A stretch of DNA of 64,000 nt, taken from positions 186,001 to 250,000 of the forward strand of contig JANXCF010000001.1 in NCBI GenBank assembly GCA_025059995.1, read 5' to 3'. The notes beneath the pieces are model-generated. The model saw nothing but the letters and a program-made list of their open reading frames with translations, made no database searches and was not told where the DNA came from. The stretch comes from Leptospiraceae bacterium (GTDB lineage: Bacteria; Spirochaetota; Leptospiria; Leptospirales; Leptonemataceae). A program made the position numbers and the translations under genes. How positions within the stretch are numbered: the stretch's first letter is position 1; the number at the start of each line of letters is the position of its first letter. Positions 1-64,000 of this stretch are shown piece by piece.

Positions 1-1752
1 AGGTTCCAAAGAAGTTGCGGATTCATAGACTTCATCAGGATAGCGAGCTATCTTCAAAAGCAAGTTCCTTTGGTAATTTTGCTTTTCGAAAGCAGTTTGG
101 GAAGAAAAATCGTAGAAATTTAAGCGTGGTTTTAGTTGGAATAATGTTTCTTTATCAAAAAAAGCTTCTTCTTTTATTGCGAAAATTCTTTCTTCTTCTA
201 TTTTTCTAAAAATTGAGTGTATCCTAGCATGAGAGTAAGCAACATAGTAGTAGGGATTTTTCTCAGAGGTGTCTTTTGCTTCGTCAATATCAAACTCCAA
301 ATGGGACTCAAAAGATCTCATTAAGAAAAAATACCTTGCAACATCAATTGGAATTTCTTCTAATAACTCTTTCATTTGGATGATCTTCCCAGCTCTTTTG
401 CTCATCACGATAGGTTTTCCGTTTTCGAGAAGTGTGACTTGTTGAGCTATCAGGACATGAAAGTTTTCTTTGGGAAAACCTAAAGCTTGCATAGCTCCTT
501 TCATTCGAGGGATATAACCATGATGGTCGGGTCCCCAAATGTTGATGATGGTATCAAATCCTCGTTGGATTTTTTCGTAATGATAAGCGATGTCAGCAAG
601 TAAATAAGTAGGCTTTCCGTTCTCACGAATAATCACTCGATCTTGATCATCTCCAAAATCAGAACTCTTAAAAAAGATTTTTTTGTCTTTTTCATAAGTG
701 TGGTTTTTTAGTTTTTCGACAATTGAAAAAACTTTACCACTTTCATGGAGTGAACTTTCCAGAAAGAAATTTTCAAAATGGACTCGAAATTTTTGCAAGT
801 CCTCCTTATGTTTTTGAAGAAAATACTCTGTTGCAAGTTTTGAAAATTTTTTCGCTATTTGATAAAGTTCTTCATTTAAGATTTCTTTTAGATTTTCCTC
901 AGTCAGATTTGGGTTTTGAGAGATTTTCTTCAAACGCTGAATTTCGTTTTCAGAGATAGAAATGGGATGATGTTTTAGAATTTCGATGAGAGCTTCTTGG
1001 ATATACTCACCATGATAGGCTTCAGAAGGAAAGGGCAAACCTTCTTGTTGGGGATAAATGACTTTGTCATGATTTTTTTGGGAAAATTTCAACGGAATTT
1101 TCTTGAGTTCTAAAAAACGAAAAAGAAAACTAATTCCAAGGAGCTCTACTTGATTTCCATAGTCATTCACGTAGTACTCTCGGAAAACAGAATCACCTAT
1201 AGCCTCCAAAAGATTACAACAACTATCACCCAGGGCTGAAGCTCGTGCAGAAACAACATTCAAAGGACCTGTGGGATTTGCCGAGACAAACTCAAAAATG
1301 ATTTTTCTTGGTTTTTCTTTTTTAAATCTCCCATAATCATGATTATGACTCAAACATCGAAAAAGAAAGAAAAGTAAAAGTTTAGATTGAACAAAAAAAT
1401 TTAAAAAGCCTGCCCCTGCAACTTGAACATTTTCGAACAGATCGTCGAAACCTATTTCATCATCAAAAAATGAAAAGGGATCATCGAGTATCAATTCGCT
1501 TTTTGACAACTTGGTAGTTTTGATAAAGGGTATCCATTTCTGAGCAAATTCGATGGGATTTCGTATTTGGAACAAGTTTCTGAGTTCTTTGTTCATTGCT
1601 GTTGTGCATGTATAGTCACCGAAAGATTCTTCTTTTGGGATTTCAATAGTGATGGATTTTCCTTGGATGATCTCAGAAGAAATAGATTGGCTTTCGGCAA
1701 AGGAAATCAAACTCTTTTTGAGAAACTTATCGATTATCTCCTTGATTCGCAT
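1..1752 (-). CDS. argS: arginyl-tRNA synthetase (3' end beyond the window)
   Basis: Charges tRNA-Arg with arginine in the cytoplasm. I translated the minus strand: 584 codons without a stop run from the ATG at 1752 to the window edge, so the last part of the anticodon-binding domain is missing. Diagnostic motifs are SANPTGPL (about 157-164), WGPDHHGYIPRMK in the catalytic domain, the KMSKS-type loop MSKRAG at about 450, and SHARIHSI at the start of the anticodon-binding domain. An in-frame TGA lies two codons before the ATG, which fixes the start. Odd: the class I HIGH signature, normally HxGH after PTGPL, reads NVVS here. The gene follows the dehydrogenase gene by 40 bp on the same strand, so the two may be co-transcribed. 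Confidence 0.93.
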   Translation of the reverse strand, partial: MRIKEIIDKFLKKSLISFAESQSISSEIIQGKSITIEIPKEESFGDYTCTTAMNKELRNLFQIRNPIEFAQKWIPFIKTTKLSKSELILDDPFSFFDDEIGFDDLFENVQVAGAGFLNFFVQSKLLLFFLFRCLSHNHDYGRFKKEKPRKIIFEFVSANPTGPLNVVSARASALGDSCCNLLEAIGDSVFREYYVNDYGNQVELLGISFLFRFLELKKIPLKFSQKNHDKVIYPQQEGLPFPSEAYHGEYIQEALIEILKHHPISISENEIQRLKKISQNPNLTEENLKEILNEELYQIAKKFSKLATEYFLQKHKEDLQKFRVHFENFFLESSLHESGKVFSIVEKLKNHTYEKDKKIFFKSSDFGDDQDRVIIRENGKPTYLLADIAYHYEKIQRGFDTIINIWGPDHHGYIPRMKGAMQALGFPKENFHVLIAQQVTLLENGKPIVMSKRAGKIIQMKELLEEIPIDVARYFFLMRSFESHLEFDIDEAKDTSEKNPYYYVAYSHARIHSIFRKIEEERIFAIKEEAFFDKETLFQLKPRLNFYDFSSQTAFEKQNYQRNLLLKIARYPDEVYESATSLEP

Positions 1753-1792
1753 AATTCAGAATTTTTCTTTCGAAGTTCGGGATCAAACGTTT

Positions 1793-2791
1793 TTACTTTA
1801 CTTCGTTGACAATTTGCTTCTTTATAAAGAAATTATAAATATTACTTAATGTTGTGTGAGCTATTTCGTTTAGGGCATTTTCTGTAAAGAATGCTTGATG
1901 AGAGGTAATCAAGACATTTGGGAAGGTTATCAATCGAGCAATCAGATCATCTTCGATAATTTCGTGGGAATGATCTTTGAAAAAAAGATTCTCTTCTTGT
2001 TCATAAACATCAAGCCCCAAATAGCCGATTTTTCTTTTCTTTAAACCCTGAATTACAGCTTTGGTGTCAATCAATGCGCCTCTTCCTGTATTGATGATCA
2101 TCACTCCATCTTTCATAAGAGAAATGGTTTTTTCGTTAATAATGTATTTTGTTTCTGGTGTCAATGGACAGTGTAGGGAAATGATGTCTGAATTCCGAAA
2201 AAGAGTCTCCAAATCTACATATTCAACTATATTTTCTTTTACCAAATCAGGATTTTGAATGATATCATAAGCCAAAACTCTTGATCCAAACCCCCTCATT
2301 ATTCTTGAAAAAACACTTCCGATTTTCCCCGTGCCAATCACACCCACAACCTTTTGGTTCAAATCAAAACCCATTAGACCATTTAATGAGAAATTTAGTT
2401 CTTTGACTCGATTATATGCTTTGTGGGTTTTTCGGTTCAACGTTAAAATCAGGCTTACTGCATGTTCAGCAACGGCATTTGGGGAATACGCAGGGACCCG
2501 AACTACTTTTAGGTTGTGTTTTGATGTGCTTTCGATGTCTACATTGTTAAAACCGGCACATCTTAAAGCAATCAAAGAAACACCATTATTAGAAAGAGTT
2601 TTAGCAATACTCTCATTCACTATATCATTTACGAAGATACAAACAGCGTGATAGCCATTACTAAGAGAAGCCGTTCTTTCATTCAAGGGAAGATTCACAA
2701 ATTCAAGTTCAAATTGGAAGTTTTTATTCCACTTTTTGAAAAATTCGACATCATAACTTTGACTACTATAAAAAAGAATTTTAGGAATCAT
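1793..2791 (-). CDS. D-isomer 2-hydroxyacid dehydrogenase, D-lactate dehydrogenase-like
   Basis: NAD-dependent cytoplasmic enzyme that interconverts a 2-oxoacid and a D-2-hydroxyacid; D-lactate/pyruvate is the likely pair, because the protein resembles fermentative LdhA in length (332 aa) and overall pattern. The Rossmann motif GTGKIG is at 153-158. The catalytic triad of the family is visible as Arg237 (in NTGRGALID), Glu264 (in DVYEQE) and His298 (in TSHQAF). It is transcribed towards argS and divergently from argG. Substrate specificity cannot be settled from the sequence: D-lactate dehydrogenase is the best reading, another 2-hydroxyacid dehydrogenase is possible. Confidence 0.9.
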   Translation of the reverse strand: MIPKILFYSSQSYDVEFFKKWNKNFQFELEFVNLPLNERTASLSNGYHAVCIFVNDIVNESIAKTLSNNGVSLIALRCAGFNNVDIESTSKHNLKVVRVPAYSPNAVAEHAVSLILTLNRKTHKAYNRVKELNFSLNGLMGFDLNQKVVGVIGTGKIGSVFSRIMRGFGSRVLAYDIIQNPDLVKENIVEYVDLETLFRNSDIISLHCPLTPETKYIINEKTISLMKDGVMIINTGRGALIDTKAVIQGLKKRKIGYLGLDVYEQEENLFFKDHSHEIIEDDLIARLITFPNVLITSHQAFFTENALNEIAHTTLSNIYNFFIKKQIVNEVK

Positions 2792-2896
2792 CGTGTAAAA
2801 GAATATCCTTCAACCATATTAGTAAATCCAAAATTGAAAATCAAGTATGACAATTTTGAAACTTTACCTAAAAGTTTTCATGAAAATATTGGCAGC

Positions 2897-4180
2897 ATGG
2901 GAAGTATCTTAAAACATTTACCGAGAGGTCAAAAAGTAGCTCTGGCATTTTCAGGTGGTTTAGATACGAGAACAGCTACTCAATGGATGTCAGAAAATGA
3001 AGTTGAAGTTTATTGCTATACGGCAGATCTAGGACAACCTGATGAACCTGATATCCAAAGCATTCCAAAAATCGCTTATGAATATGGAGCTAAAAAAGCT
3101 GTAGTTTTAGACTGTAGAGAAGCCATAGCAAATGAAGGAATGAGAGCCATTCAATGCGGAGCATTTCACGTCCAGTCTGGTGGATTGAAGTACTATAATA
3201 CCACACCAATCGGGAGAGCTGTAACAACAAAAGCTATCATGGAAGTGATGAAGAAGGATGGGGTATCGATTTTTGGTGATGGAAGCACACATCGGGGGAA
3301 TGATATCCAACGCTTTTTTCGTTATGCAAAACTATTTTATCCTGAAGTTCAAATCTACAAGCCCTGGTTGGATCCAGCTTTTGTGAAGATGTTTGGTGGA
3401 AGAAAAGAAATGGCTGAGTATTTAGAGAAGAAAGGAAAACCCTATAAAGCATCAGTAGAAAAAGCCTATAGCACTGACTCCAACATTTTAGGAGCAACTC
3501 ATGAAGCTAAAGATTTGGAGTATTTAGATAAATCCCTCAAGATAGTTGAACCTATAATGGGAGTTCCTTTTTGGAGAGATGATTTCTCTGTAAAGAAAGA
3601 AGAAGTAGAGATTGAATTCCAAGAGGGAATTGTAGTTTCAATAAACGATGAAAGGTTTTCTTCCATGTTTGAGATGTTTAAGAAAGCAAATGAAATTGCT
3701 GGAAGGCATGGTTTAGGGATTTGTGATATGGTTGAAAATCGTGTTATTGATGCCAAAAGTAGAGGTGTTTATGAAGCTCCCGGCATGGCATTAATCCACA
3801 TTGCTTATGAAAGACTTTTGCAAATTTATTTGGATGAAGATGCATTTGATTTGTATTTTCATTTGGGAAGAAAATTAGGAAGACTCCTATATGAAGGAAA
3901 ATGGTATGATTTTGACGCAGAAATTATTAAAGAATCCCTATTTAAAATGTCTCAGATTATAAGTGGAAAGGTGCTGATCGAACTGGATCGAGGAAATAAT
4001 TACATCATCCTAAGAACAGAAGCAAAAAATGGGAATTATCATCCAGAGTTATTATCTATGGAAAAAACAGCATCTTTATTTACCGAAGAGGATCGTATAG
4101 GACAGCTTGAAATCCAAAACTTGAGTTTATATAACAACAGAAACCTAAAAGCTTTACTAAAGAGATATACAAAAACATAG
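2897..4180 (+). CDS. argG: argininosuccinate synthase
   Basis: Joins citrulline and aspartate with ATP to make argininosuccinate, the penultimate step of arginine synthesis. The protein is 427 aa with the P-loop SGGLDT at 19-24, and it follows the E. coli-type ArgG pattern throughout (TADLGQPDE, GDGSTHRGNDIQRF, EKAYSTDSN, GATHEAKDLEYL, IYEAPGMAL). The reading frame stays open further upstream to 2648, but that part overlaps the divergent dehydrogenase gene and has no family similarity. The ATG at 2897 gives the expected N-terminus, although its ribosome binding site is weak. It stands alone, about 105 bp from the divergent neighbour. Confidence 0.95.
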   Translation: MGSILKHLPRGQKVALAFSGGLDTRTATQWMSENEVEVYCYTADLGQPDEPDIQSIPKIAYEYGAKKAVVLDCREAIANEGMRAIQCGAFHVQSGGLKYYNTTPIGRAVTTKAIMEVMKKDGVSIFGDGSTHRGNDIQRFFRYAKLFYPEVQIYKPWLDPAFVKMFGGRKEMAEYLEKKGKPYKASVEKAYSTDSNILGATHEAKDLEYLDKSLKIVEPIMGVPFWRDDFSVKKEEVEIEFQEGIVVSINDERFSSMFEMFKKANEIAGRHGLGICDMVENRVIDAKSRGVYEAPGMALIHIAYERLLQIYLDEDAFDLYFHLGRKLGRLLYEGKWYDFDAEIIKESLFKMSQIISGKVLIELDRGNNYIILRTEAKNGNYHPELLSMEKTASLFTEEDRIGQLEIQNLSLYNNRNLKALLKRYTKT

Positions 4181-4308
4181 TTATTTCAACTATAGAGATT
4201 TTAAGGTAAAACAAAAGAGTATTAATACAGAATTAAATAAAAAATACAAAAAAATTTTACTATGTAATTTTAAAAAAATCTTCTTTATACGTTAACTATT
4301 AATAGAAT

Positions 4309-5244
4309 ATGAAAAGAAAAATCTTGTTTTTATTGGTGTTGTTGCAAGTATTTAGCGTTTTGTCATGCAAGAAAACGAAGAAGAACCAGTGGTGGTTATT
4401 ACTTTTGTTGAATCAAAATCACGCCGAGGAAACAACTACTGCGATACAAACCATAGAATTTTCTGTTAATCAAGAAAATCCTGTCTCAACTAATCAAAGT
4501 TCAAAGAAATTGAAGGCACTCGTAATGATGTCTATATATCCAGCAATGTGGCAAGAAGATGATCAAGAACCAAAAAAATACTGGATTAAACTGATATCAG
4601 CAGCGAATTCTAATTATTATGTGATTGTATATCCTCCTTACGATCAAGAGAATTCTGACTATACTGATGCTTTAGGAAGACTGGCATTAAAAGGAGCTAT
4701 ACCCATTGCTTATGTAGACACGAACTATGGGAATGTGAATAAAGAAGATGTTAAAACTAAAATTGATGGTTTGTTTTATAATTATTCTGGCAAAGTTCGT
4801 GGTATTTATTTTTCTCGCGTTTCAAGTCTTTATGCGAAGTATAATCCTGACACAGGAGAAATCGAGCATTTATATGAATATCATAAAGAACTTTATGATT
4901 ATGTGAAGTCAAGATATCCCAACTCTTTTGTGGTATTAGGACATGGAAGTATTCCTGATACCTCTTATTTTTCAATTGCAGATATCAATTTGCTTTTCGT
5001 AGAAACTGAGAGTATGCTAGAAGGCTTTTTTACAAAATGGAACTCTCTGCCATGGAAAAGTTTATTTCAGAACGAAGATTTTGCTATAGTAGTTAGAAAT
5101 GTCCAATTGGAGAATATAAACTCTATCATCCAAAGATCAAAAGAAAAAAATATCTATACAATTTACTTATCAAACAAAGGAAATTTTGAGGAATTTCCAG
5201 ATGATGAGTTTTGGAATGCATTAATTATAAACTATGGAAATTAA
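4309..5244 (+). CDS. spherulin-4-like lipoprotein, first tandem copy (degenerate site)
   Basis: Predicted lipoprotein of 311 aa with a signal peptide and lipobox VLSC (Cys20), followed by a Lys-rich patch and a Leu run (WWLLLLLN). From about residue 65 it follows the spherulation-specific family 4 (spherulin-4) pattern, a TIM-barrel, glycosidase-like family: MMSIYPAMW, VIVYPP, IPIAYVDTNYG, GIYFSRVSS, YDYVKSRYP, FSIADINLLF. The family's acidic DE pair in the FxDE.SS segment is replaced by SR here, so any hydrolase activity may be lost. It overlaps the leader of its paralogue and is probably co-transcribed with it. No clear Shine-Dalgarno precedes its ATG. Function unknown beyond the fold. Confidence 0.75.
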   Translation: MKRKILFLLVLLQVFSVLSCKKTKKNQWWLLLLLNQNHAEETTTAIQTIEFSVNQENPVSTNQSSKKLKALVMMSIYPAMWQEDDQEPKKYWIKLISAANSNYYVIVYPPYDQENSDYTDALGRLALKGAIPIAYVDTNYGNVNKEDVKTKIDGLFYNYSGKVRGIYFSRVSSLYAKYNPDTGEIEHLYEYHKELYDYVKSRYPNSFVVLGHGSIPDTSYFSIADINLLFVETESMLEGFFTKWNSLPWKSLFQNEDFAIVVRNVQLENINSIIQRSKEKNIYTIYLSNKGNFEEFPDDEFWNALIINYGN

Positions 5245-5254
5245 GGAGAAGTAT

Positions 5255-6139
5255 ATGAGAGTTCATAAATTAATTGTTATATTAACATTGCATTTATTGT
5301 TGCTTGACTGCACTCAGATTCAAAAATCCACAGGCAATGATCCAAATCCAAAAAAGAAAAAAGAAAAGAGAGAGAAAGAAACATTAGCATTGCTTTTACT
5401 TTTACAACCCTCTCCAGTAATTATAGGAGAAGAAAAAAAAGAATTCAAATCAAGTATGAAAATTCTCATACCAGCGTATTTTTATGACTCCTACTTTTGG
5501 AATCAGTTGTTAAAAAAAGTTAATGAGAACTTTGTTGTAATTCTCAATCCATCCAACGGTCCGGGAACTTCAAGCGATTGGTTATATCCTCAATATCAGT
5601 ATTGGAATCGAAAATTAGTAGAAAAGAATGCGATTGTTATAGGTTATGTTCCTACAGACTATGGAAGACGAAACATAGATAGTGTGAAAAATGATATTCA
5701 ACAATGGAGAATTTTATTTCGAGGAATTCAAGGTTTTTTTATCGATGAAGCATCAAGTAACAAGGACAGTTTAAGCTATTATCAAGAAATCTACAATTAC
5801 GTAAAAGGAATAAATAGCAATTTAAAAGTAGTGTTGAATCATGGAGTATTCCCCGAATCAGAATTCTATGACATAGCAGATATAAACGTTGTATACGAAG
5901 AAGATCCAAATAAGCTTACATCTTTCTCACCAAGAGATAATGAGTTAAAATATTCAAAAGAGCACTTCGCAATGATAATTCATAGCGCTGATAAAAAAGA
6001 TTTAGAAAAAATGCTCTTATATGTTGAGGAGAAACACATAGGTTTTATTTACATCACTGATAAAACGATGCCTAATCCTTTTGATGAGTTACCATCTTTC
6101 TGGGATGACTTCACATCGAAGTTTTTTATTGTAAATTAG
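5255..6139 (+). CDS. spherulin-4-like lipoprotein, second tandem copy
   Basis: Paralogue of the preceding gene, 294 aa. The ATG at 5255 is chosen because AAGGAG precedes it by a few bases; an ATG seven codons earlier lies inside the upstream gene and lacks this. The lipobox is LLDC (Cys19), followed by a strongly basic stretch (KKKKEKREK) and a Leu run. The spherulin-4 pattern is clearer than in the first copy: LIPAYFY, VVILNPSNGPG, VIGYVPTDYG, GFFIDEASS with the acidic pair kept, VVLNHGVFPE, YDIADINVVYE. The family belongs to the glycosidase-like TIM barrels; substrate unknown. A periplasmic or surface enzyme acting on a glycan is the plausible role. Confidence 0.8.
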   Translation: MRVHKLIVILTLHLLLLDCTQIQKSTGNDPNPKKKKEKREKETLALLLLLQPSPVIIGEEKKEFKSSMKILIPAYFYDSYFWNQLLKKVNENFVVILNPSNGPGTSSDWLYPQYQYWNRKLVEKNAIVIGYVPTDYGRRNIDSVKNDIQQWRILFRGIQGFFIDEASSNKDSLSYYQEIYNYVKGINSNLKVVLNHGVFPESEFYDIADINVVYEEDPNKLTSFSPRDNELKYSKEHFAMIIHSADKKDLEKMLLYVEEKHIGFIYITDKTMPNPFDELPSFWDDFTSKFFIVN

Positions 6140-6142
6140 GGA

Positions 6143-6949
6143 TTAACTTATCAAAAAATAATAAATAAACTTCCAGTATTCGGGATGGTCGCTAATGGTA
6201 TTGTGTGTTGTATCATCGAGAATATAAAATTCCATCTTTCTTTGATCACTAATGTATTGGATTAAATTCTTTGTAGAAGATAAGGGGACAACTTCATCAT
6301 TCTCAGCAGCTAAAATAAGTATAGGAATTGACACATTTTGAATGTATTTGTAAGAAAGAAATTTGTGTTTTACAAGTTGCGATAAAGTAAAAGGATAATA
6401 TTTTTTTGCTAAATTTTCTACACTATCAAAAGGAGTAATTAAAATTAATTTTGAAGCTTTGACTTTAGATGCCAAATAGGAGGCAACCCCGCTACCAATA
6501 CTTCTTCCCATAAAAGAAATTTTTTCATAGTTGTGATTTTGCACAATGTGATGATATAGAAGTTCTGCATATTCAAAAAATGAAGATTCTGAAGGCGTTC
6601 CTGATGATCCATTGTATCCAGGGTAATTAAGTAGAATCCATCTGAATTCAAGAGCTCTATTGAAGCTTGAGATTTCCATCAAAGTGTAATTTGTATTCTC
6701 GGCATTTCCTCCAAAATAAAATACAACATGTCTGGTATTATGATTATTACTTTCCCAATAAGTAATTTTCTTTTCGTTGATGTAGAAAGTTTTAAACGTA
6801 AAAGGATATGTTTTTTCTATGGTGCGAATTTCCCTTTCATTATAAGGGACAGGGTAAAAAAGTATTTTGTCCTGAATGAAGTACAAAAAACAATTGTATG
6901 AAAGATAGAAAAACAAAAGAAATAGAATCAAGAACTTTATAGAATTCAC
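6143..6949 (-). CDS. membrane-anchored alpha/beta hydrolase
   Basis: 268-aa serine hydrolase of the ABHD13/BEM46-like type. An N-terminal hydrophobic helix (about 4-26) should anchor it in the inner membrane. The body shows YFGGNAEN (oxyanion region), LLNYPGYNGSSG, the nucleophile elbow GRSIGSG, the Asp of AAENDEVV and the His of TTHNT, a full catalytic triad. It converges on the spherulin-like gene with only 3 bp between stops and follows mnmG on the minus strand by 15 bp. The substrate is unknown; esterase or thioesterase activity is the family expectation. Confidence 0.8.
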   Translation of the reverse strand: MNSIKFLILFLLFFYLSYNCFLYFIQDKILFYPVPYNEREIRTIEKTYPFTFKTFYINEKKITYWESNNHNTRHVVFYFGGNAENTNYTLMEISSFNRALEFRWILLNYPGYNGSSGTPSESSFFEYAELLYHHIVQNHNYEKISFMGRSIGSGVASYLASKVKASKLILITPFDSVENLAKKYYPFTLSQLVKHKFLSYKYIQNVSIPILILAAENDEVVPLSSTKNLIQYISDQRKMEFYILDDTTHNTISDHPEYWKFIYYFLIS

Positions 6950-6964
6950 ACTTAATAAAGAACT

Positions 6965-8851
6965 TTATTTCGCCATTTGCTGGATTTTTAGATACAACAA
7001 ATCTATATCGGGGGGATCAATTCCTGAGATACGGGATGCTGATTCTAAGTCTTTTGGTTTGAATTTTTTTAATTTTTCTATTGCTTCTTTTTTTAGTCCT
7101 ACAACTTTTTCGTAATCGAAATCATCTGGTATAGCAGTTTTTTTGATCTTTTCTCTTCTTTCAATAAGTTCAAGTTCTTTTTTTACATAACCTTCATATT
7201 TGATTTCTAGCTCAATTACCTTTCTTAGGTCTTCTTTCAATTCCATTACCTCGGGGACAAAAATAGCAAAGTCCTCTATAGCGAACTCAGGTCGTCTTAA
7301 AAATTCACCCGCAGTTTTTCCATAATGTTGTGGTATATCTTCTATGTTCTTTTCTTTGAGTAACTGTTTAAATTCAGTTGTTGGTTTAATACCAACAGAG
7401 AATAGTTTTCTTTTTACATCATACATTTTGTCATATTTATCTTGCATTTTTCGGTATTCATCTTCTGAAATTAATCCTAATCGATAAGCATATTTCATTA
7501 ATCTATAATCAGCATTGTCTTGTCGAAGCAGTAAACGATGTTCAGCTCGACTTGTGAACATTCTATAAGGATCTTCAACTCCTTTGTAAACAAGATCATC
7601 AATCAACACACCAATATATGCTTCTGCTCGTGAAAGAATGAGAGGCGGTTCCTTTCGATAAGAGCAAAGAACATTAATTCCTGCCATGATCCCTTGAGCC
7701 GCTGCTTCTTCATATCCAGTTGTTCCATTGATTTGTCCTGCAAAATAAAGATTCTTTATCTTTTTGGTCTGTAAATCAGGTGTGAGTTCTCTGGGGTCTA
7801 CATAATCATATTCAATAGCATACGCAGGCTTCATGATTTCTGCTTCTTCTAAACCTGGTATCATACGAATTATTTTCCATTGAATTTCTTCTGGTAAGCT
7901 CGTGGAAATACCATTTAGGTAAACTTCGCCTGTATTTACACCTTCTGGTTCTACGAAAATTCGATGTCTTGGTTTGTCATGAAATCGAACAACTTTATCC
8001 TCGATGCTTGGACAATATCTTGGACCTATGCTTTGGATTTGTCCATTATACATAGGTGCACGATGTAAGTTTGCTAATATGATCTTATGAACTTCTTCGT
8101 TAGTATAAGTAATGTAGCAGTCTATTTGTTTTTGAGTAATTTTTTCAGTGCTATAAGAGAAGGGGATGGGATCCTCATCGGGTGGTTGAACTTCCATTTT
8201 AGAAAAATCAATCGTTTTTTTAAGAACTCTGGGTGGGGTTCCTGTTTTGAGCCTTCCAACTTTAAATCCATAATGGATTAAGCTTTCTGTTAATCCCATG
8301 GCTGCGAGTTCTGAAATCCTTCCACCTCTTGCTTGAAACTCACCTATGTGTATCAATCCGCGTAAGAAAGTTCCTGTTGTTAAAATTACAAAGTCTGAAT
8401 ACAGTGTATGACCTCTTCCCGTTATGACGCCTCTTACAACATTATCTTCAATTAAAAGAGATTCTACAGTATCCTGTCTTAAATACAAATTTGGTGTTGC
8501 TTCTAAATGCCACTTTACATGATTTTGATATGCTTTTTTCTCAGCTTGAGCTCTTGGTGCCCAGACAGCAGGTCCTTTTGAACGATTCAGCATTTTAAAG
8601 TGGATACCAGTTTTATCGATAATTTTCCCCATTATTCCACCAAGAGCATCAATCTCTTTCACAATCTGTCCTTTTGCAATTCCACCTATGGCAGGATTAC
8701 ATGACATTTGACCGATTGTGTCAAGATTCATAGTAATAAGTAAAGTCTTCATTCCTCCTTTTGCAGTGATGTGAGCTGCTTCACTGCCAGCGTGTCCACC
8801 ACCTACTACAATCACATCGAAATGATTAGGTATAGTATATTTTTCATTCAT
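6965..8851 (-). CDS. mnmG: tRNA uridine 5-carboxymethylaminomethyl modification enzyme MnmG
   Basis: FAD enzyme that, with MnmE, modifies U34 of several tRNAs. At 628 aa it has the normal family length. The FAD-binding motif GGGHAG is at 17-22; [52 protein letters not shown] and [18 protein letters not shown] are all family signatures. It lies upstream of the hydrolase gene on the same strand and diverges from the ATP-grasp/FMN gene. In many bacteria mnmG sits beside rsmG-parA-parB; here that cluster is about 3 kb away on the other strand, with the fusion gene and a small gene between. Confidence 0.97.
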
Positions 8852-8988
8852 AATTGCAGTTACAAACTGAGCTTGAACTGGATTTGTTATAACAAAAAAG
8901 TATTTTATTGATTTGTGGCAAATAAAAAAATATTTTATATTTTCAATTTATTACTAATGAAAATTTCCATCAAATTAAAAGGTGAGTT

Positions 8989-11274
8989 ATGAAAACTTAT
9001 GAGAAAAAAACTTTGATTATCATTGGAGGGGGAATTCTCCAAGTTCCTTTAATTGAAACTGCAAAAGAAATGGGGTTATTCACAATCGTAATGGATATGG
9101 ATCCTCAAGCACCTGGAATGTTAATAGCAGATCATCCTGTTGTCATGAGCACGCGTGATGTAGAAGGATGTGTTCGAGAAGCTGTTAAACTTTCCAAATT
9201 AAGAAAAATTGATGGTGTGATAACTGCGGGAACAGATGCGACCAAATCAGTCTCAGCAATTGCTAATGCATTGAAATTGCCAGGTATACGATATTCTGTT
9301 GCTGAAGCGGCTACAAATAAAGTATTGATGAGAAAAGCACTAAAACAACACCAAGTTTTAGTCCCCAACTTTGAACCTATATGGAATCTACAAGATTTGT
9401 ATAAAGCAATAGATAAAATAGGGTTTCCTGCAGTTCTGAAACCAACGGAAAATATGGGTGCAAGAGGAGTAATTAAAATTTCGAAAAGAGAGGAAATACC
9501 CGTAGCTTATCATCATAGTAAAGCATTTTCACCTACTGGTGAATTAATTTTAGAAGAATATTTGGATGGTTCAGAACTTTCAATCGATGCATTGATTTGG
9601 AAAGATCAAATCATGATAACAGGGATTGCAGATAGAGTCATCACAGGAGAGCCTTACTTTATAGAAATTGGTCATAATATGCCATCGTCATTACCAAAAT
9701 CCATTATTGATGAAGCGAAAGAAACAATGAAAAGAGCCATAAGAGCAATTGGAATTGATATTGGTGCAGCGAAAGGGGATTTAAAAGTTACAGAAAGAGG
9801 TATATATGTAGGAGAAATTGCAGCAAGACTCTCTGGAGGGTTTATGTCTTCTCATACTTATCCAATATCATCAGGGGTAAAACTCTATAGGCGAGCCATA
9901 CAAATTGCTATGGGAGAAGAACCTGAACCAATAGAAGAGAATTTTGAGTTTGTTTGCATTGAAAGAAGTTTGCTTTCCTCTCAAGGAAAGTTGATTTCAA
10001 TTGATGGCGTAGAAGAAGCAAAAAGGATAGATGGTATATGTGATATTATCATAACTAAAAAGATTGGAACTATTTTACAAAAACCAACAAGTAATATTGA
10101 TAAAATAGGACATATCATAGCAAAAGCAAAAACATTAGAGCAAGCCATAAATATAGCTGAAAAAGCACGATCCTATATACAAATTCAAATAGATGAACTC
10201 GAAGGAATCGACTGGACTCAAGTTGAGAATAATGCTCGTAAACGTTTTCCAAATGATGTTTGTTGGGTTTGTAAAGTTTGTGATGGAACTAATTGTGCAA
10301 GCGGAGTTCCCGGGATGGGTGGCGTAGGAAATCAATTTTCTTTTATTGATAACATTCGTTCTTTACAGGAATATAAAATTTTGCCAAGATATATTCATCG
10401 TGATGTAGAACCAGATTTAAGTTTTGAATTCTTAGGTAGAAAATTTGATGTTCCAATCATGATAGCTCCTATGACGGGAGCTTCAACGAATTTAAAAAAT
10501 GCGATCAGCGAAGAAGAAATCGTAGAAAATTTTTTGAAAATAACAAGAACTGAAAATACAATCACTTGGGTTGGCGATGGTATCACACCTGAGCGCTATA
10601 AAACAATATTTCAAGTGATAGAAAGATTTTTTGGTAATGCTATCGCTATATTAAAACCAAGAGATAATGATGATGAAATTATCAAAAGAATTCGTTATGC
10701 AGAAGAAATTGGATTATTAGCAGTCGGTATAGATATAGATGCTTTTCTTTTCAAAACTTTTTTGTTGAGAAAAGAGAAAGGTAGATCACGTAATGTTGAA
10801 GAATTAAAATACATTCGTAAACAAACAAAACTTCCTTTCATTCTCAAAGGTATTTTAACATTAGATGATGCTTATAAAGCCATTGAAATAGGGGCGGATG
10901 CAATAGTTGTATCAAATCATGGTGGTAGAATTCTAGATAATATACCAGGAGTTGCAAGGATTTTACCAGAAATAGCAAAAGAAGTAAAAGGAAAAATTAA
11001 AATCTTAGCTGATGGAGGAATACGCTCAGGAAGTGATGTGTTTAAGATGTTATGTTTAGGAGCTGATGGAGTATTAGTAGGAAGACCATTTCTCATAGCT
11101 ATTGTTGGTGGAGGTGATATTGCAGGACGGCATTTATTAAGACAATATAAAAATGAACTTTACTATCTTATGAAGCTTTACGGAATTGAAAATATAAAGG
11201 AACTAGACTCAAATTTACTTTATAAAGTAGAAAACTCGCTTAGGACTCAAAAGAGAAAAGACTACATCTTATAG
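8989..11274 (+). CDS. ATP-grasp domain fused to FMN-dependent alpha-hydroxyacid dehydrogenase-like domain
   Basis: 761-aa two-enzyme fusion. Residues 1 to about 400 form a carbamoyl-phosphate-synthase/PurT-like ATP-grasp unit: IIIGGGILQVPLIE at the N-terminal subdomain, TAGTDAT, VLKPTENMGARG, ILEEYLDGSELS and GEIAARLSGGF at the metal/ATP site. Residues about 410-761 form a TIM-barrel FMN oxidoreductase of the lactate oxidase/glycolate oxidase superfamily: IMIAPMTGAS, FILKG, SNHGGR with the catalytic His644 and Arg647 pair, and the FMN phosphate loop ADGGIRSGSDV with GADGVLVGRPF. The junction carries a Cys cluster (425, 428, 431, 436) and PGMGG. It is transcribed alone and overlaps the convergent next gene by 13 bp. 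Reaction and substrate are unknown; an ATP-dependent ligation coupled to a flavin oxidation is inference. Confidence 0.85.
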   Translation: MKTYEKKTLIIIGGGILQVPLIETAKEMGLFTIVMDMDPQAPGMLIADHPVVMSTRDVEGCVREAVKLSKLRKIDGVITAGTDATKSVSAIANALKLPGIRYSVAEAATNKVLMRKALKQHQVLVPNFEPIWNLQDLYKAIDKIGFPAVLKPTENMGARGVIKISKREEIPVAYHHSKAFSPTGELILEEYLDGSELSIDALIWKDQIMITGIADRVITGEPYFIEIGHNMPSSLPKSIIDEAKETMKRAIRAIGIDIGAAKGDLKVTERGIYVGEIAARLSGGFMSSHTYPISSGVKLYRRAIQIAMGEEPEPIEENFEFVCIERSLLSSQGKLISIDGVEEAKRIDGICDIIITKKIGTILQKPTSNIDKIGHIIAKAKTLEQAINIAEKARSYIQIQIDELEGIDWTQVENNARKRFPNDVCWVCKVCDGTNCASGVPGMGGVGNQFSFIDNIRSLQEYKILPRYIHRDVEPDLSFEFLGRKFDVPIMIAPMTGASTNLKNAISEEEIVENFLKITRTENTITWVGDGITPERYKTIFQVIERFFGNAIAILKPRDNDDEIIKRIRYAEEIGLLAVGIDIDAFLFKTFLLRKEKGRSRNVEELKYIRKQTKLPFILKGILTLDDAYKAIEIGADAIVVSNHGGRILDNIPGVARILPEIAKEVKGKIKILADGGIRSGSDVFKMLCLGADGVLVGRPFLIAIVGGGDIAGRHLLRQYKNELYYLMKLYGIENIKELDSNLLYKVENSLRTQKRKDYIL

Positions 11275-11723
11275 TTTTTTATGATTTTCAGAAGATTTTG
11301 TTTATTAAGCTTTAAAATAATTTTACATTTGTTTTCATAAATAAACTTTGATGCTACATAAGAATAATTCAAAAGTTCTTCAAATCGAATGCCCCAGTAT
11401 ATCAAATCTGGCTTAGAATAAATGTTAGGATGATATTTGTGATTTGTTAAAGAAAGATAAGCATTTGTAATTAAAAAGACCATTCTTTCTTTTGCCATAA
11501 ATTCAGCTCTATTTAAGCAGTTTTGGAAAATATCTTTTTTACTTGCAGCATCATGACGTAACTCCGAAGTACCAATACTTTGCAAAGTATGATTATCTAG
11601 AAACCCTTCATCTTCGTGATTTAATGTAACAAATTTTATGTAATGAATTTCTGATGTTTTACAATATGAAAATTGAGCTAAAAGTGCAAAGAGTATTATG
11701 AATGTAATTTTAAATGCATTCAT
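11262..11723 (-). CDS. small exported protein, unknown
   Basis: 153 aa with a signal peptide (about 1-20) and a Cys at 21 in FSYC, a poor lipobox by general rules but possible by the looser spirochaetal ones. The mature part contains QNCLNRAEFMAKERMVFLI and LNYSYVASKFIYENKCK. The alanine/arginine helix pattern faintly resembles LPP20-like domains elsewhere in this window, but I would not assign that family. It converges on the fusion gene with a 13-bp overlap and diverges from rsmG. Function unknown; location is probably periplasm or outer membrane. Confidence 0.6.
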   Translation of the reverse strand: MNAFKITFIILFALLAQFSYCKTSEIHYIKFVTLNHEDEGFLDNHTLQSIGTSELRHDAASKKDIFQNCLNRAEFMAKERMVFLITNAYLSLTNHKYHPNIYSKPDLIYWGIRFEELLNYSYVASKFIYENKCKIILKLNKQNLLKIIKNYKM

Positions 11724-11778
11724 TACGAACTTGAAATTTTTTGTTTTTCAAAGTGACAATAAAATATAATCTAAGCAT

Positions 11779-12519
11779 ATGGATTTTTATACTGATTTGT
11801 TGAGGCAATTTGAGATTCTAAAATATGATTGTGATTTTACTTATATAAATCGAGTCATAGAGAAATTTGAATACAACTTAGTAAACGACTTCTATAATTT
11901 TTTATTTGAGAATTCAAAAAGGGGTATCTTCTTCTCTAAAAATGATATAGAAAAAATAGCAATACGACATGTATACGAATGCATGGTATACATAAGTATT
12001 TTAGTAGAAGGGAATTACGTTTCACATGAAACGCGAGTATTAGATGTTGGAAGTGGTGCTGGTTTGCCTGGTTATTTGTTTTATTGTTTAATTGAGAAAC
12101 CTAAGGAAGTAATTTTATTAGATGCCTCAAAAAGAAAGTTGAGTTTGTTGGAAAATTTCTGTTCAGAAAAAAATGCTTATAGAATAAAATTTATTTATAG
12201 AAGAATAGAAGAAACTGATTTAAAAGCAAATGTTGTTGTAACAAGAGCTTTAATACCTTTCCCTTTTAACGCAGTTTTAGTAAGGCATGCTTTTGAAAAT
12301 TTTTTGGGAATTTTTGCTGGAAGATTAGATATTTCTAGTAAAGAAATTGATTACTTAAGAGAGAATAATTTAATGATAGATGAAATTAAAACCATTCCAT
12401 CGCTCGAGTTTCTTGGTGAGAGAAAGCTGATTCTTATTTCACATTTAGATAAACGAAAAAAAATGAAACCTGTTCAATGGAAAAATCTTTTAAGAGAGAT
12501 GGAAAAATGGCGTATATAA
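11779..12519 (+). CDS. rsmG: 16S rRNA (guanine-527-N7)-methyltransferase RsmG
   Basis: SAM-dependent methyltransferase that modifies G527 of 16S rRNA. The protein is 246 aa; the SAM-binding motif [12 protein letters not shown] lies at about 89-100 and [17 protein letters not shown] follows, as in RsmG/GidB. The N-terminal half (about 1-75) is longer and less conserved than usual. It is followed directly by parA and parB, the common rsmG-parA-parB arrangement near chromosome origins, and its 3' end overlaps the parA start by 13 bp, so co-transcription is very likely. Confidence 0.9.
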
Positions 12520-13277
12520 TAGCAATAGCAAATCAGAAAGGTGGAGTAGGAAAAACAACTTCCACGATCAACATATCATCTTATTTAGGAAGGATAGGAA
12601 AAAACATATTAATAGTGGATATGGATCCACAAGGAAATTCTTCATCTGGATTAGGAATAGAAGTTCACAAATTAGAAAGAACTATCTATGAAGTTTTGAT
12701 AAATGAAATCTCAATTTATGAATGTATCTTGACTACAAAGGAGATGAATGTCTCGATTTTACCAGCAAATATGAACTTAGCTGGATTAGAAATAGATTTA
12801 TTAGAGTCTGAAAATAAATATAAAAGTTTAAAAAATTTATTAAATCAAGTAAGAGAGAAGTATGATTATATTCTTATTGATTGTCCGCCTAATCTGGGGA
12901 TTTTAACAATCAATGCTCTATGTGCGGCTGATGGAGTATTAATACCACTTCAAACAGAATATTACGCACTGGAAGGGATAACTCAATTGATAAAAGTAAT
13001 CCGTAGAGTCCAAATATCTTTAAATCCCTCTCTAATATTAGTTGGGGTATTGCTTACAATGTTTGATCAAAGGACAAATTTATCTAAGATGGTAGTTGAT
13101 GATGTACGTAACCATTTTAAAGATAAAGTATTTGATGTCATTATACCAAGAAATGTAAAGCTATCAGAAGCTCCATCATTTGGTAAAAGCATTTTTACTT
13201 ATGCACCTGATAGTTTAGGAGCAGAAGCTTATGAGAAAGCTGCGTTAGAGTTAATAACAAGAACAAAAGGAGGGTAA
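12507..13277 (+). CDS. parA: chromosome partitioning ATPase ParA/Soj
   Basis: Walker-type ATPase that works with ParB in origin segregation. From the ATG at 12507 the protein is 256 aa and starts [18 protein letters not shown], with the deviant Walker A motif KGGVGKT at 11-17. DMDPQGN, DCPPNLG and [11 protein letters not shown] are conserved ParA segments. An upstream ATG ten codons earlier lies inside rsmG and would add residues outside the family, so it is not preferred. parB follows after 1 bp. The rsmG-parA-parB order suggests the replication origin may not be far, which is inference only. Confidence 0.95.
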
Positions 13278-13278
13278 A

Positions 13279-14154
13279 ATGGAGAAAAGGAAATCTTTAG
13301 GGAAGGGTTTAGCAAATTTGTTACCAGAGATAACATCTATTCAAGATGGTGTTATCTCTGAGTATCAATACATAGATGTAGATAGTATAATTCCGAATCC
13401 TGACCAGCCAAGAAAAAAGATAAACGAGTTAGAATTAGAAGGACTTGCTGAAACTATAAAGAATGTAGGAATTATTGAACCCATCATTGTCAGAAAAAAA
13501 GATGAAGGTTATGTGATTATCTCAGGAGAAAGACGTTGGAGAGCGGCAAAAATGGCAGGATTTAAAAAAATTCCAGCTATAATCAAAAATGACTTGGATG
13601 AAATAAAAAGTTTAGAAATGGCAATTATAGAAAATATACAGAGAGAGGACTTGACTCCAATAGAGGAAGCTAAAGCTTATGAAAAGCTAATTGAATTAAC
13701 AAAATGGAATATCAAACAAGTAGCAGAAAAAGTTGGTAAGGATAGGTCTACGGTTTCAAATTTACTTAGACTATTAAAACTACCAGAAGAAATTCAGGAT
13801 TTAGTAAATGAAAAGAAAATCACTGCAGGTCAAGTTCGTCCCTTACTTTCTATAGCGGACAAGAAAATGATGATTCAATTAGCTCAAAAAATAATAAATG
13901 AAGATTGGAGTGCAAGAAAAGTTGAAGAAGAAGTGGCAAAACTTACTGACCCAAAGAATAAAAGAAGTAAAAAAGAAAATTTTAAAGATCCCACCCTTAT
14001 CAAAATAGAAAGCAAACTTCGAGCTAAATTTACTACAAAGGTTGAGATACAACATCAGAATAGTGGTTCTGGTAAAATAGTCATACATTATGCAAACTTA
14101 GATGAATTTGATCGAATACTTGAATTATTAGGAATTCCATACTCTGATTTTTAA
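13279..14154 (+). CDS. parB: chromosome partitioning protein ParB/Spo0J
   Basis: parS-binding CTPase partner of ParA, 291 aa. It begins KRKSLGKGLANLL, the usual ParB N-terminus that contacts ParA. The ParB/Srx domain shows IIPNPDQPRK and SGERRWRAAKMAG (the CTP-binding GERRxR box); ENIQREDLTPIEEAKAY follows, then the helix-turn-helix (QVAEKVGKDRSTVSNLLRLLKLP). The C-terminal dimerisation segment is present. A strong AGGAGGG stands just before the ATG, overlapping the parA stop. No parS-like 16-mer was recognised in the flanks by eye. Confidence 0.95.
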   Translation: MEKRKSLGKGLANLLPEITSIQDGVISEYQYIDVDSIIPNPDQPRKKINELELEGLAETIKNVGIIEPIIVRKKDEGYVIISGERRWRAAKMAGFKKIPAIIKNDLDEIKSLEMAIIENIQREDLTPIEEAKAYEKLIELTKWNIKQVAEKVGKDRSTVSNLLRLLKLPEEIQDLVNEKKITAGQVRPLLSIADKKMMIQLAQKIINEDWSARKVEEEVAKLTDPKNKRSKKENFKDPTLIKIESKLRAKFTTKVEIQHQNSGSGKIVIHYANLDEFDRILELLGIPYSDF

Positions 14155-14262
14155 GTTTAGGAAATTTTTTTCAGATCATAAAAAAGATTTAGAAAATCCA
14201 AAATTATATGAGAACTGAATTTTTATACAGAGAATTTAAATATAAAGCTGGTTTATAGTTTA

Positions 14263-14853
14263 TTAACGAAGTCTATGTCTTATCTTCAAACTTGGAATTA
14301 GAATAAAAATAATAAAATTCAAATTTCCAAACAAAATACTCAAAATAGGAAGGATAGAACCTGAACTTAATGAAAATGAAATGGCTTGAAATACAATTAA
14401 CAAAACAGTTATTATTCCTATCCACTTCATCTTTATCGGAATTAAAAAGAAAAATAAAATTTCCATATCAGGGTATAAATACGCTAATGCAAAAAATATA
14501 GATAAATAGACGAAATAGGCATCAATAGGATAAAAAAAGGTTCCTATGATAATAAAAAGATATCCCGAAAAGACATAAAGATTGAATTTTGGTGAACCCA
14601 TTTCTTGTTCTAATGTGTTTCCGAAAGTCCAAAAAACGTAAAGAAAAAAGATCAAGGAAAGTAAATCTTTTGTTATACGAAAAGGAAAAAGAAATATCTG
14701 CCACCATAAGTCAGTAAAAAGTAGTTGAATTTGAAAAGCAGGATATGATATATTAAGTATGATATCTAATATATTAACTAATGCTATAGTAAACGTTAGA
14801 ATATTGGTTAAATTTGAAATTGTAAATTTTTCCCATCTTAGATTTCTGTCCAT
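14263..14853 (-). CDS. rhomboid-like polytopic membrane protein lacking the catalytic serine motif
   Basis: 196 aa with about five to six hydrophobic segments. FWTFGNTLEQEMGSPKF followed by NLYVFSGYLF matches the loop and helix that precede the active site in rhomboid-family proteins. The expected GxSG catalytic serine is absent: the equivalent helix reads PIDAYFVYLSIFFALAYLYPD. It is therefore better read as an inactive rhomboid relative than as a protease. It diverges from ccmB with only 15 bp between the two start codons, so the promoters must overlap one or both coding regions. Role unknown. Confidence 0.65.
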   Translation of the reverse strand: MDRNLRWEKFTISNLTNILTFTIALVNILDIILNISYPAFQIQLLFTDLWWQIFLFPFRITKDLLSLIFFLYVFWTFGNTLEQEMGSPKFNLYVFSGYLFIIIGTFFYPIDAYFVYLSIFFALAYLYPDMEILFFFLIPIKMKWIGIITVLLIVFQAISFSLSSGSILPILSILFGNLNFIIFILIPSLKIRHRLR

Positions 14854-14868
14854 AATGTCTATGTAATT

Positions 14869-15573
14869 ATGAAAATTCCTTTGTCAATTCAGTATTTTTT
14901 GAGTGCTGTTGTATGGGAGTTTAAACATCAATTGAAATCATTACAAATAATTTTGGTTTTGTTCTTCTACGGAATATATTTAGCTGTTTTGTATTATTAT
15001 TCTTTAAAAAGTGAAATTTTTCTGGAGAAGAAGAATTATTGGGGTTTACTTTTTCTCTCTGTGTTTTTTATGGTAATATTAATGACCGGAAAATCTTTAC
15101 AAAGAGAGAAAGAAGCAGGAGCATACAAAATCCAACTAATGAGTCCTATGCCTAGATCAATTTTTTATATTGCAAAAATTGCCATAAAAGCTTTGCTAAT
15201 TTTCCTCATTTTGATGTTTTACCAACTAATATATAAAATTCTGCTCGTTGGACAGTTAGAATATGAACAGAATGAAATGATTTTCTTTTTACTTCTTTTT
15301 CCATACATTTTGAATCTGATTTCAATTGGCGAATTGATCAGTTTGATGTCTTCGGGTAATCGTATGAGGGAATTAGTTCTTCCAGCAATTTTCTTCCCTG
15401 TTTCAGTACCAGTTTTCATCATTTACACTAGTGTTTTGAATAAATTCGTTGATGACATAAATATTGTTTACTTTATAGACTATAAAATTTTGACTTTACC
15501 ATTGGTTGTTTTGCTTATATATATCCTAACAGGAATTTTCATATACACTAACTTGAGTGTTGAAGAAGGATAA
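14869..15573 (+). CDS. ccmB: heme exporter protein B, cytochrome c maturation ABC permease
   Basis: Integral membrane subunit of the CcmABC transporter/heme-loading complex, 234 aa, with about six transmembrane helices. The CcmB-like signature is the segment SLQREKEAGAYKIQLMSPMPRSIFYIAKI after the second helix, and ISLMSSGNRMRELVLPAIFFPVSVP further on. ccmC follows after 5 bp. No ccmA ATPase gene is adjacent, which is unusual; it must be elsewhere or be replaced. This gene would support c-type cytochrome assembly in the periplasm. Confidence 0.8.
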   Translation: MKIPLSIQYFLSAVVWEFKHQLKSLQIILVLFFYGIYLAVLYYYSLKSEIFLEKKNYWGLLFLSVFFMVILMTGKSLQREKEAGAYKIQLMSPMPRSIFYIAKIAIKALLIFLILMFYQLIYKILLVGQLEYEQNEMIFFLLLFPYILNLISIGELISLMSSGNRMRELVLPAIFFPVSVPVFIIYTSVLNKFVDDINIVYFIDYKILTLPLVVLLIYILTGIFIYTNLSVEEG

Positions 15574-15578
15574 TAAAG

Positions 15579-16250
15579 GTGAGAGTTAGAAAGGAATTTT
15601 TTTTTTATCTAAATGTTGCTTTTTCATTTATCCTCATTCCAGTAACCATATTGTCACTTACTTATCCTCCGGTGATTGTTTCCCAAGGTCAAGCTCATAG
15701 GATTTTTTATATCCATGTTCCAGTAGCTTGGGTAGCAATGTATTCACCATTTATCGGTGTAATCTCAGCTATTTTGTATTTAATAAAAAGAAAGTCGCTG
15801 TATGATATTGTCGTTGTTTCCTCAATGAGGACTGCATTTATATTTTCTTTAGGAGTTATTATTTCTGGACCCATCTGGGCTTCTACAGAATGGGGAACAT
15901 ATTGGAATTGGAAAGATCCTAGGTTGATGAGCTTTTTTATCTTAGCCTTAGCAATTAGTAGTTTCTTTATTGTGAGAACGTTTACTGATAATCCAATGAA
16001 GAGAGGAACCTATAGCGCTATAATGACCATCTTCTCAGCTCTTGCATCAATACTTACGTGGTTTTCAATTAGAATTTTAACTCCTGATACTCATCCAGGA
16101 CCAGTTTTACATACATTATCAAAAGAAATTGAAATCACGTTTTGGATTTCGGTTTTTGGATATCATTTTTTCTTTTGGGTGATTTTTTATATAACTTATC
16201 AACATGAAAAAATTAAAGAAATTTATAAAAATTTAATGATATCAGATTAG
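15579..16250 (+). CDS. ccmC: heme handling protein CcmC (CcsA/CcmC family)
   Basis: 223-aa membrane protein with six helices that presents heme for cytochrome c maturation. The tryptophan-rich WWD-type loop reads WGTYWNWKDPRL, and the flanking conserved histidines are in HVPVAWVAMY and DTHPGPVLHTL, the pattern of CcmC. The start is a GTG at 15579; AAGGA lies eight bases before it, overlapping the ccmB stop region. It is in operon with ccmB and probably with the next three genes, which are spaced by 10 bp or overlap. Confidence 0.88.
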   Translation: MRVRKEFFFYLNVAFSFILIPVTILSLTYPPVIVSQGQAHRIFYIHVPVAWVAMYSPFIGVISAILYLIKRKSLYDIVVVSSMRTAFIFSLGVIISGPIWASTEWGTYWNWKDPRLMSFFILALAISSFFIVRTFTDNPMKRGTYSAIMTIFSALASILTWFSIRILTPDTHPGPVLHTLSKEIEITFWISVFGYHFFFWVIFYITYQHEKIKEIYKNLMISD

Positions 16251-16260
16251 GAGATTTTTA

Positions 16261-16701
16261 ATGAATAAAATTATAATTTTTATGGTATTAATTCTCATGC
16301 CGATCAAGATAATAACTGGCAATGACTTAAATGCAGCCAAATTAGAAGAGAAACTTCAAGCAATTATAAATTCGAATATAGAAAAGCGCAAGGAAATTAT
16401 AGAAACACTTACAAAAGAAGATGTAGAAAGTTTAATAAGTTATATACGATACAAGTACATTTCAAAAGAAAAAGAATTAGAAATTATATTTTCTTTGTAT
16501 GATCAGCTTGCGAATATCAAGGCTATAGAATTATCACAAAAGCGTCTTAATCGTTTACTAATTGTAATATTCCTGACGTTGGTTCTTTTTTCCTTTTATT
16601 TATCATACATATTAGTATCTCAAAAAAAGATACTCAAACGGCTCGAAACTGAAATTGAAAAAAAAACAATACAAACAACAACAGAAATATTTCGTGGATA
16701 A
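16261..16701 (+). CDS. small membrane protein of the ccm operon, unknown
   Basis: 146 aa. There is an N-terminal hydrophobic signal or anchor (about 1-19), a charged helical region (about 25-95), one transmembrane helix (about 97-119) and a basic coiled tail (QKKILKRLETEIEKK). AGGAGA precedes the ATG. It occupies the position where ccmD sometimes follows ccmC, but it is too long and has no CcmD pattern. Its stop overlaps the next start (TAATG), so translation is likely coupled. Function unknown. Confidence 0.65.
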   Translation: MNKIIIFMVLILMPIKIITGNDLNAAKLEEKLQAIINSNIEKRKEIIETLTKEDVESLISYIRYKYISKEKELEIIFSLYDQLANIKAIELSQKRLNRLLIVIFLTLVLFSFYLSYILVSQKKILKRLETEIEKKTIQTTTEIFRG

Positions 16702-17516
16702 TGTATTATTTTGATAGCTTAAAACATAATTTTGTAGAAGTCGGAAAAACAATTGAGTTCCCTTCTGTTTCTTTAATAAACTTTGATATTGAAGAGGCAT
16801 TTCAGATTTATCAGATTCTAGTTGAGAATTTTCCTAATTTTGATCAAAATTTTCAAGTTGTGAATCAGGAATTCATTTTAGGACAAAAAAAGTATTATGC
16901 ATTCTTAAAAATTGAGCCTTTCTACGATGAATACTTGGGATTAGAGCTACGTATTTTAGCATCTTATTCTGGAGGAGCTACAAATGATGAGATCTTAAAA
17001 AATGCAACTCAGAACTACTCTCCTTCGTTTCGAACAAATAAAATATATTACCAACTATTTCTTTTCTGTTTTATAGATTACAAAATTCTTAGAATGAAAG
17101 GTTACTCACTTATAACAGAAATTAGATCAAAAAATTTAGACATAGTGAAAAACTACGTTATTCCTGATACGGAACAACGATATGAACGTTGGATAGTAAG
17201 TTTGTTTGATGAAGTTGATTTATCAGATTTAACAAAAAAATTTGAAATGAAGATACCATATGAGTGGAAAGCAAAAATATGGAAAAAACCATTTACCATA
17301 GAAAGAGCCACTTTAGCATTAAATCTCGTGAGTATCCAACAATTTAATTTTATAAAAGAAGATTTTTATTTTTTTGTTAAGGACTTATACAAAAAAGAGA
17401 AATTTGAGTCAATAGCGTTTCAAGAATATTTTACGAACTGGGCATTTGTTCAAACGACAAGTAGAAGTGGAAACATCCAATGGAAATTTACAAAAATTCC
17501 ATTCTTATCACTTTAA
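16701..17516 (+). CDS. hypothetical cytoplasmic protein
   Basis: 271 aa, no signal peptide and no transmembrane helix; rich in aromatic and charged residues. Segments such as GQKKYYAFLKIEPFYDEY and DTEQRYERWIVSLFDEVDLSDL look like a folded globular protein, but I recognise no motif. It is translationally coupled to the preceding membrane protein (overlapping stop and start) and overlaps the following lipoprotein gene by 37 bp, so it belongs to the same transcript as ccmB-ccmC. A link to cytochrome maturation is only suggested by position. Confidence 0.6.
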   Translation: MYYFDSLKHNFVEVGKTIEFPSVSLINFDIEEAFQIYQILVENFPNFDQNFQVVNQEFILGQKKYYAFLKIEPFYDEYLGLELRILASYSGGATNDEILKNATQNYSPSFRTNKIYYQLFLFCFIDYKILRMKGYSLITEIRSKNLDIVKNYVIPDTEQRYERWIVSLFDEVDLSDLTKKFEMKIPYEWKAKIWKKPFTIERATLALNLVSIQQFNFIKEDFYFFVKDLYKKEKFESIAFQEYFTNWAFVQTTSRSGNIQWKFTKIPFLSL

Positions 17517-18481
17517 AAATAATATTTTTAAGTTTTTCTCTTAGTAAATGCAAGTCCATTGAAATTCAACAAATGCAACATTGTCAAAGTCAAAAAATAC
17601 AATCTATTATAGATAGCATAAAGATAAGTGAAAATCAATGGTTAGCAATTCAAATGAATCCTTTTTTGAAGGACTATAGAAATGAATTCTTGAATCAATC
17701 GAAAATATATTTGATAGAATTGAAAAAATCTTCATTTGAATATACAGAGATACCTATAATGAACAGAGATGATTATCCACTAAAACCTGTTTCAATTGCT
17801 TACGACAATAAAAAGAAGGAAATTTTTTTACTTAATATTGCATTAAAAACACAACGTTCGATTGAAATTTATGAGTTAAAAAATAAGAGCTTGATTTATA
17901 AAAATCGATTTAGAAGTCCCAAGTTTAAAAATCTCATATCAATTACAATTTTTAAGGATCAAATGGTGGGTTTGAACTATAATGGATTTTCTATCTTTTT
18001 TTGGCGAAAGGGAGTGCTATTTATAAAAAAAGACTCAAAGGGGTTTGAATACATTTTAGAGAAAGCAAGATATGCAACGAAATTGAAAGCAATAAATGAT
18101 AAATTATTTGTGGTTGTTCCGAAAGAAAAGAAAATATTAATGTTTGATGAAAATTTCAATTTCTATAGACAACTCAATTTTGATGAATATCCATTGGATA
18201 TTGAGTTCTTTATGGATAATTATTTAATAAGTTTGTCAAAAAAATATTTAAATGTTTTTGAGGGGCTAGAAGTAGATGAGATTAAAAGCTTAGATACTTA
18301 TTTTTACATAATATCAAGAAATGATTTAGATTATAAAGAAAGCTTTCGTAAAAATGAGTCTTTCATAAAAAAATTGAAATTACGGAATTTTTATTCTCAT
18401 TCCTTCTTCTCTTATCAATCAATGAAGTTGAATTTATTTCTACATCACTATTCTTTGTCATCGATTATATGTGAAATATGA
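17480..18481 (+). CDS. lipoprotein, unknown (possible beta-propeller-like body)
   Basis: 333 aa. The N-terminus MEIYKNSILITLKIIFLSFSL with SKC (Cys24) looks like a lipoprotein signal. The mature part is a series of short beta-type strands with recurring pieces (KEIFLLNIAL, DKLFVVVPKEKKILMFDENF, DNYLISLSKKYLNVFE) that resemble propeller blades measured by eye; no catalytic motif is visible. The start overlaps the previous gene, and the end overlaps the convergent DUF115 gene by 34 bp. Function unknown. Confidence 0.6.
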   Translation: MEIYKNSILITLKIIFLSFSLSKCKSIEIQQMQHCQSQKIQSIIDSIKISENQWLAIQMNPFLKDYRNEFLNQSKIYLIELKKSSFEYTEIPIMNRDDYPLKPVSIAYDNKKKEIFLLNIALKTQRSIEIYELKNKSLIYKNRFRSPKFKNLISITIFKDQMVGLNYNGFSIFFWRKGVLFIKKDSKGFEYILEKARYATKLKAINDKLFVVVPKEKKILMFDENFNFYRQLNFDEYPLDIEFFMDNYLISLSKKYLNVFEGLEVDEIKSLDTYFYIISRNDLDYKESFRKNESFIKKLKLRNFYSHSFFSYQSMKLNLFLHHYSLSSIICEI

Positions 18482-20184
18482 AGAGATTTATAAACTTTTT
18501 TTACTAACTTTCTTAAACCTATCTGTATTTTCTCATAAATTTCTTTTGAAATCTGAATATTTTCTTTGAAGGTATTTGTTGTTAAATTGTTTAGGGGTTC
18601 ATTTATAATAATCATCTGAAGTTCTTCATATGATTTCAATTTTTCTTCTAGAATGTGAATCTCTTGTAATTTTTCAAAGGTAAGTTTTTCTTTTATTGAT
18701 AAAATTTTATTAATATTACTAATAATTTTATCCATTTCGATTAAATTTTTTATGATTTTGTAATATGTTTTTTTCAAATTATCTTTTTTCTTTTGTTTAA
18801 TTTCTTCTATAGATGATTTAATGAATGATTTATTGATCAACTGATGAAAGCCATTTTCATTGAAGATATACTGAAAATTTTGGATAATGCATCCATTTCC
18901 ATAAAGGACATAGATGTTTTTATCTTTATATGAATGATAGTTTTTTTCAAACCAGTTTTTAAAGATTAAAAGTTTGTCATTAGTAAGTACGATTTGATTT
19001 TGGTGATTAAAACAAAATTTTTTTGTTAATGCTCGAGTTTGCTTGAAGTTAAAAAACTCAAAGCTATGAGTGCGATTGGTTTTAAAAAGATGTCGCATAT
19101 CGACTAACGAAAATTTGGTATGAATCAAGTTTTTCGGAAAACTCAAATCCAAACCACAAAAGAAAATAGGATTGGCTCCCATCAAGCTAGCTAAATCCAA
19201 AGCGATCGTTGCAACTGACCCACCACTTTTTAATTCTATAACTTTTTCTGAAAAAGCTTTGTCTAATAGATATGAAACAAAAGGTAGTAAGTTACTAAAA
19301 ATTACAACTTTTTTTTGATAATTTATTCTTTTTATCAATTGATAATATGTGGTGGGGTCAATAATGAAGGTTGATTCTAAACCCGTATATTTTTCTAAAT
19401 ACAAGTAATTAATACTTTGTGCATCGACGCTCAAAATGAAATCAGGAATAATTTGATTTTTTACCAATGTATTCAAAGCCGTATCAACACTGAGAATCCA
19501 GAAATGTTCTTTGTATTTTTTTATGATGGGAATCCATTCATCAAGTGAAGGACCTCCTGCAACAATCAACAGGGTTTGATTCGCTATAATGTTTTTTAAA
19601 ACATTTATGGGGTATACTTTATTAATAAACAAAAGATTTTTAAAAAAATTTGAAATCCATAAATCTTCGAATTTATTTAGAGTATTTAGATTTACTTGGA
19701 AATAAAATTTTTTTTTGTAAAATAAATCTATTAAAACATAATCATTTTTATCTAAATAAGATTTCAAAAAAAATATTTCATAGTTTAGGATTGACTCATT
19801 TAGTTTTTTTATGTATTCTAAATTAAATTCTGAATGAATAAATATTCTTTTATTTTGTATGTCGTAAAAATTAAGAATAGTTTTTGAAAGTCTTTCTATA
19901 GCAGCATTTCGAATTTTTTCTATGGGTTCAAACCAAATTAACTTTAAAGAAGTTTTTTCAATAAACTCATCAATAATAAAGCCTAAGCCTATTTTAAAAA
20001 ATATTATGTTTTCTTTTTTTTCATTAATATTTTTGATAAAGTGTTCAAACTGACGTTTGGCTTCAACTCCAGGATTTATGCTGTGAATAAATTTACCTTG
20101 AAATTTAACGTTTATAGGTAAATCATTTTTGTAAATAATTTCAACTTCTTTTAGATTTGATGATTGCATAGTATCGATTTTCAT
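18448..20184 (-). CDS. DUF115 (MptE/Maf-like) protein, probable flagellin-modification or glycosyl transfer factor
   Basis: About 578 aa. The central domain has the DUF115 signature: LLIVAGGPSLDEWIP, ILSVDTALNTLVKNQIIPDFILSVDAQ and SGGSVATIALDLASLMG with FFCGLDLSFP. The family includes motility accessory factors (Maf) that help load sugars onto flagellins and the archaeal MptE pyrophosphokinase. The C-terminal part (about 460-575) is a Lys-rich coiled coil. The ATG at 20184 is preferred over a TTG five codons upstream; either start overlaps the end of the ABC ATPase gene. Last gene of a minus-strand run that includes a phosphohexomutase, which fits a sugar-transfer role but does not prove it. 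Confidence 0.75.
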   Translation of the reverse strand: MKIDTMQSSNLKEVEIIYKNDLPINVKFQGKFIHSINPGVEAKRQFEHFIKNINEKKENIIFFKIGLGFIIDEFIEKTSLKLIWFEPIEKIRNAAIERLSKTILNFYDIQNKRIFIHSEFNLEYIKKLNESILNYEIFFLKSYLDKNDYVLIDLFYKKKFYFQVNLNTLNKFEDLWISNFFKNLLFINKVYPINVLKNIIANQTLLIVAGGPSLDEWIPIIKKYKEHFWILSVDTALNTLVKNQIIPDFILSVDAQSINYLYLEKYTGLESTFIIDPTTYYQLIKRINYQKKVVIFSNLLPFVSYLLDKAFSEKVIELKSGGSVATIALDLASLMGANPIFFCGLDLSFPKNLIHTKFSLVDMRHLFKTNRTHSFEFFNFKQTRALTKKFCFNHQNQIVLTNDKLLIFKNWFEKNYHSYKDKNIYVLYGNGCIIQNFQYIFNENGFHQLINKSFIKSSIEEIKQKKKDNLKKTYYKIIKNLIEMDKIISNINKILSIKEKLTFEKLQEIHILEEKLKSYEELQMIIINEPLNNLTTNTFKENIQISKEIYEKIQIGLRKLVKKVYKSLHISHIIDDKE

Positions 20185-20932
20185 GATATTGAATATCAAG
20201 TGGAAGTTCGTAGAGTTCAGATAAATTTTCAGATGTCAAAGTATCTTTGATATTTCCATATCGAAAAATTCTACCGTTCTTCATTAAAATGCTTTTTGAA
20301 ACAAACGAAGGTATTTCTTCAATGCGATGAAGAACAATGATAATAAATGATGTATATTTTGAAATTTCGTAGAGTAGTTCTTCAAATTCTATTCTTCCTT
20401 TTATATCTAAATTTTCAAAAGGCTCGTCTAAGATTAGAATTTTAGGATTTTTGACTATACTTCGTAAAAGGAGTGTTCGATATTTCTCACCTGTGGATAA
20501 GGTATGAAAGCTTTTGTAATAATGTTTTTCCTGTAGGCTTGGAAGATATTTCTTTAAAAGTTCTATGGCTAAATCTATTTGGTGAGGTTTAGCTTCTGTA
20601 TAGTACCCCAGTTGTTGATAAAACCCTGTGCATATGGTTTCTAAAACACTCATTTTGGGATGAAATGCTAAAATCCAGTCTGCAATTTTGGGCAAGAAAA
20701 TACCCATTTGATCTTTAAACAATGGTGGAGTTGTTAATACTTGGTTTTCTTTAATGATGCATTTTCCCTTTGATGGCCATTCATGACCTGATAGAATATT
20801 GAGTAATGTTGTTTTTCCAGAACCATTCGGTCCTAAAATTACGTAATGGTTTTGATCTAAAGAAATGTTGATATTATCTAACAAAATCTGATTTTGGCGA
20901 ACAAAGAAAATGTTTAGAAAATGAATCTCCAT
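20141..20932 (-). CDS. stand-alone ABC-type ATPase (ModF-like)
   Basis: 263 aa, one nucleotide-binding domain. Walker A GPNGSGKTT is at about 35-43, the signature is LSTGEKYRTLLLRS, and Walker B with the catalytic Glu is ILILDEPFENLD, followed by the switch His in VLHRIEEIP. The spacing and the RIEEIPSFVSKSILMKNG stretch resemble ModF/YlmA-type soluble ABC proteins rather than CcmA. No membrane subunit is adjacent. It begins 1 bp after the mutase stop and overlaps the DUF115 start. It could still serve a distant permease; role unknown. Confidence 0.8.
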   Translation of the reverse strand: MEIHFLNIFFVRQNQILLDNINISLDQNHYVILGPNGSGKTTLLNILSGHEWPSKGKCIIKENQVLTTPPLFKDQMGIFLPKIADWILAFHPKMSVLETICTGFYQQLGYYTEAKPHQIDLAIELLKKYLPSLQEKHYYKSFHTLSTGEKYRTLLLRSIVKNPKILILDEPFENLDIKGRIEFEELLYEISKYTSFIIIVLHRIEEIPSFVSKSILMKNGRIFRYGNIKDTLTSENLSELYELPLDIQYHENRYYAIIKSKRS

Positions 20933-20933
20933 T

Positions 20934-22361
20934 TTAAAGTTCAGCTTGAGTGTATTTTTTTGATATGTAATTTTTTATTTCTTGTAATTCTTTTTTTGTG
21001 TTTGCTTCAAAAATGATTCGTATAATAGGTTCAGTATTACTCAATCGGACATGAATCCAACTATCATCTTTAAACTCAAAAAAGTAGCCATCTTCTTTTG
21101 AAAAATTTTTCAATTCTTTACTGGGATAGTTACCTACGAATTCTTTTATTTCCTCAACAATTTTATCTTTTTTATCAAATTCATATGGAATTTTTAGTTT
21201 TTCAATATGTATATCAGGTAAAATATTAAGCAGTTCATCGATAGTATTAGCATTTTTTTCAGCCATAGCTGATAAAACATAAGCAACGCCAACCAATGAA
21301 TCTCGACCTTTGGATGGAATACTTAAATCAATCGCACCACCGTTACCTTCTCCTCCAAATTGGGATTTCAGTTCTCTCATTTTTTTTACAACATTGGCTT
21401 CACCAACGGGTGCTCGATAAACTTGATGTCCATCGACTGAAGCAATTTTTTCTAAAGCCTTAGATGTCGAATAATTAATTACAAATTTCGAATTTTTTTG
21501 AAGTTGCATTTTTTTTCCTAAATAAGCTAATGGTAATGTGTATTCTTCATTCAATGCTTTTTTAGTGGGTGAACCAATCACAAGTCTATCTCCATCAGGA
21601 TCCAGCGCAAATCCTACACTAGCTTTAGTTTTTTGCAGCATAGAACTGAATTTTGATAGTGCTTTTGGGGTAGGTTCTGGTGGTCTTTGAAAAGTTTTTG
21701 ATCGCTTATCATGTATAGAAATCACTCGGCATTTTAGAATTTCTAATAATTTTGGGAGAACATAAATACCACTTGCATTTACAGGATCAATAAGCACCGT
21801 ATATGATTGTTTTTGGATTTGTTCTAAGTTAGGTAGTTTCTCTATGATGGATTGAATGTGAGCTTCTATTCCATTGAAATCAAGTTGTTCATCATACAAA
21901 ATTTCTTTTGGTTTTGGTTTTTTTGAAAAATTTATAAATAAATTTAAATAATCTTCATTCTCAAAAAAATCGCCTCCTTTTTTTAAGAACTTAATACCAT
22001 TCCATTCAGAAGGGTTATGACTTGCGGTGATAATAATTCCTCCATCGGCTTTGGAAAGGTTGCATGTTGCTTTGATAGTAGGGGTGGGCGCTATGCCAAC
22101 ATTAATGATTCTTTTTCCATAAAAATATAAGATTCCCTCAATAAAAGAACTGAGAAGGAGTGAACTTCCTCTGCCGTCGTTTCCTAAAACGATCGTAGTT
22201 CCTGATGTTAAAACATATGTCTCAATTAACTTTAAAATCATATTTAAGTTGAGCCCTTCTGGTAATTTTGCTCGAATCCCGGAAATCGAAATCATTAGAT
22301 TTCCTTTTTTAATTTGCTCAAGAAAATCAAAATCTAAATGTTCATGAATTTCTTTGATCAT
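20934..22361 (-). CDS. phosphohexomutase (phosphoglucosamine/phosphomannomutase family)
   Basis: 475 aa, alpha-D-phosphohexomutase fold with all four active-site loops: the phosphoserine loop TASHNPSEWNG, the metal loop DPDGDR, the sugar-binding loop GEGNGG, and the phosphate-binding loop RLSNTEPIIR. It interconverts hexose 1- and 6-phosphates for cell-wall or surface glycan precursors. The start SISGIRAKLPEGLN resembles GlmM/ManB of this type, but specificity (glucosamine, mannose or glucose) cannot be read from these loops. It precedes the ABC ATPase and DUF115 genes in a tight run. Confidence 0.88.
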   Translation of the reverse strand: MIKEIHEHLDFDFLEQIKKGNLMISISGIRAKLPEGLNLNMILKLIETYVLTSGTTIVLGNDGRGSSLLLSSFIEGILYFYGKRIINVGIAPTPTIKATCNLSKADGGIIITASHNPSEWNGIKFLKKGGDFFENEDYLNLFINFSKKPKPKEILYDEQLDFNGIEAHIQSIIEKLPNLEQIQKQSYTVLIDPVNASGIYVLPKLLEILKCRVISIHDKRSKTFQRPPEPTPKALSKFSSMLQKTKASVGFALDPDGDRLVIGSPTKKALNEEYTLPLAYLGKKMQLQKNSKFVINYSTSKALEKIASVDGHQVYRAPVGEANVVKKMRELKSQFGGEGNGGAIDLSIPSKGRDSLVGVAYVLSAMAEKNANTIDELLNILPDIHIEKLKIPYEFDKKDKIVEEIKEFVGNYPSKELKNFSKEDGYFFEFKDDSWIHVRLSNTEPIIRIIFEANTKKELQEIKNYISKKYTQAEL

Positions 22362-22433
22362 AATGAGATTTTTTTAGTAGAAAACTCAGTGACAAGAAAT
22401 TATAATATCTAAATCTAATTTGAATGGGTTCTG

Positions 22434-23315
22434 CTACAATTTGTTTTGAAAAATTAAATCTAAAGGTGAAATCAATAAAAATTGAATTCTTTTTGCTGAG
22501 CTTGGTTTTGAGAAAAGGTAAAGTTTTAATAGAATGCCTCCATTATACTCAAGGAATGCCAATTGAAAGGTAGTGTTTTTATTATCTTGTAAAGTTAGTC
22601 GTTCCAAAACTTTGCCTTTTTCTATAAGAATAATATAGTAGGATTTCCGTGATGGTAAGATTTCGAAAATGGAAACTTCCTCAAAAAAGTTCCGATTTAG
22701 TAAAAATTGATAATTAATTTTTTTTACTAATGAGTTACATTGGTATTTCTTCAGATGCAAATGAACAATGGGATCTTGGATTTCGCAGATATAATACGAT
22801 GTACTCTCATCAACAGTAAAAACCAAATTTTCAGGAAAGCGCTCATAGGCTTCTTTTCTCCAAAAGGCGTTCCTTTCTGGGTCTATACGATTTAACCTTT
22901 CAATCCTACTTTGCTTAGAGTCGAGTTTCTTAGCTATGATTTCTGTTCTAAACTTTTCATATTCTTGATTCTGTAAATCCGAACGTTGTTTGTGGTTGAT
23001 GATAGCTTGTTTTATTGGTAAAAATGATTGATACTTGTTTTGATATTCCTCTTCTTCTTTTTTTGATATATCTTTATATTGATTGATCATTTCTATTTCT
23101 TCTTTTGTAACTAATTGGGGTTTAACTGATTCGCTGATTGTGTCTGTGATTTCGCTTCTCTTTTCAGTTTCTTTTGATTCTATACTTTCGTTTGTAATTT
23201 TAATTTTATCTTCAGATACTACTACTTGTGATTTATTTGAATTATTCGGATGAAGTGTATTACAATGGAATAATAAAATGAGTAATATTAACAGAAATGA
23301 TTTAGTAAGACTCAT
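22434..23315 (-). CDS. lipoprotein, unknown
   Basis: 293 aa, signal peptide with FHC (Cys18) as a loose spirochaetal lipobox, then a Ser/Glu/Lys-rich linker (about 25-75) and a long charged helix with KEEEEYQNKYQSF. The C-terminal 130 residues look beta-rich (VFTVDESTSYYICEIQDP, SYYIILIEKGKVLERLTL). No known domain recognised. Its ATG at 23315 overlaps the end of the upstream TPR-like gene by 14 bp, so the two are probably co-translated. Confidence 0.65.
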   Translation of the reverse strand: MSLTKSFLLILLILLFHCNTLHPNNSNKSQVVVSEDKIKITNESIESKETEKRSEITDTISESVKPQLVTKEEIEMINQYKDISKKEEEEYQNKYQSFLPIKQAIINHKQRSDLQNQEYEKFRTEIIAKKLDSKQSRIERLNRIDPERNAFWRKEAYERFPENLVFTVDESTSYYICEIQDPIVHLHLKKYQCNSLVKKINYQFLLNRNFFEEVSIFEILPSRKSYYIILIEKGKVLERLTLQDNKNTTFQLAFLEYNGGILLKLYLFSKPSSAKRIQFLLISPLDLIFQNKL

Positions 23316-24297
23316 AACGAGAAAGAAGTTTTTGAGCTCTTTCTTTTAAGAATGAATTTTCAGAAATTTGTAAAGTTTGTTTTTTTAGTTCTTGTAAATT
23401 TTTTTGTGAGGGTTCTTTCTCTGCTTTAATGAGAAGGATAAATAGTTTTTGCATAGGTTCATTGGGCAGATGATGAATATACTCTTCTAAATTATAAGCT
23501 ACTTCTTCATATCCACTTCGGTATAAAGAATACATAGCGAGTGCTAATTGTTTTTCATAATCTCTAACAGTGGGGGAGTAATTCGCTGCTGTAAGAAAGT
23601 AGGGTATGGCATCAAGCATATTGCGTTCTCTTTTGATTTTCCCCAACAAATAAAGAATTTTTTCTTTATATGTAGGACTTAGTTCATTTTGATAATCGGT
23701 ACTAACTTCTAACAAAAGATTTTCTGCCTTTGAGAGTTTGTTTTTTTCAATGAAATAATTAGCTAAAAATAATTTGGTATCTATAGGGTTATTGGGAAAC
23801 TGATCATTTACTAATTCTTCTAAAAGATCTTCATTTGTGTCTGAATAAAAATCTAAAATTTCTTGTTTGAGAATAGGATTGATTGTTTTGAATAGTCTTT
23901 TAACATCTTTTAAAGAATTTTGTTTAATGGCATTGTATAGCTGTAAGAATTCATCTTTATTTATCTTTGCATAGTAGTTCATTTCCTCGAAAAATTTTTT
24001 TTCTGCTGAGGAACGGTTGGGAATTTGAGACAATATTTGCCAAGCTTTGATGAATTGTTTTTTCTCCAAGTAAATAAAATACAACCTCCACATCGCTGTT
24101 CTTTTTAAATCTTGAGGAAGTCCCATTTGTATAGCTTGATTGTAATATTCGATTGATTGATTAGGATTTTCTTTCTCGAGGTCGTAAGCTCTCTCAAAAA
24201 GAGAAATTGCTGGATTGGATGAAGGATTTTGTGATTTTAGTTGAAAAGTAGTAAGCAATAAGATTATCAAAAATAAGAGCTTTGAATTTTTCCTCAT
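23302..24297 (-). CDS. exported TPR-like repeat protein
   Basis: 331 aa from the ATG at 24297 (a TTG three codons upstream is the alternative). It has a signal peptide (KLLFLIILLLTTFQLKSQ) and then helical repeats of TPR character: AYDLEKENPNQSIEYYNQAIQMG, LGKIKRERNMLDAIPYFLTAANYSP, YRSGYEEVAYNLEEYIHHLP. The family function is protein-protein scaffolding; here it is presumably periplasmic. It heads the minus-strand run 24297 to 18448 and may partner with the lipoprotein encoded next. No specific role can be assigned. Confidence 0.7.
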   Translation of the reverse strand: MRKNSKLLFLIILLLTTFQLKSQNPSSNPAISLFERAYDLEKENPNQSIEYYNQAIQMGLPQDLKRTAMWRLYFIYLEKKQFIKAWQILSQIPNRSSAEKKFFEEMNYYAKINKDEFLQLYNAIKQNSLKDVKRLFKTINPILKQEILDFYSDTNEDLLEELVNDQFPNNPIDTKLFLANYFIEKNKLSKAENLLLEVSTDYQNELSPTYKEKILYLLGKIKRERNMLDAIPYFLTAANYSPTVRDYEKQLALAMYSLYRSGYEEVAYNLEEYIHHLPNEPMQKLFILLIKAEKEPSQKNLQELKKQTLQISENSFLKERAQKLLSRYESY

Positions 24298-24402
24298 TAG
24301 ACTCAATTTTTCTTTTTGTAAAGAAATATCAAATCAAAAATGAATTGATTTTTCATATTAATGTAATTAAAAAGGAAATGAAAAAAGCCACAAGGAAATT
24401 TT

Positions 24403-24750
24403 ATGGAAATCGTGATCCATCGGAAAGATAATCGTTTCGTTTTCCAATTAGATGGAAGTTTGGACATTTACACATCTTTAGATTTAAAAAGTTCTTTAGA
24501 GGAAAACATAAAAGAATCCAATGTAGATGTTTGCATTGACTTAGACAAATTAAACTACATTGACTCGAGTGGGATTGGTATTCTAATCAAGTCTTTGAAT
24601 TATATCCAGAGTTTAAATGGGAATATGTGTGTGGCAAATTTGAAACCATCAATAGAAAAAATTTTTAAAGTGAGTGGATTGACTACATATTTCGAAATCA
24701 TCAACCGTGATGAATTTGAATCCCGCTATCGAGACGTAATGAAGAAATGA
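24403..24750 (+). CDS. STAS-domain anti-sigma factor antagonist
   Basis: 115 aa single STAS domain of the SpoIIAA/RsbV type. The switch segment LNYIDSSGIGILIKSL carries the phosphorylatable Ser, and NGNMCVANLKPSIEKIFKVSGL is the typical following helix. AAGGA precedes the ATG. Such proteins bind anti-sigma kinases or act as scaffolds in stress or phosphatase-controlled switches. No kinase or sigma factor gene is adjacent. It converges on the CheX-like gene with no intergenic space. Confidence 0.85.
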   Translation: MEIVIHRKDNRFVFQLDGSLDIYTSLDLKSSLEENIKESNVDVCIDLDKLNYIDSSGIGILIKSLNYIQSLNGNMCVANLKPSIEKIFKVSGLTTYFEIINRDEFESRYRDVMKK

Positions 24751-25242
24751 TTATTTTTCTAATAAGAAAATGAAATTAGTCCTACCGAGAAAAGAGGAGT
24801 GTTTGAAAGCATCGAAAATCAAAGTGTATTGTCTGAATTGAGAAAAATCGACATAAAAAACCTTGTGGTTGTATAACTCTGGTGGTTGAATTTGAAATTC
24901 AATATTTGCATACGAAAATTCTTGAGATAAAAGAGAAGCAATTTGGTTCAAGGTTTCTAATAATAAAGAATTAGCCATACCTTTTTGAAACATATCGTAG
25001 TAGTAATGTTTACTCAAATGAGGAAGTAGCTTGAGCTTAGTAGCTCCGTCCATTCCGAAAAAAAGTCTCCCATTGACTCTACCATAAAAAAGTGTATAAG
25101 AACAAAACTCATAACAAATACCTTCATTCATGGAAGGTCCGAATGCTTCTCTCTTTAGAATGACATCATAGTTTTCTAAAAAATATTCAGGAACGATTTG
25201 CGATAAAACTACGATCAATTTTTCGTCTAGTAGTGGATCCAT
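24751..25242 (-). CDS. CheX/CheC-like protein, tentative
   Basis: 163 aa, cytoplasmic. The alternation CYEFCSYTLFYGRVNGRLFFGMDGATKLKLLPHL, then LLLETLNQIASLLSQEF and IEFQIQPPELYNH, matches the layout of CheX/CheC-type domains: a beta-hairpin, a helix with Glu and Asn two turns apart, then a strand that often starts with IxPP. Members dephosphorylate CheY-P in chemotaxis. The match is by pattern only and one of the usual two Glu-Asn helices is unclear. It ends directly against the STAS gene. Confidence 0.45.
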   Translation of the reverse strand: MDPLLDEKLIVVLSQIVPEYFLENYDVILKREAFGPSMNEGICYEFCSYTLFYGRVNGRLFFGMDGATKLKLLPHLSKHYYYDMFQKGMANSLLLETLNQIASLLSQEFSYANIEFQIQPPELYNHKVFYVDFSQFRQYTLIFDAFKHSSFLGRTNFIFLLEK

Positions 25243-25365
25243 AATTTAGATTATGAACTCAATTTGAACCTAAAACAGATTAAGGTTTACTAAAGTTTTC
25301 CTTTTTAAAAAAAGGTTTCTTGTATGGTAAGAATTTTACGGATTTTGACTTCATTTTGTTTTATT

Positions 25366-25439
25366 TGGGCCAGGGTAGATTCGAACTACCGACCCCTTCC
25401 TTATCAGAGAAGTGCTCTAACCGACTGAGCTACTGGCCC
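25366..25439 (-). tRNA. tRNA-Ile (GAT anticodon)
   Basis: Minus-strand cloverleaf of 74 nt including the discriminator A. The 7-bp acceptor stem is GGGCCAG/CTGGCCC; the D arm is GCTC/GAGC; the anticodon stem CTTCT/GGAAG closes a loop CTGATAA with anticodon GAT; the T arm is GGTAG-TTCGAAT-CTACC. CCA is not encoded. It stands alone, not in an rRNA spacer. Confidence 0.97.
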
Positions 25440-25683
25440 TCTTACTAAACATGTTTTTTTTTAGATATAATTTGTCAATCTTGTTTTTTCTTGCTAAGTA
25501 AAAAAGTTCTGTTTTTTGATGTATAATTTACTACTTTATATTTTGACATAAATCTCAATTATTGTATCTATTTGTTCAAAAGTGGATAAAAAAAGAGAAT
25601 ATTTTGAAAAATTAAGAAATTTTACTGAATAGTCTTAGAGAAAAACAAAAAATTTCGTATAGAGTTATAAAAAGGAGGGATTT

Positions 25684-27849
25684 ATGAAACCAAAGAAAAG
25701 GTGGCTTACCTTAACAATCCTTGTGGTTGTTGGGTTAAGCTTGGGTTATTGTGGTGGAAAAAAATCAGGTTTATTGCTTTTGCCAAATTTAGCATCAGGT
25801 GAAGGAGGACCGTTGGTTTCACCAGAAAATCCAAAAACAGCAGCGAATGAAACTACGACTACTCAACAGACGCCTTCTATTGAAGTGGGTAATAATTATG
25901 GTGTAATAGATACGGCAAATTTGCCAAAAAAAGATGAAAAAAATCAAGGTGAATCAAAAAGTGAAACCACAGCAAATAATGAAAATCAAGATGCGCCAAG
26001 AAATTCAGACAAAAATGATGATAAAAATAAAATAGATGTTTCAAAAAATACTTCTGAAGGTGCAACAACAAGTCAGGAAAATACTTCAGGAAGTACATCT
26101 GAAGAAGAATCCGCAAGTAATTCAGAGGATTCAAAATCAGATGAGTCAAGGGATGAAGAAAATGTCGTAGGAATTATCGAAATTCCAGAAATACCCCCAA
26201 TGCCACAACCACCTGGTGAGGGAAAAGATGAAGTGGAATTGCCTGGTGTTCCAAGGGATGGTGAAAATAGTGAAGACAAGGAGGGTAGTGGAGATACCAT
26301 AATTGAATTACCAAAACAACCCGTTGATCAAATTGATCAACCAGTAGTGCTACCAGTTCCTGAATATCCAATAAAACCATGTAATAGTTATGTTTGTCCT
26401 CCAGGAAAGTATTGTCTTCATGTAATGCCTCCTGAGGATGATGCATGCTTGGGAGATGTAGCTGAAGATCCCATTGAAAAAATTGTGAAAGAAAAAGCTG
26501 AAGTAGATGTTAGATTAACAATCGTTAATCCCTATGAGCCTGTACCAGCGGATATATACGAACACAAAGTGGAATCAAATAAACTTGTTTCACAATCTGC
26601 AGAGAAATCTGAAGTAGTAGAATTACCAGACCCAAAATATAGTAGAGAAGGAACTGAAACTACTTCTAAAGAAGAAAAAATCAGTAAGCAAGAAGTTCTA
26701 CCTCAAGAAGAAAAAATGACTGAAGAAGAAATCCAAGAAGAAGAGATGGCAACAAAAATGGAAGAGGAAATGGAAGAAGAGGATTTAGCAGATGAGGAGT
26801 ATATACCAGACGTAGTAGTAGAAGAAGTAAATAAGAGTTGCAAAGCAAATATCGTAAAGATTGATACAACAAAAGGAACTTGGTTCAATTCAGATTTAGA
26901 ATTACTACCACATCCTAAAAACCCCAAAAAAACCATCAAAGCAAAAGGAATTCATACTTACTGGGCATATCAAAATCTTTTAATAACGATCAATAGCACA
27001 TGTAATACCAAACAATTCCGATTGGTAGTCGTAGCGAGAAATATTCACGGACCTCTACCTAATTGGTATCATTTCTTCAATGTGAAAGTAGTAAACAACA
27101 ATACAGGAGAAACCTTAGGAACCATGTTAATTCGTGCCCATGATAAAAAATATCATAGAGGATCTTTAAACATTGAACTTAAGAAGGGAAAGAATGAAAT
27201 CAACTTAATCTGGACAAACGATGCATGGCAACCCGATGAATTCGATGCAAACATTCAAATAAAGAGAATTTTAATCCTCAATCAACCTAAAAAAGAACCA
27301 AAACAAATTTTATCAAGAAAAGGAAGTAACTTTTGTGATGTAAATGGAAGATGGTTCGTTGGCATTGATCCTCCATCAGCTTATACATATTGGCAAGACC
27401 AGACAGTAAGTTATTGTCTCAAAACACCAAAATCAGGAAAATATGAAATTTACGTAAAGGCTGGGAATGCAAAAGAAGGTTGGCCATTAATGCCTGAGTA
27501 TAAAGAATACCAAGTTTTGGTAGCAGCTAATGGTATGTCTAATTACATTACCATTCCAGCAGCACAAGGAAAATATCTTGTTGGAAAAACCATGCTTAAT
27601 CTTCCAGAAGGTCATGTGAAGTTGGACATAACATGGCTAAATGATATGTGGCAACCAGATCGAGGCTATGATGCCAATATTGAAATTACTCATGTAAGAA
27701 TCAAACATATTGGTGATGCTGATTCTGCGATTGCCGCTTATCTCTTGCAAAATCCAAATATAACCTATAAAGTAGTGATTCCAGGCATAATACTCATTGG
27801 TGGTATCTTAGGTTTGATCTATTGGTATCGAAGAGAAAAATTAGCTTAA
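25684..27849 (+). CDS. large dual-anchored lipoprotein with two carbohydrate-binding-like domains
   Basis: 721 aa. A signal peptide ends in LGYC (Cys23), followed by GGKKSG and a Leu run (LLLLP). Residues about 40-380 are low-complexity, Glu/Ser/Thr/Pro/Asn-rich and very acidic, probably an extended surface stalk, with one small Cys island (about 237-258). Two related beta-sandwich-like domains follow, about 385-536 and 545-688; each ends in WxNDxWQPD...DANIxI, a pattern like Ca-dependent xylan-binding modules (CBM60 type). A C-terminal hydrophobic helix (about 697-716) with a basic tail (YRREKLA) adds a second membrane anchor. AGGAGG precedes the ATG and a strong terminator follows, so it is monocistronic. 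The ligand is unknown; glycan binding is inference. Confidence 0.75.
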   Translation: MKPKKRWLTLTILVVVGLSLGYCGGKKSGLLLLPNLASGEGGPLVSPENPKTAANETTTTQQTPSIEVGNNYGVIDTANLPKKDEKNQGESKSETTANNENQDAPRNSDKNDDKNKIDVSKNTSEGATTSQENTSGSTSEEESASNSEDSKSDESRDEENVVGIIEIPEIPPMPQPPGEGKDEVELPGVPRDGENSEDKEGSGDTIIELPKQPVDQIDQPVVLPVPEYPIKPCNSYVCPPGKYCLHVMPPEDDACLGDVAEDPIEKIVKEKAEVDVRLTIVNPYEPVPADIYEHKVESNKLVSQSAEKSEVVELPDPKYSREGTETTSKEEKISKQEVLPQEEKMTEEEIQEEEMATKMEEEMEEEDLADEEYIPDVVVEEVNKSCKANIVKIDTTKGTWFNSDLELLPHPKNPKKTIKAKGIHTYWAYQNLLITINSTCNTKQFRLVVVARNIHGPLPNWYHFFNVKVVNNNTGETLGTMLIRAHDKKYHRGSLNIELKKGKNEINLIWTNDAWQPDEFDANIQIKRILILNQPKKEPKQILSRKGSNFCDVNGRWFVGIDPPSAYTYWQDQTVSYCLKTPKSGKYEIYVKAGNAKEGWPLMPEYKEYQVLVAANGMSNYITIPAAQGKYLVGKTMLNLPEGHVKLDITWLNDMWQPDRGYDANIEITHVRIKHIGDADSAIAAYLLQNPNITYKVVIPGIILIGGILGLIYWYRREKLA

Positions 27850-27855
27850 AACTTC

Positions 27856-27889
27856 AAACCCGTTCACATCTAAGTGAACGGGTTTTTTT
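27856..27889 (+). terminator. rho-independent terminator of the dual-anchored lipoprotein gene
   Basis: Perfect 12-bp inverted repeat AAACCCGTTCAC / GTGAACGGGTTT with a 6-nt loop, running into a T-tract on the plus strand. It lies 6 bp after the lipoprotein stop codon. Confidence 0.93.
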
Positions 27890-27924
27890 ATAGACAAAAA
27901 TTGACTTTAAAATCAATTGTATGA

Positions 27925-28431
27925 ATGAAACCAAAAGAGAGGATCATAAATACTAAGCCTTTTTTTATTTGGGAAATTTTAGAAAGTCTACTTCCTCCAG
28001 AAATTTTTTTTTCATTGTATCCAGTTTTTTGGACTTTAGGTATTAAAGTAACGGATATAACGAAGGACTATCGATATGTGAGAGTAGAAATGCCTTTGTT
28101 TTTTTACAATAAAAATTACGTAGGAAGTCATTTTGGTGGAGCTCTATTTGCTTTAACAGATCCTTTTTTGATGTATATGTTCTTGAAGATTTTGGGGAGA
28201 GATTACATTGTTTGGGATAAAAAAGCTTGTATTGAATTCGCTCGAGCTACTACCGAGAATGTATATGCGGAGTTCAAAATAACAGATAATGATATTCACG
28301 AAATTATGGATGGATTAGCTAAAAAAAGAAGTATAGAAAAAGTTTTTTCCATAGAAATCAAAGGGAAGTTCACTAACACCCTCATTGCAAAAGTTGAAAA
28401 AACATTGTATTTTAGAAAGTCAAAGTTATAA
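27925..28431 (+). CDS. DUF4442 / hotdog-fold thioesterase-like protein
   Basis: 168 aa, cytoplasmic. It fits the DUF4442 pattern of hotdog-fold proteins: PVFWTLGIKVTDITKDYRYVRVEMP, then NYVGSHFGGALFALTDPFLMYM (the central helix region of the hotdog fold) and IEFARATTENVYAEFKI. Related members include acyl-CoA thioesterase-like and YiiD C-terminal domains, so hydrolysis of an acyl thioester is possible but unproven. It converges with the following minus-strand gene with 2 bp between stops. Confidence 0.7.
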   Translation: MKPKERIINTKPFFIWEILESLLPPEIFFSLYPVFWTLGIKVTDITKDYRYVRVEMPLFFYNKNYVGSHFGGALFALTDPFLMYMFLKILGRDYIVWDKKACIEFARATTENVYAEFKITDNDIHEIMDGLAKKRSIEKVFSIEIKGKFTNTLIAKVEKTLYFRKSKL

Positions 28432-28433
28432 AT

Positions 28434-29216
28434 TCAGTCTTCTTTTTTTCCTGTGATTCGTTCAATATCTAATTTTTGCACTCTTTCATACATTTCTTTT
28501 AGGATTCCTTTTGTGATTTCTTTCATGATGTTTCCGAATACTTCTGTTTCCATGATTTCGCTAATCACTTTGCTCATTTCTTCTCCCGCGTAGTTGGCAA
28601 TATTTCCCATAAAGGGAAGTTTTGATAACTCACCGATAGTAGTTTTTGAATTAAGACTTTTCTTTACTACATCGGCAAGTTCGTTTTCGTATTTTTTGAA
28701 AGCTTCCCTAGCAAGTTCGGAGTAATTAAGTCGAACCATCACTTCTTCAACACGCTTTAGTGATTGAAGAAACACAGCATCAGCAATAGTATCTACGATA
28801 ATATCTCTGAATTTAAAAGTGATTTCTCTAGTCAAAGCTTTGGAAATCTCTTCATCGGATTTACCTAGTTTATAAAAGGCTATAGCTAACTTAACACCAC
28901 GTAGAAGAAGTAAAGGTCTTAAAACTTGAAAAGGAATAATACCAGCAACTTCATACCAGTGGTTTAATAAGTACTTATATTTCATTTCTTCTTTTTTTTC
29001 TTTTCTCAAGCGAATAAATAAGTCAAAACCCCAGATAGAAATAGTTATGAAATCAAAAACTATTATGATGGAGTTTATGAACGTTGGAAGCAAAAATCCA
29101 TAAGAATTTGAAAAAAAAAGTAAAATCACGTCTACAAATGCTAACAAAAGTAAATCGTAATCTGCAGGTCTTCCTGGGAGATTTTTGAACTTTTTGCTAA
29201 GTATTTTGTAAATCAT
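28434..29216 (-). CDS. membrane protein with voltage-sensor-like helices and a long helical tail
   Basis: 260 aa. The first 110 residues hold three or four hydrophobic helices in an order like the S1-S4 voltage-sensor domain of ion channels: FDFITISIWGFDLFIRL (S3-like, with acidic residue) and IIPFQVLRPLLLLRGVKLA (S4-like, with spaced Arg/Lys). No pore helix or selectivity-filter motif follows. Instead residues about 120-260 form a charged, soluble, mostly helical region (MVRLNYSELAREAFKKYE, MKEITKGILKEMYERVQKL). A sensor-only or ion-transporter-like protein is the best guess. Confidence 0.6.
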   Translation of the reverse strand: MIYKILSKKFKNLPGRPADYDLLLLAFVDVILLFFSNSYGFLLPTFINSIIIVFDFITISIWGFDLFIRLRKEKKEEMKYKYLLNHWYEVAGIIPFQVLRPLLLLRGVKLAIAFYKLGKSDEEISKALTREITFKFRDIIVDTIADAVFLQSLKRVEEVMVRLNYSELAREAFKKYENELADVVKKSLNSKTTIGELSKLPFMGNIANYAGEEMSKVISEIMETEVFGNIMKEITKGILKEMYERVQKLDIERITGKKED

Positions 29217-29340
29217 ATTTGCTCAAATTAAAATTTAAAATTATGGAATCAATTTATGATTAGTCATGCAATTCTTTTTTATTTGAGGTTAATGATTTAG
29301 TGAATGAAAAATTATTTTACAAATATAGAAGTCGAAGCAT

Positions 29341-30099
29341 TTATGATAACCGTTCTTTTAGGATGTTATATCTTTTTTGATGGATTTTCTTTCTGATTGG
29401 ATCTTTTGTTGAGGATAAAAGTTCATACAAAAAAAGTTCAAATTCGAGATGCCGGGCAAGAATTGCAGAAGAATTTTTTAGTAGTGCTTCTCGTTTTATG
29501 ATTAGATGTCTTGTGTTAATAAAGTCTGAGGGAATTTCTTGAACCAAAACTGAAATGATTTTGGGATGAATTGCTCCCCCTAATGAAGTTGTTATGTTCT
29601 TTTTTTTTGTATTTAGAATGATTTCTTTGCATATTTCTATCACACGTTGATCATCAGGATGGAGTTCTAATGAACCTGATAAATCTGTTCTCGCAGCTGT
29701 GATTTGATGTATGTCTTTTATGTATTCTGAATTTAGTATTCCATTGAGTTGCATATAGCCAGTTATGGTTTCTATGTTGATTCCTGCTTTGCATGTTCGC
29801 TCATGCTGTTCTTGTAATTCCTTTATTGTTTTGATGAAGTTTTTTAATGCATAGGGTGATTCAATCATGGGAGCAATTATACAATCTACTCCAATACTAA
29901 GTAAAAAGCGAATATCATTCCTTGCTTCCGGACCTCCTATCTTGACGTAAAGTGGGACTATGTCTTTGCTGATTTCTCTTAAAAACTGGATTTCTTCGAA
30001 ATTCATATCTTCAACTTCCGTGCCAGTTTTGAGTGCATATAATCCAATTGAAGTCAGCTCAATCAGTTTTTTTCTCAAGAACTGAATTTTTTCATCCAC
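29341..30099 (-). CDS. HpcH/HpaI aldolase/citrate lyase-like protein
   Basis: 252 aa TIM-barrel of the HpcH/HpaI (CitE-like) superfamily. LYVKIGGPEARNDIRFLLSIGVDCIIAPMIESPYALKNF contains the conserved metal-site Glu region (IESPYAL), and INIETITGY and AARTDLSGSL follow, with LGGAIHPKI near the end. The family cleaves or forms C-C bonds of acyl-CoA-like or keto-acid substrates. No partner subunit lies next to it, and the particular substrate is unknown. Confidence 0.75.
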   Translation of the reverse strand: MDEKIQFLRKKLIELTSIGLYALKTGTEVEDMNFEEIQFLREISKDIVPLYVKIGGPEARNDIRFLLSIGVDCIIAPMIESPYALKNFIKTIKELQEQHERTCKAGINIETITGYMQLNGILNSEYIKDIHQITAARTDLSGSLELHPDDQRVIEICKEIILNTKKKNITTSLGGAIHPKIISVLVQEIPSDFINTRHLIIKREALLKNSSAILARHLEFELFLYELLSSTKDPIRKKIHQKRYNILKERLS

Positions 30100-30173
30100 A
30101 AGAATAAAAATTGTTTATTGGCTTCATATTCAAGTAAGAAATTAAGTAACTTTTATAATATTTCAAAAGGATT

Positions 30174-31028
30174 TTAACTATCGATGACTCGAAAGTGGTA
30201 TCTTTTTAGATAACGAACAACTTTACTGAAATAATCTTTATTCCAAACAAAATCACTAAACTCTGGATCAATCAATGTGATCATCTCACCTGGAACCCAA
30301 CTAACAGTTTGGTTGTCTTGATCAAGAACTCGACTTTGAGAAAGTGCTTCTGTTATGTTTCTTGTTCCATATTTTCTCAAGTCTCGAACTAGCGCACGAA
30401 AAAATGCTTCTCTTTCAGGATCATAGAATCGAAATTGCCTATGGAACAATACGGCATCGTGGAAATATTCAGGAATGTTGAAAGCTCCTTTAGCATTCAA
30501 ACCAATAGCCAAGTTGAATACAAAATCAGCAATTTCGTTAAAGATACCCAAACCAGGGCAGTCTTGACCCTGAAATAAAGGTCTTTTCCTTTCATTTTTT
30601 CTTAATGGATCTCTTGTCATTAACCAGTCGATAAAAAGTAATTTCTTTGATGGTGCGCCTGGACTAAACCGAAAACGAAAAGAAGAAAGTTTTAATCTCA
30701 TATGAATTAAAACTTCATCTTGCCATTTGATGAGAATTCTTTGATCTAAGTCTGACAAATATTGTAACTCTAATTGGTAGTTTTGGTAACCTCTTTTTTG
30801 AAGCTTTTCAAATATACCCGACCATGCCATTAATTCATAGATTTCTGTTTCTGAAAATTTTCCAAAAATATAGGTTTTGTCTAAGAATTTTCCTTGAACA
30901 ATGGGTCTATTATGCAAATCTTCTAATATATCCGCCTCCGTTAAATCATCTAAAATGTTTGGTTTATCACTTTTCATTACAGATACTTTGTTTTTGAAGT
31001 AATCCTCTAATTTTCCAAAAATTCCCAT
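30174..31028 (-). CDS. conserved-looking protein of unknown function
   Basis: 284 aa from the ATG at 31028 (a TTG ten codons upstream is possible but unlikely). No signal or membrane helix. Notable segments are LLFIDWLMTRDPLRKNERKRPLFQGQDCPGLGIFNEIADFVFNLA and FHDAVLFHRQFRFYDPEREAFFRALVRDL, which have the density of conserved residues expected of an enzyme or binding core, but I cannot name the family. It lies 62 bp downstream of the HDAC-family gene on the same strand, and may be co-transcribed. Confidence 0.65.
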   Translation of the reverse strand: MGIFGKLEDYFKNKVSVMKSDKPNILDDLTEADILEDLHNRPIVQGKFLDKTYIFGKFSETEIYELMAWSGIFEKLQKRGYQNYQLELQYLSDLDQRILIKWQDEVLIHMRLKLSSFRFRFSPGAPSKKLLFIDWLMTRDPLRKNERKRPLFQGQDCPGLGIFNEIADFVFNLAIGLNAKGAFNIPEYFHDAVLFHRQFRFYDPEREAFFRALVRDLRKYGTRNITEALSQSRVLDQDNQTVSWVPGEMITLIDPEFSDFVWNKDYFSKVVRYLKRYHFRVIDS

Positions 31029-31090
31029 AATAAAAATTTTTAGTTTTTTTTGTTTCAAAATTTTATGTGTTTCATTAATAATCAGGTTCT

Positions 31091-31996
31091 TTAATAAAAA
31101 TTAGCCATAACTTCTGCAGTCTGAAAGTGAAGATCTACGGTATCTTGGGTATTGATAGCATAGCCTCCAGCTAAAACTGTTACCAAAGGAATCCCATGCA
31201 TAAAATCTCTTACCATAATGTCTCTTTTCTTTAAACCCTCTTTTGTAAGGCTTAATCCTCCAAGACGATCCATCTCATAAGGATCAACACCCGCAACATA
31301 AAAAATTATATCAGGTGTGAATCTTCTTTTTATGTAATCCAAACCTTTTTCTAATAAACTTAAATATTCTTGATCCTTTATACCTGTTTCTAAAGGAATG
31401 TCTAATGAACTTTTTTCTTTTATTGGGTAATTCTTTTCTTCGTGCATCGAAAAGGTGAAAACATTATTACGATCTTTTTCAAAAATCTTTGCCGTTCCAT
31501 TCCCCTGATGAACATCCAAGTCAATCACCAATGCCTTTTTGATTTTATTCTGTTTCTGCAAATATCGAATGGCAATCGCAACATCGTTTAAGTAACAAAA
31601 ACCCTCAGCATGGTCAGAGAAAGCATGATGAAATCCACCAGAAAGATTGATGGCTCTTCCATGTTCTAATGCGAGTTCACTTGCTAAAATAGTTCCTCCC
31701 GTTGCTAAGAAAAAAACATCAATAATTTCTCTTGTAAATGGGAGCTCGCTTCGATAAACTCTTTTAGAAAAGCGAACAAATCTTAGATCATCGATATATT
31801 CTTTGTCATGGACCAATTGCAATTGTTCTACAGTAGCGTAGGTAGGTTCGTAAAACTTATGTTTTGAAAATCTTGGATCAGAAATTAGTTTTTCGTAAAT
31901 TAATGAATATTTAATAGCAGGAAAAACATGACCTTCCAAATGAAAATTATATTTTTTTGAGTAAACGAATAAAGGTAATGGAATACGAGATGACAT
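31091..31996 (-). CDS. histone deacetylase-family (AcuC-like) amidohydrolase
   Basis: 301 aa zinc hydrolase of the class I/II HDAC and acetoin-utilisation AcuC family. GGFHHAF gives the tandem catalytic histidines, DLDVHQGNGT the zinc ligands Asp and His, and GVDPYEMDRLGGL the third Asp ligand. Members remove acetyl groups from lysines, acetylated polyamines or similar amides; the bacterial substrate here is unknown. It diverges from the App1-like gene with about 85 bp between the starts. Confidence 0.88.
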   Translation of the reverse strand: MSSRIPLPLFVYSKKYNFHLEGHVFPAIKYSLIYEKLISDPRFSKHKFYEPTYATVEQLQLVHDKEYIDDLRFVRFSKRVYRSELPFTREIIDVFFLATGGTILASELALEHGRAINLSGGFHHAFSDHAEGFCYLNDVAIAIRYLQKQNKIKKALVIDLDVHQGNGTAKIFEKDRNNVFTFSMHEEKNYPIKEKSSLDIPLETGIKDQEYLSLLEKGLDYIKRRFTPDIIFYVAGVDPYEMDRLGGLSLTKEGLKKRDIMVRDFMHGIPLVTVLAGGYAINTQDTVDLHFQTAEVMANFY

Positions 31997-32081
31997 TCTT
32001 TTTAAACCAGCAAAATTTGCTTGATTTTTATTTCAATCTAATTCACAACTCAATATCAACTGAAATTTGAACGTTTGTTTT

Positions 32082-33578
32082 ATGGAAAAATCATTTCAAC
32101 AGAGTGATGAATTTCAAGTACCAGCAGTAGGAAGAAAAAGAATTGCCATTTATAACGGTTCTCTGGGTCAACTGGATCGAGTTTATGTGAGAGGTCAAAT
32201 AATAGATATCCCTGTTTTAGATACCCACTTGGATCAAGAATGGGATATATTTTGTATGTTACCAGAAAACTTAATCCATCGATTTCGTGCCATTCAAGAT
32301 ATTAACATGGCTCCTGTTAGGAGTCCAAGAATTCGGATAGAAATTATTCCCTATGAAGGTAGTGAAAAAATCGCCAAACTGATAGAAATGCCTGCAATTG
32401 CTACTTACGAAAACTTTGCTGGTGATGGTAGCGGAAATTTTGAACTACCTATGAAGAAAATCAAAGAGGGTTTGGAATCTGGAAGATACCTTGTAAGAAC
32501 TTATATAAAAGGGATTGATTCTATACGTCAAAACCTTGCTGATTTGGCAAATCTATCACCACAGAAACTATTTGATCCAAGAATTCCTGTCGGTTTTGGT
32601 AGATTAAGAATACTTCCGAAGAACTATGAGGGTTTTGTGATAATTTCTGATATTGATAAAACATTCTTGAATACAAAATTTGAAAGTCGTCAAGGTCTTC
32701 TCGAAACCTTATTAGAAAGAATAGAAAACAAAAAGCCAATTCCTGGTATGGATGAATATTACAGAGTGATCAAAAAATACGAATATCCCTTGATTTTCAT
32801 ATCCGCATCGCCCACATTTTTTCATAGGGTTTTAGAAGGTGTCTTCAAGAAATTTCAAATTTCGCCAGATGGAATTTATTTAAAAAAGTTAATTAATCCC
32901 ATCTCTAGTATATCTACAAAAATTTTTCATATATTAACTAATCTGAATGATTATATGAACCAAAACATCGAAGATATGTTGAATCGCTCAATGAAATTTC
33001 TGAATGCAACACTACAATCCATCATGGAGCAAACAGGCTACAAACTCAAAGTTCTTTTGTATATGAGAAAAATGCAACCAACATATAGTAAAGAAGTTCT
33101 AATAGGTGATAATTCTGAAAGTGACTACCTAATTTTTACTCTTTATCAAATTTTATTGTCTGGAATTATCCCAGATGAAGAAATTGTAAATTTTTTATAT
33201 AATCTTAAACCAAAAGATAAAGAGATAATAAATCGTGACTTGGCTATTGAAATTTATGAATTAGTCAAAGAAAATCATCGTATTCATCGAACTATCAATC
33301 CTGTTAAAAATGTGTTTATTCATAAAATCTATAATACTCCAAATCAAGATGAAATGTATAAGATGATAGAAAAAATCACACACAAATCCACCGAACTCTT
33401 AGAGAAAAGTAATATAAAACTACCCGTCGTGTATCACAATATGGGGGAATTAGCCTTATTGAGCTATGAAAAAAACATCATTTTTAAGAAGGATTTTTTG
33501 GAGTTGATTTCATACTTCAAAAAAATACAGCCCGATGAATTTAACAAAATAGAAAAAAAAATTAAAGACATTCAATGA
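32082..33578 (+). CDS. App1/DUF2183-like phosphatase domain protein
   Basis: 498 aa from the ATG at 32082. After an N-terminal beta-rich half (about 1-180) comes the App1 (DUF2183) catalytic domain: FVIISDIDKTFLNT has the HAD-type DxDxT nucleophile motif, PLIFISASPTFFHRVLEGVF the second motif, and KEVLIGDNSESDYLIF the acidic last motif. In yeast, App1 is a phosphatidate phosphatase. The insertion between motifs (about 290-340) is unusually long, helical and hydrophobic in places. The substrate in this organism is not known. A symmetrical terminator follows directly. Confidence 0.75.
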   Translation: MEKSFQQSDEFQVPAVGRKRIAIYNGSLGQLDRVYVRGQIIDIPVLDTHLDQEWDIFCMLPENLIHRFRAIQDINMAPVRSPRIRIEIIPYEGSEKIAKLIEMPAIATYENFAGDGSGNFELPMKKIKEGLESGRYLVRTYIKGIDSIRQNLADLANLSPQKLFDPRIPVGFGRLRILPKNYEGFVIISDIDKTFLNTKFESRQGLLETLLERIENKKPIPGMDEYYRVIKKYEYPLIFISASPTFFHRVLEGVFKKFQISPDGIYLKKLINPISSISTKIFHILTNLNDYMNQNIEDMLNRSMKFLNATLQSIMEQTGYKLKVLLYMRKMQPTYSKEVLIGDNSESDYLIFTLYQILLSGIIPDEEIVNFLYNLKPKDKEIINRDLAIEIYELVKENHRIHRTINPVKNVFIHKIYNTPNQDEMYKMIEKITHKSTELLEKSNIKLPVVYHNMGELALLSYEKNIIFKKDFLELISYFKKIQPDEFNKIEKKIKDIQ

Positions 33579-33582
33579 AATA

Positions 33583-33609
33583 AAAAATCCCCAAAATGTG
33601 GGGATTTTT
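33583..33609. terminator. bidirectional terminator between convergent genes
   Basis: Inverted repeat AAAAATCCCCA / TGGGGATTTTT with a 5-nt loop lying between the stops of the App1-like gene and the FcpA-like gene. A-tract and T-tract flank it, so it can work from either strand. Confidence 0.88.
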
Positions 33610-33619
33610 GATGTTGGTG

Positions 33620-34534
33620 TTATGGCATGACGGATATGATTTCATCACGATTTACTAAAGAAACAACGTGGCGGTATTCGGCGGATTCTTTTCCGTATTT
33701 CAATTCTGTAGCTCTTAAGAGGTGGACATTTTTCTTATATCTATATCTAAGCATTTGATCTTCTGTTCCCATTCCGTATTTGATGATCATTTTTTCTTGG
33801 AAAGCATATGCTTGCGACAAATATTTATGGGCAGGATATTCTTTTTCATTATCATCAATTTGGATATAATGTTCTAAAATGGGTATAGTTTGAGGGATAT
33901 TGCCTAAGTCATATTGATAGATCACCCAGTTTCTATAAACAGCAGAAAGTAATCTTTTGAATGGTTCTTTTTCTCTTAGTTCAGGATTTAAAATTTCATC
34001 CAAATGATTAATGGCTCTTGTAAAATAGGTCACAGCATCTTGTTTTGCTTTGAGTTTCATTTGATAGATTTGTCTTTCTTCTTGAGCTTTTCTATCTACA
34101 ACTTGCCAATACCATTTTTCGTTAAATCTTCTTGTTTCTGCGCTTTTCTTTCGAAAGAGTTCTTCTTCCTCTCTCATTTTGATGATGGAGTTCACCCCCG
34201 CTTGGAATGCAGATAAAGCAAGTCGATATTTATTGTTGGCAAAAGCCTTAGAAAGTTTATAAAGTTCTGTAAATGATGGATCATAATCTCTATAATCAGC
34301 ATTTTTCCAAAGTTCTTCTGAGCGAAGGTTTCTTGCACGGATTCGCTTTTGTTCATCAGTCAATTGTGCTTCATCAATTTCTTCGGTAATCAATTCTCCG
34401 GGAGTTGGTTCATACGGACCAGGAAATGCAGGAGCCTCTTGGGGTTGTGCTTGACCAGGTTGAACTGGTTGTTGAGCAACCAATGTTGTCCCCAACGAAA
34501 AAATAATCAAAATTTGCAATGCCTTTATTTTCAT
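33620..34534 (-). CDS. exported TPR-like helical protein, probable flagellar coiling protein FcpA family
   Basis: 304 aa from the ATG at 34534, which has GAGGTGG upstream; a GTG inside that Shine-Dalgarno is a false start. Signal peptide ending around LVAQ, then a Pro/Gln-rich linker, then an all-helical body: RDYDPSFTELYKLSKAFANNKYRLALSAF, EKWYWQVVDRKAQEER, YFTRAINHLDEI, TIPILEHYIQIDD, AHKYLSQAYAFQEKM. Length and these segments fit Leptospira FcpA, a periplasmic flagellar sheath protein needed for coiled filaments, as I recall it; I could not align them. A general TPR protein is the alternative. Confidence 0.55.
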   Translation of the reverse strand: MKIKALQILIIFSLGTTLVAQQPVQPGQAQPQEAPAFPGPYEPTPGELITEEIDEAQLTDEQKRIRARNLRSEELWKNADYRDYDPSFTELYKLSKAFANNKYRLALSAFQAGVNSIIKMREEEELFRKKSAETRRFNEKWYWQVVDRKAQEERQIYQMKLKAKQDAVTYFTRAINHLDEILNPELREKEPFKRLLSAVYRNWVIYQYDLGNIPQTIPILEHYIQIDDNEKEYPAHKYLSQAYAFQEKMIIKYGMGTEDQMLRYRYKKNVHLLRATELKYGKESAEYRHVVSLVNRDEIISVMP

Positions 34535-34658
34535 AAAAGCCACCTCATCTATGAAATATCCCTAATCACTATCGGTTTTAAAAAAATAAAAATAAATGCT
34601 TATGTCAAAAAAAATCATTGCTTGATGAGTTTCAAATGAGAATTTGTAATGACAAAAA

Positions 34659-35534
34659 ATGCAGCATATCTTCAATGAAATCAAAAAAGATTTAGAAACA
34701 AATGCTTACCATTATGGTAAGGAAAATTGTTCAATTTGTCATGGATTAGGAATTATCACAGAAGAAACCTTAGATCCAAATGTAGGAACAATATATCGTC
34801 TTTGCCAGTGCGTTGAAGACATGACGCTGTGTGATGGAAACCCACCATACGAATACTACGATCCGAATGAAAATCGCATGAAGGAATGCCCCTCAAAAAA
34901 AGCAAGGATTGCTCTTAAAAAAATCCATCAATTGGAAAAGCAGTCAGGGATACCCGAAAGATACAAAAATAAATTTTTAACCTCGATCGATACTACATTT
35001 TTAGAAAATGAAGACTATTACTTTGCTATTGATAATGTCCATAATCTTCTGAAAAACTATAAAGAAAAAAGAGGAAATCAATATGGATTATATTTATATG
35101 GAAATACTGGGACAGGAAAAACTTTTCTTGCTTGTATCATATTGAATGAGTTGATACGTTTGTATCAAGTCAGAGTTCGATATGCAAAAATTTCTCGAGA
35201 CATCATAGGAAAAATACGAGACAGCTTTAACCCTCAATCAGAATATTACGGCGAAGGGAGAAAAATCGAAGAAGAACTAGCTAACGTAGAAGTGTTGGTT
35301 ATCGATGATTTCGGAGTTCAACGGGAAACTCCGTGGGTTAATAACGTATTATATGATTTGATTGATACAAGATACGAAAAAAATCTATTAACCATTCTCA
35401 CATCAAATGAACCAATGGAAGCTTGGAAAGAAATTTCGAATGGAAGGATTTATAGTAGACTTAAAGAAATGTGCTTGGAAATCCAACTCAATGCAGACGA
35501 CTATAGACTTAAAAAATCAAAATCCTATCGTTAG
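34659..35534 (+). CDS. DnaC/DnaI-like replicative helicase loader ATPase
   Basis: 291 aa AAA+ ATPase. The N-terminal part has a putative zinc site (CSICHG...LCQC, about 22-51), as in DnaI/DnaC-type loaders and phage relatives. Walker A is YGNTGTGKTFLA (about 149-160), Walker B VLVIDDFGVQRETPW, sensor 1 LTILTSNEP, and the arginine-finger region GRIYSRLKEM. The family loads DnaB helicase at origins. IstB-like transposition helpers share the core, but no transposase is nearby. It overlaps folK by 44 bp. Confidence 0.8.
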   Translation: MQHIFNEIKKDLETNAYHYGKENCSICHGLGIITEETLDPNVGTIYRLCQCVEDMTLCDGNPPYEYYDPNENRMKECPSKKARIALKKIHQLEKQSGIPERYKNKFLTSIDTTFLENEDYYFAIDNVHNLLKNYKEKRGNQYGLYLYGNTGTGKTFLACIILNELIRLYQVRVRYAKISRDIIGKIRDSFNPQSEYYGEGRKIEEELANVEVLVIDDFGVQRETPWVNNVLYDLIDTRYEKNLLTILTSNEPMEAWKEISNGRIYSRLKEMCLEIQLNADDYRLKKSKSYR

Positions 35535-35958
35535 AAAAAAAAGAGTTGTTCTGGCATTAGGTTCAAACATCGAACCACGAAAACAATATATAGAATCAGC
35601 CATAAAAGAAATCAAAGAAAATCCTGAGTTTCGCATTCTCAACATCACCCCCATGATAGAAAATCCAGCAATCCTTTACGAAAATCAGCCTGATTTTCTC
35701 AATCAAGTAATTGAAATAGAAACATCAATGGATCCTTATGAACTTCTTAATTTCGTCAAAGTATTAGAGAAAAAAATTGGTAGAAAAGAACGCTTTCGCT
35801 ACGGACCTCGTGAAATCGATATTGATATTTTGTTTTACGAGAATTTGCACATAAAAAGTGAAATTTTGATGATACCCCATCCAGGCGTCTATGATAGGGA
35901 TTACTTGAAATACCTTCTTAGGTTTATTGATATTTCTTATTATGGTTTTGAAAAATAA
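35491..35958 (+). CDS. folK: HPPK, 6-hydroxymethyl-dihydropterin pyrophosphokinase
   Basis: Transfers pyrophosphate from ATP to 6-hydroxymethyl-7,8-dihydropterin in folate synthesis. From the ATG at 35491 it is 155 aa, near the normal family length. RVVLALGSNIEPR is the N-terminal signature; YENQPDFLNQVIEIETS, GRKERFRYGPREIDIDIL (pterin and Mg sites) and IPHPGVYDRDY complete the family pattern. The start lies inside the DnaC-like gene, so translation may be coupled. No other folate gene is next to it. Confidence 0.92.
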   Translation: MQTTIDLKNQNPIVRKKRVVLALGSNIEPRKQYIESAIKEIKENPEFRILNITPMIENPAILYENQPDFLNQVIEIETSMDPYELLNFVKVLEKKIGRKERFRYGPREIDIDILFYENLHIKSEILMIPHPGVYDRDYLKYLLRFIDISYYGFEK

Positions 35959-37078
35959 TTTGAGAATTTACCTGATTTTCGTTTTGATGCTTGCTTTGAT
36001 TCCTTCGTGTCAAAACATGAAAAAGAAGTTAGAATTCAAGGACCCTGTTTGGAATTCTCTTTTTTTTCATTTGGACTCAAAGGAAAAGTTCAAAATCGAA
36101 AAAGCGTATTCTTTTGATATAATTGATAGATCAAAAGAAAATCTTTCTTTGACGGATTGGAATGATTGTGGAATTTATTTTTTCTATAATCGGGAATATT
36201 ACTTTTCTGAGTTTTGTTTTTTGATGGCGTTGGAACAATCTCAATCTTATGAACCCATGCCATTTGAGCTTAATGATGAGATCAAGTTATTTTTGAATTT
36301 GTTATTTTTTTACGAACAAACTCATAACAAAAACGAAAAGTTCCAAGATAAAAGAAATCTCACCATAAAGCGTTTTTTAAACTTAATCAAAAACCGCGAA
36401 GACCTAATAATCACATCCCTCAAAGAAGTCCGCAAACGAAATTTGCCAAAATTAGAAGTGGAGTTAGCAAAAGAGTTTTACCAAACCCAACAGAATGTGT
36501 CTGATAACTTTATAGCAGAGTATATCACCTCTCTTATCACTACGAGAACGTTTCAATCTGAAGATGAAGCTTTAATCAATAAAGTTCAAAATCGCCTTTT
36601 GAAAGACTACCTTATAGAAGAAATAGGAAGGTATTATTTCTTTTCAAAAAATTACAAGTCATTTGTTGAATTTTTCGAATCCAATAGACAGATTTTAGAA
36701 AAAAAGAAAAAAAATCCATCAAGCATATTTTATTTTGAAAGACTATTTATTTCTTATTTTGAATTATACAAAAATGGTTCAAAAAAAGAAATCCCAGATG
36801 AATGGTATCAGGAAGTTCGAAAAGCTTCTAAATTAAGCAAAGAGACCTACTTGAAGTTTTTGGAGTATTTTCACAAAAAGGAGTTTTTATTTCAAAACTA
36901 TGCTTCACTAAGAGAAGTTTTGAATAAAGATTATGATTATGTCTGCGGTGTGAAGATTTTTTCTTTTCTTTGCAAAAGCATTTATACATTAGAGAAACAA
37001 AAAGCAATCAAAGAAGTTTTTGGTTCTTATGATGCAAATGAAATACAGCAATATAAAGAATTGATTTTTCACTATTGA
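35942..37078 (+). CDS. lipoprotein of unknown function
   Basis: 378 aa from the ATG at 35942 (a TTG five codons upstream is unlikely). The signal peptide ends in lipobox IPSC (Cys23). The rest is predicted to be mostly helical, rich in Phe, Tyr, Lys and Glu (YYFSEFCFLMALEQSQSYE, IFYFERLFISYFELYK), and could be a TPR- or SPOR-like helical repeat, which I cannot confirm. Its 5' end overlaps folK by 17 bp; its TGA overlaps the ATG of the glycosyltransferase gene (TGATG), so the four genes 34659-37968 look like one operon. Confidence 0.65.
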   Translation: MVLKNNLRIYLIFVLMLALIPSCQNMKKKLEFKDPVWNSLFFHLDSKEKFKIEKAYSFDIIDRSKENLSLTDWNDCGIYFFYNREYYFSEFCFLMALEQSQSYEPMPFELNDEIKLFLNLLFFYEQTHNKNEKFQDKRNLTIKRFLNLIKNREDLIITSLKEVRKRNLPKLEVELAKEFYQTQQNVSDNFIAEYITSLITTRTFQSEDEALINKVQNRLLKDYLIEEIGRYYFFSKNYKSFVEFFESNRQILEKKKKNPSSIFYFERLFISYFELYKNGSKKEIPDEWYQEVRKASKLSKETYLKFLEYFHKKEFLFQNYASLREVLNKDYDYVCGVKIFSFLCKSIYTLEKQKAIKEVFGSYDANEIQQYKELIFHY

Positions 37079-37968
37079 TGAAAATTTTAATTATCAAGCC
37101 TGGAGCTCTGGGAGATACTATCCTTATTTTTGATTTGTTAAAAAATTTATGTGCTCATAAGTTTGATGTAACTTTTGTGGGAAATGCAGATTATATCAAT
37201 CTCATACCTTATTTCGATTTGGGGAAATCCTTATCTTTTGATGATAGATTCTTTCTTCCATTGTTTGTTGAAAAAGCAGGGGAGTCTGTTTTGGATGAGC
37301 AGTTGGTTGATTTTTTTAACTCTTTTAGTTATGTCATTTTGATTTATCATAAACTGACGGATTTTTACCATAAAATCGAAAGACTCTATCGGAGAAAACT
37401 TATATATCTGAAGACATTACCTGATTACCTAATTCCTTTGCGACTTTATTATACGAAAGAAATCTTAGGTTTTCTAGATTTACCAGTATTATACAAATAT
37501 TATCATATCAAACATATTCCCCAAGGCAAAGCAATTATAATACACCCCGGTAGTGGTTCCAAAGAAAAGATTTGGAATTTAGAAAACTTTATAAAACTTT
37601 GTAAATTTCTTCTACAGAAGAACCAAAACTTAGTCTTGATAGAAGGACCTGCGGAAAGAGGAATTTTTAAACATTTTAGCTCTTTTAACCACCATCCAAA
37701 AGTGAAGTTCGAAAGGATAAATTCTCTATCTCAATTCATTAAGATAATATCTTATTCTACATTTTACATTGGGAACGATTCAGGCTTAACTCATCTGGCT
37801 TCTTTTATGGGAATTTCAGGAATAGCCATTTTCGGAAAAACAAATCCCTGGCTTTGGTGCCCCATCCCAAACATTCCAGCGATTTACGAAAATAAAGAAG
37901 ATGGGATTGATTTCCCATCTATCGAGTTTGTTTGTGAATTTTTGGAAAATTATATTGATTTTATTTGA
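37078..37968 (+). CDS. glycosyltransferase family 9 (heptosyltransferase-like)
   Basis: 296 aa GT-B enzyme. The N-terminus KILIIKPGALGDTILIFDLL has the GxLGD loop of family 9, and the C-terminal half shows IIHPGSGSKEKIWNLENF and YIGNDSGLTHLASFMG, the nucleotide-sugar site. Members add heptose or a related sugar to the LPS core. It is translationally coupled to the preceding lipoprotein and converges with hsp20, overlapping its 3' end by 19 bp. The acceptor and sugar are unknown. Confidence 0.85.
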   Translation: MKILIIKPGALGDTILIFDLLKNLCAHKFDVTFVGNADYINLIPYFDLGKSLSFDDRFFLPLFVEKAGESVLDEQLVDFFNSFSYVILIYHKLTDFYHKIERLYRRKLIYLKTLPDYLIPLRLYYTKEILGFLDLPVLYKYYHIKHIPQGKAIIIHPGSGSKEKIWNLENFIKLCKFLLQKNQNLVLIEGPAERGIFKHFSSFNHHPKVKFERINSLSQFIKIISYSTFYIGNDSGLTHLASFMGISGIAIFGKTNPWLWCPIPNIPAIYENKEDGIDFPSIEFVCEFLENYIDFI

Positions 37969-38339
37969 ATTTTTTTGACACTTGGTTGTATTTTGGGTAG
38001 AACGAGTTTAAGAACTCCATTTTTTATGGTTGCTTCAATTTTGTCTTGGTCAATTTCATTTCCTAATTCAAATGAACGTTTGTAGTCTCCAATTCCATAT
38101 TCAGAATAGAAAAGACGATATCCTTCTGGAGCTGTAAAATTGACTTTCGCATGAATGGTTAGAATGTTTTTTTCAATGGTGATATCTACATCATCTTCGT
38201 TTACACCTGGCATCTCAGCAAAAAGGATATACTCATTGTTGTTTTCATATATATCAACTGGGGGGATATAGTATCGATTTCTTTTTTCTGCTTTTTCTAC
38301 TTTTTCGCCTTCTAATTCTTTCTTTACTACTGCTGACAT
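37950..38339 (-). CDS. small heat shock protein Hsp20
   Basis: 129 aa alpha-crystallin-domain holdase. The start is the ATG at 38339, preceded by AAAGGAGGTG; a GTG in that Shine-Dalgarno is a false start. PVDIYENNNEYILFAEMPGVNEDDVDI opens the domain and ATIKNGVLKLVLPK closes it, as is typical of bacterial Hsp20; the C-terminal IxI anchor reads IQIKSI. It binds unfolding proteins. No CIRCE-type operator is visible in its upstream 100 bp, unlike groES, so its control probably differs. Confidence 0.92.
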   Translation of the reverse strand: MSAVVKKELEGEKVEKAEKRNRYYIPPVDIYENNNEYILFAEMPGVNEDDVDITIEKNILTIHAKVNFTAPEGYRLFYSEYGIGDYKRSFELGNEIDQDKIEATIKNGVLKLVLPKIQPSVKKIQIKSI

Positions 38340-38447
38340 AAGCACCTCCTTTTCATTCTATTGATTGAAAGCAAAATTTATACCATATAATTACTTTATT
38401 ATCCCTAAGATTAAGCAAATTTTATTTATTTTCTTGATCAGTCTACT

Positions 38448-39497
38448 TTATTGAAATTCTTGAATGATGTCAATAAGTTTTCTTCTAATTTGTGGTGTGT
38501 GCCAATTGATATCTAAATGATCGTAATTTCCCAAATGTCTAAAACCTTTGGTAGTGAAAGGATTTAGTAATGCACTTTTTGTAGGAACAATACAATCATG
38601 AGGACCAAAATCATTTAATAGAGGACATATTGTCTGAAATGTCTTTTTTGAATCGCTTTCGAAATTTGTTCCATTAGGTATTTCACCGTAGAGAGTAAAA
38701 ATCAAATCATCTCGATCCGTCCTCTGGTTTATAAAAAACAACTTCCAGTTGTAAGCATTTGGGATAGAACCATCGAAATTGTCCCAAGCTAAGTCTCTTC
38801 CACCATCAGTGTCTGTCAAAAAGGAAGCTATATATCCCAAAAGGGTTTTATCTTTTTGAAACTCGGGACTTGCCCATGGAGAGCCATGAAACGGTGTCCC
38901 ATTGGTTATGATCGCTTTGATATAGTTTGGTTTTTCTCCTTCGTAGAGAGCAAACCGACTGATTAATCCCCCCATAGAATGAGCATAGATAATGACTTGG
39001 TTTTGAAAATTCAAAAAAAGCCTATCTAACAAATCCCTTAGTCTTTTACCATTCACATCAATGGGATCAGAAGTCAAATAATCAAATGTGAAAACCTCAT
39101 AGTTTTGTAAAAGCCAAATAAACTCATTTTCAGAAACAAGATGTTCCCAATTCCTTGTTAAAACACGTTGCTTTAATTCATCTATGGACGGAAGTTTCAC
39201 CGAACTACGATCACGAAAATCCCAGCCTGGTACCAAAATAAGTTTTGGTTTTTGGGGATCTACATTTTCAGGAGTAGCTTCTTGTAAATATGAAATATTT
39301 TTCGGATTAAAAATAATTTGGGGATCAAATTCATATATCCTTGCCCAATAATCTCCAACAGTGAAGATTCTTAAGAAAAAAAACAGTGTTCGATTCTTTT
39401 CTTGTTTTTGGTGGAAGAAGCGACAACTCGTAACTAAAAAATGAACAATAAAAATCAAAAAAACAAAAAACCACAGTCTGTTGTTTTTATTTAGCAT
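38448..39497 (-). CDS. lipoprotein alpha/beta hydrolase, PGAP1-like lipase
   Basis: 349 aa. The N-terminal hydrophobic segment with VTSC (Cys25) suggests a lipoprotein. PKLILVPGWDFRDRS is the oxyanion strand, VIIYAHSMGGLISRFALYEGEKP has the nucleophile elbow AHSMGG, and ITNGTPFHGSPWA is typical of PGAP1/triacylglycerol lipase-like hydrolases. The acid and the last His (NYDHLDINWH) are plausible. It would act on lipid or acyl esters in the periplasm or at the outer membrane. It lies 50 bp downstream of the metallophosphoesterase gene on the same strand. Confidence 0.78.
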   Translation of the reverse strand: MLNKNNRLWFFVFLIFIVHFLVTSCRFFHQKQEKNRTLFFFLRIFTVGDYWARIYEFDPQIIFNPKNISYLQEATPENVDPQKPKLILVPGWDFRDRSSVKLPSIDELKQRVLTRNWEHLVSENEFIWLLQNYEVFTFDYLTSDPIDVNGKRLRDLLDRLFLNFQNQVIIYAHSMGGLISRFALYEGEKPNYIKAIITNGTPFHGSPWASPEFQKDKTLLGYIASFLTDTDGGRDLAWDNFDGSIPNAYNWKLFFINQRTDRDDLIFTLYGEIPNGTNFESDSKKTFQTICPLLNDFGPHDCIVPTKSALLNPFTTKGFRHLGNYDHLDINWHTPQIRRKLIDIIQEFQ

Positions 39498-39547
39498 ATG
39501 TTATAAAAAATATCGATTGTTTTGTGATTTCAACTCATCAGAGTTGT

Positions 39548-40843
39548 CTATTTCTTATAGAGTTCTAGAATCGTAATCTCGGGTGGACAATTAATCCTCA
39601 AAGGAAACCAATGCCCTAATCCACGATTCACATACAAATAAACTTGATTTTCATGATAAAGATCTACGTGATATTTCATGAAATTGGATAAAAGAGAAAT
39701 ATCCTTCTTCGAATCAAGAATGATCTGACCTCCATGAGTGTGTCCAGCCAAAACCAACTGGATGGGTTTGTTTTTTAAGTATTCAAAATCACCTGGATGG
39801 TGATTCAAAACAATAATAGGTTTGTCTTTAAAAGGCAATTTTTGATAAACCTCGTTAAATGATAGTTCTGAAAGAAACAAACGTGATAAGTTATTTCTAC
39901 GATGCTGAATAGGATAATCAAGACCAATCAATATCAATTTATTTTTTCCTCTTTGAATGATATCAAAATCGTTTACCAATACATTTGATCGAGCTTTCTG
40001 TAATGTTTGTATCAAGTATCTTGGATTTTCGATGTGGTCATGATTACCTAAGATAGCATAAACGGGGGCAATCTCAGAAAGTTTCTGAAAATACCATCCA
40101 ACAGTTGAAAGATACAACTTGGAATTATCTAGAATATCTCCCGTCACAACTATGCAGTCAGGCTTTTGTGTTTTGATCATCTCAATTGTAGGAGTAAGAT
40201 ATTTTTCTGTTATCAACGAACCAATATGCAAATCAGAAATATGAGCAATTCGAAAATGATTGAAATTTGATTCTAAGTTTTGAATGGGAATACCTCTTGT
40301 GAAAACCTCAAAATCCTTTGTTCCTGCGTACATTCCGAATAAAGAGCTTGAGGTTCCAATGAAAGGAATGGTATCGATAGCTATTGCTGTGGTGGTGAAC
40401 AGAAATGTTTTTCGATTTAGAATTTCTTTGGAGTTTACAAGAATGTTTGAGTTTTGATTTTGAGATTTTACGAAAATCGGATTTATAAATTTTAAAAGAA
40501 ACTTACTGTTTTGCCAAGTATAGTAGATTATAAAAAAAACTAAAAACAGAATCCCCCACAAAAAGAATCCAAAAAAGAAAGAATAATTCCATGAAAGACT
40601 CAAATAGTAAAGATGTTTAAACAGCCCTTCAAATTCTACTCGAAAGTTAAAACGAAATAGAACCAAAAACACGAAAAACCCATTACTGAATAATGCCAAA
40701 ATCCAATAAAACAAAAAAAAAGCGAAACGATGTTTGGAAGATGGGATACGTCGATTCCAACGTCGATAAAGAATATACTCAAAAAGTATCAATATGAAAA
40801 GGATTACTGAAAAGAACAAGTAAAAGAACAACATACTGCCCAT
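39548..40843 (-). CDS. membrane metallophosphoesterase (YkuE-like)
   Basis: 431 aa. Three or so transmembrane helices in the first 125 residues anchor a calcineurin-like phosphoesterase domain. All dimetal motifs are visible: HISDLHIG, VVTGDILDNS, ILGNHDHI, LNHHPGDF and LAGHTHGGQI. The YkuE-type relatives hydrolyse UDP-diacylglucosamine or other phosphodiesters at the membrane; the substrate is not determinable. An alternative ATG three codons inside exists. It probably shares a transcript with the lipase gene. Confidence 0.87.
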   Translation of the reverse strand: MGSMLFFYLFFSVILFILILFEYILYRRWNRRIPSSKHRFAFFLFYWILALFSNGFFVFLVLFRFNFRVEFEGLFKHLYYLSLSWNYSFFFGFFLWGILFLVFFIIYYTWQNSKFLLKFINPIFVKSQNQNSNILVNSKEILNRKTFLFTTTAIAIDTIPFIGTSSSLFGMYAGTKDFEVFTRGIPIQNLESNFNHFRIAHISDLHIGSLITEKYLTPTIEMIKTQKPDCIVVTGDILDNSKLYLSTVGWYFQKLSEIAPVYAILGNHDHIENPRYLIQTLQKARSNVLVNDFDIIQRGKNKLILIGLDYPIQHRRNNLSRLFLSELSFNEVYQKLPFKDKPIIVLNHHPGDFEYLKNKPIQLVLAGHTHGGQIILDSKKDISLLSNFMKYHVDLYHENQVYLYVNRGLGHWFPLRINCPPEITILELYKK

Positions 40844-40963
40844 GATTTGATTTAATCAAAATTAAAACTAAAGACAAGATATTTACACTATTAGTTGATA
40901 TTAAAATCAAGTTCATCAAAAAAGTTTTGGGAATATTTTTATTCTAATTTAACTTAATTGCTT

Positions 40964-41482
40964 TTACTTACCAAACAAATTAATTAGTGTTATAAGAACA
41001 CTAAGAAACGAAAAACCTGTTGCAATAAACCATAGCAGAAAATTATATTTTTTTTCGATTACAGTAAAACGAATATTCATTTCTTTTTGTAGGGCTTCGA
41101 ATCTATCATTCATAGCTTCGAATCTGTCATTCATGGCTTCGAACCGGGCATTCATTTCTTTTTGTAGGGCTTCGAATCTGTCATTCATGGCTTCGAACCG
41201 GGCATTCATGGACTCAAATCTATCGTCTATAGCTTCGAACCGAGCAATAATAGCTTCAAATCTTTTGTCTTGGAGCTCCCTTTGTGCTCTTAGTTCTTCT
41301 TCTATCTTCACAAGCCTCTTGATTAAAATCTTCATCTCCCTTGAACTTTTATTTTTTATATTTAGTCTTTTATCAAATTCTGCTTTAATCTTCTCTTCTA
41401 CACTGTTCAGAACTTCTTCTTTTAGCTTTTTTCTAAAATCTTCCCAAATCTTTTCATTTTCAAGTGGTGAACCTGAGGTCAT
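40964..41482 (-). CDS. tail-anchored coiled-coil protein of 7/11-residue RF modules, copy 1
   Basis: 172 aa from the ATG at 41482, chosen because GGAGG sits six bases ahead; the frame is open 16 codons further to a TTG. An N-terminal charged helix (WEDFRKKLKEEVLNS), then KILIKRLVKIEEELRAQREL, then an uninterrupted chain of modules of the form (M/I)xxRFxA, 7 residues long, some extended by LQKE to 11. A C-terminal transmembrane helix (FLLWFIATGFSFLSVLITL) ends the protein. It is homologous to the gene at 42854. The layout (coiled coil plus C-terminal anchor) resembles MCUR1/DUF1640-type and Bdr-type proteins, but identity is unproven. Confidence 0.72.
   Translation of the reverse strand: MTSGSPLENEKIWEDFRKKLKEEVLNSVEEKIKAEFDKRLNIKNKSSREMKILIKRLVKIEEELRAQRELQDKRFEAIIARFEAIDDRFESMNARFEAMNDRFEALQKEMNARFEAMNDRFEAMNDRFEALQKEMNIRFTVIEKKYNFLLWFIATGFSFLSVLITLINLFGK
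41076..41215. repeat. in-gene direct repeats of the RF modules, copy 1
   Basis: A 30-bp stretch at 41076-41105 recurs exactly at 41151-41180, a 75-bp period made of one 33-bp (11-residue) and two 21-bp (7-residue) units. Near-identical 21-bp units with CATTCATGGCTTCGAA surround it. The near identity at the DNA level suggests recent duplication within the gene. Confidence 0.85.
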
Positions 41483-41695
41483 TAATTCCTCCATTTGAGA
41501 CAATATTGTTTTTTTTGATAAAATCAACAATTTTTGGATAAAATTAGGCTCAAAAAATTATCTTCTTCATTTTATCATAATCTAAATCTTTTATAAAATC
41601 GTTGAAAAAAATCGAGTTGTTCATTCCTCTATTTCGAAAGAAAATTAACATAACAAAACATTTGACATTTCTTGATTCATTTAGATTTTTTATTT

Positions 41696-42058
41696 ATGAA
41701 TGATTTTTTATTTTTGATAGCTTTGAGCTTACTGACGAGCATATTCACAACTTGGTTAGTAATTTTCACTTTTCGTTGGTATATTCAGAAATATTTAAAA
41801 TCCAAGCTTCAGGAACTTTTTCCAAAAATAGTTGAAGAATTCAAACTTCAGCTTCAACAGGCTTTTGTTCAATCAGCGAAGGAATTACTACCTGAGTTTA
41901 AAAAAGAAATTAAGAAAAGTTTCAAAGAAGCGATTGATGAAACATTAACGCCAAAAGTATTAGAAGAAATTTCCCAATCCATAACAAGCACAGCGTTAGG
42001 AGTTTTTCAAAATAGTTGGAACTTTTTTTTGGGGAAGGGGGACGAAAACAAAAAATGA
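41696..42058 (+). CDS. small membrane-anchored helical protein, unknown
   Basis: 120 aa from the ATG at 41696 (a TTG eight codons upstream is the alternative). One N-terminal transmembrane helix (about 2-25) is followed by a long amphipathic, charged helix (KELLPEFKKEIKKSFKEAIDE) and ISQSITSTALGVFQNSW. This looks like a membrane-tethered coiled coil. No known family recognised. It diverges from the RF-module gene, and converges with the next gene. Confidence 0.55.
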   Translation: MNDFLFLIALSLLTSIFTTWLVIFTFRWYIQKYLKSKLQELFPKIVEEFKLQLQQAFVQSAKELLPEFKKEIKKSFKEAIDETLTPKVLEEISQSITSTALGVFQNSWNFFLGKGDENKK

Positions 42059-42063
42059 AAGTT

Positions 42064-42408
42064 TTACTGATCTTCTATTAGCGGTGGAGTGGGGTATCGT
42101 TTCTCGAATTCATCAGTCCAACGTAAACCTATAGCTTCTCTTTGAACCATGAATTTCCATTTTTCTGTGAGGGCTTTTTCTCTTGCAATTTGGTATTGAT
42201 TTCGGTATTGAGTTTTTTCTTCTGAACTTTTCGCATTTCGATAGTTTTCATAAATTTTTGAACACTCATCTAATGATTTTCTTAGTTGTTCTTCAGACTT
42301 TTTTAGAGAAAAAGCAATTTCCTCGAGAATTTCCTGCTTCCACGATTTTGTCCCCTTTTTTGTGGGAATCTTCCAGTTCTTAAGGTTTTCTAAATCAAAA
42401 GAACTCAT
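42064..42408 (-). CDS. hypothetical small cytoplasmic protein
   Basis: 114 aa from the ATG at 42408; the frame stays open 17 codons upstream, but that part has no coding character. Mostly helical and charged: WKQEILEEIAFSLKKSEEQLRKSLDECSKIYENYR; it ends in LRWTDEFEKRYPTPPLIEDQ. No domain recognised. It converges with the small membrane protein gene, with 5 bp between stops. Confidence 0.55.
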   Translation of the reverse strand: MSSFDLENLKNWKIPTKKGTKSWKQEILEEIAFSLKKSEEQLRKSLDECSKIYENYRNAKSSEEKTQYRNQYQIAREKALTEKWKFMVQREAIGLRWTDEFEKRYPTPPLIEDQ

Positions 42409-42853
42409 AATGATGTATAGCTTGATAATTTTATTGATTTCAACAATTATTTTTCTCAAGACATCTTCAAAGAAATTTTATGATCCATCATCCAAAAACA
42501 TTTCCCATTTTCAATCCAACTTATTCCTCTCATCGTAACCGCATGTTTTTTCGTCAGTGGTGAAGTAGAACGTAATCAGTGTTTGTGATCATAATTATGA
42601 TTGATTGATAAGACGACATGAAGTGGGAACGAGGGATGAAGGAGTCTTTACTTCACGAGAAAAAACCATCAATACGAGAGCTAGTAGTTGTGCTTGTTTT
42701 TTATTTGAGTCAGGATGTAGCATGATTGTTGTAGGGTTTTGATGAGTGCACGAAAGAAAACACACACTCAGCTCAAACACTTTATAAACTTTAAGCACGA
42801 GTCAAAAAAAACTTTACGATTTATTTTAAGGGGTTAGAGTAAGCAGTAGTTGT
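42409..42853. other. 445-bp stretch without a supported gene
   Basis: Only short open frames are seen, for example a 27-codon plus-strand frame at 42479-42562 starting with ATG. Base composition becomes less AT-rich towards the following RF-module gene. No terminator, tRNA or clear promoter was recognised. Confidence 0.5.
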
Positions 42854-43498
42854 ATGGAACATGAGGAATTGAGACCGCTGGTAGCGAGTATATTGGAGGA
42901 ATTATTGAGAGAGAAGCAGGAGGTAATAGTGAGAATAGGGAAGGGGAGGAAGAGTGTTATATTGAAGAGGCTGTTGAAGGTAGAGAAGGAGCTGAAGTCA
43001 TTGAGGGAACTTGAGGGCAAGAGGTTTGAGTCATTGATGAGAGTGATGGACGAGCGGTTTCATGCGATGAATGAGCGATTTGAAGCGTTGCAGAGGACGA
43101 TGGACGAGCGGTTTTATGCGATGAACGATCGATTTGAGGCGCTGCAAAGAGAGATGAAAGCACGCTTTGTGTCGTTGCAGAGAGAGATGAGTGTACGGTT
43201 TGAGGTGATAGAAGGGAGATTTAAAGCGATAGAGGAGCGATTTTTGGCGATGAATGAGCGTTTTGAGTCATTGCAGAGGACGATGGATGAGCGATTTCAT
43301 GCAATGAATGCACGCTTCGAGTCATTGATGAGAGTGATGGATGATCGATTTCATGCGATGGATACACGCTTCGAGTCGTTGATTAAAGTGATGAGTCAGC
43401 GATTTGAGTCGATAGAGAAGAGGTTTGATTTTCTTCAATGGATTGTAATTGCTGGAATATCATTCCTTACTCTTCTGATCACTTTTGTTGAACCATGA
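42854..43498 (+). CDS. tail-anchored coiled-coil protein of 7/11-residue RF modules, copy 2
   Basis: 214 aa paralogue of the 40964-41482 gene. SVILKRLLKVEKELKSLREL (about 34-53) aligns with KILIKRLVKIEEELRAQREL of copy 1. Residues about 57-191 are about 15 modules (M/I)xxRFxx of 7 residues, several extended by LQRT, LQRE, LMRV or LIKV to 11. A C-terminal hydrophobic helix (FLQWIVIAGISFLTLLITF) is the membrane anchor. Codon use differs from the neighbours: many CGA, CGG, AGG, GCG and GAG codons and a higher G+C. That suggests recent transfer or different selection. No clear Shine-Dalgarno precedes the ATG. Function unknown. Confidence 0.7.
   Translation: MEHEELRPLVASILEELLREKQEVIVRIGKGRKSVILKRLLKVEKELKSLRELEGKRFESLMRVMDERFHAMNERFEALQRTMDERFYAMNDRFEALQREMKARFVSLQREMSVRFEVIEGRFKAIEERFLAMNERFESLQRTMDERFHAMNARFESLMRVMDDRFHAMDTRFESLIKVMSQRFESIEKRFDFLQWIVIAGISFLTLLITFVEP
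43020..43425. repeat. in-gene modular repeats, copy 2
   Basis: Repeated DNA units of 21 and 33 bp in the RF-module gene, for example GATGGACGAGCGGTTT and close variants around 43046, 43100 and 43281, and GATGAATGAGCGATTTGA or variants at several sites. The units are less identical than in copy 1, so this array is older or diversified. Confidence 0.8.
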
Positions 43499-43787
43499 TG
43501 ATTTCACGTGAGCTCGCAGGATTCGTTTGCATTTTGTTGCATCCATACGAAAAAATAAAAAAATTTATAAAAAATCTAAACTATTTCGTGCTTCTTTTGG
43601 GAGTTTGTCATAATTTTCCGTTTTTTGTGTAAAGTCAGGTTTGGTTGGATTTTCATACAGCAAAAACAAACTTTCGTAGGTTTCGCATTAAGTAAAAATG
43701 CGCCGTCCTGATTTTGATGAAACACGTTTTTTTGGCTTTTGTTTGAACTTGATGTTTTTTTTGAGCTGAGTTGGATTTTTTGTGGTG
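43499..43787. other. relic sequence with an orphan minus-strand frame
   Basis: No complete gene. On the minus strand an open frame of about 35 codons ends at 43565 and reads protein-like (LYENPTKPDFTQKTENYDKL), but lacks a start codon. With the next entries it looks like decayed coding DNA. Confidence 0.4.
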
Positions 43788-44032
43788 TTATCTTACCATG
43801 ACGAATAGGATTTCTTCTTCGGTGAGGTCGTAAAGTTGAGCAAATAAAAATAACGTGAAGGTAGTGATTTCTTTGTTTACTATCTTTATTTCTTCATTCA
43901 TTATGAAAATATAGAGTTTTGCATGGTTGGGATCTTTCGTTTTTTTGATACGAGTTTTCTTTCTTTCAGAAGTTTTGCGAAAAACCGATTTTGTTCATGG
44001 GTGTTTTTGTCATCGACACGAACTTCACTCAT
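43788..44032 (-). pseudogene. probable decayed C-terminus of an N6-adenine methyltransferase / type IIG restriction-modification protein
   Basis: Translated by hand on the minus strand. The frame ending at 43788 reads NEEIKIVNKEITTF, then LFAQLYDLTEEEILFV, which matches the frequent C-terminal signature of Eco57I/type IIG and PglX-like methylases (REIDxLVYxLYGLTEEEI). The partner upstream segment, FFAKLLKERKLVSKKRKIPTMQ, lies in another frame starting at an ATG at 44032 and fits the region normally before it, so a frameshift separates them. Neither frame could make a working enzyme. Assignment rests on a short motif only. Confidence 0.42.
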
Positions 44033-44497
44033 GGCATCTCTTTAAGACAACAAGAATCTTCAATAGATGACTCCTGAATTTCATTTTTCCATGCAACTTC
44101 TTGGATTCTATACAAACCTTTATTAACTTGAACCTAACTAAAATTTTTATATGCTCATCGTTTAATTTTCTTTCTTCGTAGAGTTTTTTGAGGGTTTCAT
44201 AAAGCTCTTGGAGTCCCGAAAAATAAAAAAAACCACTAAAAACTTCAATTCCCTAATTTTATAAATTAGTTGCTTGAGCCGTTCTCTTAATTCTAATTTT
44301 GTTGATTTGCTATTTGTGATAAATATAGTAATCCCTTTGTATATATTTGTTGAGTTTATTAATGATAAAAAAATCAATCTGTCAATATCTCTGTATGTTG
44401 TTTGGAAAATCAAAATCTTTATTGGTCTTTATGAGTTAACTTGAGCGCGCTGGTAAAAATTCCTTGTTTCAGTAAGTTCTGTTATAAAAAAGATTTT
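44033..44497. other. further broken minus-strand frames upstream of the methylase relic
   Basis: Minus-strand pieces that read protein-like in different frames: RIQEVAWKNEIQESSIEDS ending against the ATG at 44032, LQELYETLKKLYEERKL near 44200, and an 83-codon frame at 44162-44413 of doubtful coding nature. No frame is intact over the region. It probably holds more of the same decayed gene or a small neighbour. Confidence 0.35.
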
Positions 44498-45373
44498 ATG
44501 GTGGAGATTCTGAATTTAGAAATGGTCAAGTTTATTTTAGATTTATCTTTGAACTTTGTTTATGTGCTCGTCATTATTTCTTTTTTTCTCATCATAAGAA
44601 AATACGTCCTCAATCTCATAAAGAAGAAAACTCAGGACCCAAAACAACAGAGAGAATACAAAATATACGTAGATTATACTTTTCTTTTCTTGGTGATTTT
44701 GTTTAGTTTGCCTATTTTTCTACCTACCTTGAAGGAGTTGATTACTTTTATTGGAATTTTTGGTGCTGGTATTTTGTTGGTATTTAAAGAAATTTTTTTA
44801 GGCATCTCGGCTTTTTTCTACATCATTTTGAGAAAACCCTTCAAAATTGGTGATCGCATCCGTATTCATGATTATTACGGAGATGTGATTGATATTCGAT
44901 TGGTGGACTTTACGATGTTACAACTGTATCCACAGAATTTGGGAGGACAGAGCTCAGGAAGGATTGTGAGTATTCCCAATTCCTTGATTTATTCGTATCC
45001 TTTAGTGAATTTTAGCAAAGAGTTTTCTTTTAATTGGCTGGAGATTAAAATCCCTCTCACAATTGATAGTGATTGGAAAAAAGCAGAAACTCTCTCTTTA
45101 GAAATTGTAAATGAAATCGTGAAAACTCCTTCTGAAGATGATGAAAGAATTTTGATGTCACATAAAGAATATTCAATTTACTTTACTAAGTTAACACCGA
45201 AGGTTTTTGTTGAGTTCACTCGAGGCAGTATTTTGTTGTCAGTGCGCTTCCTTTGTGAGCCGAAAATCCAACGAAACATACAGGACCTTTTTTGGAGAGA
45301 ATTTTTGAAAAAAATCCAAGACGAAAAAACAATAAAACTAAAAGACAATGTGGATTTGTCGTTTGACTTTTAG
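44498..45373 (+). CDS. MscS-family mechanosensitive channel
   Basis: 291 aa from the ATG at 44498. Two or three transmembrane helices in the first 115 residues, then the pore-lining helix and beta domain of MscS: GIFGAGILLVFKEIFLGISAFFYIILRKPFKIGDRIRI with the FKIGDxI signature, then VIDIRLVDFTMLQ and GRIVSIPNSLI (normally PN). The C-terminal vestibule domain follows. It releases solutes on osmotic downshock or has a related small-conductance role. It stands between relic DNA and the transglycosylase gene. Confidence 0.88.
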   Translation: MVEILNLEMVKFILDLSLNFVYVLVIISFFLIIRKYVLNLIKKKTQDPKQQREYKIYVDYTFLFLVILFSLPIFLPTLKELITFIGIFGAGILLVFKEIFLGISAFFYIILRKPFKIGDRIRIHDYYGDVIDIRLVDFTMLQLYPQNLGGQSSGRIVSIPNSLIYSYPLVNFSKEFSFNWLEIKIPLTIDSDWKKAETLSLEIVNEIVKTPSEDDERILMSHKEYSIYFTKLTPKVFVEFTRGSILLSVRFLCEPKIQRNIQDLFWREFLKKIQDEKTIKLKDNVDLSFDF

Positions 45374-45428
45374 TTTTTTTGAGTCAAATCCGACTTGATG
45401 TGATTCAAAAATTACATATCGTGGTTTT

Positions 45429-45986
45429 GTGGAAATCCATGGATTAAGTGAAGTTTTTGCCAGAATCCAAAAGATCAAAGACCGAATTATTGAAATCCAT
45501 CATCGATACCAAAAACCAAACTTTTCTCAATACCTAAAAAACGAAATCGAAAATAACGAAACATCATCCGAAGAAAAAACGACGACAATCCATAACTCAA
45601 AAGAACAAAAAGAACTCTGGGATTTGGTAAAACGAGTTTCTCAGGAAGAAGGGGTTTCTCCTGAATTGATTTGGTCCATCATCAAAGTCGAAAGCAACTT
45701 CGATCCCGATGCCATTTCGAAAAAAGGAGCAATAGGACTCATGCAACTCATGCCCGAGACAGCGAAAATGCTGAATGTCAATCCTCATGACGTAGAACAA
45801 AACATTCGAGGTGGCATACGATATCTCAAAGAACTCGCAAAGAAATATGATAGTTTAGAAAAGATTCTTGCTGCGTATAATGCGGGACCTTCTGCTGTGG
45901 ATAGATACGAGGGGATTCCTCCTTATTCTGAAACACAAAATTATATCAAAAGAATCAAAAAAATACTAAACCAACTTGAAGACTAA
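45429..45986 (+). CDS. lytic transglycosylase (SLT domain) without a signal peptide
   Basis: 185 aa from a GTG. Residues 1 to about 55 are a charged helical leader with no signal sequence; residues about 57-180 are a Slt-type goose-lysozyme-like domain: SPELIWSIIKVESNFDPDAISKKGAIGLMQLMPETAKML with the catalytic Glu in VESNF, NIRGGIRYL and LAAYNAGPSAVDRYEGIPPYSET. It cleaves peptidoglycan. Export without a signal suggests a flagellar-rod or other specialised route, or a missed leader. It overlaps the next gene by 11 bp. Confidence 0.85.
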   Translation: MEIHGLSEVFARIQKIKDRIIEIHHRYQKPNFSQYLKNEIENNETSSEEKTTTIHNSKEQKELWDLVKRVSQEEGVSPELIWSIIKVESNFDPDAISKKGAIGLMQLMPETAKMLNVNPHDVEQNIRGGIRYLKELAKKYDSLEKILAAYNAGPSAVDRYEGIPPYSETQNYIKRIKKILNQLED

Positions 45987-46623
45987 ACTTATTTTATCAA
46001 TTTTATTTATAAACTTTTTTTATCTTCATTGTTTTGAAGAAATGGATGATGCCATCATGTATCTTATTTATCATCATTATCATCAAAAAATCGAATTTGC
46101 CACTAAGGGAACCGAAATCCCACCTGAATACATGGGTGCTTTGATTTCTTTAGAATCTCATCCTCCAGGCAATTGGGATAGCCAGCGATTTGAGCCAAAA
46201 ATCTACGAAAGGCTACTAAGACTCAAATACAATAACGAACCATTTTCATACATTCCCAAAGAAAAAGTTGCTTCACTAACAGAAGAAGAACTAAGGCAGC
46301 TTGCAACAAGCTATGGTCCAACCCAAATCATGGGGTATCATTGTTTGGAGCTGGGATGTTCAATTGATGATCTAAAGGGAGAAAACCACCTTCTGTGGAG
46401 CATTGCTTTTATTCGAAAGCACTATTTAAAATGCATAGTTCAAAAAAAATGGGATGTGTGTTTTCGCATCCACAACACAGGAAAACCCGATGGCAATCCC
46501 CACAACAAAGATTACGTAGAAAAGGGGTTAAAACGAATGGCTTATTACAAAAAATGGATGGAATTTCAAGGGAATTTAGTGAGTGCTTTTTTTAGTAGGG
46601 CAAACCAAAAAAAAGAACAATAG
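45976..46623 (+). CDS. lipoprotein with N-acetylmuramidase-like (DUF3380) domain
   Basis: 215 aa starting with a TTG that overlaps the end of the transglycosylase gene. A signal peptide with YLHC (Cys19) suggests a lipoprotein. The body follows the N-acetylmuramidase (PF11860-type) pattern: MGALISLESHPPGNWDSQRFEPKIYERLL with the likely catalytic Glu, LATSYGPTQIMGYHCLELG, LLWSIAFIRKH and RIHNTGKPDG (normally YNG). It should cleave glycan strands of peptidoglycan. Coupled translation with the transglycosylase suggests joint wall remodelling. Confidence 0.68.
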   Translation: MKTKLILSILFINFFYLHCFEEMDDAIMYLIYHHYHQKIEFATKGTEIPPEYMGALISLESHPPGNWDSQRFEPKIYERLLRLKYNNEPFSYIPKEKVASLTEEELRQLATSYGPTQIMGYHCLELGCSIDDLKGENHLLWSIAFIRKHYLKCIVQKKWDVCFRIHNTGKPDGNPHNKDYVEKGLKRMAYYKKWMEFQGNLVSAFFSRANQKKEQ

Positions 46624-46639
46624 GGGAAAACCCCTATTG
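46618..46639. terminator. hairpin holding both convergent stop codons
   Basis: Perfect 9-bp inverted repeat CAATAGGGG / CCCCTATTG with loop AAAA. The TAG stops of the muramidase-like gene (plus strand) and of the LPP20-like lipoprotein gene (minus strand) lie symmetrically in the two arms. Only the minus-strand direction has a nearby T-tract. Confidence 0.7.
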
Positions 46640-47218
46640 AGCTGAAACTTGTCTTGCGAGGCTCTCGAAGGCTTTTTGTCCACCGGGGAATCTCAAATAA
46701 CCCACACAAAGACATTGGGACCAATCTTCTTTTTCGCCGGGTTCAACGCACGTTCCTGTGTCATTATCAATCGCACAGCAGTCATAAAGTCCCACACCTT
46801 GTATGATACCTTTGCTTTGCCTTACAATGGCAATACCAGTGGATTGACCATCTTGCACACCAGAAGCTTGTTCTAAGTAATCACCGATGATTTTTGATAA
46901 TCCATCGCCTTTGATTTGGGTTAGAGCTGCGTCTCTACAGGTTGCCATCATTTGAGCGATACGTCCACTTCGGATTGCTTTTTCTGAAGCAGCCGCTGAG
47001 AACTTCATATAGAGATATTCTTTGGGCTCACCTTCTTTGCAGTATTTAGCAGGGCTCAAACCTTCTTTTGCTTTCGTGGCATCAGGGGCACAAGCCCAAC
47101 CTTCAAAAACCCATCCCTCTTTTCCTACGGTTGTTGCGTCTCTTTTGACCTCATGTTTTGAACCGCAGTATGTCAATAAGACGCTACCAATGGCTACAAA
47201 AAAAATCAGTTTTTTCAT
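46634..47218 (-). CDS. LPP20-like lipoprotein
   Basis: 194 aa from the ATG at 47218 (GGAGGTG just upstream). Lipobox TYC (Cys18). The mature part opens with GWVFEGWACAPDATKAKEG and contains SAAASEKAIRSGRIAQMMATCRDAALTQIKGDGLSKIIGDYLEQ, the (A)-rich helix arrangement of LPP20-type domains. Several Cys pairs (CCAIDNDTGTC, CLC) may form disulfides in the periplasm. Members are outer-membrane-associated lipoproteins; the exact function is not known. Confidence 0.65.
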   Translation of the reverse strand: MKKLIFFVAIGSVLLTYCGSKHEVKRDATTVGKEGWVFEGWACAPDATKAKEGLSPAKYCKEGEPKEYLYMKFSAAASEKAIRSGRIAQMMATCRDAALTQIKGDGLSKIIGDYLEQASGVQDGQSTGIAIVRQSKGIIQGVGLYDCCAIDNDTGTCVEPGEKEDWSQCLCVGYLRFPGGQKAFESLARQVSAQ

Positions 47219-47287
47219 TTTCACCTCCAATGTATGGTTTGATTTGTCAAATAACTACTCTAATATACTGACTAATTCTTTTAGAAA

Positions 47288-48712
47288 ATGGTTCAATCTT
47301 TTTTTGAAATTTTTTTTAAAAATTCATTTTTTTTCATTCTTGGGGTAATCTTGAGTTTTCGAATTTCTGCGAATGAAGTTTTGATTTCTGAATGTCGTAA
47401 TTTCAGTTTTTTTCCGAACATCTCGTTTTTTCGTGCCTCTCCGTTGCGTCCAAATCAATTCCAGCCAGCTTGTGATGAATTTGTTGAGATTGAAGACGAA
47501 ATTTCTACGATTATTGATGGTTTTAGTTTTTACTCTCCTATTATTCTTTCCTCTGTTTGTTTTTTTGATAAATCCAAAATTCCTGATTTTGTTTATTCCT
47601 TCTCTCGTGGGAGCTTGATTCTTTGGAATGCTACTTACAATGAATTTTATGATTTTTGGATCGAATACATCGAAGAACCTGAATGTCAACTTTGGATATT
47701 ACCAAAAATCCCCTACAAAGAAAAATCAATGTATGTCTTGGTTTTGAAAAAAAAGGAATTTGAGCAATTTTTAAAACCAAAATATTACAATCAAAAAGAT
47801 GAAATTTGGGAAGATTTCAAATCTCGATTTCATATTCAGAGTGATTTTCATAAACGAGTGATGCATCTTTTCAAAGAATACCATAATCAAGAAATTTCCC
47901 AGGATGTGGTGATTGTTTTTCCCGTAAGGAGCTCTCATGGAATTATCAGTCCTATTTTACAAATGCGTGGATTCTTAAAAAAAGCCGAAATTCAAATAAC
48001 GAAAAAAATTTCAATTTACGAAAAACGCAAAAAGAAAACTTACGAAATCGAATTTCGCTTATCGAAATACCCAGAAGAATCAGAAGAAATCCATTACGTA
48101 AATCCAAAAATCAAAGAAAAGCTAAAGAAAAGACATTTCAAATTCTATTTTTTTTATCCTGATGATATTTCTGAAAAGACAAAAATCTTAGTTTCAAATG
48201 TCAATCTTTGGAAGTATGATTTATATCAAGAACTGTTATTCAATAATCAGTATGTTTTGATTTCCTATGAGCCTTTTCAGGATGCCTTTTTGAATTTTAT
48301 AAGTGATATTTTGATATACGAAAATATGAGTAATTTTATAAATGAAATTAATAAAAAAATCAAAACATCTAATATTACAAAAATCTGCTCAGAAAACATA
48401 GAATGCTTAATATCTTCGTTTTATCAAGATAAAGTGGATTTGGTGATTCTACATCAAATTCACGATTTAGACTTAATAAATGAAAGAAAGCAAAGCTTCG
48501 TCCAAAAAAGTCAAATCCTAAAAAAATGGAAAAAGGCAAAAAACTTAAGTAATTTTTATAAAGAATTATTAATAAGTGATATTTATAAAATGTCTTTATA
48601 TTTTTCCCAAAGAAGAAAATTGCAACCCTATTTGAACTATGATTTTAAAATTCAGTTTGTTTCTGATCTTTATTCTGATGAGATTTCTAAAATCCTTTTT
48701 AGTCAGAGATAA
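47288..48712 (+). CDS. exported protein of unknown function
   Basis: 474 aa. The N-terminus (FFEIFFKNSFFFILGVILSFRISA) is a likely signal peptide or anchor. The remainder has a Cys-containing beta-rich N-terminal third (PLRPNQFQPACDEFVEIEDEI, SFSRGSLILWN) and a Lys-rich helical C-terminal part (FVQKSQILKKWKKAKNL). I find no recognisable domain. The ATG at 47288 has no strong Shine-Dalgarno. It converges with the UXS gene with a few bp between the stops. It may be a spirochaete-specific periplasmic protein. Confidence 0.6.
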   Translation: MVQSFFEIFFKNSFFFILGVILSFRISANEVLISECRNFSFFPNISFFRASPLRPNQFQPACDEFVEIEDEISTIIDGFSFYSPIILSSVCFFDKSKIPDFVYSFSRGSLILWNATYNEFYDFWIEYIEEPECQLWILPKIPYKEKSMYVLVLKKKEFEQFLKPKYYNQKDEIWEDFKSRFHIQSDFHKRVMHLFKEYHNQEISQDVVIVFPVRSSHGIISPILQMRGFLKKAEIQITKKISIYEKRKKKTYEIEFRLSKYPEESEEIHYVNPKIKEKLKKRHFKFYFFYPDDISEKTKILVSNVNLWKYDLYQELLFNNQYVLISYEPFQDAFLNFISDILIYENMSNFINEINKKIKTSNITKICSENIECLISSFYQDKVDLVILHQIHDLDLINERKQSFVQKSQILKKWKKAKNLSNFYKELLISDIYKMSLYFSQRRKLQPYLNYDFKIQFVSDLYSDEISKILFSQR

Positions 48713-48716
48713 TAAC

Positions 48717-49679
48717 TTACTTGGCAAAGGACTTGATGTGCTTCATTTTTTGAAGTTTTTTTTCGAAGTACTCAATTGTAGCTTTTAATCCTTCTTCTAA
48801 AGAGACTTTGGGTTCGTATTGTATGAGTTTTCTTGCTAAGGTTAAGTCAGGTCTTCGTTGGAGAGGATCGTCTTCTGGCAAGGGACGAAAAACAATCTTT
48901 GATTTAGAATTCGTCATTTCGATAACTTTATAGGCGAGCTCCAGAATTGTGAATTCTTGATCATTGCCTAGATTGATAGGTCCTAAATGTTCGTCTTGAC
49001 TCATAAAGTCAATCATGCCTTTGACGAGATCGGAGATATAACAAAATGAACGGGTTTGAGTTCCATCCCCGTACACCGTCAAGTCTTGGTTCAGTAGTGC
49101 TTGCACGATAAAATTCGAAATCACTCTTCCATCGTTGATTTGCATATTCGGTCCGTAAGTGTTGAAAATCCTGACAACCCGTATTTTCACTTTGTGTTCA
49201 CGGTAGTAATCAAAACATAAAGTCTCGGCGGCTCGTTTTCCCTCATCATAACATGCTCTCGGACCAATTGGATTTACGTTTCCTCGATATGTTTCTGGCT
49301 GTGGATGGATCGTAGGATCTCCATAGACTTCTGAGGTGCTCGCTTGTAGGATTTTTGCTTTCACTCGCTTTGCTAAGCCGAGCATATTCATCGTTCCAAT
49401 CACAGAAGTCTTCAAAGTCTTAATGGGATTGTATTGGTAGTGAATGGGACTTGCAGGACAAGCTAAGTTATAAATTTCATCGACTTCGAGTTTTATAGGA
49501 TCTATGATGTCATGACGAATGATTTCAAAATTTTCATGATCTAAGAGATGTTCGATATTTTCTTTGGAACCTGTAAAAAAGTTATCCAAACAAATCACAT
49601 AGTGCCCTTCTTTTAATAGAGCTTCACATATATGGGATCCAATAAAACCCGCACCACCAGTGACTAAGATTGTTTTCAT
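48717..49679 (-). CDS. UDP-glucuronate decarboxylase (UXS), SDR family
   Basis: 320 aa extended [18 protein letters not shown] binds [25 protein letters not shown] and [11 protein letters not shown] carry the typical UXS motifs; the catalytic YxxxK reads YDEGK in [37 protein letters not shown] and [11 protein letters not shown] complete it. It makes UDP-xylose from UDP-glucuronate for surface polysaccharide or LPS. A related UDP-sugar epimerase is the alternative, but the [10 protein letters not shown] stretch strongly favours UXS. Confidence 0.88.
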
Positions 49680-49892
49680 TTTTTCTTTTTTTTGGAAATT
49701 CTATATAAAGGCAAGAAAAGTTTAATGAATAGGATGGAATAAACCTCGAAAATGACGAAGAGAGCTCGATCATGGACTCATTCAAAATTAACATAAGAGT
49801 CAAAATTACTTCTTACACTCAAAAATTTCCTTAAAAAAGCAAAAGAATAAAAGGTTTTTTACATTACAAAGGTTATAAAAGTTGATGGGATG

Positions 49893-50249
49893 CTAATACT
49901 TGATTGGAATGATTTTTTCGATCCAATCGCCAGAGATCACGAAGCCGATGTTGTAGCCAGAAGATAGGATTTCGTCCAGCTCTTTTGCTTTGGCAAGGCA
50001 CGTTGCAGTATCCCCACATTTGTAATAAAGCCGATAACTATCGCTCTTAAATGCATGATAGTTCGGACCGTGAGTCAAAATTATCGTAAGAACATAAACG
50101 TTTTCTATGTTTTCGAACAAGATATAGGAAACGTATTTTCTATTGACAATACGTAAATGATAGGACGACGACAAGGGCGGGAAAACTTCTTCAGCTAACA
50201 ACGGGAAAGCTAAGATTAAAAGAAAAACTACTTTTACAAGGAACTTCAT
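49893..50249 (-). CDS. small exported protein, unknown
   Basis: 118 aa. Signal peptide KFLVKVVFLLILAFPLLAE with a likely cleavage after LLA. The mature part is beta-rich (YVSYILFENIENVYVLTIIL) with two Cys (KCGDTATCLAKA) that may form a disulfide. No domain recognised. It follows csrA by 25 bp on the same strand, so it may be the last gene of the flagellar junction operon, or a separate unit. Confidence 0.6.
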   Translation of the reverse strand: MKFLVKVVFLLILAFPLLAEEVFPPLSSSYHLRIVNRKYVSYILFENIENVYVLTIILTHGPNYHAFKSDSYRLYYKCGDTATCLAKAKELDEILSSGYNIGFVISGDWIEKIIPIKY

Positions 50250-50274
50250 CGGTCAGGTAGAGTAAGTATAAACC

Positions 50275-50514
50275 CTATTGGTTTTTCCTGTGGAGGATTT
50301 TTTCTACTTGTTTTACGGAGTCTAAACGCAGGGAGCTTGATGCTTTTTTGTTTTGTTCTTGGATTTCTTTGTAGACTTCGCTTCGATGGACGGGAATGTT
50401 TTTTGGTGCTTTGATTCCTAATTTGACTTGATCGCCTCGAACTTCTACAATCACGATCTCAATTTCATCTCCGATCATGATGGATTGGTTAGTTTTTCGT
50501 GTAAGGATTAACAC
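50275..50514 (-). CDS. csrA: carbon storage regulator CsrA
   Basis: 79-aa RNA-binding translational regulator. [25 protein letters not shown] and [23 protein letters not shown] are the family core, including the conserved RNA-contacting residues. The C-terminal tail is longer than in E. coli. It lies 9 bp after fliW; in the Bacillus paradigm FliW binds CsrA and relieves repression of flagellin translation, so the fliW-csrA order indicates homeostatic control of filament synthesis. Confidence 0.95.
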
Positions 50515-50523
50515 TTTTCGTTC

Positions 50524-50973
50524 CTATAGAGTTTGCTTTTGGATTAGTTCAAAGACATTCATTCGAACTTTGTGTCTATCATCAAGTGAAATTACTTGCT
50601 TTCCTATTTTTTTTGCTTTGTTGATAAGAACTGGTCCTTGTAGGTTGATTGTCATTTCTTCGGGGTGGTTTTCAGGGATCGTCAAGATACAAAAAACGCT
50701 GCATTCTTCTAAGCTCTTTACTTCCAGTGCTTCCAAATCAAAAGAGAGAACCACAGGCTGATAGTTTTTGACAATATCATGAGGATTCATCACTACAAAG
50801 GCTAATTCTTTTTTTTCTACGGATTGCAACCACAAAAAAGGCGAATCCGGATTTTCTTTGAAAAGATAAAACTTTTTTACTTCTGGGAAGCCAAGCAAAC
50901 CTTCGGGAAAATATAAAATTTCATTTTCTTGGATGGATTTTTTGCCAAAAAACTTTGTCTCGAGCTCAAGCAT
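50524..50973 (-). CDS. fliW: flagellar assembly factor FliW
   Basis: 149 aa, beta-barrel protein that binds CsrA and flagellin. LYFPEGLLGFPEVKKFYLF and FLWLQSVEKKELAFVVMNP are the family's conserved pieces, and CILTIPENHPEEMTINLQGPVLINKAKKIGKQ is the C-terminal signature. It sits between flgL and csrA with short spacers, so the three are in one transcript. Role: couples flagellin level to CsrA activity in the cytoplasm. Confidence 0.93.
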   Translation of the reverse strand: MLELETKFFGKKSIQENEILYFPEGLLGFPEVKKFYLFKENPDSPFLWLQSVEKKELAFVVMNPHDIVKNYQPVVLSFDLEALEVKSLEECSVFCILTIPENHPEEMTINLQGPVLINKAKKIGKQVISLDDRHKVRMNVFELIQKQTL

Positions 50974-50982
50974 TTTTCCAAC

Positions 50983-52251
50983 CTATCTGATAAAATCTAA
51001 TAATGTAGGGCGAATGATTCTTGCCCCAACATTCAATGAATAGTTATATACATTTTCAATCCATTTTAAGTTCATGATGGTTTCTGCATAATCAATCCCT
51101 TCTGTTTTTGCCACTAATTCTGTAAGGGTGATTTTATCCCAGCTGATTTTTTTAGCAAATTCTTCTAAACGATTATGGCGAGCTCCCAACTCCGAACGAT
51201 AACGAAGCAAGTTCTCCAATGCTACATCTAAATTTCCGATGTCTTGTCCTGAGATTTCCAATTGATCTCCTTTGAGTAAATCATTTCGAAACTTAATCAA
51301 AACATCAAATAACGATAAACCTTCTACTCTTGCAAGGGGGTTGTAATTATTTGGAGGTTGAGGTTGATCGGGGTTGATCAAGCCTAAATCCTGCAAAACT
51401 GTTCCTCCTTCTAAATCCTCCAACCAAATTTGATGAGGCGTGATGGTGTGTAATGCCAAATTATCTTGTCCTACTTTTGATGCTCGAACTTCGATTCCCG
51501 CCTTGTTGATTTTATCGATGATATCGTCAATTGTGTCTCCTATGTTGACTTCAATCGTCACATCGTTTATTTTGAATTTCTGATTCGATGTGGCAATGTA
51601 ACCCGAAGCATCGACATTACCCACAATCACCATGTTGGTTCCCCAAAAAACACGATTGCCGGGCAGATTTACGTCAATGTATTCATTTCGATCAATCTCG
51701 ACCAGACGTTTTCCAATGTCCCCTCGGTATTCCACACCAATGATTTGGTTTTCCAGCTTGATTCCATCAGGAGTTTCGATGTCTGCAACAATGGGTTCAA
51801 AAGGTTTTCGTTCAACAAAAAAACCACCAAATAAGGGTCTTCCCGTGGCATCGGTTGTATTTGCAATATCAATCAAGGCACGAAGATGCTGATCAATTTC
51901 GGAAGCAATGGCGTGTTTGAGATCAAAAGCGTTATCTCCTTGATAAATCCCATTGGAGGCTTGGACTGCGAGAACTCGCACTCTTTGAAGAATATCTGTG
52001 ATGGTTGAAAGTTGCCCATCCGTTAGATTGATGCGATCGATGGCTTCATACACATTTTTCTCGAATTGTTGGGTTTCAATAAGCCTTGTTTTGAAATACA
52101 TTTGGTTGGCAGCATTTGAGGGTGCCTCCCCTGGTCTTGTAATTTTTTGCCCCGTTGCTAACTGGTTTTGTAGTTTATCCATTTCCACCTTTTGGTTTTG
52201 GATGTGTTTGATGAGATTTTGGTTTTGCATTAAACCGGTAATTCGATTCAT
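50983..52251 (-). CDS. flgL: flagellar hook-filament junction protein FlgL (HAP3)
   Basis: 422 aa, flagellin-like N- and C-termini. MNRITGLMQNQNLIKHIQNQKVEMDKLQNQLATGQKITRPGEAPSNA is the D0/D1 start, and LVAKTEGIDYAETIMNLKWIENVYNYSLNVGARIIRPTLLDFI the C-terminal heptads. The central part (about 170-330) is the variable domain and is larger than in E. coli. It joins the hook to the filament outside the cell body, in spirochaetes within the periplasm. It follows flgK by 14 bp. Confidence 0.92.
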   Translation of the reverse strand: MNRITGLMQNQNLIKHIQNQKVEMDKLQNQLATGQKITRPGEAPSNAANQMYFKTRLIETQQFEKNVYEAIDRINLTDGQLSTITDILQRVRVLAVQASNGIYQGDNAFDLKHAIASEIDQHLRALIDIANTTDATGRPLFGGFFVERKPFEPIVADIETPDGIKLENQIIGVEYRGDIGKRLVEIDRNEYIDVNLPGNRVFWGTNMVIVGNVDASGYIATSNQKFKINDVTIEVNIGDTIDDIIDKINKAGIEVRASKVGQDNLALHTITPHQIWLEDLEGGTVLQDLGLINPDQPQPPNNYNPLARVEGLSLFDVLIKFRNDLLKGDQLEISGQDIGNLDVALENLLRYRSELGARHNRLEEFAKKISWDKITLTELVAKTEGIDYAETIMNLKWIENVYNYSLNVGARIIRPTLLDFIR

Positions 52252-52265
52252 AGCTTTTTCCTAAT

Positions 52266-54212
52266 TTAGGCTTTTAGTCGGTTGATAATCACATCTAACA
52301 ATTCATCCATTGCTCTTAGAGCTCTTGCTGAAGCGTTGTAAGCATGTTGGAACTGGATTAGGTTTGCCATTTCTTCATCGAGATTTACTCCCATGAGGCT
52401 TTGTCTGAGGTTATTGAGCACTAATAGATGATCTGAGTGATGTTTATAGAGTTCCTCAGCCTTTTGACTTTCGGCTCCTAACTTTGATACCAGTGAAGTA
52501 TGAAATTCCAAAAAGGTTTCATCATAACCCACATAGCTTTTTCCTTGTTTGAGAGCTCGTGCGATTAGTAGGGCGTTTTCTCCGTTTGCCAATCCGACGG
52601 GAGTGTTGTAATCACCCGTTCCACCAACGTCTTTTCCCGTGGCTGCTGCGATTTTCGAAAGGTCTCGCAGAATCACATCATTCACTTTCACATGAAGCGA
52701 GGGTTTAAAAAGAGGCGAGACTGTGATATTCTCTAACGTTCCCTGAAATTTTGCAATATCTCCTGTTCGTCGGAAATCAAAAGCTCCAACGCTGCCCGAT
52801 GCCCTCAAAATCCCTGTGTATCCAACTAATAAATCTCCTGAGTCTTCTATGTGTTTGATAAAAAAATTATACTTTGTGTCGTCGGCATTTCTTGCAGCTT
52901 TCAAAACAAGTTGGCTTTCGTGATTCAAATACGCAACCACTCCAACTTTTGCTTGATTGATTTTTTTGATGATGTCTTCTAAGGTTTCGTTTTCTCTATA
53001 CGTGATTTGGACGGGTTCATAGGATTTCGCGTTTTCGTTCCATTGGTAGAAAGTGAGAATTCCACTAATTCCCACTTGTCTTCTTGGATCAACTTTTTGA
53101 GTGCCAGCCACACGAAAAATAGCCGTCATTTCAGGAACGCCATCAAAATTAAAATCAAAATCCCCCACGTGATCCCTCGGAATAAACGTTGCATTCCCAT
53201 CAAACGTGATAGGGCGAATCTCAAAGAAAGAAAGGTTTGTGCTTCCATCCAAACCAAAACCATCCCTATGGATTTCGTTGACAATATCAACCAGATTAAC
53301 CGTAAATTCATCCAACTCATACAGACGAGAAAGAATATCTTGATCTCTGAGCTCCAATAAAGAATTAAGCTTTCCTCCGCTTATAATAACGGGTTTTTGA
53401 TTATGCTCCCAAATGATGGATGACATGCCCTCATTTTGTGGATTTGGAATTGCTTGGATAGCCCTGAAAATGGAACCTTGAACGATTGCTTGTTCTCCAA
53501 TAAAAACCATCATTTCATCTTTATCACCTCTACCGATCCGTATGTTGACGAGAGAAGAAAGTTTTTCTATTACAGCATCTCGTTTATCTAAAAGATCGTT
53601 GGGTTGATCCCCCAGTGCTTGTAGTTTTGCGATCTTGACGTTTAACTCTTGAATTTCTTTTGCATAATTATTGATGAGTTGGACGGTTTCTTGGATTTCT
53701 TGCTCGGCTCTTTCTCGTAAATTTTGGATTTTTCGATACATATCTTGGATGCGGTTTACTAAGGTTTGAGCTCGTTCTACCACCACAGCTCGATGAGAAA
53801 GCTCAGCTGGGTATTGAGATAAATCCTGCCATGATGACCAAAACTGCTCAACCAAATTTCGAAGAGATTGATCTGATGGTTCGTTGATGATTTTTTCTAA
53901 TTGATACAAATACTGGAATTTTGTATCCCAAAATTGCTTTTCTTTGGATGTGTTGATGATTTGATCGTCATAAAAAAAATTCCGTATTCGTTCAATCAAA
54001 GCAATCTTAGCTCCTTGACCTAACTGCCCGGGATGATTCGATCTGGTAAGGGTTGGTTCATACAGGGGATCCATAGTATCGAATTCTACTCTTTGACGTG
54101 CGTAGTTGGGATTACTTGCGTTGGAAATATTGTGTCCCGTTGTTTGTATTGCTGTTTGGTGAACAAAAAGCCCTCTTTTCGTAATTTCTAAACCACCGAA
54201 CGTGGAACCCAT
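52266..54212 (-). CDS. flgK: flagellar hook-associated protein FlgK (HAP1)
   Basis: 648 aa. The N-terminus STFGGLEITKRGLFVHQTAIQTTGHNISNASNPNYARQRVEF is the FlgK signature, the C-terminus DEEMANLIQFQHAYNASARALRAMDELLDVIINRL the classical one. The middle is variable. It forms the first junction ring on the hook. It lies between the FlgN-like gene (10 bp) and flgL (14 bp), the usual order. Confidence 0.96.
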   Translation of the reverse strand: MGSTFGGLEITKRGLFVHQTAIQTTGHNISNASNPNYARQRVEFDTMDPLYEPTLTRSNHPGQLGQGAKIALIERIRNFFYDDQIINTSKEKQFWDTKFQYLYQLEKIINEPSDQSLRNLVEQFWSSWQDLSQYPAELSHRAVVVERAQTLVNRIQDMYRKIQNLRERAEQEIQETVQLINNYAKEIQELNVKIAKLQALGDQPNDLLDKRDAVIEKLSSLVNIRIGRGDKDEMMVFIGEQAIVQGSIFRAIQAIPNPQNEGMSSIIWEHNQKPVIISGGKLNSLLELRDQDILSRLYELDEFTVNLVDIVNEIHRDGFGLDGSTNLSFFEIRPITFDGNATFIPRDHVGDFDFNFDGVPEMTAIFRVAGTQKVDPRRQVGISGILTFYQWNENAKSYEPVQITYRENETLEDIIKKINQAKVGVVAYLNHESQLVLKAARNADDTKYNFFIKHIEDSGDLLVGYTGILRASGSVGAFDFRRTGDIAKFQGTLENITVSPLFKPSLHVKVNDVILRDLSKIAAATGKDVGGTGDYNTPVGLANGENALLIARALKQGKSYVGYDETFLEFHTSLVSKLGAESQKAEELYKHHSDHLLVLNNLRQSLMGVNLDEEMANLIQFQHAYNASARALRAMDELLDVIINRLKA

Positions 54213-54222
54213 TTGAACGCTC

Positions 54223-54780
54223 CTATATGCTTTGATTGATTAAAACCGAAGAACTGACCTTGACTTTGTTTGATCTAAGATAGGTTTTGTCTTTTTTCTC
54301 TACTTCATCTAAGAATTCAGATACAATCTTTTTTGTGCGATGAAGCAATTTTTGGTTTGCTTCAACTTCGGCTTTCAACTCTTCTGTTTGTTTTCGAAAG
54401 CGTGTGAGGATCTCAATCAACCCATCAATAATTTCTATCAGTTGATTGGATTCTCGGGGGTTCGAATTTTCTTTTACTATGGCAATCACCTTCATGAAGT
54501 TCGAGATGTTTAATTGAGATGAAGAGATTTTATCTTTGTATTTCGAGATCAAATTCCCAATCAGTGTGTATCGTTGGTTTTCGATTTCAATCAGAGAATG
54601 TAAAAATTCGTTTGATTTTTGGGTTAACTCTTGAAGTTTTTGAGCTTTTGCTGAAAGAATGGCAGAGCCTTTTTCTTTTTCAATCTGAGTTGCCTTTTGG
54701 AGTAAACTCAACTCCTTGTGTAAAACCTCTTGGATTTCTTTTAGCGCTTCTATATCACTTCCTACAGCTTGACTTATCAT
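54223..54780 (-). CDS. flgN: FlgN-like flagellar export chaperone
   Basis: 185 aa from the ATG at 54780, which has AAAGGA about eight bases ahead; a longer frame upstream to 54840 overlaps the divergent gene region and is not supported. The protein is helical throughout: IEALKEIQEVLHKELSLLQKATQIEKEKGSAILSAKAQKLQELTQKS, the layout of FlgN-type chaperones that bind FlgK and FlgL before export. The family assignment rests on position and helical pattern, since FlgN sequences are weakly conserved. First gene of the flgN-flgK-flgL-fliW-csrA run. Confidence 0.72.
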   Translation of the reverse strand: MISQAVGSDIEALKEIQEVLHKELSLLQKATQIEKEKGSAILSAKAQKLQELTQKSNEFLHSLIEIENQRYTLIGNLISKYKDKISSSQLNISNFMKVIAIVKENSNPRESNQLIEIIDGLIEILTRFRKQTEELKAEVEANQKLLHRTKKIVSEFLDEVEKKDKTYLRSNKVKVSSSVLINQSI

Positions 54781-54884
54781 ATCCAATCCTTTCCATCGGA
54801 TATTTTCCGGAAAACTCAATGAAATAAAATGAGTTGACAATATCTTTCTATGGACTCAAGTTTTCGTTTGCTAAAGGAGGGAGT

Positions 54885-56153
54885 ATGAAACATAAGCTTT
54901 TTTGGGTTTTTTTGGGACTACTTTTGATTTATTTTCATTGTAAGCCTGCAGAGAAACGAAAAGAAGCTGAAACAATAGGAGATTTCTATTCTGAGTGCTT
55001 ACGTGGAGAAATCACCGTCTATGGAGAAGCTCCCATATTTACAAGTGTTTCCGCAGCTAAAAACAAAGCAAAAGAAGATGCTTGTAGGAAAGCCATAGAA
55101 AAGTGTATAGGAAGTCAAGTTGCAACTTACACTCAAGTTTCTGATGCTCAGTCCATTGCCAACGAAATCTATTCTAAAGCTCAAGGAGTTTGCAAGAATG
55201 ATCGAGTGATTGAAGAACAAGAATACATGTTAGATACCGTTCGAATGATCAAACTATTTGTGAAGTTCCAGGTAGAAAAAGCAGAAATTCAAAACCAAAT
55301 CAATCTGATGCAAAAATTAGTGGGAAATCCCAAAATCATGGTTTTGATTCGAGAAGAATACATTATTCCTGGAAATGCGAAAAAGGTTTATGATTTCGCT
55401 TCTCGAGATGGGGTAGGAGCATCACAAATACGGAATGTGCTGATTGCAAAAGGGTATGATGTTTTAGATCCCACATCCATATTGCCCCACATCCGAAGTT
55501 CTGAAATCGTAGCAGACGATCCTTCGAAACTATCTGAAAACGCAAAAGATGTGGCTCTCAAAGCAGGTGCAGATGTGCTAATCATCGGAAATATTGAAAC
55601 CAAGCCTCAAGCCTCACCAGCTCCCCAATTTAAGAGCTACCAAGCCACAGGAACCATCAATATTTTGTCATTATGGGGGCAAGGTGAAATCATTGGAACC
55701 TATAGTGGACAAGCCATTGGTGGGATTGGTGTGACGGATTTACAAGCAGCTCAAGAGTCAGTCAAACGCTATGCGGTCGGAGCTGATCCCAATCCAGAAA
55801 AGAAATTAGGTGGTTTTGCGAAATTTGCTCACGAAAAACTCCAAAGCAAGTGGTCAGAAATCACAAGGAACAACAAAATCATCATGAAAATCTCAGGCTT
55901 GGATCCGGCAAAAGCAGGTATATTTCGTGATGATTTGGTTGAACGCACAGCTGTGAAGAATGTGAACGAAATCAGCTCATCTCAAAATGAAATTATTTGG
56001 GAAGTAATCTATCCCGGTAGGGAATTTGCTTTAAGGGATACCCTCGCCTTTTATGGAGATGACCCTCGCATGTTCGTTGTAGTAAAAGAAACGGGAAAAA
56101 AAATTCAAATCTTAGATGTGAAAAAAGGAGAAATCCGTTTACGTTTTCAGTGA
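54885..56153 (+). CDS. FlgT/LPP20-like lipoprotein
   Basis: 422 aa from the ATG at 54885, preceded by AAAGGAGGGAG; the upstream open frame is rejected. Lipobox YFHC (Cys19). The first domain, GEITVYGEAPIFTSVSAAKNKAKEDACRKAIEKCIGSQVATYT, is of LPP20/FlgT-N type. The second (about 145-260) contains VLDPTSILPHIRSSEI and ALKAGADVLIIGNIETKP, as in FlgT-like middle domains. The last part (about 300-420) is a mixed domain of unknown type. Divergent from flgN by about 100 bp. A role in flagellar basal-body or outer-membrane structure is inference from position. Confidence 0.7.
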   Translation: MKHKLFWVFLGLLLIYFHCKPAEKRKEAETIGDFYSECLRGEITVYGEAPIFTSVSAAKNKAKEDACRKAIEKCIGSQVATYTQVSDAQSIANEIYSKAQGVCKNDRVIEEQEYMLDTVRMIKLFVKFQVEKAEIQNQINLMQKLVGNPKIMVLIREEYIIPGNAKKVYDFASRDGVGASQIRNVLIAKGYDVLDPTSILPHIRSSEIVADDPSKLSENAKDVALKAGADVLIIGNIETKPQASPAPQFKSYQATGTINILSLWGQGEIIGTYSGQAIGGIGVTDLQAAQESVKRYAVGADPNPEKKLGGFAKFAHEKLQSKWSEITRNNKIIMKISGLDPAKAGIFRDDLVERTAVKNVNEISSSQNEIIWEVIYPGREFALRDTLAFYGDDPRMFVVVKETGKKIQILDVKKGEIRLRFQ

Positions 56154-56209
56154 TAACCTAATCAAATTTTACTTTACGAGTTTGCAAGTTAAAAAATCTT
56201 ATTTACAAA

Positions 56210-56283
56210 GCGCCCATAGCTCAGTTGGACAGAGCGTTTGACTACGAATCAAGAGGTCGGTGGTTCGAATCCACCTGGGCGCA
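56210..56283 (+). tRNA. tRNA-Arg (ACG anticodon)
   Basis: 74-nt cloverleaf: acceptor GCGCCCA/TGGGCGC, D arm GCTC/GAGC, anticodon loop CTACGAA with ACG, T arm GGTGG-TTCGAAT-CCACC, discriminator A. CCA is not encoded. The convergent DUF971 gene ends 3 bp downstream. Confidence 0.96.
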
Positions 56284-56285
56284 CT

Positions 56286-56615
56286 TTAATCGTCTTCTTC
56301 CCCGGGTGGACGATATTCTTTGTTTTCGTCACAAAAGTAGCGAAGACTCTCATAAGTATAAATTCCTGAGTCATGCCCATCTTCCCAGACCAATCCAATT
56401 GCGTATCTTCCTACTTTTTTGATTCTTACAAGCTTGGCTTCTTTGATGTCCAGTGTGATTCGGTTTGCTCGGATTTCATGACCACCTCGGCATTGCGCAC
56501 ATGGACAATATCTTCTAAGGTTTAGAAGATCAAACTTGCATTCTTTGCCATCTCGCCATTGAATGTATAAAAATTGATTGTCGAAATAAACTTTTGAGGG
56601 AATGAGTAATAACAT
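56286..56615 (-). CDS. DUF971 family protein
   Basis: 109 aa, one DUF971 (GBBH N-terminal-like) domain: FLYIQWRDGKECKFDLLNLRRYCPCAQCRGG, with the CPCAxC cluster, and VGRYAIGLVWEDGHDSGIYTYESLRYFC, all typical. The fold is zinc-binding in gamma-butyrobetaine hydroxylases. Bacterial members are often near Fe-S or Mrp genes, which is not the case here. Exact role unknown. It converges on tRNA-Arg. Confidence 0.9.
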   Translation of the reverse strand: MLLLIPSKVYFDNQFLYIQWRDGKECKFDLLNLRRYCPCAQCRGGHEIRANRITLDIKEAKLVRIKKVGRYAIGLVWEDGHDSGIYTYESLRYFCDENKEYRPPGEEDD

Positions 56616-56656
56616 ACTTATAAAAAAATTAATCCTTTTCTAAAAGCGATTGTTTT

Positions 56657-58030
56657 ATGGAATACATCATTTTGGATACAAACGTATTGCTTCTTGATCC
56701 CAATGCTTACCTTAAATTTCCCAAAAAACATGTAATCATCCCATTGGTTGTGATTGAGGAACTGGATTCCTTTAAGAGGGATGTTACTACCATTGGTAAA
56801 GCTGCAAGAGAAATCATTCGAGCTATAGATAAACTGCGAGTCTCAGGAAAACTAACAGAAGGAGTAAAACTTCCCAATGAGTCGGTTCTGCAAGTTTATA
56901 TACTCAATGATTTTGAAGAACTCCCTGAGGGTTTGAATAAGATTTTAAAAGATAATTACTTACTTTCAACAGGATTAAAATTAAAAAAAATTTATAAAAA
57001 AAATGTAAAAATTATCACAAAGGATGCAGATTTAAGAATCAAATCAGATGTCTTGGGTATCCAAGCAGAAGATTACAACACAACAGAAGATATTGGTAGT
57101 TTAGAAAAGCTCTATACGGGAGAACGAACCATCTACACGACAGATGAATGGATTGAAAGATTTTATAAGAATGAACCTCTCTTTTGGCAGGAAGATAAAA
57201 TTGAATTTTCCTTTGAGCCTTTGCATGAACCTATTCTTGTGAATGAATACATCACACTGAAGTCCGAAAATAAAAGTGCTTTAGCCAGAGCTCATAAAAG
57301 TGGAAGACTAATCCCTTTGAAAGAAGAAAAGGTATTCAATATTCATCCCAAGAACAAAGAGCAAAGATTTGCCTTTGATGCTTTGTTGGATCCAGAAATC
57401 CAGTTAGTCACAATAGCAGGAAGAGCGGGAACAGGAAAGACATTGATCGCATTAGCTTGTGGATTACAGCAAGTGATGGAAAAAGAAATCTACAAAAAGC
57501 TACTTGTTGCAAGACCAGTTGTCCCATTAGGAAAAGACATTGGGTTTCTGCCGGGAGAGGTAGAAGAAAAAATACGACCCTGGATGCAACCGATTTACGA
57601 TAACTTGGAGTTTCTTTTAGAAAATGGTTCTTATGCCTACAAAGAAGAAGAATTTGAAAAAAAATCCCATAAACATAAAGACGTTTTCGCAACGATTGAT
57701 TATCTAAAAGAGACGGGTGTGATTGACGTGGAACCATTGACCTTTATAAGGGGTAGATCCATTCCCAAGCAATTTGTCATTATTGATGAGGCACAAAACC
57801 TTTCTCCTCACGAAGCAAAGACCATTATCACCCGAGCTGGCATTGGAACCAAAATAGTTTTTACAGGAGATTATTATCAAATCGATCACCCTTACTTGAA
57901 CTTATATACAAATGGGATTTCTTATACATTCAGCAAACTGAAAGGACAACCCATTTTTGCGCACGTCACTTTAGAAAAAGGAGAGCGTTCCCCCTTAGCA
58001 GAACTCGCTTCTAAACTAATGGAAATTTAA
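56657..58030 (+). CDS. PhoH-family ATPase with N-terminal PIN domain (PhoH2)
   Basis: 457 aa. Residues 1 to about 140 are a PIN nuclease domain: YIILDTNVLLLDPNAY and the acidic TKDADLRIKSDVLG. Residues about 230-450 are the PhoH ATPase: VTIAGRAGTGKTLIALACGLQ (Walker A), VPLGKDIGFLPGEVEEKIRPWMQPIYDNL, VIIDEAQNLSPHEAKTIITRAG (Walker B) and VFTGDYYQIDHPYL. PhoH2 proteins are RNA helicase/ribonucleases. It lies 1 bp before the udg gene and probably shares its transcript. Confidence 0.92.
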   Translation: MEYIILDTNVLLLDPNAYLKFPKKHVIIPLVVIEELDSFKRDVTTIGKAAREIIRAIDKLRVSGKLTEGVKLPNESVLQVYILNDFEELPEGLNKILKDNYLLSTGLKLKKIYKKNVKIITKDADLRIKSDVLGIQAEDYNTTEDIGSLEKLYTGERTIYTTDEWIERFYKNEPLFWQEDKIEFSFEPLHEPILVNEYITLKSENKSALARAHKSGRLIPLKEEKVFNIHPKNKEQRFAFDALLDPEIQLVTIAGRAGTGKTLIALACGLQQVMEKEIYKKLLVARPVVPLGKDIGFLPGEVEEKIRPWMQPIYDNLEFLLENGSYAYKEEEFEKKSHKHKDVFATIDYLKETGVIDVEPLTFIRGRSIPKQFVIIDEAQNLSPHEAKTIITRAGIGTKIVFTGDYYQIDHPYLNLYTNGISYTFSKLKGQPIFAHVTLEKGERSPLAELASKLMEI

Positions 58031-58031
58031 G

Positions 58032-58727
58032 ATGGATTTATTCGAATACGCAGAAAAAACAAAACAAACAAAAACATCTACACCCAGATACGCTGATGCT
58101 CTTTGGAAAAATTCTGACTTTTCGTTTGTGAATTCTTTAGAAGAGTTGGAGTCCATAGCAAAAGAATGTAGAAAATGTAAGTTGTGTGTAACTCGAAGAA
58201 ACGTAGTTTTTGGTGAGGGAAATCCACGGGCTCATTTGATGTTTATCGGTGAAGGTCCGGGAAAAACCGAAGATGAAACAGGAAGACCTTTCGTTGGACG
58301 AGCGGGTGAACTTCTAACACGAATGATTGAAAATGGCTTAAAAATTCCTCGAGAAAAAGTCTATATAGCGAATGTGGTGAAATGTCGTCCTACGGTAGAT
58401 ATGAAAGGAGAAAAGGATCGTCCACCTGATGCAGAAGAAGTAGCATATTGTAGTCCTTATTTGATACGTCAGATTGAGCTAATTCAACCAAAAATCATCA
58501 TTGCGCTGGGTAATCCAGCATCAAAGTTTCTGTTAAATACCACGGCTGGAATTACAAAAATTCGAGGGCAATTGTTTTATTATAAAAACATCCCTGTAAT
58601 TCCTACTTACCATCCCAGCTATGTGTTAAGAAATGGTGGAGATGATTCACCCCTAAAACGAGACGTTTGGGAAGATTTAAAGAAAGTTTTGAACTTGATG
58701 AAGGAAAGAAATATCACACCATATTAA
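58032..58727 (+). CDS. uracil-DNA glycosylase, family 4 (Fe-S)
   Basis: 231 aa, removes uracil from deaminated DNA. CRKCKLC supplies part of the [4Fe-4S] cysteines; the other two are likely VKCRPT and YCSPYL. FIGEGPGKTEDETGRPFVGRAGELL is the catalytic/UDG motif A, and YHPSYVLRN is motif B. Family 4 enzymes are common in thermophiles and several bacterial groups. It shares an operon with the PhoH gene. A weak hairpin follows. Confidence 0.92.
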   Translation: MDLFEYAEKTKQTKTSTPRYADALWKNSDFSFVNSLEELESIAKECRKCKLCVTRRNVVFGEGNPRAHLMFIGEGPGKTEDETGRPFVGRAGELLTRMIENGLKIPREKVYIANVVKCRPTVDMKGEKDRPPDAEEVAYCSPYLIRQIELIQPKIIIALGNPASKFLLNTTAGITKIRGQLFYYKNIPVIPTYHPSYVLRNGGDDSPLKRDVWEDLKKVLNLMKERNITPY

Positions 58728-58752
58728 ACTTCGAAATTCTTGAAGTTTCTTT
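58726..58752 (+). terminator. weak terminator-like hairpin after the udg gene
   Basis: Inverted repeat AAACTTC / GAAGTTT with a 9-nt loop, overlapping the stop codon and followed by CTTTGT. Short stem and poor T-tract. Confidence 0.4.
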
Positions 58753-58962
58753 GTAATTATAAGTAGTTTGGAAAAATAATGTTAACTTAGTTTTTCTTAA
58801 TATAATGCAGTCTTGATTTTTTGTGAACTTCTCTAAGAACGTTTTTTAAATGGCGCTTTTATATATATATCAGCTTTTATGAATTGGAATAGATATTTTA
58901 GCTAAATTATGATAACTTTTTGTTTGGTTTAACTTTGATGCTACAATGAAAATAAGGAGGGG

Positions 58963-59078
<116 letters not shown>

Positions 59079-59444
59079 GATACCAAATTTTTCATGCCAA
59101 ATTGAAAGTCAATCACAACACTGAAGAATTTTGAATCTTTTTAAAAAAAAGTGAAAATTAGGAACCAGTAGATTAAGTTTAGAAATGATATGTTTAATAC
59201 TTATGAAAATCAAACGTAAAAAACTCATTTTTTTGGGTTAGCTCAAAAAAATTCACACTGAAAAAAGTTGATTAAACGTTAATTTTATAGGAAAACAACG
59301 GAAAAAAGAAGGTTCTTATCAAAAAAATATCAAAACGTAAAGTATCGGGTCCCACAATAAAATAATTTAATATTTACCCAAAAATTCTTGATAAAAATTT
59401 CTAAATTATACGTCATACTTTCTATCAAAAGTGGAGAAGACAAA
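59079..59444. other. 366-bp AT-rich spacer upstream of the 5S gene
   Basis: No gene recognised. It must contain the minus-strand promoter of 5S rRNA near 59090-59160 (AT-rich) and the plus-strand promoter for the lipoprotein gene at 59445; I could not pick either with confidence. Confidence 0.5.
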
Positions 59445-59828
59445 ATGAAACGATTAAGTCAAATAAATATTTTAATATTGGTTTTTCTGATGGTGTTGGT
59501 CGGATGCAAAACGAATTCAAAAACTGAAAACGTGAAAATTGAAAAAAAACAAACTACACAAGTAATGCCAAATTTGATAAAACCAGTAAATCAACAAACT
59601 GTAAACAACAGTCAAGATAATTATGTATCACAAATTATCATAAACAAATGTTCCTCAGAAAGTAGAAACGTTGATTATTGCATTGAAGTATATCAACCTG
59701 TCTGTGGTTGGTTTACCGAAGATATTTTAAATTGTAAAAAAACCTACTGCCGAGAAAGCTTTGCAAATTCTTGCTTTGCTTGTAAAGACAAGAGAATAAT
59801 AGGATATACAGAAGGAAAATGTAAATAA
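59445..59828 (+). CDS. Cys-rich lipoprotein, Kazal-like
   Basis: 127 aa from the ATG at 59445, chosen for the upstream GGAG and because a good signal peptide starts there; lipobox LVGC (Cys21). A Thr/Asn/Gln-rich linker leads to a C-terminal domain of about 50 residues with nine cysteines: YCIEVYQPVCGW, NCKKTYCRE, NSCFACKDKRIIGYTEGKC. The C...PVCG...C...C spacing resembles Kazal-type protease inhibitor domains. Inhibitor activity is possible; a simple disulfide-stabilised binding module is the alternative. Confidence 0.62.
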   Translation: MKRLSQINILILVFLMVLVGCKTNSKTENVKIEKKQTTQVMPNLIKPVNQQTVNNSQDNYVSQIIINKCSSESRNVDYCIEVYQPVCGWFTEDILNCKKTYCRESFANSCFACKDKRIIGYTEGKCK

Positions 59829-59833
59829 CCTAC

Positions 59834-60085
59834 TCATTCTGATAAGACACGATACTTAAAAATTTTTTCTTTATCACAATTAACTTTTTGATGAAAATGA
59901 TAAAATAGCTCACAAAAATAAGAATTGCCACAAAAAGTAGATGTTTCTTCTTGTTTAAGAGGACAATTTAACTTGCATTGAAAGAAAAGTTGTAACTTTC
60001 TTTCATTCATGTAAGAAAATTTTTTGATGTTTTCCATAATACATGTAATTGGCGTTTTAAAGTTGTACCTTCTATCCTTCATCAT
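59834..60085 (-). CDS. small Cys-containing open frame, doubtful gene
   Basis: 83 codons, with FFQCKLNCPLKQEETSTFCGNSYFCELFYHF; the Cys spacing could bind a metal. No ribosome binding site worth noting and no known family. It converges on the Kazal-like gene. It may be a real small protein or chance. Confidence 0.35.
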   Translation of the reverse strand: MMKDRRYNFKTPITCIMENIKKFSYMNERKLQLFFQCKLNCPLKQEETSTFCGNSYFCELFYHFHQKVNCDKEKIFKYRVLSE

Positions 60086-60163
60086 GGAAGTATAAATAAA
60101 TTTTTAATAAAAAAATGTCAATCTAAATTGAGAATGAGTTTCAATATCAATATATGGATAAAT

Positions 60164-60190
60164 AAAAAAAGGCACCCTTAGGTGCCTTTT
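60164..60190 (-). terminator. rho-independent terminator of groES-groEL
   Basis: GGCACC / GGTGCC stem with loop CTTA, extended by A:T pairs, flanked by A-tract and T-tract, directly after the groEL stop. Confidence 0.9.
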
Positions 60191-60195
60191 TATTT

Positions 60196-61821
60196 TTAGT
60201 AATCCATTCCCATGCCACCAGCACCTGGTGAGTGTTCTTTTTCTTTCTCAGGGAGATCGGTAATGCTGACTTCTGTTGTGAGGATCATTGCTCCAATGGA
60301 AGCAGCGTTTTGTAATGCACTTCTCACTACTTTTACGGGATCAAGAATTCCAGCTTCCGTGAGGTCTTCCCACTGTAGGGTTTCTGCATTGAATCCAATG
60401 TTTTCTTTTTCATGCATTGCTCTCTCAACAACAACACTACCTTCAATTCCAGCGTTGTTAGCAATTTGTCGTAGTGGTTCTTCCAATGCACGATAAACGA
60501 TCATAGCTCCCGTTTTCTCATCACCCTCGAGATTTAGAGTTTTGATCACTTCACGGGCTCTCAATAGAGTAATTCCACCACCTGGAACAATTCCTTCTTC
60601 AACAGCAGCTCTTGTAGCTGAAAGAGCATCTTCAACCCTCATTTTCTTTTCTTTCATTTCGACTTCAGTTGCAGCTCCAACATAAATGACTGCAACACCA
60701 CCAGCAAGTTTTGCTAATCTTTCTTGCAATTTTTCTCGATCATAATCACTTGTGGTTTCTTCTATTTGCTTTTTGATTTGATTGATTCTTCCTTTAATAT
60801 CAGCTTCACTACCATAACCATGAATGATGGTGGTGTTTTCTTTATCAACAACGACTTTTTCAGCTTGTCCTAGCTGATAGAGTTCTGCGTTTTCGAGTTT
60901 CATTCCTAGATCTTCAGAAATCACTTGTCCACCTGTCATGATGGCAATGTCTTCCAACATAGCTTTTCTTCTCTCACCAAAGCCTGGAGCTTTTACAGCA
61001 CAGACCTTTATGGTTTTTCTTAAGTTGTTTACAACAAGGGTTGCTAAGGCTTCTCCTTCAACTTCCTCTGCGATGATTAATAGCGGTCTTCCAGTTTGGA
61101 CAACTTTCTCGAGAATAGGTAGAAGTTCTCTCATGTTAGAAATTTTTTTCTCATGTATGAGAATATATGGTTTTTCGAAACTAACAATCATGTTCTCTGG
61201 GTCAGTCACAAAATAAGGAGATTGATAACCCCTATCAAATTGCATTCCCTCTACGACTTCCATGTAGGTATCAATTCCTTTTGCTTCTTCAACAGTAATC
61301 ACACCATCATTACCTACTTTTTCCATTGCATCAGCAATAAGATTTCCGATTGCGTAATCGTTGTTAGCAGAGATTGCCGCAACAGCAGCGATTTCTTTTT
61401 TATTGTTTCCGACTTGTTTAGCTCTTTTCTTGAGTTCTTGAACTACAGCATCCACTGCTTTTTCGATACCCCTTTTCAAATGCATGGGGTTTGCTCCAGC
61501 AGTTACATTTTTCAAACCTTCATTGACAATTGCTTGAGCCAACACCGTAGCCGTTGTGGTTCCATCACCAGCAACATCATTTGTTTTGGTTGCAACTTCT
61601 TTAACTAACTGAGCTCCCATGTTTTCAAAAGGATCAGAAAGCTCAATTTCTTTTGCTACGGTGACTCCATCTTTTGTGACTGTTGGAGCACCAAACTTTT
61701 TGTCTATCACAACATTTCTTCCTCTTGGACCTAATGTTGCTTTTACAGCATTAGCAAGTTTGTTAACTCCAATTTGCAATTTTCTACGCGCTTCTTCGTG
61801 ATATTCTAATTGTTTTGGCAT
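60196..61821 (-). CDS. groEL: chaperonin GroEL
   Basis: 541 aa from the ATG at 61821, with AAAGGAGGTG upstream; a GTG two codons earlier lies in that Shine-Dalgarno. GroEL-type throughout: [51 protein letters not shown] (ATP site), [10 protein letters not shown], and the C-terminal GAGGMGMDY. It forms the 14-mer that folds proteins with GroES. It lies 19 bp after groES and is under the CIRCE-type operators upstream. Confidence 0.98.
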
Positions 61822-61840
61822 AGGCACCTCCTTTTTGTAA

Positions 61841-62125
61841 TTATTCTATGATGGCTAAAATATCGCTTTCGCGAACAATCAAATATTCTTTCCCATCTTT
61901 TTTGATTTCTGTTCCCGCATATTTGCCGTAAAGAACGCGATCACCTACCTTGACCTGAACGGGGATTGTTTTCCCATTTTCTTGACGACCAGGTCCTACA
62001 GCGATTACCTTACCTTCTTGTGGCTTTTCTTTCGCGGTGTCGGGAATAATGATACTACCAATTTTTTCTTCTTGTTGTCCTATGGGTTCAATCAAAACCC
62101 TATCACCAAGTGGTTTTATGTTCAT
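61841..62125 (-). CDS. groES: co-chaperonin GroES
   Basis: 94 aa. [47 protein letters not shown] has the mobile loop and PLGDRVLI start of Gro[38 protein letters not shown] completes it. First gene of the operon; two CIRCE-like inverted repeats lie in its leader. It caps the GroEL ring. Confidence 0.97.
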
Positions 62126-62160
62126 TACTCACCTCCTAATGATTTTATTATTAGTATGAT

Positions 62161-62187
62161 TTAGCAATCAATATGTTTGATTGCTAA
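62161..62187 (-). promoter_or_regulatory. CIRCE-type operator, proximal copy
   Basis: Perfect inverted repeat TTAGCAATC-N9-GATTGCTAA. The CIRCE consensus bound by HrcA is TTAGCACTC-N9-GAGTGCTAA, so arm length and 9-nt spacer match exactly, with one symmetric change in each arm. It lies 36 bp upstream of the groES ATG. Confidence 0.9.
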
Positions 62188-62243
62188 TCTCAAGGAACAA
62201 AAAAGTAAAAACGCTGCTATCGTCAAACAAAATTTCCTTCAAA

Positions 62244-62270
62244 TTAGCAATTTTTTTCATCGATTGCTAA
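62244..62270 (-). promoter_or_regulatory. CIRCE-type operator, distal copy
   Basis: TTAGCAATT-N9-GATTGCTAA, with the same 9-nt spacer and one mismatch between arms. Its centre is 83 bp from that of the proximal copy, about eight helical turns. A double operator allows cooperative repression of groES-groEL. Confidence 0.82.
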
Positions 62271-62491
62271 TTAGTTAAATTTTTTAATAATTTTTTTGTG
62301 TTGAGGATGAGTTTTTAATAGAAACTCAGTTTTAAACATCCTTCAAGGAATATAAGAAAGCTATTTGATTAAAGAATGGTAAAGTTTAAGTGAAACCATT
62401 GTTATCTCGAGAAAAAAAACTTTTTTAGAGAAAAAAACGAAATGACTCGAGAAGTGAGTTTTTTAAATTTAGAGTGGTTTTCTTTTGATTC
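62271..62491. other. AT-rich spacer upstream of groES operators and downstream of AMMECR1 gene
   Basis: No gene recognised. It contains symmetric pieces such as CTCGAGAAAAAA and ACTCGAGAAGTGAG, but no clear terminator. Confidence 0.45.
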
Positions 62492-63058
62492 TTAGAAATT
62501 TTCGGTTGTGTAGCGAAACCATTCTATTTTCGAGAAAGGGTAATTCTGTGAAAGTTCCGCTTTTTTGTAGAGGTGGTAAATAAATTCTTTTTTATCTTCT
62601 ATCTTATTCCATACGTCTGGTAAGTAGGTGGCTCTGCCATCAGGTGATTTTAAGTAAATTCCATCAACGTGAGGTCGTATCTTGCTAAGTAAGTCATCGA
62701 AACTCACACAAGAAATTTTTTCCAATGGACTTAAAACTGAGATTTTTATATCTACATAAGGGAATTCTTTTTCTGTGAGTGGGGGGAATCTATGGTCTTT
62801 GAAAGCAGCACTAAAAGCATTATAGGAAACGTTCATTGCTAAGGGTTCATTCGGGAAGATACTACCAATACAACCTCGTAGATTTTTTTCTTTTGGCAGG
62901 TTTTTGAGGGTGATTGTTACAAAACTTGCTTTTTTTTCATGAAGTTTTTTGGGTAAATTCTCTAATGTGATTTTAGGAGGCTTATGATGTATCAAGCCAT
63001 ATTCAATTGATTTTCTTGCTATCGATTTTAGTATTTTTTTTTCTTCTTCCGTTAGCAT
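62492..63058 (-). CDS. AMMECR1-domain protein of the AmmeMemoRadiSam system
   Basis: 188 aa, AMMECR1 fold: NLRGCIGSIFP has the LRGCIG motif, and AFKDHRFPPLTEKEFPYVDIKISVLSPLEKI and WFRYTTENF are the usual second and last segments. It belongs to the AmmeMemoRadiSam gene set (AMMECR1, MEMO1, radical SAM), whose biochemical role is not well defined. It follows the MEMO gene by 6 bp on the same strand. Confidence 0.93.
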   Translation of the reverse strand: MLTEEEKKILKSIARKSIEYGLIHHKPPKITLENLPKKLHEKKASFVTITLKNLPKEKNLRGCIGSIFPNEPLAMNVSYNAFSAAFKDHRFPPLTEKEFPYVDIKISVLSPLEKISCVSFDDLLSKIRPHVDGIYLKSPDGRATYLPDVWNKIEDKKEFIYHLYKKAELSQNYPFSKIEWFRYTTENF

Positions 63059-63064
63059 GAAAGT

Positions 63065-63859
63065 TTAAACAAAGCACCATGAGCCATATCCGACCACACG
63101 TTTTCTATCACCCGCAGTATCACCTGAGTTTCTCAAATCCAACCGAATTGTGCTCCACTGCTTTTGTTTTGCAAATATCAACAATGCTTGAATTCCAATC
63201 CTTCCGCAAGCTTGCTCTTGGTGGATATCATAGGGATTTTGATTTTCGATTGCAAGTGCCGTTTTTTCATCAATTGCTTTTGCAGTAGAATAATCCAAAT
63301 AATGACTAAGATCAGAGCTCACTACAATCAAAGTCTGGTCGGTGTATAGTGTTTGTAAAACCTTCACCACATCTTCGGGGTCAACTTTCCCAATAGCCAG
63401 AGGAATAATCATGATTTCATTCCCAAAAATATATTGCAAGAATGGTAATTGAACTTCTATGCTATGTTCTCTTCGGTGGGCTTTATCATTTTCAAAGACA
63501 AATGAAAAATCTTGGATTTTTTGGATAGCACTCTTATCGATGGGGATAATCCCTAAAGGAGTTTCAAAGTAATCTGAAGAATGATAAGCAATGCCAGGAA
63601 TATACTCAAAATGGCTAGGTCCTAAAAGAATGATAGTTTTATACTCTCTTTTATATGGCAGAAGGATTTTGTAAGAATAACCTGCAATTGGACCTGAATA
63701 AACGTATCCAGCATGAGGGGAAATAATGGCTTTGGGTTTCTGTTTGATTTCAATCTTTGCCTCATCAATGAATTTTTTGATGAGCTGTGATAATTTTTGA
63801 GGATGGGAAGGATAAAACATTCCAGCAACTGCAGTAGGGCGAATACTCAAAGAATTCAT
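63065..63859 (-). CDS. MEMO1-family protein of the AmmeMemoRadiSam system
   Basis: 264 aa. RPTAVAGMFYPSHPQKLSQLI and ISPHAGYVYSGPIAGYSYKIL, then LLGPSHFEYIPGIAYHS, EHSIEVQLPFLQYI, VVSSDLSHYLDYSTA and DTAGDRKRVVGYG follow the MEMO1 (extradiol-dioxygenase-like) pattern, including the metal-binding histidines (SPHAGY, GPSH, SSDLSHY). Human MEMO1 binds copper or iron; the bacterial role is open. It diverges from the radical SAM gene at 63930. Confidence 0.93.
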   Translation of the reverse strand: MNSLSIRPTAVAGMFYPSHPQKLSQLIKKFIDEAKIEIKQKPKAIISPHAGYVYSGPIAGYSYKILLPYKREYKTIILLGPSHFEYIPGIAYHSSDYFETPLGIIPIDKSAIQKIQDFSFVFENDKAHRREHSIEVQLPFLQYIFGNEIMIIPLAIGKVDPEDVVKVLQTLYTDQTLIVVSSDLSHYLDYSTAKAIDEKTALAIENQNPYDIHQEQACGRIGIQALLIFAKQKQWSTIRLDLRNSGDTAGDRKRVVGYGSWCFV

Positions 63860-63929
63860 AGCAAAAAATATATACTCAGAAAAAAAGTTGTCAATAATAA
63901 AAAAATCATTATAATCTTTATCTTGATTT

Positions 63930-64000
63930 ATGCCAAAAACACATTATATTCATCCTACAAAATACTGGCATGCTGTTGAAAACGGAAAAATCCAGTGTGA
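63930..64000 (+). CDS. AmmeMemoRadiSam radical SAM enzyme, N-terminal fragment (cut by window end)
   Basis: The first 23 codons only: an ATG at 63930 then ThrHisTyr.. leading to KYWHAVENGKIQC. The pattern WHxxExGxIQC is how AmmeMemoRadiSam radical SAM enzymes begin, just before their CxLCPxxC segment. It diverges from the MEMO gene with about 70 bp between starts. The rest lies outside the window, so the identification is by start and context. Confidence 0.65.
   Translation, partial: MPKTHYIHPTKYWHAVENGKIQC

Follow-up and report, generated by a model that had tools for sequence, protein, structure and literature searches.

Fusion of an amino-acid-ligase-type ATP-grasp domain and a Cys4 FMN hydroxyacid-oxidase-type domain in spirochaetes

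A single gene in the 64,000-nucleotide stretch of Leptospiraceae DNA analysed in this study (the window) encodes a protein in which an ATP-grasp ligase half is followed by an FMN half of the hydroxyacid-oxidase type. We propose, with a probability of roughly one half, that this protein is a bifunctional enzyme combining an amide ligase of the LAL type with an anaerobic FMN dehydrogenase of an L-2-hydroxyacid-like substrate, both acting in one pathway. Support for this proposal comes from the domain content, the intact signatures, the hydroxyacid-oxidase fold and the mapping of catalytic residues, the co-occurrence of both halves, the lactate loci in which relatives of the FMN half are found, the reciprocal decay of either half and the presence of both in a 1.14-Mb genome. 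Both activities can be separated from each other, occur throughout the phylum and tend to be kept jointly, and their fusion suggests that the two reactions probably belong together. The product of this pairing is unreported in the literature searched.

The reading frame described in the initial annotation is intact, with an ATG start and a close at position 11274, and the suggested fusion of a ligase to an oxidoreductase is borne out by Pfam matches to ATP-grasp_4 and LAL_C2 followed by FMN_dh, all of which exceed the curated cut-offs (Table 1). The four cysteines and the SNHGGR motif (residues 642–647) also lie where they had been placed, as is evident from a residue table that covers 41 fusions as well as relatives. 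Its 2.38-Mb genome contains one copy of the gene, all other matches being weak and partial. Homologues from the same genus (69–74% identity) contain the identical fused frame at full length, which argues against a sequencing or assembly artefact, and most of 100 relatives, whose identity ranges from 74% within the genus to about 30%, carry one full-length fused homologue. With homologues fused at full length in the genus and in the phylum, a join by artefact or frameshift is ruled out, and the gene is neither a chance ORF nor a local oddity. The fusion architecture itself is not new, since it was already described in 2010 for LA2659 of Leptospira interrogans, a hypothetical protein with an FMN-dependent part resembling isopentenyl-diphosphate isomerase and an ATP-grasp fold, for which a table lists annotation and expression ratios and no function (PMC2964297). 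Instead of the many described proteins of known reaction and equal architecture that had been considered as a possibility, our literature search gave only this uncharacterised protein and no characterised homologue of the fusion. Elsewhere in the window, two adjacent and similar lipoprotein-like genes with overlapping ends (4309–5244 and 5234–6139, encoding 311 and 301 residues) look like diverged tandem duplicates.

Table 1. Features of the fusion gene in the window
Feature	Position	Strand	Basis or remark
Whole fusion gene, 761 aa	8989..11274	+	Single ATG frame, 761 codons, intact
AGGTGAG, possible ribosome-binding site	8980..8986	+	Inferred from sequence; purine-rich, just 5' of ATG
ATP-grasp ligase half, residues 1-405	8989..10203	+	Pfam ATP-grasp_4 and LAL_C2; PDB 4dim and 3vot matches
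ATP-grasp_4 domain, residues 144-287	9418..9849	+	Pfam; alignment A4
LAL_C2 (L-amino acid ligase C-terminal domain 2), residues 330-401	9976..10191	+	Pfam E 6.3e-19
FMN hydroxyacid-oxidase-type half, residues 401-761	10189..11271	+	AF2 model and Foldseek
Cys4 motif C425-x2-C428-x2-C431-x4-C436, start of FMN half	10261..10296	+	Invariant in alignments A2 and A3
FMN_dh core, residues 600-744; K620, S642-NHGG-R647, D675, R679, R699	10786..11220	+	Pfam E 2.8e-63

That the ligase half is of the amino-acid-ligase type is reflected in the presence of the LAL_C2 domain (68.5 bits against a cut-off of 29.4) and in the identity of its nearest PDB chains, which are 4dim (E 2.4e-30) and the L-amino acid ligase BL00235 (3vot, E 9e-22). 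Residues that are invariant across divergent members (alignment A4) include K151, M156-GARG, E189, E196, H229, K262, D264, E276 and R280-LSGG, and among these K151, E189, E276 and R280 represent the conserved Lys, Glu and Arg of the ATP-grasp nucleotide/Mg site. PurK and PurT were rejected as equivalogs, as both score far under their curated cut-offs.

While AF2 prediction of the whole protein from its single sequence reached a pLDDT of only 37, a model of residues 401–761 obtained with 39 homologues has a pLDDT of 81 and a pTM of 0.85, with confidence dropping to a pLDDT of about 50 over the Cys4 stretch. The best PDB matches of this model in Foldseek are human hydroxyacid oxidase 1 and its relatives (TM 0.76), and Pfam, the model and Foldseek concur in the assignment of a TIM-barrel FMN_dh domain. 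In a profile alignment, K230, H254, R257 and D157 of spinach glycolate oxidase correspond to K620, H644, R647 and D584, and the catalytic His and Arg (SNHGxR), Lys and Asp of FMN_dh are all present. Tyr129 of glycolate oxidase is without counterpart and coincides with a gap of two residues in the profile of the family, close to an invariant K556-P557 of the Cys4-FMN family, and the region of Tyr24 is unaligned, with the Cys4 segment found there instead. The substrate may thus not be a simple hydroxyacid. Among the candidates rejected for this half are type 2 IPP isomerase (TIGR02151, 59.9 bits against a cut-off of 281.3), the equivalog of the pre-mycofactocin synthase MftD (TIGR03966, 126.4 bits against 470.85) and lactate dehydrogenase LldD, which is far under its curated cut-off.

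The Cys4 motif is found in every complete stand-alone FMN homologue of the residue table, with one exception where one of the four Cys is missing, and it is absent from homologues consisting of the ATP-grasp part only. It thus constitutes the native N-terminus of stand-alone Bacillota FMN proteins and not a linker or fusion joint. Whereas the Cys-rich N-terminus known from stand-alone clostridial FMN proteins was indeed found in our Bacillota sample, the idea that the cluster is a bridge created by the fusion finds no support, as the cluster is part of the FMN half and accompanies it where this is encoded by a separate gene.

The stand-alone relatives provide the best hint at the ancestral reaction. 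About 85 relatives of the FMN half in a sample of 299 Bacillota genomes are stand-alone proteins of around 345 residues that are at most 49% identical to it. The FMN half marks a large group of Cys4 proteins from gut and anaerobic Bacillota, which databases label as 'alpha-hydroxy-acid oxidizing', a label that the missing tyrosine places in some doubt, and no characterised member was found in the literature searched. Lactate-utilisation genes (GlcD, CCG/GlcF, LUD and L-lactate permease) are located at most four genes away in 6 of 62 loci of the type nearest to the window compared to 0 of 68 loci of the sister type (Fisher p 0.01), although some loci come from related genomes and are thus not fully independent. 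This context hints at 2-hydroxyacid oxidation as the ancestral reaction. A GntR-FCD regulator is found within the same distance in 8 of the 62 loci and a Cof-type HAD hydrolase near the FMN gene in 15, and no conserved operon was detected for sister-type genes in Clostridia. The HAD hydrolase is also found directly 5' of the FMN gene in a T. pallidum-like genome (L031 4938–6722), and the same order recurs in many Bacillota loci (L138, L140, L145, L152 and L163), often in the uvr/rapZ region. Since an orthologous ligase beside the FMN gene was found in none of the 299 Bacillota genomes, the link between both proteins in one pathway may be an invention of spirochaetes.

Within spirochaetes, the distribution of both halves was investigated in 344 Spirochaetota genomes of at least 90% completeness with a profile of each half (E ≤ 1e-60). 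The ATP-grasp half was detected in 256 and the FMN half in 198 genomes, with both present in 196, often fused as in the window, the FMN half only in two (G594 and G637), the ATP-grasp half only in 60 and neither in 86. The association of the two halves is strong (Fisher p 3e-38, not corrected for kinship), and it is equally illustrated by the presence of the FMN half in just 2 of 88 ligase-lacking genomes, even though many families carry the halves unlinked. The ATP-grasp protein of families f22, f34 and f43 usually spans about 510–580 residues, and their FMN half, if there is one, is encoded by a separate gene elsewhere. Such split-type ATP-grasps (L028 5690–7366, L030 6060–7853 and L035 6372–8060) contain a C-terminal extension of about 130 residues without Pfam match, which occupies the place of the FMN half elsewhere. 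Among the genomes of these families, a 1.14-Mb single-contig genome (G097), which we take to be T. pallidum-like, keeps both halves as separate genes, and the complete genomes G052 and G091 contain the ATP-grasp half and no FMN half above threshold. The 60 genomes with the ATP-grasp half only illustrate that the ligase step does not depend on the FMN half in these organisms. Both halves are absent from family f38, whose genomes of 0.9–1.8 Mb consist of several contigs and which is presumably Borreliaceae-like.

The fusion was found neither in the 299 Bacillota genomes nor among 72,556 plasmids, where no match spans 80% of the query, nor in the viral contigs searched, which also disposes of a viral or plasmid origin. 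Within this scope it is confined to spirochaetes. Its description as lineage-specific holds at the level of the phylum but not below; the pairing, be it fused or split into two genes, is spread through most of Spirochaetota. Similarly, the two genes in relatives that had been envisaged do exist in Treponema-type families, but they reflect a genuine separation of genes and not a frameshift.

The history of the protein is characterised by reciprocal decay. In a tree of the FMN half, the fused sequences are found apart from stand-alone Bacillota proteins, with the exception of the long-branched L037, and in the ATP-grasp tree spirochaete sequences are separated from those of Bacillota. Since both trees are quick, long-branched and without firm root, they are compatible with a single ancient fusion followed by splits, which is not proven. 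In L032 and L166 of family f14, which we take as Brachyspira because it matches records named B. innocens, the ligase half keeps its signature and all four Cys, K556, H644 and R647 are lost; genus g36 of this family contains a second FMN gene of the clostridial type and genus g59 none passing the threshold. Conversely, L037 (family f21) has an intact FMN half and changes at R159, E189, E190, E196, H229, K262, D264, E276 and S282 of its ligase half, and its genome contains a second ATP-grasp gene (L036) with intact signature. A fused homologue in G050 (L191, from 6579), where K556 is changed to D, D582 to T and H644 to R, is possibly a third case of decay of the FMN half. The decay of either half thus points to two separable activities, each of which is, as judged from residue conservation, under constraint in most genomes.

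These properties also bear on alternative assignments. It is conceivable, though in our view rather unlikely, that the FMN half, rather than acting on a free hydroxyacid, oxidises either an amino acid or the amide product of the ligase at the alpha carbon in a similar manner as MftD, an FMN_dh member acting on a peptide-derived substrate, whose model is matched with an E of 1e-36 at a score far below its cut-off. A changed substrate is suggested by the missing Tyr129 and by K556, which is invariant close to its position, and a role in product tailoring would suit the fusion to an amide ligase, but some of the closest stand-alone relatives reside in lactate-utilisation loci with no ligase beside them. 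In favour of this reading, separate ATP-grasp and alpha-hydroxyacid oxidase genes are also found close together on a Streptomyces plasmid (L233 8752–12212), in a cluster that further includes GNAT, 2OG-Fe dioxygenase and methyltransferase genes and that possibly serves natural-product formation with this pair of enzyme types. An accidental joining of two enzymes from unrelated pathways, retained for the usefulness of each, is in our view improbable. Such a reading could draw on the independent decay of each half in some lineages and on the many genomes keeping the ligase alone, but the near absence of the FMN half from ligase-less genomes speaks against it, even if shared ancestry inflates this figure.

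The neighbourhood of the gene could point to a role in the modification of the tRNA wobble uridine in the mnmA/mnmG pathway, since mnmA immediately precedes the gene in the same orientation in all four loci of family f2 and mnmG adjoins divergently in four f1 loci, that of the window (positions 6965–11274) and those of three relatives; these arrangements were noted in the window and in L177–L180. This role is very improbable, as neither gene was found next to it elsewhere in the phylum, mnmG is on the opposite strand from the fusion gene and we know of no LAL-type ATP-grasp in this pathway. Across the spirochaete loci examined, no conserved operon partner names a pathway. Roles in peptidoglycan or flagella are disfavoured, because the presumably Borreliaceae-like family f38 lacks both halves and would still need both structures.

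In the proposed bifunctional enzyme, the ligase half would, by analogy to its family, use ATP-Mg to convert a carboxylate into an acyl phosphate and couple this to an amine. In the FMN half, a hydride would be transferred from an L-2-hydroxyacid-like substrate to FMN via His644, with Lys620, Arg647 and Asp584 expected to act in their known family roles, and the acceptor of the electrons would not be O2; a metal or Fe-S centre bound by the four Cys might relay them. Both activities would constitute two steps of one spirochaete pathway leading to an amide- or peptide-type product.

Collectively, the pair is kept in most spirochaetes including the 1.14-Mb genome and is absent from f38, which suggests a shared function that is still without name. 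We tentatively consider, as a possibility that is far from assured, an undescribed phylum-wide pathway that employs an amide ligase together with a Cys4-FMN dehydrogenase to generate a peptide-like or hydroxyacid-derived compound and that is kept even in a near-minimal pathogen genome. The split and half-decayed versions offer ready-made natural tests.

Among known systems, LA2659, compared by description only, matches the architecture of the whole protein. The ligase half has an ATP-grasp architecture in common with L-amino acid ligases (BL00235, PDB 3vot) and with 4dim, for which only a deposited name is available, but these are stand-alone proteins, whereas the spirochaete form is fused to the FMN half. 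Its closest relatives outside the phylum, with at most 37% identity, are ATP-grasps from capsule clusters of Enterococcus, Parabacteroides and Bacillota, whose genes adjoin sugar transferases and DegT aminotransferases and are without FMN half; no comparable polysaccharide context was found beside the spirochaete fusion genes in the neighbourhoods compared. The signature of these capsule-type proteins is mostly HHEERGG, HYQERGG or TYQERGG in contrast to HKDERSG in the spirochaete ligase, with the exception of one partial match in G121 (GKDERSG). The stand-alone Bacillota 'alpha-hydroxy-acid oxidizing protein' contains all four Cys, like the FMN half of the window, but is not fused. Finally, the glycolate/lactate oxidase family (PF01070; 1gox, HAO1) shares the fold, the FMN site and the equivalents of K230, H254, R257 and D157 with the FMN half, which is distinguished by its Cys4 N-terminus, the missing Tyr129 and the invariant Lys near that site.
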